Part shown: piece after piece, positions 1 through 22,290 of the stretch
How positions within the stretch are numbered: the stretch's first letter is position 1
Layout of the letters: each line of letters opens with the position of its first letter
Origin: a virus
IMG/VR virus record: IMGVR_UViG_3300027721_000084
Span: 1-22,290 of that record
Direction: 5' to 3' (one strand)
DNA length: 22,290 nucleotides
Made by a program: the position numbers and the translations under genes
The notes under the pieces: generated by a model
Told to the model about the DNA's origin: nothing
Database searches by the model: none
The model's input: only the letters and a program-made list of their open reading frames with translations

Positions 1-51
1 ATGCGCTGCTAAATTTGTATTTATTAAATCTAATACTTCTGTGTAGTTCAT
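1..51 (-). CDS. 5' end of an unidentified gene, cut by the window edge
   Basis: An ATG at 51-49 begins 12 bases after the stop of the 1441-residue stabilisation protein. It stays open to the window edge, giving MNYTEVLDLINTNLAAH. The spacing and strand match the other genes of the tail operon, so it is probably the next gene in that transcription unit. Seventeen residues are too few to assign a family. The call rests on the ATG, the open frame and the operon position only. Confidence 0.5.
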   Translation of the reverse strand, partial: MNYTEVLDLINTNLAAH

Positions 52-63
52 TTTTATTTATTT

Positions 64-3000
64 TTAAAAAGTTGTTGCGTAATCAAGTGGTGAATAATCT
101 AATTCTGAATAATCAGGTTCTCTATAATCCCATACTAAATATAGGTAATATCCTAAAGTATCATTATACACAAAAGAAGATTCATATAGTCCAGTAGAAG
201 GATTTAACGTAGGAGAACAAGTAGTTAATAAAGGAGTTATAATATCGGCATCTAACTCAGAATAAAGAGTATCGGATATTAAATATTTAAACCTGTAACT
301 ATATTCATTAAATACAAAATCATCGCCAAAAACCTTATCTGATTGCATTTTAACCGTACTTCCATTAGCTGGAATAATTCCAACAGATGGCATGCCTGAT
401 ATTTCATGATATAACGATACTCCATCGGATTCAATAAGGACAAAATCTACATTATATACACTATTAAATCCATTTAACGACCAGTTATAATTATTATGGA
501 TAGTCTGTCCCTCAAATACTGGAGAGTTATATACTATCCTAATTACCGAAATATCTTTTGCATAAGGACATTTAGTTGTTATCACATAAGATGACTCTTC
601 AAGACATTCTATAGTAATAGTTATTTTGGTTTTAGTTGTTAAATCTTTATAGAAAAAAATAGATCCAGTACCTGTAACTGTTTGATTTATAACCTCTACT
701 GAATTATAATTTATAAATATATTTGCAGATCCTATTATAAAGTCATAATTAATATATATATGCCCTAAAGATGTCCCAACCTCTACGTCATATGTGTATG
801 TATCAAATTTTAGCTGTCTAGATATGGCACTATTACATTTATAAGCATCTGTAATAATTGGTTTTAATTGACTATTAGTAGATAATACATATTCATTCAT
901 ATATGGATCATATCCGCCAATTTTTTGATTATTGAATGTAGACTTAAACTCATCTCTAAACCAGTTCTTTAATCCAAAGTTAGATATAATATCTAAATCC
1001 TCTGCCTGAGCAGAACCTCCTTTTAAATTCAATACCGAATTACGTTTAGCATCAGTAAAATATATATCAGAGCCACGAACCGCAAAACTCTCAGGGTTAT
1101 TACTTATTCCATAATCTTCAATTCTAGCTATTTGAGTACCTAAAACTTCTGGAATAGAGGTAATAGCACCACCAGCAGCAGCGTCTGAAAGTAAGTTCTT
1201 ACCAGCTAATACATAAGATATTTTATCTTCCTGTAGTACAAGTATATCAGTTTTACGAGCAAATAGTTTATTTATTGGTCCAAATGACTTCTCGCAGTCT
1301 TTCCAATTAGAAAGAGCAAGATTAAACTCATTTAACTTATTTATATTTGTTTCAGCATTATATACTCCGCTATATGTTAGCCCAGCATATCTATTAGCTT
1401 CTTTAAATTCTTCTTGAGATACAGAAGTAACCCTACTTCCTAAATAAAAAGGAGTTCCAATAATTGAATCGTTTATCTTATAGCTTTCAACACCATTTCC
1501 AAATGTAAAACAATTAAAAAAATTCAAATCAATTACAGCTGGAGCTATAGACGTTTGATTAGAAATATTACCAGTATGTAATCCATTAATAATAGAAAAA
1601 CTATCGCTTCCCTCGTAGTATATCTCTCCGTCAGAATCTTCAGCCTCTGTTTCAAACACCATCAATGAAGTGGCTCTTTGAACTGTTATATGTATAGAAG
1701 CTCTTGATACGCGTTCGTTACACCAAGGGGTTCCGCTTGAGACTACAAACCACAATTCACCAGTAGTATCATCAAATTGAAATTGATATTGATTTACATT
1801 TTGAATAGGTGGTAAATGGCAAGAAGTACCCAGAATAGTGTATGGAGAGCAATTAATCCACTGCTCTAGGCTATGCGTTTGTTCATTATCATTCGGTTCT
1901 TCACTACCGCTATATTCACCTGATGAAAAATTAACATTGTCTCCTTCAACAAAATCATATAAATTATCATAATCTTGAGACGACGTAAATGTTTTGTCAA
2001 ATACATAGTGAGATGATCCGCATTTACTGCCAGTTCCCTTTCTGTTTAGGTCGATAACGATTTTAATCCTACTTCCAGCAGGTATAGTATATGGTCTATA
2101 TGGAGGTATTGTAGGAGTTAATGTATCTGAAATATAATCTGGATTGTCTTCATAGCAAGGATATATAGAAGTTGAAGGATATTTTTTTTCTCCGAAATCT
2201 ATATAACTATTAGGTTGATATTCGGCATTAAAATTAGAGCATTTTAAAGCCATGTATAATCCAGCAGGCTCTTCTATTAGTTCGTCATTTTGATTTTTAT
2301 TCCCAGTTATAAAATCTATTGGTTGAGATTTTAATTCTAGTACTTTTGTTTTTACTAATGAATCTAAAGGTCCGTCAGTATCTAATTTTACAATCAATAC
2401 AGAATCTTCTTGCACCTTACTTCTATTATCTCCTTCTAATTTAAACCAAGTTATGCCAGAATCTTCTTTATAAAATTGATTTGAATACACTATTTGATAA
2501 GTAGATTTAGATGGCTTTACTACAAATTTATATCTTGTAGCCCATTCAGGAGCTACATTATAAATGCTAGCTCTAATATTATTTTTAGTTTCTGACGCAA
2601 ATGATGGGATAAATACAGTATTAAACGTATCTACTAATGCTGTAGAACTTCTATTATACTGATCCATATAAACTATAGCAACTTCGTAATCTCTATTACT
2701 ATGAAGACTTTGTCTAGCTCCTATTTTAGAAAATATAGTTGAAAACGCAGAATTATTAAAATATTCATAGGCATAAAGATAGGTTCCTAAGTTATCAGGA
2801 TCTTCTATTTTAAATTTAATAGCTGGAACTTGAATTGTTATTGTAGTTCCAGAAGGAGTTGCTGTAATTGTAAATCCACCATCAACACCAGCTATACCAG
2901 AACCCACCTTATCCCATGACTCTGTAAACGGAGGGAATATGCCTTTAGAAACGACAGAGTTATTAAATATATCTGTAAGAGATGTCCCAGGTTCTCCAAA

Positions 3001-4389
3001 TGGTTGATGTGTGTATATGGCGTTTACAAACTCTGTACTTGTAGCTAAATCATATACGCTGCTGTAATTTCTTCTTAATGTAAATATAAATGAATTTTGA
3101 AATTCATTATATGGAGCAGGTGATTCTGGTGGATTATCATAATCTACATATCCAGAAAATTTCTCATGCTGCAATGAAAAGAACATAGAAAATAAAGATC
3201 CTTCAACAAGTTCTACTCCATCTAAATCAATAGTTACGGTAGAATTATTTGAAGATATGTTTTGAGTACTATCTATAGAATATATTGATCCATCACTTAA
3301 GTCATAAGGAACTTCAATAGAACTTATATTTTCACTTATAACGTCTAACGAATAGCTTAATTGCGAGTCAATATTATATCCGTCAATATAATTTCCATAA
3401 ATTAATCTATTACCCATTGTAGTTTGAGACTTTGCTGTTCTAGGAACATTATCATATAGTCTAAGTAATTCGCTTTCGGGTAGAGTTGTATATATCTTCC
3501 TATTGTTAAAAGATATTGTTTGAATATCATTATCAAACCATCCTTGCTCGGTTTTTTTGTACCTTTCAATTACATTTATTATATTTGAATCAGATAGTTT
3601 AAAACATAAATCAATACCGATTACGTGTTTACTACCAGTATTAAATGAAACATTCACAGAATTAAATATATTCTGCATTGATTTATTTGTATATGTAGAA
3701 TAATCTAATTCAAAATTACCTGGTTCAAACGCTATCTCGCTAAATTGAGATAAAGCACTATATTCATTATCTACATACTTGTATCTATAGCTAAACGATA
3801 TAAATCTTTCGACAATATAGTTTTCTTCTCCAGCTTGATTATAAAGTTGTAATGATGGAGCTTCTAATGGAGGAGCTACAATAACAGAAATATCGTCTTC
3901 AGTTATTTGGTCAATATTATATATTGGCTGAGAATAACTTCTTGTTACATTTATCTTTCTTGGGGGGTTTAAATTATCAGTCCAAAATAATAAGTCATCA
4001 ACCTTATTTATGCCATTTATAAGGTAATCAACACTAAAATTAAGTACAGATGTAGATGTTATATGGTATATGATTACGTCATTATTAGTATTATAAGATA
4101 AAATCATATCTACATTATCTGGATCGCATATAAACCAGTATAACGTTTCGTTTGAGCCGTCTTCATAAGATCCAATACATCTGGCATTTACTCCAAGAAC
4201 ATTTCCTTGATGTCTAATATCTGTAAGTCGAATGTTTCCCTTTGAATTTTCCAAAGCACCAATACTATTATCTTCACTTGACCCTATCCTTACGTTTAAA
4301 GCATCTATATATTGACCAGGGGGAATTAACCTCTCGTCAAAATCCTTATTCATTTTTCCAGCCAAGAAGTTTACCTCAACGTTTGCCAT
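64..4389 (-). CDS. Tail/neck stabilisation (muzzle-type) protein
   Basis: This very large structural protein (1441 aa) probably forms the end of the short tail below the adaptor rings. The clearest sign is the N-terminus: residues 13-52 carry MNKDFDERLIPPGQY, then IDALNVRIG, then GALENSKGN. I associate this signature with the stabilisation proteins of crAss-like and marine podoviruses, which occupy the role of P22 gp10. The rest is long, beta-rich and Asn/Ser/Tyr-rich, with no transmembrane segment or enzymatic motif that I can see. The C-terminus is Tyr/Asp-rich (DYSELDYSPLDYATTF). It is the last complete gene of the unit and starts one base after the 305-residue adaptor gene stops. The family role is inferred from the N-terminal motif, the length and the position directly after two adaptor-like genes. 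Confidence 0.75.
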   Translation of the reverse strand: MANVEVNFLAGKMNKDFDERLIPPGQYIDALNVRIGSSEDNSIGALENSKGNIRLTDIRHQGNVLGVNARCIGSYEDGSNETLYWFICDPDNVDMILSYNTNNDVIIYHITSTSVLNFSVDYLINGINKVDDLLFWTDNLNPPRKINVTRSYSQPIYNIDQITEDDISVIVAPPLEAPSLQLYNQAGEENYIVERFISFSYRYKYVDNEYSALSQFSEIAFEPGNFELDYSTYTNKSMQNIFNSVNVSFNTGSKHVIGIDLCFKLSDSNIINVIERYKKTEQGWFDNDIQTISFNNRKIYTTLPESELLRLYDNVPRTAKSQTTMGNRLIYGNYIDGYNIDSQLSYSLDVISENISSIEVPYDLSDGSIYSIDSTQNISSNNSTVTIDLDGVELVEGSLFSMFFSLQHEKFSGYVDYDNPPESPAPYNEFQNSFIFTLRRNYSSVYDLATSTEFVNAIYTHQPFGEPGTSLTDIFNNSVVSKGIFPPFTESWDKVGSGIAGVDGGFTITATPSGTTITIQVPAIKFKIEDPDNLGTYLYAYEYFNNSAFSTIFSKIGARQSLHSNRDYEVAIVYMDQYNRSSTALVDTFNTVFIPSFASETKNNIRASIYNVAPEWATRYKFVVKPSKSTYQIVYSNQFYKEDSGITWFKLEGDNRSKVQEDSVLIVKLDTDGPLDSLVKTKVLELKSQPIDFITGNKNQNDELIEEPAGLYMALKCSNFNAEYQPNSYIDFGEKKYPSTSIYPCYEDNPDYISDTLTPTIPPYRPYTIPAGSRIKIVIDLNRKGTGSKCGSSHYVFDKTFTSSQDYDNLYDFVEGDNVNFSSGEYSGSEEPNDNEQTHSLEQWINCSPYTILGTSCHLPPIQNVNQYQFQFDDTTGELWFVVSSGTPWCNERVSRASIHITVQRATSLMVFETEAEDSDGEIYYEGSDSFSIINGLHTGNISNQTSIAPAVIDLNFFNCFTFGNGVESYKINDSIIGTPFYLGSRVTSVSQEEFKEANRYAGLTYSGVYNAETNINKLNEFNLALSNWKDCEKSFGPINKLFARKTDILVLQEDKISYVLAGKNLLSDAAAGGAITSIPEVLGTQIARIEDYGISNNPESFAVRGSDIYFTDAKRNSVLNLKGGSAQAEDLDIISNFGLKNWFRDEFKSTFNNQKIGGYDPYMNEYVLSTNSQLKPIITDAYKCNSAISRQLKFDTYTYDVEVGTSLGHIYINYDFIIGSANIFINYNSVEVINQTVTGTGSIFFYKDLTTKTKITITIECLEESSYVITTKCPYAKDISVIRIVYNSPVFEGQTIHNNYNWSLNGFNSVYNVDFVLIESDGVSLYHEISGMPSVGIIPANGSTVKMQSDKVFGDDFVFNEYSYRFKYLISDTLYSELDADIITPLLTTCSPTLNPSTGLYESSFVYNDTLGYYLYLVWDYREPDYSELDYSPLDYATTF

Positions 4390-4390
4390 A

Positions 4391-5308
4391 TTATTTTATC
4401 CATTTGTCTTTGCCTCTCAGATTCATCAATAATCTTCCTGGATGCATATTACTCAATCTTATTTTTGCGTTTCTTAAAAGGGCTGTTTTGTCCTTTTTAG
4501 CACGTTGTACGACATATTCTTGCACTCCTTGTTTGTTATTTAATATAGCATACTTCATATATGCATACATAAACTCCTCAGCAAGTTTATTTACCTGAAC
4601 CTCAGCATCATCCCCACCTTCCATACCATCAGATATATACTCTAAGATACATAACTCTCCAGCCATTCCAGAACTAAAATTAATTACTCCCGATTGCTTG
4701 TCGATTCTATATGTAGGATTTGAGTTAGCCGTTTCTGTATTTAAACCAAAACGAGAACCTACATTATAGTCAAAGTACCATCTTCCATCAATATTATACC
4801 CCTCCCTACCAGAGAATTTTCCCTCTCCTAAATAAATAGTCCTTAGTGTATCATTAATTCTATCGTGGTCCAATATAGACGTTCCTTCTAATACATCTCC
4901 GTTTTGGTCAAATAATACACGACAGTTATTATCCTGTAAGTAACTATTACTATGATTGACTTGTATATTTTCAGAAAGAGGTCTAAGTATTCCGTTTTTG
5001 AACAGTGACATTCTAACATAATTAACGTAGTTGTTTGGCAGAATGAATTTTAAATTGTCACATATACTTATCTCTAATACTTTAATCTCCTTTAAAGCAT
5101 CGTAATTTATTTCTTGAATCCCACGTTTTGCGTGAAATAGGATATTGTATTTACTAATATTATTTATTAGTTTGTCATTACCAACATACATTAACATAAA
5201 GTTATTTACTAGGTCAGACAATGATATATATTGGTAAGATCCCCAGTTTTCATTTTCAGGATTATTCCCTGAGTTCTCGTAGTATTGGTAACCGTTTAAG
5301 TACGCCAT
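4391..5308 (-). CDS. Head-tail adaptor / tail tubular ring protein (second)
   Basis: This 305-residue protein lies between the other adaptor-like gene and the stabilisation protein. The N-terminus has QYYENSGNNPENENWGSYQY, followed by a mostly helical section with LINNISKYNILFHAKRGIQE and INYDALKEIKVLEI (about residues 45-80). The middle is beta-rich and contains a FDQNGD motif. The C-terminal 70 residues are helical and basic (KLAEEFMYAYMKYAILNNK, then AKKDKTALLRNAKIRLSNM). The helical pattern and gene order match the gp4-like or ring proteins that bridge the portal and tail in podoviruses. The family resemblance is from memory and the precise ring position is unknown. It is translationally packed against both neighbours, with one-base gaps. 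Confidence 0.6.
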   Translation of the reverse strand: MAYLNGYQYYENSGNNPENENWGSYQYISLSDLVNNFMLMYVGNDKLINNISKYNILFHAKRGIQEINYDALKEIKVLEISICDNLKFILPNNYVNYVRMSLFKNGILRPLSENIQVNHSNSYLQDNNCRVLFDQNGDVLEGTSILDHDRINDTLRTIYLGEGKFSGREGYNIDGRWYFDYNVGSRFGLNTETANSNPTYRIDKQSGVINFSSGMAGELCILEYISDGMEGGDDAEVQVNKLAEEFMYAYMKYAILNNKQGVQEYVVQRAKKDKTALLRNAKIRLSNMHPGRLLMNLRGKDKWIK

Positions 5309-5309
5309 A

Positions 5310-6014
5310 TTATCCTTCTATTTGTTTATTAGCGGTTTCTTGAGATGTTCCAAATGCATACACATCAGCCTCTCTAATAGATATTCCTGCGTACTGTAAT
5401 ATTTTAGAAACTAAAGACACCTCATCAAATGCTGGTATCTCAAAGTCTTGGTAAAGTAAGTTTGTTTGGTCAAATAATGGAGAGCCTTGTCCTGGAACTA
5501 GCTCATAATAAGTCCATTTCGGGTCCTTAGGCATACGAATGTACTGAGCCTTAACCAATGAGTCAATAGTGTCAGGATATACCGTCAAAGACGTTGATTC
5601 CATTGAATAAACAGGAAACATAGTCGATGGACTTGTAAGGTTAGATGTTAACAAATAAAGTAACTTATCTTGAGTAACTCTATCAATCTCTTTAGAGTTA
5701 TTGTATCTAATTGAGTTTAGGTAGTAGTAGTCTGATGGTAACTCAAATGTTCCAGATGGAATGTCGTAAGCCAATGTAGCAGTAGTTGAAAAACTATCAA
5801 TAGTTTCTTCTAAGTGTTTTACAATATCTGAGTATCCAGTACCAGACATTCTTGCATTTTGTTTAACTATCCAATTATTATATTGGTAGAAATAATTCTC
5901 AAATATATCTAACTGTGCTTGTTTGGCGTATAAGTTAAAATCTTCAGGTGTAATATACCCAAAGTTATTCTTATTAGCTACCGACAATACAGTGTTCCTA
6001 ACCGAATTTATCAT
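5310..6014 (-). CDS. Head-tail adaptor / ring protein (first)
   Basis: This 234-residue protein is the first gene after the terminator/promoter pair at 6030-6067. Its N-terminal half is helical: MINSVRNTVLSVANKNNFGY, then ITPEDFNLYAKQAQLDIFEN, then a YFYQYN stretch (residues 1-46). A beta-rich middle follows, with ELPSDYYYLNSIRY, and the end is helical with an Ala/Gln-rich tail. An N-terminal 'DFNLYAKQAQLDIFE' helix followed by a sandwich of strands is what I associate with conserved neck/adaptor proteins of marine Bacteroidota podoviruses. No enzymatic motif is visible. The ATG at 6014 is only about 15 bases from the putative promoter, implying a very short leader. Which adaptor ring it forms cannot be decided from sequence alone. 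Confidence 0.55.
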   Translation of the reverse strand: MINSVRNTVLSVANKNNFGYITPEDFNLYAKQAQLDIFENYFYQYNNWIVKQNARMSGTGYSDIVKHLEETIDSFSTTATLAYDIPSGTFELPSDYYYLNSIRYNNSKEIDRVTQDKLLYLLTSNLTSPSTMFPVYSMESTSLTVYPDTIDSLVKAQYIRMPKDPKWTYYELVPGQGSPLFDQTNLLYQDFEIPAFDEVSLVSKILQYAGISIREADVYAFGTSQETANKQIEG

Positions 6015-6029
6015 TTATAAAACTTTTTA

Positions 6030-6037
6030 CAAAGATA
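6030..6037 (-). promoter_or_regulatory. Putative Bacteroidota-type -7 promoter element for the tail module
   Basis: The minus strand reads TATCTTTG, a perfect match to TAnnTTTG, the -7 element of the primary sigma factor in Bacteroidota. It lies directly after the U-tract of the terminator at 6040-6067 and 16 bases before the ATG of the first adaptor gene. No clear -33 TTG is visible at the expected distance, where the terminator stem lies. The leader would be only about ten bases. The same 14-base context (TATCTTTGTAAAAA) recurs upstream of the gene at 15339-15557. Confidence 0.5.
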
Positions 6038-6039
6038 CT

Positions 6040-6067
6040 AAAAAAAAACACCCTATTTTTTAGGGTG
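6040..6067 (-). terminator. Intrinsic terminator after the 246-residue gene
   Basis: On the minus strand a 7-bp perfect stem (CACCCTA / TAGGGTG) encloses a five-A loop and is followed by nine consecutive T residues. It lies 10 bases after the stop of the 6078-6818 gene and is the textbook layout of a Rho-independent terminator for minus-strand transcription. The A-tract on the other side of the stem is absent in a form that would make it equally good for plus-strand transcription. Confidence 0.9.
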
Positions 6068-6077
6068 CTTTATTAAT

Positions 6078-6818
6078 TTACTTAACGTGATTCTCTAATA
6101 GTCGTAAGACCTCGATACCTTCATCGGTCTGAAGAAATGACGCTAAGATATATACTGATTCCTCTCCAAATGGAACGGTAAGTAATTTCTTTTTATTGGA
6201 AGGTAAGTTATAATAAATATCTCTTCCCTTATTTTTTAACCTCAATAAGTCGTACTCAAAGAATTTAGCACAAGTATTTTGAAGTTGTAACATTGGGTCA
6301 TTCAACATTTCTAAGAATTGTCTTGGATGGTTTCTTGAATAAACAAGAATATCACGTTTCAATTCAGCTGTCGACATTTTCTCAATTTTAGAACCAAGTA
6401 ATACACGAGCTACTGCTTCAAGTAGTTCGATACTTAAGTCCCTTGCTGCAATCTGCGCATCTAATTCGCTTGATAATCTATCAACGTCAGATGTTGCATC
6501 TTTTTCTGTATTAACCTCCTCGAATACTGACCCATTTGCAGGGTGTATATCTAAAAATTGTTGTAATACTGGATTATTTCCAGCAACACTCAAAGCTCCA
6601 TCCACAAAAATAATAGGTTCTAAGATAGCATTTCCGTCTTGCTCATCCTCGAACGGGCTCTTTTGGTTTCTTGCGTACCTTAATGCTCTTTGTGATTTTC
6701 CATCAAAGTGCAATAATGCTGCTCTGTGGGTATTTCTTGATGCCAACATATAAGTAAGTGGCGTATTCTTTTTCTTTAAAACGTAGATTTTGTCTGTTAG
6801 GACTGTTTGATTTTTCAT
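6078..6818 (-). CDS. Unknown protein encoded between capsid and tail modules
   Basis: I do not recognise a characterised function for this 246-residue protein. The first 100 residues look like a compact domain with an N-terminal strand (KIYVLKKKNTPLTYMLASRN), an RALRYARNQKSPFEDEQDG motif, then IIFVDGALSV and FLDIHPANGSVFEE. Residues about 104-165 are helical and charged. The last 80 are mixed, with YNLPSNKKKLLTVPFG near the end. It sits alone between two intrinsic terminators, after the major capsid gene and before the tail adaptors. In crAss-like phages a poorly understood virion or nucleoid-type gene often occupies this slot. A head-associated, packaged or decoration protein is plausible, but this is position-based inference. 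The ATG at 6818 fits the 20-base spacing from the upstream terminator. Confidence 0.8.
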   Translation of the reverse strand: MKNQTVLTDKIYVLKKKNTPLTYMLASRNTHRAALLHFDGKSQRALRYARNQKSPFEDEQDGNAILEPIIFVDGALSVAGNNPVLQQFLDIHPANGSVFEEVNTEKDATSDVDRLSSELDAQIAARDLSIELLEAVARVLLGSKIEKMSTAELKRDILVYSRNHPRQFLEMLNDPMLQLQNTCAKFFEYDLLRLKNKGRDIYYNLPSNKKKLLTVPFGEESVYILASFLQTDEGIEVLRLLENHVK

Positions 6819-6837
6819 TTGATAAGATTTAAAATTT

Positions 6838-6871
6838 AAAAAAAATAACAGGGGATGTTACTCCCCTGTTA
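6838..6871 (-). terminator. Strong intrinsic terminator after the major capsid gene
   Basis: On the minus strand a 10-bp perfect stem (TAACAGGGGA / TCCCCTGTTA, at 6862-6871 and 6846-6855) encloses a six-base loop and is followed by eight T residues. It begins 9 bases after the capsid stop codon. The downstream gene's ATG is only 20 bases past the U-tract, and no TAnnTTTG element lies between. That gene is therefore probably transcribed by read-through. Confidence 0.92.
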
Positions 6872-6880
6872 AGGTATTAA

Positions 6881-8275
6881 TTATGCTTCAAAAATAAAGA
6901 AGTTATTTGCACCTAAAGTACATAAAGCTCTTTCAGATAAGAAGTGAACCTCCATAGCATCTAAGCTAGAAGTAGATGCACCACCAGCAGAACCAGTAAT
7001 CCAAGTTTTGTAACGTCTGTCTTCAGTTTCAGAAGCTCTGTAACGTACGTGTAAGAATGGACGTTTAGCGTTTTTACCAAGAACTTGGTCGTAAACTGTA
7101 GTAGAACCAGCTGGTACTAATACTCCATTAACAGAACCACCTACAATACCACCTCTTAGTGTAGCATCGTTTAAGTATTTCCAGTCAGTTTTGTAGAAAT
7201 CGTAACCTCTACGGAAACCTGTAAATCCTAAATTCAATGACATCTCTCTATCATTGTCAAACAAACCGTAAGAAACTCCACCAGCAGCATTAGAAGATTG
7301 TGCTCCCAACATATCATCAACATCAAAAGAGAATTGACGGTTCAAGAACAATACATTTTCTTCAATAGCTCCTTGTTTGTCAAGTCTTTGGATAATAGCG
7401 TCAAAATCAACTAAAGCAGTTGGATTTCCACCACCCCAAACATTTCCTCTATCGTTGATAGAATAGAATAAACCTTCAGAACCTTTGTTTCCGTAAACTG
7501 TATTTGCAACAGCTCCAGAACCAGCCTCAGCAGGAACCGCTTCAATCATACTCATCTCTAAGTAGTCGTCAAAACGTAAACGAGTTTCATGCTCTGATTT
7601 AATGTACCATAAGTATCCAGTAGCTCCGTTCTCAGTAGTCACTTCAACCCATCCGATTTGTGCCATATCTGAACCAGATACTGCGTACTTATCTTTGATG
7701 ATGATTGGACTGTTCTCGAAGATGTCATCAACTGACTCAAGAGACTCTTCCATTCCTTCAGTTCCTTTTCTAAACTCAGAACCGTAAACGAATGCAGTAA
7801 CATCTGAACCTAAAGGAAAAGATTGTCCTGTACCTTCGTAGAAAGCAACATCAAATGTACCTAAAGTATAATCTACATCTGTAATGATTGCTTTATTTGA
7901 ATTAGCAGCAACAGTATTGTCAGACAAGAAAACTGTCTGTCCTTTTCTAAATGCAATACCACCAGAGATAGTATCATTCACTGTAATAGTAGCTGTATCG
8001 CTATTTACCGCATCAGCAGATGTACAATCAGTGTATTTAGTGTGTAAACGCCCTTGTTCTGCCCATTTGATAAGGTCAGAGTTAGATGGCATTTCAGCTC
8101 CAACCGCTCTTAAGAAAGATGCAACTGAGCGATTTCCGTAACGTTCAAATTCTTTCTCGTAAGTATCAGGAAGATACTGATTCAAGAAGTTGAAATCCGT
8201 GATGTAGTTGGTAGAAAGAGTTTTTCTTTCAGCCGATGGGGTTAATGAAAACCCAGGTGTTGGCATTACTGACAT
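6881..8275 (-). CDS. Major capsid protein (HK97-fold expected)
   Basis: This 464-residue protein should form the icosahedral shell. Evidence is its position (portal, scaffold-like gene, this gene), a length normal for HK97-fold capsid proteins, and its composition: Gly/Ala/Ser-rich, acidic to neutral, few Cys. The N-terminal arm (about 1-60) has NYITDFNFLNQYLPDTYEKE, then ERYGNRSVASFLRAVGAEMP. I associate this pattern with capsid proteins of marine Bacteroidota phages. A small inserted beta-rich section (about 85-165) has an SH3-like feel, with VNDTISGGIAFRKGQTVFLS. Glu-rich FRKGTEGMEESLESVDD resembles an E-loop/spine-helix region. Codon use looks more GC-rich than the neighbours, fitting high expression, and a strong terminator follows. 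No prohead protease gene is seen in the window. Confidence 0.85.
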   Translation of the reverse strand: MSVMPTPGFSLTPSAERKTLSTNYITDFNFLNQYLPDTYEKEFERYGNRSVASFLRAVGAEMPSNSDLIKWAEQGRLHTKYTDCTSADAVNSDTATITVNDTISGGIAFRKGQTVFLSDNTVAANSNKAIITDVDYTLGTFDVAFYEGTGQSFPLGSDVTAFVYGSEFRKGTEGMEESLESVDDIFENSPIIIKDKYAVSGSDMAQIGWVEVTTENGATGYLWYIKSEHETRLRFDDYLEMSMIEAVPAEAGSGAVANTVYGNKGSEGLFYSINDRGNVWGGGNPTALVDFDAIIQRLDKQGAIEENVLFLNRQFSFDVDDMLGAQSSNAAGGVSYGLFDNDREMSLNLGFTGFRRGYDFYKTDWKYLNDATLRGGIVGGSVNGVLVPAGSTTVYDQVLGKNAKRPFLHVRYRASETEDRRYKTWITGSAGGASTSSLDAMEVHFLSERALCTLGANNFFIFEA

Positions 8276-8286
8276 AGTCGTGTTTT

Positions 8287-9369
8287 TTATTGTTTATAAC
8301 TTCTAATTTTTAGTCCTCTACCACTATCACTATCCGAAGCTGTAACTTTAAAACCTGATTGACTGCTAGATTGAGGTACACTACGTGTCTCCATATCTAT
8401 ATTTTTGATTTTTCTTGTGCTATCTAATAGCGCATCAGTCTTGCCTTGCTCATAAAAGAACTTAGCCATTTTCTCAGGATTCATAGCCGCTGCTAATGAA
8501 CGATGATAACCTTTAGCATCTGATATTAGTCCATTCTCATCTAAGTGTTTAGATATGAAGTTTGTAACATCCGACTGAGCTTTCTTTAGTTCTGCTGCGT
8601 CTCCAGGTAAAAACGTTATACTCTTATCCCCAACATTGAACTCAAAACCTTTGAACTCATTGGAAAAAATTTCTTCTGTCTTTTGCTGAAAATATTCAGA
8701 TTTTCTAGAACTCTCTTGCTGATAGGTCTGTGATTCTTGAACATATTTCTTGTAAGCATCGTAACCCTCTTTTTCGTCATCTGAAACTAAACCACCTTTC
8801 GACTCGATAGGTATTTTATACGCTTCTTTTGAATCCTCAAAGAATTTCTTTGCCTTAGCAAGTTCTTTTTTCTTAGCAATTTCTTTTTTCTTAATGTCCT
8901 TAGGCTCATCAATATCCTCATCGTAAGTAAACTTATCCTCAATCATATATGCAATATCGTCTTGATCTAAGTCCTCTTCTGTCTGAGAGTAGTACTCTGC
9001 TAATAATTGTTCTGGGTTTAGGTCGTCATAGTTTCTACTTAACTTAGCAAAATCTTCGATACCTCTACCAGTTTCTTTTTTGTATTTAAAGTATGCAGAT
9101 ACATCGCCAGGCAATTCTTCTGCTTCCTCTCTTTTTTGAAGCAACTCGTCAATAGAGCTAACATCCTTATTATACCTATTCTTAATATAAGAAAGAACGT
9201 CTGAGTCTCCATACTCTGGAGTAACTACTTCTTCTTGAGTAATCACAACCTCTGGCACTACTACCTCTTGGTGCTGACTCTCTTCGTGTTGGTCTAAGAG
9301 CGTTTGCTCAATTTCTTGAACAGACTTTTGCTCTACAGCTCCAACCTCTTTAACTGTAAAATTTTCCAT
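8287..9369 (-). CDS. Probable capsid scaffolding protein
   Basis: This 360-residue, highly charged protein sits directly between portal and capsid genes, the usual scaffold position. Residues 1-55 are Glu/Gln/Val-rich and probably disordered. Residues about 55-150 contain acidic helices (SYIKNRYNKDVSSIDELLQK, then a DLDQDDIAYMIEDKF stretch). Residues about 155-240 form a Lys/Glu-rich coiled coil (KKKEIAKKKELAKAKKFFED). The C-terminus is basic (GRGLKIRSYKQ), as in many scaffolds whose tail docks on the capsid protein. No protease triad is visible. It is preceded by a TAnnTTTG promoter-like element. The call rests on position, charge and coiled-coil character; sequence similarity to a known scaffold is not claimed. 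Confidence 0.65.
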   Translation of the reverse strand: MENFTVKEVGAVEQKSVQEIEQTLLDQHEESQHQEVVVPEVVITQEEVVTPEYGDSDVLSYIKNRYNKDVSSIDELLQKREEAEELPGDVSAYFKYKKETGRGIEDFAKLSRNYDDLNPEQLLAEYYSQTEEDLDQDDIAYMIEDKFTYDEDIDEPKDIKKKEIAKKKELAKAKKFFEDSKEAYKIPIESKGGLVSDDEKEGYDAYKKYVQESQTYQQESSRKSEYFQQKTEEIFSNEFKGFEFNVGDKSITFLPGDAAELKKAQSDVTNFISKHLDENGLISDAKGYHRSLAAAMNPEKMAKFFYEQGKTDALLDSTRKIKNIDMETRSVPQSSSQSGFKVTASDSDSGRGLKIRSYKQ

Positions 9370-9385
9370 TTGATTTAATTTTTTG

Positions 9386-9393
9386 CAAAGTTA
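9386..9393 (-). promoter_or_regulatory. Putative -7 promoter element upstream of the scaffold-like gene
   Basis: The minus strand reads TAACTTTG, matching TAnnTTTG, in the 40-base gap between the portal and scaffold-like genes. It is 17 bases before the ATG at 9369. The core TTAACTTTGCAAA is repeated exactly at the end of the terminase gene (11887-11894). No good -33 TTG is visible upstream, so this is a moderate-confidence site that could boost scaffold and capsid expression. Confidence 0.45.
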
Positions 9394-9409
9394 ACTATTT
9401 AATTTATTA

Positions 9410-11842
9410 TTATCTTGGACCGAATTGCGACAAGTCAAACGAGTCTAAGTTGTCATTTGTAGATTCAAAATCTACAGGAGGTAAGTTATTTTTACGTTGG
9501 TCTATCAGTTTTGATTGCTGTGTATTTTGTAAGCTAACGCGCTTATCTTTAGCCTCTTCTTTCATCTGCTCCTTAGACTTAGTGGTCTGAACCTCAATTC
9601 CTTTTAATTGCATATTATAATTAAACTCAACTTGCATTAACTGCAACTTAGCCTGAACCTCACTTTGCATCTTCTGAATATCAAATGCTGACTCAGCCTG
9701 TTTAACTTGCAACTTAGCTTGTGTCTCAGCTTGTATTTGTTGTAATGCAACTTGTGCTGCTAGTTGCTGTGACTGTTGTTGCATTTGCCCTTGCATCTGT
9801 TGAGCCTCTTGAGCTTGTTTTTGTTTTAACTCTTCTCTCTTCTTTCTCTTAAGTTTAAGGAGTTGATTGGCTAACTTCAAGTTACGCATTTCTCTAATAT
9901 CAATAGCGTCTTCTAATAGTATAGAATCACGAGATAATGATATTTGAATGTTCTGCTCTAACTGCGCCTTCTCTTCCTCATCAGGAGAAACCTCTATAAA
10001 TATTCCAAAGTCATAAATATATAAGTCTTTAATATCTTCCAATATACCAACACTATATCTACCAATCTGATTAGTAAACTCTTCCTTAAAGTCCGAGTAC
10101 TCTAAAATATCTGCTACTCTATAAGATATAGCCTCAGATAATGAACGTGTAATATATAAGCTTGACTCTAGTATGTGCCTTGTAGCTGTGTTTGAATTTA
10201 ATGCCGCTAACTTCTGAACTCCGACTAATGCATCAGGATTAGGGGTTGAACCATCACGAGCCTCGTTTAGTCCCGTCACATCTCTAATCATACCCATATA
10301 ATGGTTATAACTACCGATTAAACTCTGTAACTTAGCTTGACCACTACCTGTTCCTAGCTCTGAAATTGGAATCCTTGCATTATTAAACTCTCCATCTCCA
10401 GTATAGCTCCTACCAATCACACTACCTGTTTGGAAGTATAATCTTAATGCATCTTCTGGATTATATGCTGCTCCCGTACCTAAGTCCACCTCATTAATAC
10501 CATCGGCATCAATAAATACACCATCAGGTACTACCTTAGCTAATACTTGCTGCATTTTAAGGTGAATAATCTGAATTAAATCAGCAAATGGAATCATTCT
10601 TTTTACTAATGACTCGATATTTCCCTTATACATTCTTGGAGCACACGCTACGTAATTTGGTATTGCGTGTTGTGTTGCTGACTTAGGACGAACCATATTT
10701 TTAGATAGCTCCCACTTCAACATAATATTTGTACCAGCGACCATTATTCCATCATACCAAACGTCAATAGTTTTTTCAATCTTCTCGAAGTTTCCTTCGT
10801 CCATCATTTCTTGTGGAGGGTTAAAGCTATCGTCTTTAGGTATCATTTTCTCGTTACCGTTTTCTAACTTCTTCTTCTTATAAACTATCTTCTTAGTAGT
10901 TTTGTAATTAAAATAAAGTAATGTAGCTGTATCTCTGCTAAATAAACTATTATTTAATTGAGACAATCCATACTGATTATTCCACGCCTGACCATACTTA
11001 GATATTTCAACTAATTGGTCAGTAGTAAGCGTAGGGTCAATCTTCATAAGTTCAGTTGTATGAACCATCTTAACTTCTCCCCAATAGAAACAATCTTCAA
11101 AATATGGATTTTCAGTATAGCTATAAATCACATTAGCAGGGTCAACATACTCAATTCTAACGCCATCTCCTGGCAAGAACATATGTTTAGCCATTCCGAC
11201 TCCAATTGTAACTATATCTAAATCTACACTCTTGCGAATATCGTTATATTTATTATCGTCAAATATTGTGTTAATTGCTTGTTCCTCAGCTATTTCAATT
11301 GCTGGCTTATAATTCAACTGCATAAATAATGAAAGCTCATCATCTGTTTCTGGTAACTCATCAGGAGGAGTGTCAAATGCATCGATGCCAAACTGCCCCT
11401 TTACTTGAAGTAGTAAATCTTTAGCAGCCATATCTGTCTGTACGGCATTCTGAAATCTTGAACGTTTATCAGTAGACATAGCATCTTGTGCGTATGCTTT
11501 TACTTTAAACATTCTGTCGGTCATTCCGTTTACCACTATATCAATAAACTTTGGTATAATCGGTACGGGAGTCCAATCTAAATTCAAATGACTTAAATCA
11601 CCATCTACAGATAATTCATTCTTATATTTTCCAACAGACTGTTCACCTCTTGCGTATAGTCTTAATTTATGAAAGTTTGCACGTTGGTCGTAAAACCTAC
11701 ACCCATGACTATCTTTTTTAAACCACTCATATTGAATTGAATTCGCAATCTGTAATCCATATTCAACAGACTCTTTCTCTTTGTCTGAAGCAAATTGGTT
11801 AGGAAAGCTAGTTGGATTAATCTTAATATTTACGTCCTTCAT
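9410..11842 (-). CDS. Portal protein
   Basis: The portal is the dodecameric ring at the capsid vertex through which DNA is packaged. At 810 residues this is a long version. The core (about 40-650) has features I associate with crAss-like and marine podovirus portals: PVPIIPKFIDIVVNGMTDRM (93-111), YVDPANVIYSYTENPYFED (232-250) and MIRDVTGLNEARDGSTPNPD (518-537), followed by ALVGVQKLAA. The C-terminal extension (about 655-785) is a long Gln-rich coiled coil (673-735 almost all Gln/Ala/Met/Lys/Glu), likely an elongated helical barrel inside the head. The start codon follows the terminase stop directly, with no spacer, suggesting translational coupling. Confidence 0.88.
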   Translation of the reverse strand: MKDVNIKINPTSFPNQFASDKEKESVEYGLQIANSIQYEWFKKDSHGCRFYDQRANFHKLRLYARGEQSVGKYKNELSVDGDLSHLNLDWTPVPIIPKFIDIVVNGMTDRMFKVKAYAQDAMSTDKRSRFQNAVQTDMAAKDLLLQVKGQFGIDAFDTPPDELPETDDELSLFMQLNYKPAIEIAEEQAINTIFDDNKYNDIRKSVDLDIVTIGVGMAKHMFLPGDGVRIEYVDPANVIYSYTENPYFEDCFYWGEVKMVHTTELMKIDPTLTTDQLVEISKYGQAWNNQYGLSQLNNSLFSRDTATLLYFNYKTTKKIVYKKKKLENGNEKMIPKDDSFNPPQEMMDEGNFEKIEKTIDVWYDGIMVAGTNIMLKWELSKNMVRPKSATQHAIPNYVACAPRMYKGNIESLVKRMIPFADLIQIIHLKMQQVLAKVVPDGVFIDADGINEVDLGTGAAYNPEDALRLYFQTGSVIGRSYTGDGEFNNARIPISELGTGSGQAKLQSLIGSYNHYMGMIRDVTGLNEARDGSTPNPDALVGVQKLAALNSNTATRHILESSLYITRSLSEAISYRVADILEYSDFKEEFTNQIGRYSVGILEDIKDLYIYDFGIFIEVSPDEEEKAQLEQNIQISLSRDSILLEDAIDIREMRNLKLANQLLKLKRKKREELKQKQAQEAQQMQGQMQQQSQQLAAQVALQQIQAETQAKLQVKQAESAFDIQKMQSEVQAKLQLMQVEFNYNMQLKGIEVQTTKSKEQMKEEAKDKRVSLQNTQQSKLIDQRKNNLPPVDFESTNDNLDSFDLSQFGPR

Positions 11843-14089
11843 TTATCTTATTATTTCGCTCTGCGTTCCGCTATTATTATACTTTGCAAAGTTAAAGATT
11901 ATTTTCGATTCTTTTTTGACTTGTGTATACACATTTTTTTGATTAGCCATGATAGCTAATCCTGAACTAATTGCAGCATCAAACTTAGTCCTATTATTTA
12001 TATCAAACTTAGACCACTCCTCAATTGTTCTCGTAAAGTACATCGAACCCATCTCGTCAGAGTCTCTATACGTACCCTCTAAATCAAGACCTACATACTT
12101 CTCAATATATGACTCTATTGCAGATGCGTGAGACTGCTTAACATCTTCGGAAGAGTTAGGAATACCTCCAAGCTCTTTCTCTGTCTTAGAAAGGTTGTTA
12201 TAGTGCTTATCTGGTCTGTTAATAGAAAATCCTCTATACCCTCTATTCTTTAAATGATATAGTAGTCTTGGTTTGTTATTTTCTACTAATATTGGCATAC
12301 CATAAAATACACACGCCATTAAAACTTCTTCAAAGAATATCTCTGCTGTTTGTGGTCTTGCAATGTACTCTAAAAAGAATTGATTACTTGGAGCATTATC
12401 CATATTGAACTTAGTAAGCCCGTGTAGTGAACCATTTGAACCTCCACCGCCAACTGTTCCAGATATATCATAAGGGTCACATCCGAACGCTCCAATATGG
12501 TCATTACCTGGATATTTCATTCCATTCTTATATGTAACTCTGTTCTGCAAGTCTTTCTCTGGAATCCAAGACACATTAAATCTGCCCCTTGGGTCTGGAG
12601 TCCAAACTACCTTAGTATCTTTTTCTCCATTTAACCAACTAAACGAACCTCGTGTAAGTACTCTATCTTTGATTAAGGAGTCATTATAGTCGATTTGCTG
12701 ATAGATTTTTGTTAAGTTGAATATTGATGCTTTACTCTCATCTCTAAAGGCGTGAGATTCTGTTCTTGAGAACTGTCTATAGAACTCATTAAGAGCATCG
12801 GCATCATTCTTTAAAGATGCAACTTCATTCTCCCAGTAGTCAATAGCGCCATTAGAAATCATTTGACCATCAATACCAAGTACTGGCTTCTCAGGTTTTC
12901 TAAATACTGGCATTCCAAATCTATCTATATACCCCTCAAAGTTCCATTCCATTGGAATATAAAGAGAATACATACCTGACTTTGTTTGACCATTGGCGTT
13001 ACGTGTCTTTACATTTGACTCTTCATATAATTTCTTAAAATTAGCCCCTCCTTTTTCAAGTGCATTAGGGGTTGAGCCCATCATACATTTTCCAATAATT
13101 TTAGAACCTAATCTAAGACATGTTTTAGTTACACGCCAGTTATTCAAGATGTTATCAGGCTTTATCCATTTGCCCGATTCGTCATGTACCAATAAAAGAA
13201 GTTTCTCACCATCATAACTATTGTCAGCTGTATTCTTCCAGTCAATTGTAGTGTCAAGACCTTTTATATCAGATTCTGTATTTTCATACATATTCTTCTT
13301 AGTAATCTTAGCCGCAGGAACTCTAAATGCAAGTTCTGTTTTTGGCTTATCCATACCGTCCTGAATAGGCTTGAAGAAGAACGGATAGTTACTAATAATA
13401 GGAACTACCTTATTTGTAAACATAGTCTTAGCATCATTACCAGTTTTTGATAATATACCAAGTCTCGCATCCTTTGCTAATGTTCCAGTATTGGACAATT
13501 CATTTGAACCCATAAACGAGAATCCAGAACGTCTAATCTTTAAATACACCATTCCAAACGAACGGTTATCAGCCTTACAAGCCTCCCAAAAAATAAAGTA
13601 TATTCTATTTGCCTCACGATAATCAGGAAGTCCAACATCAATCTTAGTCCATTGCAAGTACATATAATGTGAGCCAGTAATATAAGTGCTAACTCCATTA
13701 TTCATAAAGTAAAACCCGTGCTCTCTTCTATCAAATTCTCCCTCTATATAATCAACCCACTCATCCTTAAAATTCTTAGGCATAGTGTGCCAGTTGAATA
13801 TAGTCTTAATATTGCTAAGTTCTTTAGGGTATTCAGATGGTTGCCAGTACTGATTTTCTTTTTTATCGTCACGTTTATATACTAAATTTGTTACAGATGG
13901 TAATGCCACTAACAGTCCACTTATATTGTAAATATCACCAATAGTACCATCCTTAGATATTACTACCATATCATACTTCTCGTTATAACCGTACTCCCAA
14001 CTCTTTTTATTATTTTTTACAACAATAACTTGAGGAGGAACGTGGTCGTTAACTATAGTGTATAATTTATTTTGATCGTCTTTCTGCAA
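11843..14089 (-). CDS. terL: Terminase large subunit (packaging ATPase/nuclease)
   Basis: This protein drives DNA into the prohead and cuts the concatemer. At 748 residues it is long but two domains are readable. The ATPase has a deviant Walker A (KIRRSGFS, 184-191), Walker B (LLLLVHDE, 297-304) and coupling motif GSTPN (338-342) followed by an FKKLYEESN helix. The nuclease has GCDPYD (536-541) with candidate metal ligand D538, a second acidic position at VENN (E603), and SEDVKQSHASAIESY (647-661) near its end. The Walker A lacks the usual GKT/S lysine and resembles lambda gpA, where lysine opens the motif. Its start overlaps the preceding small gene by 23 bases and its stop abuts the portal gene. 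Confidence in function is high. Confidence 0.92.
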   Translation of the reverse strand: MQKDDQNKLYTIVNDHVPPQVIVVKNNKKSWEYGYNEKYDMVVISKDGTIGDIYNISGLLVALPSVTNLVYKRDDKKENQYWQPSEYPKELSNIKTIFNWHTMPKNFKDEWVDYIEGEFDRREHGFYFMNNGVSTYITGSHYMYLQWTKIDVGLPDYREANRIYFIFWEACKADNRSFGMVYLKIRRSGFSFMGSNELSNTGTLAKDARLGILSKTGNDAKTMFTNKVVPIISNYPFFFKPIQDGMDKPKTELAFRVPAAKITKKNMYENTESDIKGLDTTIDWKNTADNSYDGEKLLLLVHDESGKWIKPDNILNNWRVTKTCLRLGSKIIGKCMMGSTPNALEKGGANFKKLYEESNVKTRNANGQTKSGMYSLYIPMEWNFEGYIDRFGMPVFRKPEKPVLGIDGQMISNGAIDYWENEVASLKNDADALNEFYRQFSRTESHAFRDESKASIFNLTKIYQQIDYNDSLIKDRVLTRGSFSWLNGEKDTKVVWTPDPRGRFNVSWIPEKDLQNRVTYKNGMKYPGNDHIGAFGCDPYDISGTVGGGGSNGSLHGLTKFNMDNAPSNQFFLEYIARPQTAEIFFEEVLMACVFYGMPILVENNKPRLLYHLKNRGYRGFSINRPDKHYNNLSKTEKELGGIPNSSEDVKQSHASAIESYIEKYVGLDLEGTYRDSDEMGSMYFTRTIEEWSKFDINNRTKFDAAISSGLAIMANQKNVYTQVKKESKIIFNFAKYNNSGTQSEIIR
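11887..11894 (-). promoter_or_regulatory. Possible -7 promoter element inside the 3' end of terL
   Basis: The minus strand reads TAACTTTG within codons for the terminase C-terminus, about 45 bases before the portal ATG. The 13-base string TTAACTTTGCAAA is identical to the one before the scaffold-like gene. It encodes F-N-F-A-K here, so it could be fortuitous coding sequence. The exact match to an intergenic copy is what makes it worth listing. Confidence 0.3.
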
Positions 14090-14348
14090 ATCCTTGTACT
14101 TTAGGTTCGGTTTTTACACTCATTACAGAATCGTCAATTAGTTTTTCTTGCTCTAGCTCTATTCTACCAAGAATATGAAAGGCGTCTTCGATTGCTAAAC
14201 GTTTTGTTGATGCTGCATTCTTTAACTTATCAGACGAAAGGTCATCATCGCCACCTCTTATTATGGTATCTTCAGCGATTTTAATTAACTCCTCTACAGC
14301 CTTATAACCAGCAGCGATAATTCTTTCTTTGATTGATTTTAATTCCAT
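14067..14348 (-). CDS. Probable terminase small subunit
   Basis: This 93-residue, almost entirely helical protein is encoded immediately upstream of the large terminase, overlapping it by 23 bases. The sequence shows helix KERIIAAGYKAVEELIKIAE (7-26), an acidic turn GGDDDLSSDKLKNAAS, then a second long helix RLAIEDAFHILGRIELEQEK (50-69). It ends in the basic tail GFAERRSK. A short helical protein abutting TerL, with a basic end, is what is expected for the DNA-recognition subunit. A clear helix-turn-helix is not obvious, so the assignment is by position and fold character. It overlaps the GroES-like gene by 10 bases. Confidence 0.55.
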   Translation of the reverse strand: MELKSIKERIIAAGYKAVEELIKIAEDTIIRGGDDDLSSDKLKNAASTKRLAIEDAFHILGRIELEQEKLIDDSVMSVKTEPKVQGFAERRSK

Positions 14349-14905
14349 TTGATTGTAATATTTTTTGTAAGCATTCTGTATAGCTTCTCATCATTTATAT
14401 AAAATGGGTACTCACTATTTGGCTCAAACGAAATCTCATTTCCAATGCTTAGACCTAAGTCTAGCAACTCTTGATTTATATACTCTATCGTTCCAATCAA
14501 GGGCTCTTCTAACGTGTTTTTACGGATAATAGAATCTTGTGTTTTTATTGGTTTAATAAAGCAATATTTAGAGTGAGCACTCCATTTGTTATTATGAAAG
14601 TACATAAAGAATTGTTCCTCATCCACCATAAACAAATCGTCCTTAAGAAAACTTGCCCCGCTTTTTTCATTTCCTTTCATATCATAATATAGTTTAAATA
14701 CATTATGATGTACGAGTAATAAATCTCCAACTATTACATCTCCCTTATATCCAATCGGAGTACTTTCAACCACCCCTAATCTATTAGATACTGTATGGTC
14801 TTCTTGAGATGTACTTACAACTAAATTAATTCCTCCGATTTCTTTTGTGTTATTATATCGCTTACAATCTAATGGTTTTACGATAAAGCAGTATGGGGAT
14901 TTCAT
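14339..14905 (-). CDS. Tandem GroES-like co-chaperonin protein
   Basis: This 188-residue protein appears to contain two GroES (Cpn10)-like domains. Domain 1 (about 4-103) follows the GroES layout: KPLD near the start, GGINL (24-28) at the mobile-loop position of GroES GGIVL, LGVVES for the RGEVLAV strand, VGDLLLVHHNVFKLYYD (59-75) for VGDIVIFNDGYGVK, and FLKDDLFMVDEEQF for the last strand and turn. Domain 2 (113-188) repeats it: YCFIKPI echoes YCFIVKP of domain 1, then IGTIEY, LSIGNEISFEP and KLYRMLTKNI. Its mobile loop is shorter. Phage GroES-like proteins such as T4 gp31 partner the host GroEL to fold the capsid protein, and its place beside the packaging and capsid genes fits that role. 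Similarity is by eye; function is inference. Confidence 0.7.
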   Translation of the reverse strand: MKSPYCFIVKPLDCKRYNNTKEIGGINLVVSTSQEDHTVSNRLGVVESTPIGYKGDVIVGDLLLVHHNVFKLYYDMKGNEKSGASFLKDDLFMVDEEQFFMYFHNNKWSAHSKYCFIKPIKTQDSIIRKNTLEEPLIGTIEYINQELLDLGLSIGNEISFEPNSEYPFYINDEKLYRMLTKNITIKWN

Positions 14906-15130
14906 TTAGAAATTTATATTGTACTCTATGGAAACTGGAATATTAGAATTAAATTCCTTCCATAGAATAGTCTCGTCAGATTCATTCTCTATCCAAACCT
15001 GAAAACTACACTTAGATTCATTGAAGAATATTAGATGTATCTTATGAGAACCTCCAAGAACCTCTTGTCCTTGAAGATAACTCATAGCGTTCTTGTAGTC
15101 TGGACCTACTGATATTTTACGAATATCCAT
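14906..15130 (-). CDS. Small conserved hypothetical protein
   Basis: This 74-residue protein begins MDIRKISVGPDYKNAMSYLQ, then GQEVLGGSHKIHLIFFNES, and is beta-rich to the end (SFQVWIENESDETILWKEFN, then a SIEYNINF strand). I associate this N-terminal motif with small hypothetical genes beside the packaging genes of marine Bacteroidota podoviruses. It has no transmembrane segment and no catalytic motif. It starts 4 bases after the upstream gene stops and abuts the GroES-like gene. A small virion or assembly factor is possible, but no function can be assigned. Confidence 0.8.
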   Translation of the reverse strand: MDIRKISVGPDYKNAMSYLQGQEVLGGSHKIHLIFFNESKCSFQVWIENESDETILWKEFNSNIPVSIEYNINF

Positions 15131-15133
15131 CAG

Positions 15134-15346
15134 TTACGCAATACTTGTTATAATACCATTAGTTACCGTAATAGTTTTTTCGTCTAATGAAGTAAATGTT
15201 CCACTAACACCGCTTTCTAGTAATAAATCGAGAATTGCTTGAATACTAAAGTTTTTAGTTTCGTTAGATTGCTCTACATCGGTTCCTATTAGTAAATCAT
15301 CAAGTGTAGGTATTGATATTTCTGAGTATTGGCTTATCTTAGTCAT
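15134..15346 (-). CDS. Small MTKIS-motif structural-type protein
   Basis: This 70-residue protein combines two elements. The first is an N-terminal module, MTKISQY followed by LDDLLIGTDVEQSNETKNFS, shared with the fibre-like protein at 18044-19390. The second is a C-terminal strand motif, SLDEKTITVTNGIITSIA, common at the ends of virion proteins in this phage group. The shared N-terminus may mediate attachment to the virion or trimerisation. It has no TM segment or Cys. It overlaps the preceding gene by 8 bases. The structural role is inferred from the shared motif. Confidence 0.75.
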   Translation of the reverse strand: MTKISQYSEISIPTLDDLLIGTDVEQSNETKNFSIQAILDLLLESGVSGTFTSLDEKTITVTNGIITSIA

Positions 15347-15557
15347 TTATTTCTCCTGTTTGTAAATTAACACTTACCTTACCGTATTTCTCAAGCAGTA
15401 AAGCCTCTATTTCTTGGTACTCTTTAGACAACGCGTCTAGGTCTCTAAATAATTTATGCTTTAATAATTCAGCATCGGCAATGTTTAGCTTTGTATCGTT
15501 AAACTTTTGATGTAGCGTTTTTAATGTTTCTAATTCTTCTGTAGTTACTGATTTCAT
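15339..15557 (-). CDS. Small coiled-coil protein heading the packaging/head operon
   Basis: This 72-residue, mostly helical protein has heptad-like spacing of Leu and charged residues from about 6 to 55 (TEELETLKTLHQKFNDTKLN, then LLKHKLFRDLDALSKEYQEI). It ends in KYGKVSVNLQTGEIND. Similar short coiled-coil proteins with a YGxVxINLxTGEI-type ending occur next to structural genes in marine phages, but I know of no established function. It is the first gene after a promoter-like TATCTTTG element and overlaps the next gene by 8 bases. Confidence 0.8.
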   Translation of the reverse strand: MKSVTTEELETLKTLHQKFNDTKLNIADAELLKHKLFRDLDALSKEYQEIEALLLEKYGKVSVNLQTGEIND

Positions 15558-15571
15558 TTTATTTTTTTTTA

Positions 15572-15579
15572 CAAAGATA
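15572..15579 (-). promoter_or_regulatory. Putative -7 promoter element for the packaging/head operon
   Basis: The minus strand reads TATCTTTG, an exact TAnnTTTG match, in the 27-base gap before the 72-residue coiled-coil gene, 15 bases ahead of its ATG. The string TATCTTTGTAAAAA is identical to the one before the tail adaptor operon at 6030-6037. The -33 region has no clear TTG. The two identical copies at two operon heads support a real late promoter. Confidence 0.5.
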
Positions 15580-15584
15580 GTTAA

Positions 15585-15923
15585 TTAATTGATAGGTATA
15601 AAAGTATTAGTTTCGGGAATTTTTTCCAATCTACTCTTTAACGTATATTTTATTTTTTCTAATTCAGTTTCGTTATTTTCTGATAACTTATTATCTGATA
15701 GCTTACTCATAGAGTTTTCCACCCAAGATATTATTTGTTCTTTTGTTATTTCTTCAAACTCTATAAAATTATTCATATTTGGTTTTGGAAGATTAATGCA
15801 TCCATAAACCTTTTCTATATTACCATTAATTTCTGCTATTAACTCCCAATGAACATTTTTTATAGTCTTGTTAGTTAATTCTCTATCGTAAGCTTTAAAA
15901 TTCCATGTATAATTTATTTCCAT
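15585..15923 (-). CDS. Conserved small phage protein, function unknown
   Basis: This 112-residue protein starts one base after the fibre gene stops. The sequence resembles a family of about 100-residue proteins found beside tail-fibre genes in marine phages. It shows an N-terminal YTWNFKAYDRE strand, VHWELIAEINGNIEKVYGCI, LPKPNMNNFIEFEEITKEQI, and a WVENSMSK helix. That pattern (YTW..., V.W....NG...., then a Leu-Thr/Lys-Glu helix ending in WV) is the only basis. The C-terminal 40 residues are a charged helix. The function is unknown; association with fibre genes suggests a role in assembly or attachment. Confidence 0.75.
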   Translation of the reverse strand: MEINYTWNFKAYDRELTNKTIKNVHWELIAEINGNIEKVYGCINLPKPNMNNFIEFEEITKEQIISWVENSMSKLSDNKLSENNETELEKIKYTLKSRLEKIPETNTFIPIN

Positions 15924-15924
15924 T

Positions 15925-18042
15925 TTAGTAAACTTTAGTTAATGTGAAATTCTGTGAACGTATTGTATTCGTTGCGCTAGACGTTACCCATTCAGCGGTA
16001 ATAGTCAATGAATTATTAACGGTTGTATCAAATACTGTATTACTAATCTGACCAAAGTGAACTCCCTCCATTGCTACAGCTGCATTTTTATTATAAGTAA
16101 ACATTCCATTTGCAAACAATTCAGCAACTCCCGCTCCTCCCAATTTAGTAACTGTAAAATCCAAAACTAAATCATAATATTTATTAGTTGTGGTTGCCAA
16201 CGTGTACTGTAATGCATCAATAATTAAAACCCCATTTGAACGTACTCTAATATGCAAAATTTCATTATTTGCACACGTTAATATCCCACACATTTTAGCA
16301 ACGAATGAATCTCCAACTTTAAAAGCATTTTCGGGAACGCTTAAAGTTCCAACCCCTGCTCCTATTAAAGACGCTTCGCCACTTGCGTAAACTATTGGAG
16401 TGCTTAGTGATGTCTGAGCGTAAAGTCCGTTTTGTTGCGGAGTAATCCATTCTGTACCAGTAACTGTAGATGATAATATTTGCCCAGCATCTCCTGTAGA
16501 TTCTAAGGCGTCTAGTATAGCCATCGGAAAATGAACGTCTCCTTTTAGATTGGTTCTAGTTATGCTATTGTTACCAAGTACTACCGTATTTGAACCAGCT
16601 CCAAGAGCATCACTCCCTATAACAATTGAATTTGAATCACTAGCATTTAAAGTCCCCGCCATATAACCTATCCCGATGTTACCGTGTCCCAATTCAGTAG
16701 TTCTAAGAGAAGCTTTACCTATTGCAACATTTTGCCCCCCAGTTGTGCCATATAAAGAACCTTCCCCTATTGCTGTATTGTCAATTCCAGTTTGATTTGA
16801 ATACAACGAACCTCCTCCTATTGATGTATTGCTACTACCTGTTGTATTTTCTCGCAGTGAATTTGGTCCTATAGCAACGTTACTACCTCCAGATTGATTA
16901 GACATTAAAGACTCAACCCCTATCGCTGTATTATAATCGCCGTTTACATTGTTTATAAAAGAATTAACTCCAATTACTAAGTTTGAAGCTACATTTCCAC
17001 CACCTCTACCAATAGTGTGTCCGTTTATAGATGAATCGCCATTTATATTTAATAAAAAACCGTTATCGACTGTTGTTCCTATTAAAACATTTCCTCTTAA
17101 TATTGTTTTTGTTATTGAACTATTACCTAATACAACTGAATTTGACCCAACTCCTTCGGTATCAAACCCTATCATAATTGAGTTATTATCATTAGAATTC
17201 AAACATCTTGTAGATGGACCAATACCTAAATTACCGCTTCCAGTTGTATTTAGGTATAGTGAATTTGCACCAATTCCAATATTGTTATCTCCAGTTGTAT
17301 TTGAATAAATTGCAGTAGTTCCTATAGCAACATTATATAATCCTATAGTATTTAAAGCTAGAGCACTATTTCCGAGAACAACATTTACAGGTATATTTCC
17401 ACCACCTCTTCCTACTGTCAATCCGTTAATTAACGCGTCTCCTTCAACTTGTAATTTTTGACCAGTATCGACTGTTGTTCCTATTAATACGTTTTGAGAG
17501 GTTGTTACTCTCATTGCTTCAACATAATTTGTAAAGAAGTATAAAGGTAGTTCAGACCTTGTTCCGAAATTAGCTCCTGAATATTTATTAAAACCAATGC
17601 TACCGATAGCGACAGAATCAGAATATCCTTGAATATCTCCAGAATCACCTATTAAATATAAATTCGTCTTACACAGAATTTCACCATTAACATTAAATTT
17701 GTAAAAATTAGAACCACCTCCAATAGTTACATTTGTACCGTCGTCAACTATTTGGCTATCAACCAATCCTAAAGTATCGAATTTAGGAATTGTGTTTGTT
17801 GTTCCTGATATAGGGATTGAAGTTTCTTTCTTGACTAAATCAATATCTGTAATTCCTGACTTCCACCAGTACTCAACTACATCACCGCTTTCTAATACTC
17901 CTACAGTCTTTCCTTTTTCTCTCAATATCTCTGGAACTCCAATATATGCGTCTGATAAAGATGCGTATGTACCGTAATGAGAGTCTACATTCGCAGAAGG
18001 ATTTACAATTTGTATCTCGTTACTTAAATTAAATGTAGCCAT
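15925..18042 (-). CDS. Trimeric fibre protein with YadA-head-like repeats
   Basis: This 705-residue protein is probably a host-binding fibre. The N-terminal region (about 1-75) has a Bacteroidota-phage fibre signature (YASLSDAYIGVPEILREKGK, then EYWW). The shaft is a duplicated block: both halves start NVLIGTTVD (184-192 and 318-326), then an INGxTxGRGGGN segment, and end VVLGNxSITxTxLxG (303-317 and 487-501). Between these lie about 20-residue repeats of the type N-x-(A/G)-IG-xxSL-xxN-x-(T/S)-G, roughly three in block one and five or six in block two. This is the left-handed beta-roll repeat of YadA-type trimeric adhesin heads. A GDAGQILSSTVTGTEWI connector (517-533) joins a C-terminal beta-rich, TNF-like domain (540-705). 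No self-cleaving chaperone domain is visible. Confidence 0.8.
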   Translation of the reverse strand: MATFNLSNEIQIVNPSANVDSHYGTYASLSDAYIGVPEILREKGKTVGVLESGDVVEYWWKSGITDIDLVKKETSIPISGTTNTIPKFDTLGLVDSQIVDDGTNVTIGGGSNFYKFNVNGEILCKTNLYLIGDSGDIQGYSDSVAIGSIGFNKYSGANFGTRSELPLYFFTNYVEAMRVTTSQNVLIGTTVDTGQKLQVEGDALINGLTVGRGGGNIPVNVVLGNSALALNTIGLYNVAIGTTAIYSNTTGDNNIGIGANSLYLNTTGSGNLGIGPSTRCLNSNDNNSIMIGFDTEGVGSNSVVLGNSSITKTILRGNVLIGTTVDNGFLLNINGDSSINGHTIGRGGGNVASNLVIGVNSFINNVNGDYNTAIGVESLMSNQSGGSNVAIGPNSLRENTTGSSNTSIGGGSLYSNQTGIDNTAIGEGSLYGTTGGQNVAIGKASLRTTELGHGNIGIGYMAGTLNASDSNSIVIGSDALGAGSNTVVLGNNSITRTNLKGDVHFPMAILDALESTGDAGQILSSTVTGTEWITPQQNGLYAQTSLSTPIVYASGEASLIGAGVGTLSVPENAFKVGDSFVAKMCGILTCANNEILHIRVRSNGVLIIDALQYTLATTTNKYYDLVLDFTVTKLGGAGVAELFANGMFTYNKNAAVAMEGVHFGQISNTVFDTTVNNSLTITAEWVTSSATNTIRSQNFTLTKVY

Positions 18043-18043
18043 G

Positions 18044-19390
18044 TTATGATAAAGTTATTGTTAATGTTAAACCTAATGGCACCCCGCTTTCGTATGATAA
18101 TGTTTTATAACTAATAGCGTTTCCTCCAGCGTCATTTACATTAAATATGGTTTCGGTAAAACTTGCAGTTATATTTTCAAAATTAGCCGTTATAACGCTA
18201 ACTAATGATTTTGTAAATGGTATTGATAATGAAAATTTAGTAGAAGAAACAACTGGAGTTATAAAGCTATTGTCGTAGCTATAATTATAATTTGGTAACT
18301 CTCTTACTTGTGCCGAATTTACTGGCAAAGAAGTTACATCTCCGTAAAATTGCTTATAGTAAGACGTTGTTGTAAATGAATTACTTGTTATTACATTTGT
18401 ATTTGTAGCAACTATTTCAGAGTTCCATACGTGTTGAGTTCCATTTCCATTTATAGTAATTGTACCTATATTTACACTGTGTGGACTAGTTATTGATAAC
18501 CCAGTTCCAATGATAGTTGATGTAGTGACGTCTCTTACTTTTAATGAATTTGCGGTTATATTTCCTAATTGCGTAAATGAAAAATCAAACGACTTTAATC
18601 CAGACAATGTAGTACCAGATTCTACTATTATTGATATGTCATTAGTATAAAAACTTAATGTAGGAATCACGTAAGGAGCTACTATTTGCTCTATGATATG
18701 TGATATTGTTTGACCAGATATATCAGTAGTTGCATTAAGACCGCCTACAGTGACTGTAGTAGGACTTGCTCCGTCATACACAGCACTTGGAATATCTTCT
18801 GCTGTTACAAATGGATGAATTCCATCTTCACCATCGTTTATTAAGTCAGATGTTTTTGTGGGGATATTTCCACCTCCACCTACTGTATCTATTAAAGAAA
18901 TTAAATAGTCCTTATCCTCTACTATACTTCCTTTTCCAGTAATGTATTCAAATGTTACATCCAAGAAACTTGGTTCAAGTAAATTTTCAACCACGCTATT
19001 TATTTTGAATAGACCGAATATATTGATATTATCAGCCTTATTAAATAGTATTTTTGAACCTACTAAAAAAGCAAGATATTCAGAAACGTCATTTCCTTTT
19101 AGCGTATACTTACTCAATAAGAAGCTAGTTATACTTGATATTGGATAAGGAGTCCCTACCTGAGGATTAAATGTAATTGTTCCTGGAAGTCTAGTATCTC
19201 CTAATTCAAGAATATCATATTTATAACGTATTGAAGTTCCAATATCTATAATTTGATTTTCATTAAAATAAACAGCTAATTTTGTTGGAGTAAAGTTTTT
19301 TGTTGAATACTGAGTTTGAGAATCTGAACCAATCCATTTATCTGAACCAGTTACTTTATCGTCAATTTCGTATCTGCTTATTTTTGTCAT
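18044..19390 (-). CDS. Fibre-like virion protein with MTKIS N-terminal module
   Basis: I place the start at the ATG at 19390 because it overlaps the stop of the spanin-like gene as ATGA. The upstream extension to 19447 would put a hydrophobic leader in another gene's reading frame. The 448-residue product begins MTKISRYEIDD, then GSDKWIGSDSQTQYSTKNFT, the same module as in the 70-residue protein at 15134-15346. It has a TSDLINDGEDG hinge (180-190), of a type that joins fibre domains in phages, and then a long Thr/Ser/Asn-rich beta region to the C-terminus. No enzymatic motif is visible. It is followed after one base by the YadA-like fibre gene, so the two may form one receptor-binding complex. 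Confidence 0.7.
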   Translation of the reverse strand: MTKISRYEIDDKVTGSDKWIGSDSQTQYSTKNFTPTKLAVYFNENQIIDIGTSIRYKYDILELGDTRLPGTITFNPQVGTPYPISSITSFLLSKYTLKGNDVSEYLAFLVGSKILFNKADNINIFGLFKINSVVENLLEPSFLDVTFEYITGKGSIVEDKDYLISLIDTVGGGGNIPTKTSDLINDGEDGIHPFVTAEDIPSAVYDGASPTTVTVGGLNATTDISGQTISHIIEQIVAPYVIPTLSFYTNDISIIVESGTTLSGLKSFDFSFTQLGNITANSLKVRDVTTSTIIGTGLSITSPHSVNIGTITINGNGTQHVWNSEIVATNTNVITSNSFTTTSYYKQFYGDVTSLPVNSAQVRELPNYNYSYDNSFITPVVSSTKFSLSIPFTKSLVSVITANFENITASFTETIFNVNDAGGNAISYKTLSYESGVPLGLTLTITLS

Positions 19391-19815
19391 AATTTTATAT
19401 AAATATATACTCCAAATGGAATTAAAAGCAATAGTAACCACCACCAATTAAAACCTGATTTTCTATCAGTTTCTTTAACTTGTTTTTTTACTTCTATTTT
19501 TTCAGTAGTCTTTTTTGAGCCCAAATCAGACACTGTTTTATTTGAAACAATACTTGTATTAACTTTTCTTTTTTTGTAGCTTATTTTAGCGTTTAGATAG
19601 CTCTTTCCATTAACTACCATTGGCTTAATGCTATCAATTGGCTCTATGCAAATCTCATCAGTACTATCTATTATTTTTATATCTGTATTTTCTTTTATTT
19701 GTAAGTTATTCTCTGTAACCTCAACCTTATCTTGTTTGATTTCTTCGGTAGACTTATTTACCTTACGAGTAGCGCAAGATGTAAGTAGTAACATAAGTAT
19801 TAGTAAGTATCTCAT
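19387..19815 (-). CDS. Putative unimolecular spanin (outer-membrane lipoprotein with C-terminal TM)
   Basis: The last lysis gene (142 aa) has two membrane anchors. Residues 1-14 are a lipoprotein signal with lipobox LTSC and modified Cys14 (MRYLLILMLLLTSC). Residues about 124-140 are a C-terminal TM helix (WWWLLLLLIPFGVYIYI). The middle is Lys/Glu/Thr-rich and extended. This two-anchor design is that of u-spanins such as T1 gp11, which tie the inner to the outer membrane and fuse them in the last step of lysis. It overlaps the endolysin gene by 4 bases and the next fibre gene by 4 bases. The assignment is from topology; no sequence similarity to T1 gp11 is claimed. Confidence 0.7.
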   Translation of the reverse strand: MRYLLILMLLLTSCATRKVNKSTEEIKQDKVEVTENNLQIKENTDIKIIDSTDEICIEPIDSIKPMVVNGKSYLNAKISYKKRKVNTSIVSNKTVSDLGSKKTTEKIEVKKQVKETDRKSGFNWWWLLLLLIPFGVYIYIKL

Positions 19816-20237
19816 TTTATGTGTAGTATTTGTTTTCTATTCTTTTCCTTAGATACGTAGGATACATGAACCCATGCTGGATTCTTATCTGTTCCATACT
19901 CCCAAATTAACTGATCGAAATCTAATTTATCTTTTATATATTCAAATATCATTTTATTAGAAATATCTCCAGTTGCCTGTATATCAATAGCCTGACCTTT
20001 AACATGTTGAGAGGTTTTAGATCCTCCAACAGAATTATTTAAAAGTAAGCTTCTATAGAAACTAGAAACTCTAAGTGGTGTATCAAAATACTCTCTTATA
20101 ACATCAAAAACTTGCGTAGCAACTAGTTGCATGTTTATAAGTTCTTTATCTCCTGGAGTATTTACTATTCCCTTACGTATAGCAGTCTGACTTGTGGTAG
20201 CCTCTAAGTATGTTATATATTTTGATATATTTTTCAT
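19812..20237 (-). CDS. Endolysin, M15-family zinc peptidase
   Basis: This 141-residue enzyme should cleave peptide bonds in peptidoglycan during lysis. It shows the M15 peptidase layout: a SSFYRS motif (58-63), SQHVKGQAIDIQ (77-88) with zinc ligands H78 and D85, a catalytic acid at WEYG (E113), and WVHVS (122-126) with the third ligand H124. That is the H-D-E-H set of the D-Ala-D-Ala carboxypeptidase/endolysin family. The N-terminal 50 residues are helical. No signal peptide is visible, so export should depend on the holin. It overlaps the XhlA-like gene and the spanin-like gene by 4 bases each, as expected in a lysis cassette. Confidence 0.88.
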   Translation of the reverse strand: MKNISKYITYLEATTSQTAIRKGIVNTPGDKELINMQLVATQVFDVIREYFDTPLRVSSFYRSLLLNNSVGGSKTSQHVKGQAIDIQATGDISNKMIFEYIKDKLDFDQLIWEYGTDKNPAWVHVSYVSKEKNRKQILHIK

Positions 20238-20473
20238 CGTATCGAGAATAATTTAAAAATTAAAGTAATTAAGGCACCGAAAATAATTACAAACGCAACT
20301 TTGAATTGATTTACATAAACAGAAATTTCGTTTTTGAAAATTTCTAATTTTTCAACACGTTCATCTGTTTCTTTCATTTGTGAAACCATTCCGTTAAAGT
20401 TATTAAATTCACTTCCCAAAAGAGCTTGTTTAATTTCTTTGATGTCTTTGCTTAATTGTTCTAAGTTATCCAT
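20234..20473 (-). CDS. XhlA-like coiled-coil protein with C-terminal TM helix
   Basis: This 79-residue protein has an N-terminal helical, coiled-coil section (LEQLSKDIKEIKQALLGSEF, then RVEKLEIFKNEISVYVNQF) and one C-terminal hydrophobic helix (AFVIIFGALITLIFKLF, about 59-75). That layout matches XhlA-type proteins that work with small holins. It lies between the two-TM holin candidate and the endolysin, sharing one base with the former and overlapping the latter by 4. It may be a holin, a holin partner or an antiholin; the sequence does not decide. Confidence 0.6.
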   Translation of the reverse strand: MDNLEQLSKDIKEIKQALLGSEFNNFNGMVSQMKETDERVEKLEIFKNEISVYVNQFKVAFVIIFGALITLIFKLFSIR

Positions 20474-20655
20474 TATTTCCTTAATCGTTCTACTATGTTT
20501 GTAACCCCTTCAATTCCTATGTATGCAGTCGCAATTATAACCCAATCACTTGAAGTTAATTGACCGCTAAATAACCCCCCACAAGCTACCATAAAAACAA
20601 GTAACTTGCGAGAAATCCATTTATTTAGTATTATATCAAATTGCTCTTTACTCAT
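20473..20655 (-). CDS. Holin candidate (two TM helices)
   Basis: This 60-residue protein has two hydrophobic stretches, KLLVFMVACGGLFSGQL (17-33) and WVIIATAYIGIEGVTNIV (38-55), joined by a short polar turn. It has a charged N-terminus and a basic C-terminus (ERLRK). Small two-TM proteins next to an endolysin are typical phage holins, which form the inner-membrane lesion that releases the endolysin. It overlaps the preceding gene by 4 bases. The holin role is inferred from size, topology and context. Confidence 0.6.
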   Translation of the reverse strand: MSKEQFDIILNKWISRKLLVFMVACGGLFSGQLTSSDWVIIATAYIGIEGVTNIVERLRK

Positions 20656-20870
20656 TTTAAAAAATGTAAAACGATTGAGGGAATCATTGTAGTTAATAAA
20701 TCTTTATAATCAAATCCTTTGTAGTCTATTTGGTCTTTAATTTCTTTGCCTAAAGCGAATAAAAACACAATTCCGATACTATACAAGTCATTTAAAAAAT
20801 AGTCGCTTAAAACGTATATAAAGAAACCATAAATAAAATGATTTGCTTTATCTTGTGGTATTAATATCAT
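20652..20870 (-). CDS. Small DKxxHF membrane protein in the lysis cassette
   Basis: I choose the ATG at 20870 rather than 20963, because the longer frame would overlap the upstream gene by 116 bases while this one overlaps by 23. The 72-residue product starts MILIPQDKANHFIYGFFIYV, with the DKxxHFxxG motif I associate with small membrane proteins in Bacteroidota phages and with a family of putative membrane proteins. It has hydrophobic segments about 12-24, 28-40 and near the C-terminus. It is translationally coupled to the holin candidate by a 4-base overlap. It could be an accessory holin-type protein; no function is established. Confidence 0.65.
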   Translation of the reverse strand: MILIPQDKANHFIYGFFIYVLSDYFLNDLYSIGIVFLFALGKEIKDQIDYKGFDYKDLLTTMIPSIVLHFLK

Positions 20871-21201
20871 CTTTAATTTCTTTAATTGGTTCACATCCTG
20901 CAAAACCGTGTTTACTATTCTTAGGAAATATCTCGTTACTTCCAAAATCAATTGCAGTATCACTCATAATATCATAAGCATATCCGTCAGCATAAACAGG
21001 TGCAGTTAATTCTTTAAAATCAGCATCGTATGTTCCATTTGTTAAAACAATTTTACCTATTTCAACAATTGCTTGAATGCCTTTACCGTAAGATAAAACA
21101 ATTTCTTTGTCTATGTTTTCTACTTCGATATAAACTCCTTTGCTTAAAAGGTCTTTTAAAGCAGTTTCTTTGTCTTTGTAGTTTAGTTTGTATATGTTCA
21201 T
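20848..21201 (-). CDS. Conserved small phage protein, function unknown
   Basis: This 117-residue soluble protein has N-terminal YKLNYKDKETALKDLLSKGV, then AIVEIGKIVLTNGTYDADF, YADGYAYDIM and an IFPKNSKHGFAGCEP ending. I recall this as a common hypothetical family near the fibre and lysis genes of Bacteroidota phages, always of similar size. No TM segment or catalytic motif is visible. The ATG at 21201 is one base from the stop of the lectin-like gene, so it belongs to the same transcription unit. Its role is unknown. Confidence 0.8.
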   Translation of the reverse strand: MNIYKLNYKDKETALKDLLSKGVYIEVENIDKEIVLSYGKGIQAIVEIGKIVLTNGTYDADFKELTAPVYADGYAYDIMSDTAIDFGSNEIFPKNSKHGFAGCEPIKEIKDDINTTR

Positions 21202-21202
21202 A

Positions 21203-22290
21203 TTATAGTGTTGTTAATTGCGCAAGTTCAGTATTTGTTAAACGAGTTTTGTATAATTGTACTGAATTAATATCTAAATCAGCATTGTACAAACCACCCT
21301 CTGAATTAAGATAAAAATTACTTTTTGCTGTAATATTAGCTGAAGTATCTGTTCCAATTAAAACACCATTAACATAAAAAGCTATATCATTATTTTTATA
21401 TGCACCTGCAATTTTATATCTTGTATTTAATAAAATAGGAGTAGAAATTGACCATTCGCCTTGTGAATAAAAATATAATACTCCACCAACTATTTGAAAA
21501 TTTACTTTTTGTAATGTACCTTCTAAATCTAAAAATACAGTACCGCTTTGAATATCGTTAAAATATCCATCAAAAAACATTGTCCCCTCTGTCTGCCCTA
21601 TTAAACTACTTATTCCTGTTTTAGAAATAACATCAGCGTTACGGGTTACAGCTGTGGCTACTGTTGGCACGTATGAGGTGGCATAACTACCTTGTTCTAA
21701 TTGTGCGCCCCAAATAAAAGCATTTCCTATTGAACTCCCATCTCGCATTGGATATGCCCTGACAGATGTTGTCAATGATGTAGTTGTGAAAGTTGTTGAT
21801 ATTCTTACCCAATTAGAGTTTAATTGAGATGAATAATTAACTGTAGATAAACTTGTAAAAGTTGCTCCATCAATAACATCTAAAATATATGAAGTATTTG
21901 TACCTTTTTTAAGATAAAAACTAAAAGTATATGTAGTGCTTGGTAATACTGTTATAAGTTGAAAAATACCATATCCTGTTGTAGTATTTGTAAGTGTATC
22001 AGCATTTAAAATACCACTTGGTGAAATTGTAGAATTTGGTGTTACAGTGACTAAATTTTTAAACCAACTTGCATCATCAAATTGCTCCGAATAAGTAATC
22101 AAATTCGTTCGCTGAGGCTCTACCAATAAACTCGGACAACTTCCGTTTGTGTAATCAATACGTGGAATGTTTAAACGTGTTGTTGTAGGGAAATATTCTG
22201 TTGCTATTGAGCCTTGTTCAGATTGAGCAAAACATATATAAACATCAGTAGCAAAAGTGCCTAAATTATTATCTATTTGAATACCTATAT
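21203..22290 (-). CDS. Lectin/LamG-like virion protein, 5' end outside the window
   Basis: The frame is open from the stop at 21203 through the upstream window edge, so the TTG at 22126 is not the true start. About 54 extra codons are visible. They include EQGSIATEYFPTTTR, then NIPRIDYTNGSCPSLLVEPQ and RTNLI. This gives two carbohydrate-binding-like modules: the first ends in EQGSIATEYFPT, the second (from TNLITYSEQFDDASW) ends in EQGSYATSYVPT. A C-terminal concanavalin/LamG-type beta-sandwich follows, with TMFFDGYF, LNTRYKIAGAY, IAFYVNGVLIGTD and a final LYKTRLTNTELAQL helix. The 'DYTNG.CPSLL.EPQRTNLI.YSE' signature is common in Bacteroidota phage virion proteins. A surface-glycan-binding fibre or decoration protein is likely. 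Confidence 0.75.
   Translation of the reverse strand, partial: IGIQIDNNLGTFATDVYICFAQSEQGSIATEYFPTTTRLNIPRIDYTNGSCPSLLVEPQRTNLITYSEQFDDASWFKNLVTVTPNSTISPSGILNADTLTNTTTGYGIFQLITVLPSTTYTFSFYLKKGTNTSYILDVIDGATFTSLSTVNYSSQLNSNWVRISTTFTTTSLTTSVRAYPMRDGSSIGNAFIWGAQLEQGSYATSYVPTVATAVTRNADVISKTGISSLIGQTEGTMFFDGYFNDIQSGTVFLDLEGTLQKVNFQIVGGVLYFYSQGEWSISTPILLNTRYKIAGAYKNNDIAFYVNGVLIGTDTSANITAKSNFYLNSEGGLYNADLDINSVQLYKTRLTNTELAQLTTL

Follow-up and report, generated by a model that had tools for sequence, protein, structure and literature searches.

A five-gene lysis cassette

The window, meaning the whole stretch of 22,290 nucleotides analysed here (IMG/VR record IMGVR_UViG_3300027721_000084), carries on its minus strand, from 20870 to 19387, a cassette of five ORFs with successive overlaps of 4, 1, 4 and 4 bases. 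An earlier note on this DNA had described a five-gene cassette overlapping by 1–4 bases, which is confirmed; the strand, absent from that note, is minus. The genes and the one that follows them are listed below with the evidence for each.

20652-20870, minus: 72-aa protein, small, weakly hydrophobic, accessory (ORF list, hydrophobicity scan, homologues in 2/88 relatives' loci)
20473-20655, minus: 60-aa holin candidate, single modest membrane segment predicted (hydrophobicity scan, homologues in 18/88 relatives' loci)
20234-20473, minus: 79-aa protein, one C-terminal membrane segment (hydrophobicity scan, homologues in 16/88 relatives' loci, 5' of the endolysin)
19812-20237, minus: endolysin, M15 peptidase, 141 aa (Peptidase_M15_3 and phrog_894 matches)
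19387-19815, minus: u-spanin candidate, 142 aa (phrog_5885 match, lipobox, C-terminal membrane segment)
18044-19390, minus: downstream gene (MTKISRYEIDDKV...), among tail genes (ATG at 19390; 4-base overlap with the spanin gene), not part of the lysis function

The fourth gene had been read as an M15 endolysin, and its product matches both Peptidase_M15_3 in Pfam (E 4e-18, 65.9 bits against a gathering cut-off of 23.2) and the endolysin family phrog_894 in PHROG (E 3e-29); the hydrophobicity scan predicted no membrane segment in it. Among the three genes ahead of it, the 72-aa protein has two predicted segments, modest (6.6 kcal) and marginal (1.2 kcal), the 60-aa protein a single modest one (3.7 kcal) and the 79-aa protein a clear one at its C-terminus (11.0 kcal). 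The earlier note had counted three membrane proteins before the endolysin; not all three genes are core, as their occurrence in relatives indicates (3 of the 18 homologues of the 60-aa gene lie more than 2 kb away). The third protein had been called XhlA-like. We dropped this identity, since the XhlA family (PF10779) was not among its Pfam matches at E up to 1, and the likeness is one of shape. Judged by eye, the N-terminal part of the 79-aa protein is coiled. Scanning ten window proteins against Pfam and PHROG returned no match to a spanin family.

Two predicted membrane anchors on the last protein

The 142-aa product of the last gene (minus strand) is divided as follows.

Residues 1-13: signal (sequence)
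Residues 14-58: N-arm (family alignment, model)
Residues 59-75: tip, PIDSIKPMVVNGKSYLN (conserved in family)
Residues 76-121: C-arm (family alignment, model)
Residues about 122-141: membrane helix (hydrophobicity; AF2 helix 125-141)

Both features on which the earlier note based its u-spanin reading were found, in support of that reading. The LTSC lipobox lies in MRYLLILMLLLTSC and designates Cys14 as the lipidation cysteine by motif, and one strong C-terminal segment covers residues 122-140 (Wimley-White octanol, 19.0 kcal/mol; 19.3 for T1 gp11, used as control). Both anchors were judged by motif and hydrophobicity only. When ORFs of 60-260 aa in the window were scanned for the two anchors, the 142-aa protein was the sole pass. 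In 400 kb of a flavobacterial genome (342 ORFs), a loose C-terminal threshold was also cleared by 2 of the 28 lipoprotein-like ORFs. One, of 96 aa, carries a hydrophobic stretch close to its end and a 'lipobox' (CIGLLVKD) that might equally represent a second membrane helix; the other, of 270 aa, only just exceeds the threshold. The co-occurrence of both predicted anchors on the 142-aa protein is more than chance. The ectodomain holds one cysteine, Cys56.

Searching for a known non-spanin family, as the earlier note had suggested, we obtained from Pfam, NCBIfam and PHROG a single significant match, to the phrog_5885 profile ("unknown function"; E 4.8e-11, residues 4-141). Weak Pfam and NCBIfam matches (E 0.013 or worse, all under the curated cut-off) were set aside as signal-sequence or composition matches. 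Two matches of the family in the PDB (E 0.045 and 0.15) were both confined to profile positions 3-48, which take in no more than the signal, the lipobox and the first part of the N-arm.

A conserved family beside changing endolysins

At E up to 1 the phrog_5885 profile also matches in 5 of 14 control genomes, and we therefore count only strong profile matches. One Salmonella record occurs among 87 at that same level. The counts that follow come from related family members and are not independent; one protein (L018) was left out as it shares its contig with another (L002).

Relatives with as little as about 26% identity retain the two-anchor architecture. The lipobox pattern occurs in 82/82 distinct family proteins and in 25/25 further contigs, and 81/83 members of the first set with an intact 3' end have the C-terminal hydrophobic segment (KD17 at least 1.24 within the last 45 residues). 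None of the 82 proteins has D/E at +2..+6, the acidic signal for surface export in Bacteroidota, found at these positions in 20/28 host lipoprotein-like ORFs; the pattern used for counting lipoboxes itself includes basic residues, and the zero is not an artefact of exclusion because no protein failed that pattern. One ectodomain cysteine is present in 17/82 distinct proteins, among them the window's clade, and absent in 65/82. Most of the invariant ectodomain positions fall in the tip.

Comparison with the same position in relatives, also proposed earlier, revealed that a recognised endolysin is the nearest upstream gene in 54/89 loci, or in 60/89 if DUF5675 is counted. For this, upstream genes were clustered by BLAST and one representative per cluster was named by Pfam, giving GH24 in 41 loci, M15_4 in 6, M15_3 in 5 (window included), GH19 in 1 and Amidase_3 in 1. 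In the remaining 29/89 loci the nearest upstream gene is neither endolysin nor DUF5675; 3 of these start too close to show a neighbour, and the 29 include L026, L030, L044, L064, L098 and seven with a 91-aa protein upstream. In Flavobacterium phage 11b, the family member follows an annotated GH19 endolysin. As relatives adjoin several unrelated endolysins, the spanin gene is kept and the enzyme next to it exchanged.

Two arms of matched length flank the tip

The N-arm ranges from 31 to 51 residues and is of odd length in 99/100 proteins, which fits a beta periplasmic domain. With the C-arm first defined as ending at the last charged residue ahead of the membrane segment, the two arm lengths correlate with r 0.917 (80 complete proteins); r is 0.931 among 18 representatives below 50% identity, and 20 complete proteins on contigs outside the first set give 0.916. 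The tree-corrected correlation under the first definition is only 0.51, and a lysine near the helix displaces that C-arm end by about 4 in 19/100 proteins. Because this definition was noisy, we adopted a refined C-arm end, chosen post hoc with the data known and leaving 4/100 proteins unscored (L033, L054, L099, L010). Under the refined definition, N minus C equals 3 in 92 of the 96 scored proteins (the remainder being one 4 and three 9), and tree-corrected contrasts give r 0.96 with a slope of 0.99, against a maximum of 0.145 over 300 permutations.

The arm counts of the first set take in identical proteins from different contigs and leave out proteins truncated at the edge of a contig (L029, L059, L079, L080, L083, L087, L037, L073), one with a C-terminal extension (L061) and one that stops where the membrane segment starts (L055). 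The 25 further contigs were chosen by eye from contig names, excluding the IMG/VR entries that duplicate cultured phages (L140, L141, L199, L202). From these, cut proteins (L184, L192, L200) and two that miss the tip pattern (L136, L151; arms measured by hand, 47/49 in both) were removed to give the 20. As many of the 25 are closely related to the first set (L195 and L196 are identical), they constitute only a partial replication. It is the ectodomain, with its matched arms, that looks new.

A predicted hairpin in register with both anchors

The hairpin fold of the ectodomain is a prediction. The AF2 model of the 142-aa protein, of low confidence (mean pLDDT 63.5, pTM 0.23), shows a long beta-hairpin with strands 23-59 and 76-112, and an earlier run on 10 rows drew strands of lesser length, 43-49, 53-59, 76-82 and 86-92, the ends of which likewise sum to 135. 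Charge complementarity between the arms peaks at the register i + j = 135, a value reached in 0/1000 permutations; this shift is the best of 17 scanned and coincides with the AF2 register, which is not independent of the sequences because the model was built from the same family alignment. In 77/100 proteins the residue that faces the lipidated Cys follows, by 1-3 positions, the final charged residue ahead of the membrane segment. Within the arms the two-residue hydrophobic period is faint at most, with lag 2 autocorrelations of -0.016 (N-arm) and 0.056 (C-arm), about -0.036 when shuffled, and no clean period. A hairpin that brings its two ends together also fits a protein whose anchors both lie in one membrane from the outset.

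Proposed mechanism and alternatives

The 142-aa protein is very probably a unimolecular spanin. We consider it probable, with room for doubt, that its equal arms zip into an antiparallel hairpin and so merge both membranes. The wider proposition, that the family consists of single-chain beta-zipper fusogens whose matched arms peptidoglycan keeps apart until they close, which would make them a beta analogue, built from a single protein, of closure by SNARE or class I hairpins, we hold to be evenly balanced. On the preferred reading of the 142-aa protein, the 60-aa and/or the 79-aa protein would open the inner membrane, and the M15 endolysin would cut the peptidoglycan. The ectodomain, once freed, would fold back at the tip (59-75) into a long antiparallel beta-hairpin, its equal arms zipping towards the anchors. 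In the register i + j = 135, lipidated Cys14 would face residue 121, where the membrane helix begins; full zipping would therefore set the anchors side by side and force the membranes to merge. We infer the outer-membrane location, the spanning state, zipping as the driving step and the fusion itself.

Equal arms would also fit an antiparallel dimer about the tip, and u-spanins must oligomerise too, according to PMC7830690. A u-spanin whose hairpin is a resting fold or intermolecular, with oligomerisation driving fusion, is a less probable alternative; taken alone, it gives no reason for a register that ends at both anchors, as in the 77/100 count of facing residues. We regard as rather improbable a non-spanin with both anchors in the inner membrane, its hairpin being a stalk some 15 nm long that ends in a recognition tip, and the protein regulating endolysin or holin or binding peptidoglycan. 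Such a stalk would naturally have its ends brought together by the hairpin and most of its invariant ectodomain positions in the tip; however, T1 gp11, of the same anchor plan and position, replaces Rz/Rz1 (PMC6139136), and a gene kept while the adjoining enzyme changes family does not suit the partner of one enzyme. Very improbable is an ordinary phage lipoprotein of another role (e.g., superinfection exclusion) that follows the endolysin by chance, as the family-wide C-terminal membrane segment and the recurrent place beside unrelated endolysins speak against it, and the match to the Cor exclusion family (E 0.055) that might favour it, along with the family's lack of a PHROG function, is not significant.

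If the wider proposition of single-chain zippers is true, u-spanins elsewhere could be recognised in sequence by their matched arms. The conserved tip and near-residue-matched arms offer a direct test of how u-spanins fuse membranes, mechanistic detail of which is lacking according to both PMC6139136 and PMC7830690. The large family phrog_5885, without a function in PHROGs, gains a likely function. Other lytic enzymes, such as DUF5675, can be named with help from the endolysin slot next to the spanin gene.

Comparison with known spanins

Published work already describes u-spanins for phages of Bacteroidota. The earlier remark that they are seldom annotated there holds for the deposited homologues listed, which are called 'hypothetical protein', but not for the literature: PMC8776804 reports unimolecular spanins in two Cellulophaga phages, Ingeline and Nekkels, and PMC12596118 states that Bacteroidetes phages exclusively use them. 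In Ingeline_6, a 157-aa ORF (L132:32052-32525) has a lipobox and a C-terminal hydrophobic segment and is presumably the spanin meant in PMC8776804, a second ORF of 126 aa also passing the scan. This family's profile picks up neither the Ingeline nor the Nekkels spanin; across 50 of the 53.4 kb of Nekkels_1 its best match falls short of significance (domain E 0.34). Homologous members of phrog_5885 are Cellulophaga phi18:1 gp65 and Flavobacterium FCL-2 gp19, annotated hypothetical, which share the tip motif and both anchors at 29-39% identity to the window protein.

Like the 142-aa protein, T1 gp11 has an N-terminal lipobox and a C-terminal membrane helix, and is encoded by the last cassette gene, after the endolysin. 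Its ectodomain is predicted to be mainly beta, a trait described for u-spanins but outside their definition; in the 142-aa protein the low-confidence model draws beta strands there. Compared with the family, T1 gp11 shows no sequence similarity beyond the lipobox (hhalign probability 4.6), and the family differs from it in a conserved central tip and, in the clade of the window protein, a cysteine in the ectodomain; equal arms may be a further difference, T1 gp11 offering just 8 close relatives for comparison. With Cys56 the 142-aa protein departs from the 58 u-spanins surveyed in PMC6139136, none of which has a periplasmic cysteine, a regularity observed there and outside the definition. The task proposed for the 142-aa family, to join the inner and outer membranes once peptidoglycan is cut, is also that of lambda Rz/Rz1; there it falls to two proteins in an alpha-helical coiled coil, whereas the 142-aa family would do it as one protein of predicted beta structure.

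A lysis cassette ending in a predicted u-spanin

In the window, a 22,290-base virus fragment from IMG/VR, five minus-strand open reading frames (ORFs) run from 20870 to 19387 with successive overlaps of 4, 1, 4 and 4 bases. The fourth encodes an endolysin of the M15 peptidase type (PF08291, E 4e-18; phrog_894, E 3e-29) in which no membrane segment was predicted. This confirms the overlapping lysis cassette described in the earlier note; the cassette is of an ordinary kind. The spanin gene and the next gene overlap by 4 bases.

Cassette genes before and after the M15 endolysin gene
20652-20870, minus strand, 72-aa protein (first)
20473-20655, minus strand, 60-aa holin candidate (second)
20234-20473, minus strand, 79-aa protein with a C-terminal membrane segment (third)
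19387-19815, minus strand, 142-aa candidate unimolecular spanin (u-spanin; fifth)

The 72-aa product carries a DKANHF..G...GKE..D motif and matches phrog_29588 weakly (E 2e-4); with homologues in 2 of the 88 relatives' loci, its gene reads as an accessory one at the cassette head. Elsewhere in the window (15925-18042), a 705-aa structural protein with many N.AIG..SL..N repeats matches phrog_6002, phrog_4636 and phrog_23837 (virion structural or tail spike).

The 142-aa protein starts with MRYLLILMLLLTSC. At its other end, residues 122-140 make up a strong membrane segment that scores 19.0 kcal/mol (Wimley-White octanol scale), against 19.3 kcal/mol in gp11 of phage T1, a proven u-spanin. When ORFs of 60-260 aa were scanned for a lipobox combined with a C-terminal segment, this protein was the sole match in the window; the same scan of T1, as positive control, recovered gp11 and one spurious antisense ORF. 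These two anchors, together with the recurring endolysin neighbourhood described below, support the proposal that the protein is a u-spanin.

A large family with two predicted anchors

The 142-aa protein matches phrog_5885 (function unassigned; E 5e-11). At E up to 1 this profile also found matches in 5 of 14 control genomes, so that only strong matches carry weight. GenBank relatives comprise 86 records from Cellulophaga and Flavobacterium phages (E up to 1; Flavobacterium at E 0.1), annotated as hypothetical proteins among the matches listed; in FCL-2 the protein shows the tip motif as well as both anchors, and a further member occurs in phage 11b. IMG/VR was scanned with the single protein (8 relatives), an alignment of ten (best 80 of 155 relatives used) and a divergent alignment of six (best 80 of 124, of which 25 were kept as contigs outside the first set), while a scan of bacterial genomes gave 3 relatives, all in Bacteroidota. 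After removal of one duplicate, the first set held 89 loci including the window, or 82 distinct proteins.

All 82 distinct proteins have the lipobox pattern. No contig end cuts the 3' end of 83 members (the window plus 82 loci), and in 81 of these the last 45 residues include a hydrophobic segment (KD17 of 1.24 or more). In the two exceptions, the segment precedes a C-terminal extension (L061) or the protein ends at the segment start (L055). Ectodomains are alike in L005 and L007 versus L002, L003, L004 and L008, and also in L006, with membrane segments of two types, ITQLWWLWLL or SGFNWWWLLLLLIP; L009, 38% identical to the window's protein, has the second type, SGFNWWWLLLLLIP. The membrane segment seems to have been exchanged independently of the ectodomain. 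One member lies directly 3' of a GH19 gene on an 862-kb bacterial contig (L099, Aestuariibaculum marinum, 305773-316195), a locus we infer to be a prophage or its remains.

The endolysin is exchanged next to the candidate spanin

Upstream neighbours were defined as the longest ORF ending at most 250 bases away and grouped in BLAST clusters, with Pfam names taken from one representative each. A recognised endolysin is the nearest upstream gene in 54 of 89 loci, or 60 counting DUF5675.

Genes upstream of the spanin gene (89 loci)
GH24 lysozyme: 41
M15_3: 5, window included
M15_4: 6, two clusters
GH19: 1
Amidase_3: 1
DUF5675: 6

Upstream sequence is absent in 3 loci and another neighbour is found in 26, including a 91-aa protein in seven and further cases in L026, L030, L044, L064 and L098; in L022 and L023, an M15 gene lies 3' of the spanin gene. 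L002 keeps the window's 60-aa, 79-aa and spanin genes, with M15 replaced by a GH24-type lysozyme (cluster 0). Among close relatives, the enzyme is swapped inside a constant gene frame, which is our strongest argument that the spanin would serve peptidoglycan cutting generally and not one enzyme.

DUF5675 (PF18925; phrog_1501, function unassigned) fills the endolysin slot in 6 of the 89 loci, standing in L027 and L038 where L029, L034 and L088 have GH24, and in L028 and L047 where L055, L078 and L094 have M15_4.

DUF5675 genes
L025: 41-424
L027: 3621-4004
L028: 3573-3956
L038: 3621-3998
L047: 3618-4001
L092: 3582-3965

None of seven endolysin types tested was found in the available flanks of these loci. 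Its IHSGN..HDTEGC motif resembles L,D-transpeptidases, and DUF5675 is possibly an unrecognised endolysin family; the literature searched mentions it and gives no function.

Matched arms point to a hairpin

Within the ectodomain, conservation is highest in the middle (PIDSIKPMVVNGKSYLN in the window; residues 59-75, the tip), where Gly70 and Asn75 never vary among 44 and 47 diverse members. AlphaFold2 with 44 rows placed long strands (23-59 and 76-112) on either side of this motif, and the ectodomain is accordingly predicted to be a hairpin with its tip there (mean pLDDT 63.5, pTM 0.23). With 10 rows (pLDDT 56.8) strands were shorter (43-49, 53-59, 66-68, 71-73, 76-82, 86-92), the outer four matching up at sum 135, though the pairings themselves are not printed in the output. 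Given this low confidence, the hairpin was tested on sequence.

The N-arm was measured from the Cys to the first tip residue (Pro, rarely Ala). The C-arm begins at the Asn of the tip and was taken up to the final charged residue ahead of the membrane segment. Over 80 complete proteins, drawn from 78 loci plus the window and phage 11b, N-arms of 31-51 and C-arms of 30-55 residues correlate at r 0.917. The correlation was 0.923 (n=20), 0.931 (n=18) and 0.942 (n=11) in representatives below 60, 50 and 45% identity, and 0.916 in the 20 complete, scored proteins among the 25 further contigs. Phylogenetic contrasts on 90 distinct proteins gave r 0.51 with a slope of 1.10, where 500 permutations reached at most 0.138. 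With a C-arm end refined post hoc (the final acidic residue or His that precedes a basic residue or Asn), N minus C equals 3 in 92 of 96 scored proteins, of 100, and contrasts gave r 0.96 and slope 0.99 (maximum 0.145, 300 permutations). N-arm length is odd in 79 of these 80 proteins and in 20/20 from the further contigs: it changes by twos, as strand alternation would need, and the tree requires at least 13 length changes. Shared descent weakens the parity count.

Charges favour one register. Among 27 representatives sharing less than 70% identity, oppositely charged residues are matched best at shift +1 (i + j = 135 in the numbering of the window). Of 17 shifts scanned it ranks first, with a charge product of -0.107 against a null of -0.009 (sd 0.015; 0/1000 column permutations). 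The shift holds for pairs at least 12 residues from the tip (0/1000); at 20 or more it stands at 5/1000, shift +4 being slightly lower there. The predicted strands 23-59 and 76-112 likewise sum to 135. Near the tip this register pairs E58-K77, I57-I78, E54-K81 and D53-K82, and at the far end it sets Cys14 opposite residue 121, immediately before the membrane helix. Each of the 100 proteins has the residue opposite its lipobox Cys at -5 to +3 relative to the final charged residue ahead of the helix; in 77 it is at +1 to +3. Hydrophobicity autocorrelation of the arms has no clean two-residue period, which counts against a regular amphipathic strand.

Mechanism and membrane orientation

At standard residue spacing, about 108 residues in extended form could reach across the periplasm. 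If the arms then zipped up from the tip, both anchors would end side by side; the matched arms give concrete form to the published proposal for u-spanin action. Alternatively, both anchors may be in the inner membrane from the start.

In Bacteroidota, many lipoproteins are flipped onto the cell surface through an acidic signal just after the Cys, such as K-(D/E)2, SDDDD or SDDFE (PMC5080379). A spanin should not be surface-exported. Among 82 distinct family members, Asp and Glu are absent from +2 to +6 throughout, and Arg or Lys occupies +4 in 81 and +5 in 78. Of 28 lipoprotein-like ORFs in 400 kb of the flavobacterial genome that contains L099, 20 carry an acidic residue at +2 to +6 and 2 are basic at both +4 and +5. 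These residues support a lipidated end facing the periplasm.

Comparison with known spanins

Unimolecular spanins are reported for Cellulophaga phages Ingeline and Nekkels (PMC8776804), Bacteroidetes phages are said to use them exclusively (PMC12596118), and Bacteroides phage B124-14 and two Croceibacter phages are listed as spanin-less (PMC6139136). The M15 endolysin of Bacteroides phages B124-14, BF10P2 and BK745P1 is followed by a gene whose product is i-spanin-like: it shows a hydrophobic segment at its N-terminus and, judged by eye, a coiled region, and has no lipobox.

Genes after the M15 endolysin in Bacteroides phages
L102: 3390-3995
L103: 2125-2730
L104: 3393-3980

Cellulophaga phage Ingeline_6 encodes a 157-aa protein with a lipobox and a C-terminal segment (L132: 32052-32525) that the profile of the present family does not match; flavobacterial phages may thus have a second u-spanin, unrelated to the first.

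Our literature search, with subscription journals mostly outside it, found no mention of a hairpin or matched arms in u-spanins ('hairpin' occurred in reference titles only). Since u-spanins have already been reported in Bacteroidota phages, the kind is known and the present family is very probably a further, large one; what stands out is the arm-length rule, through which u-spanin action becomes testable.
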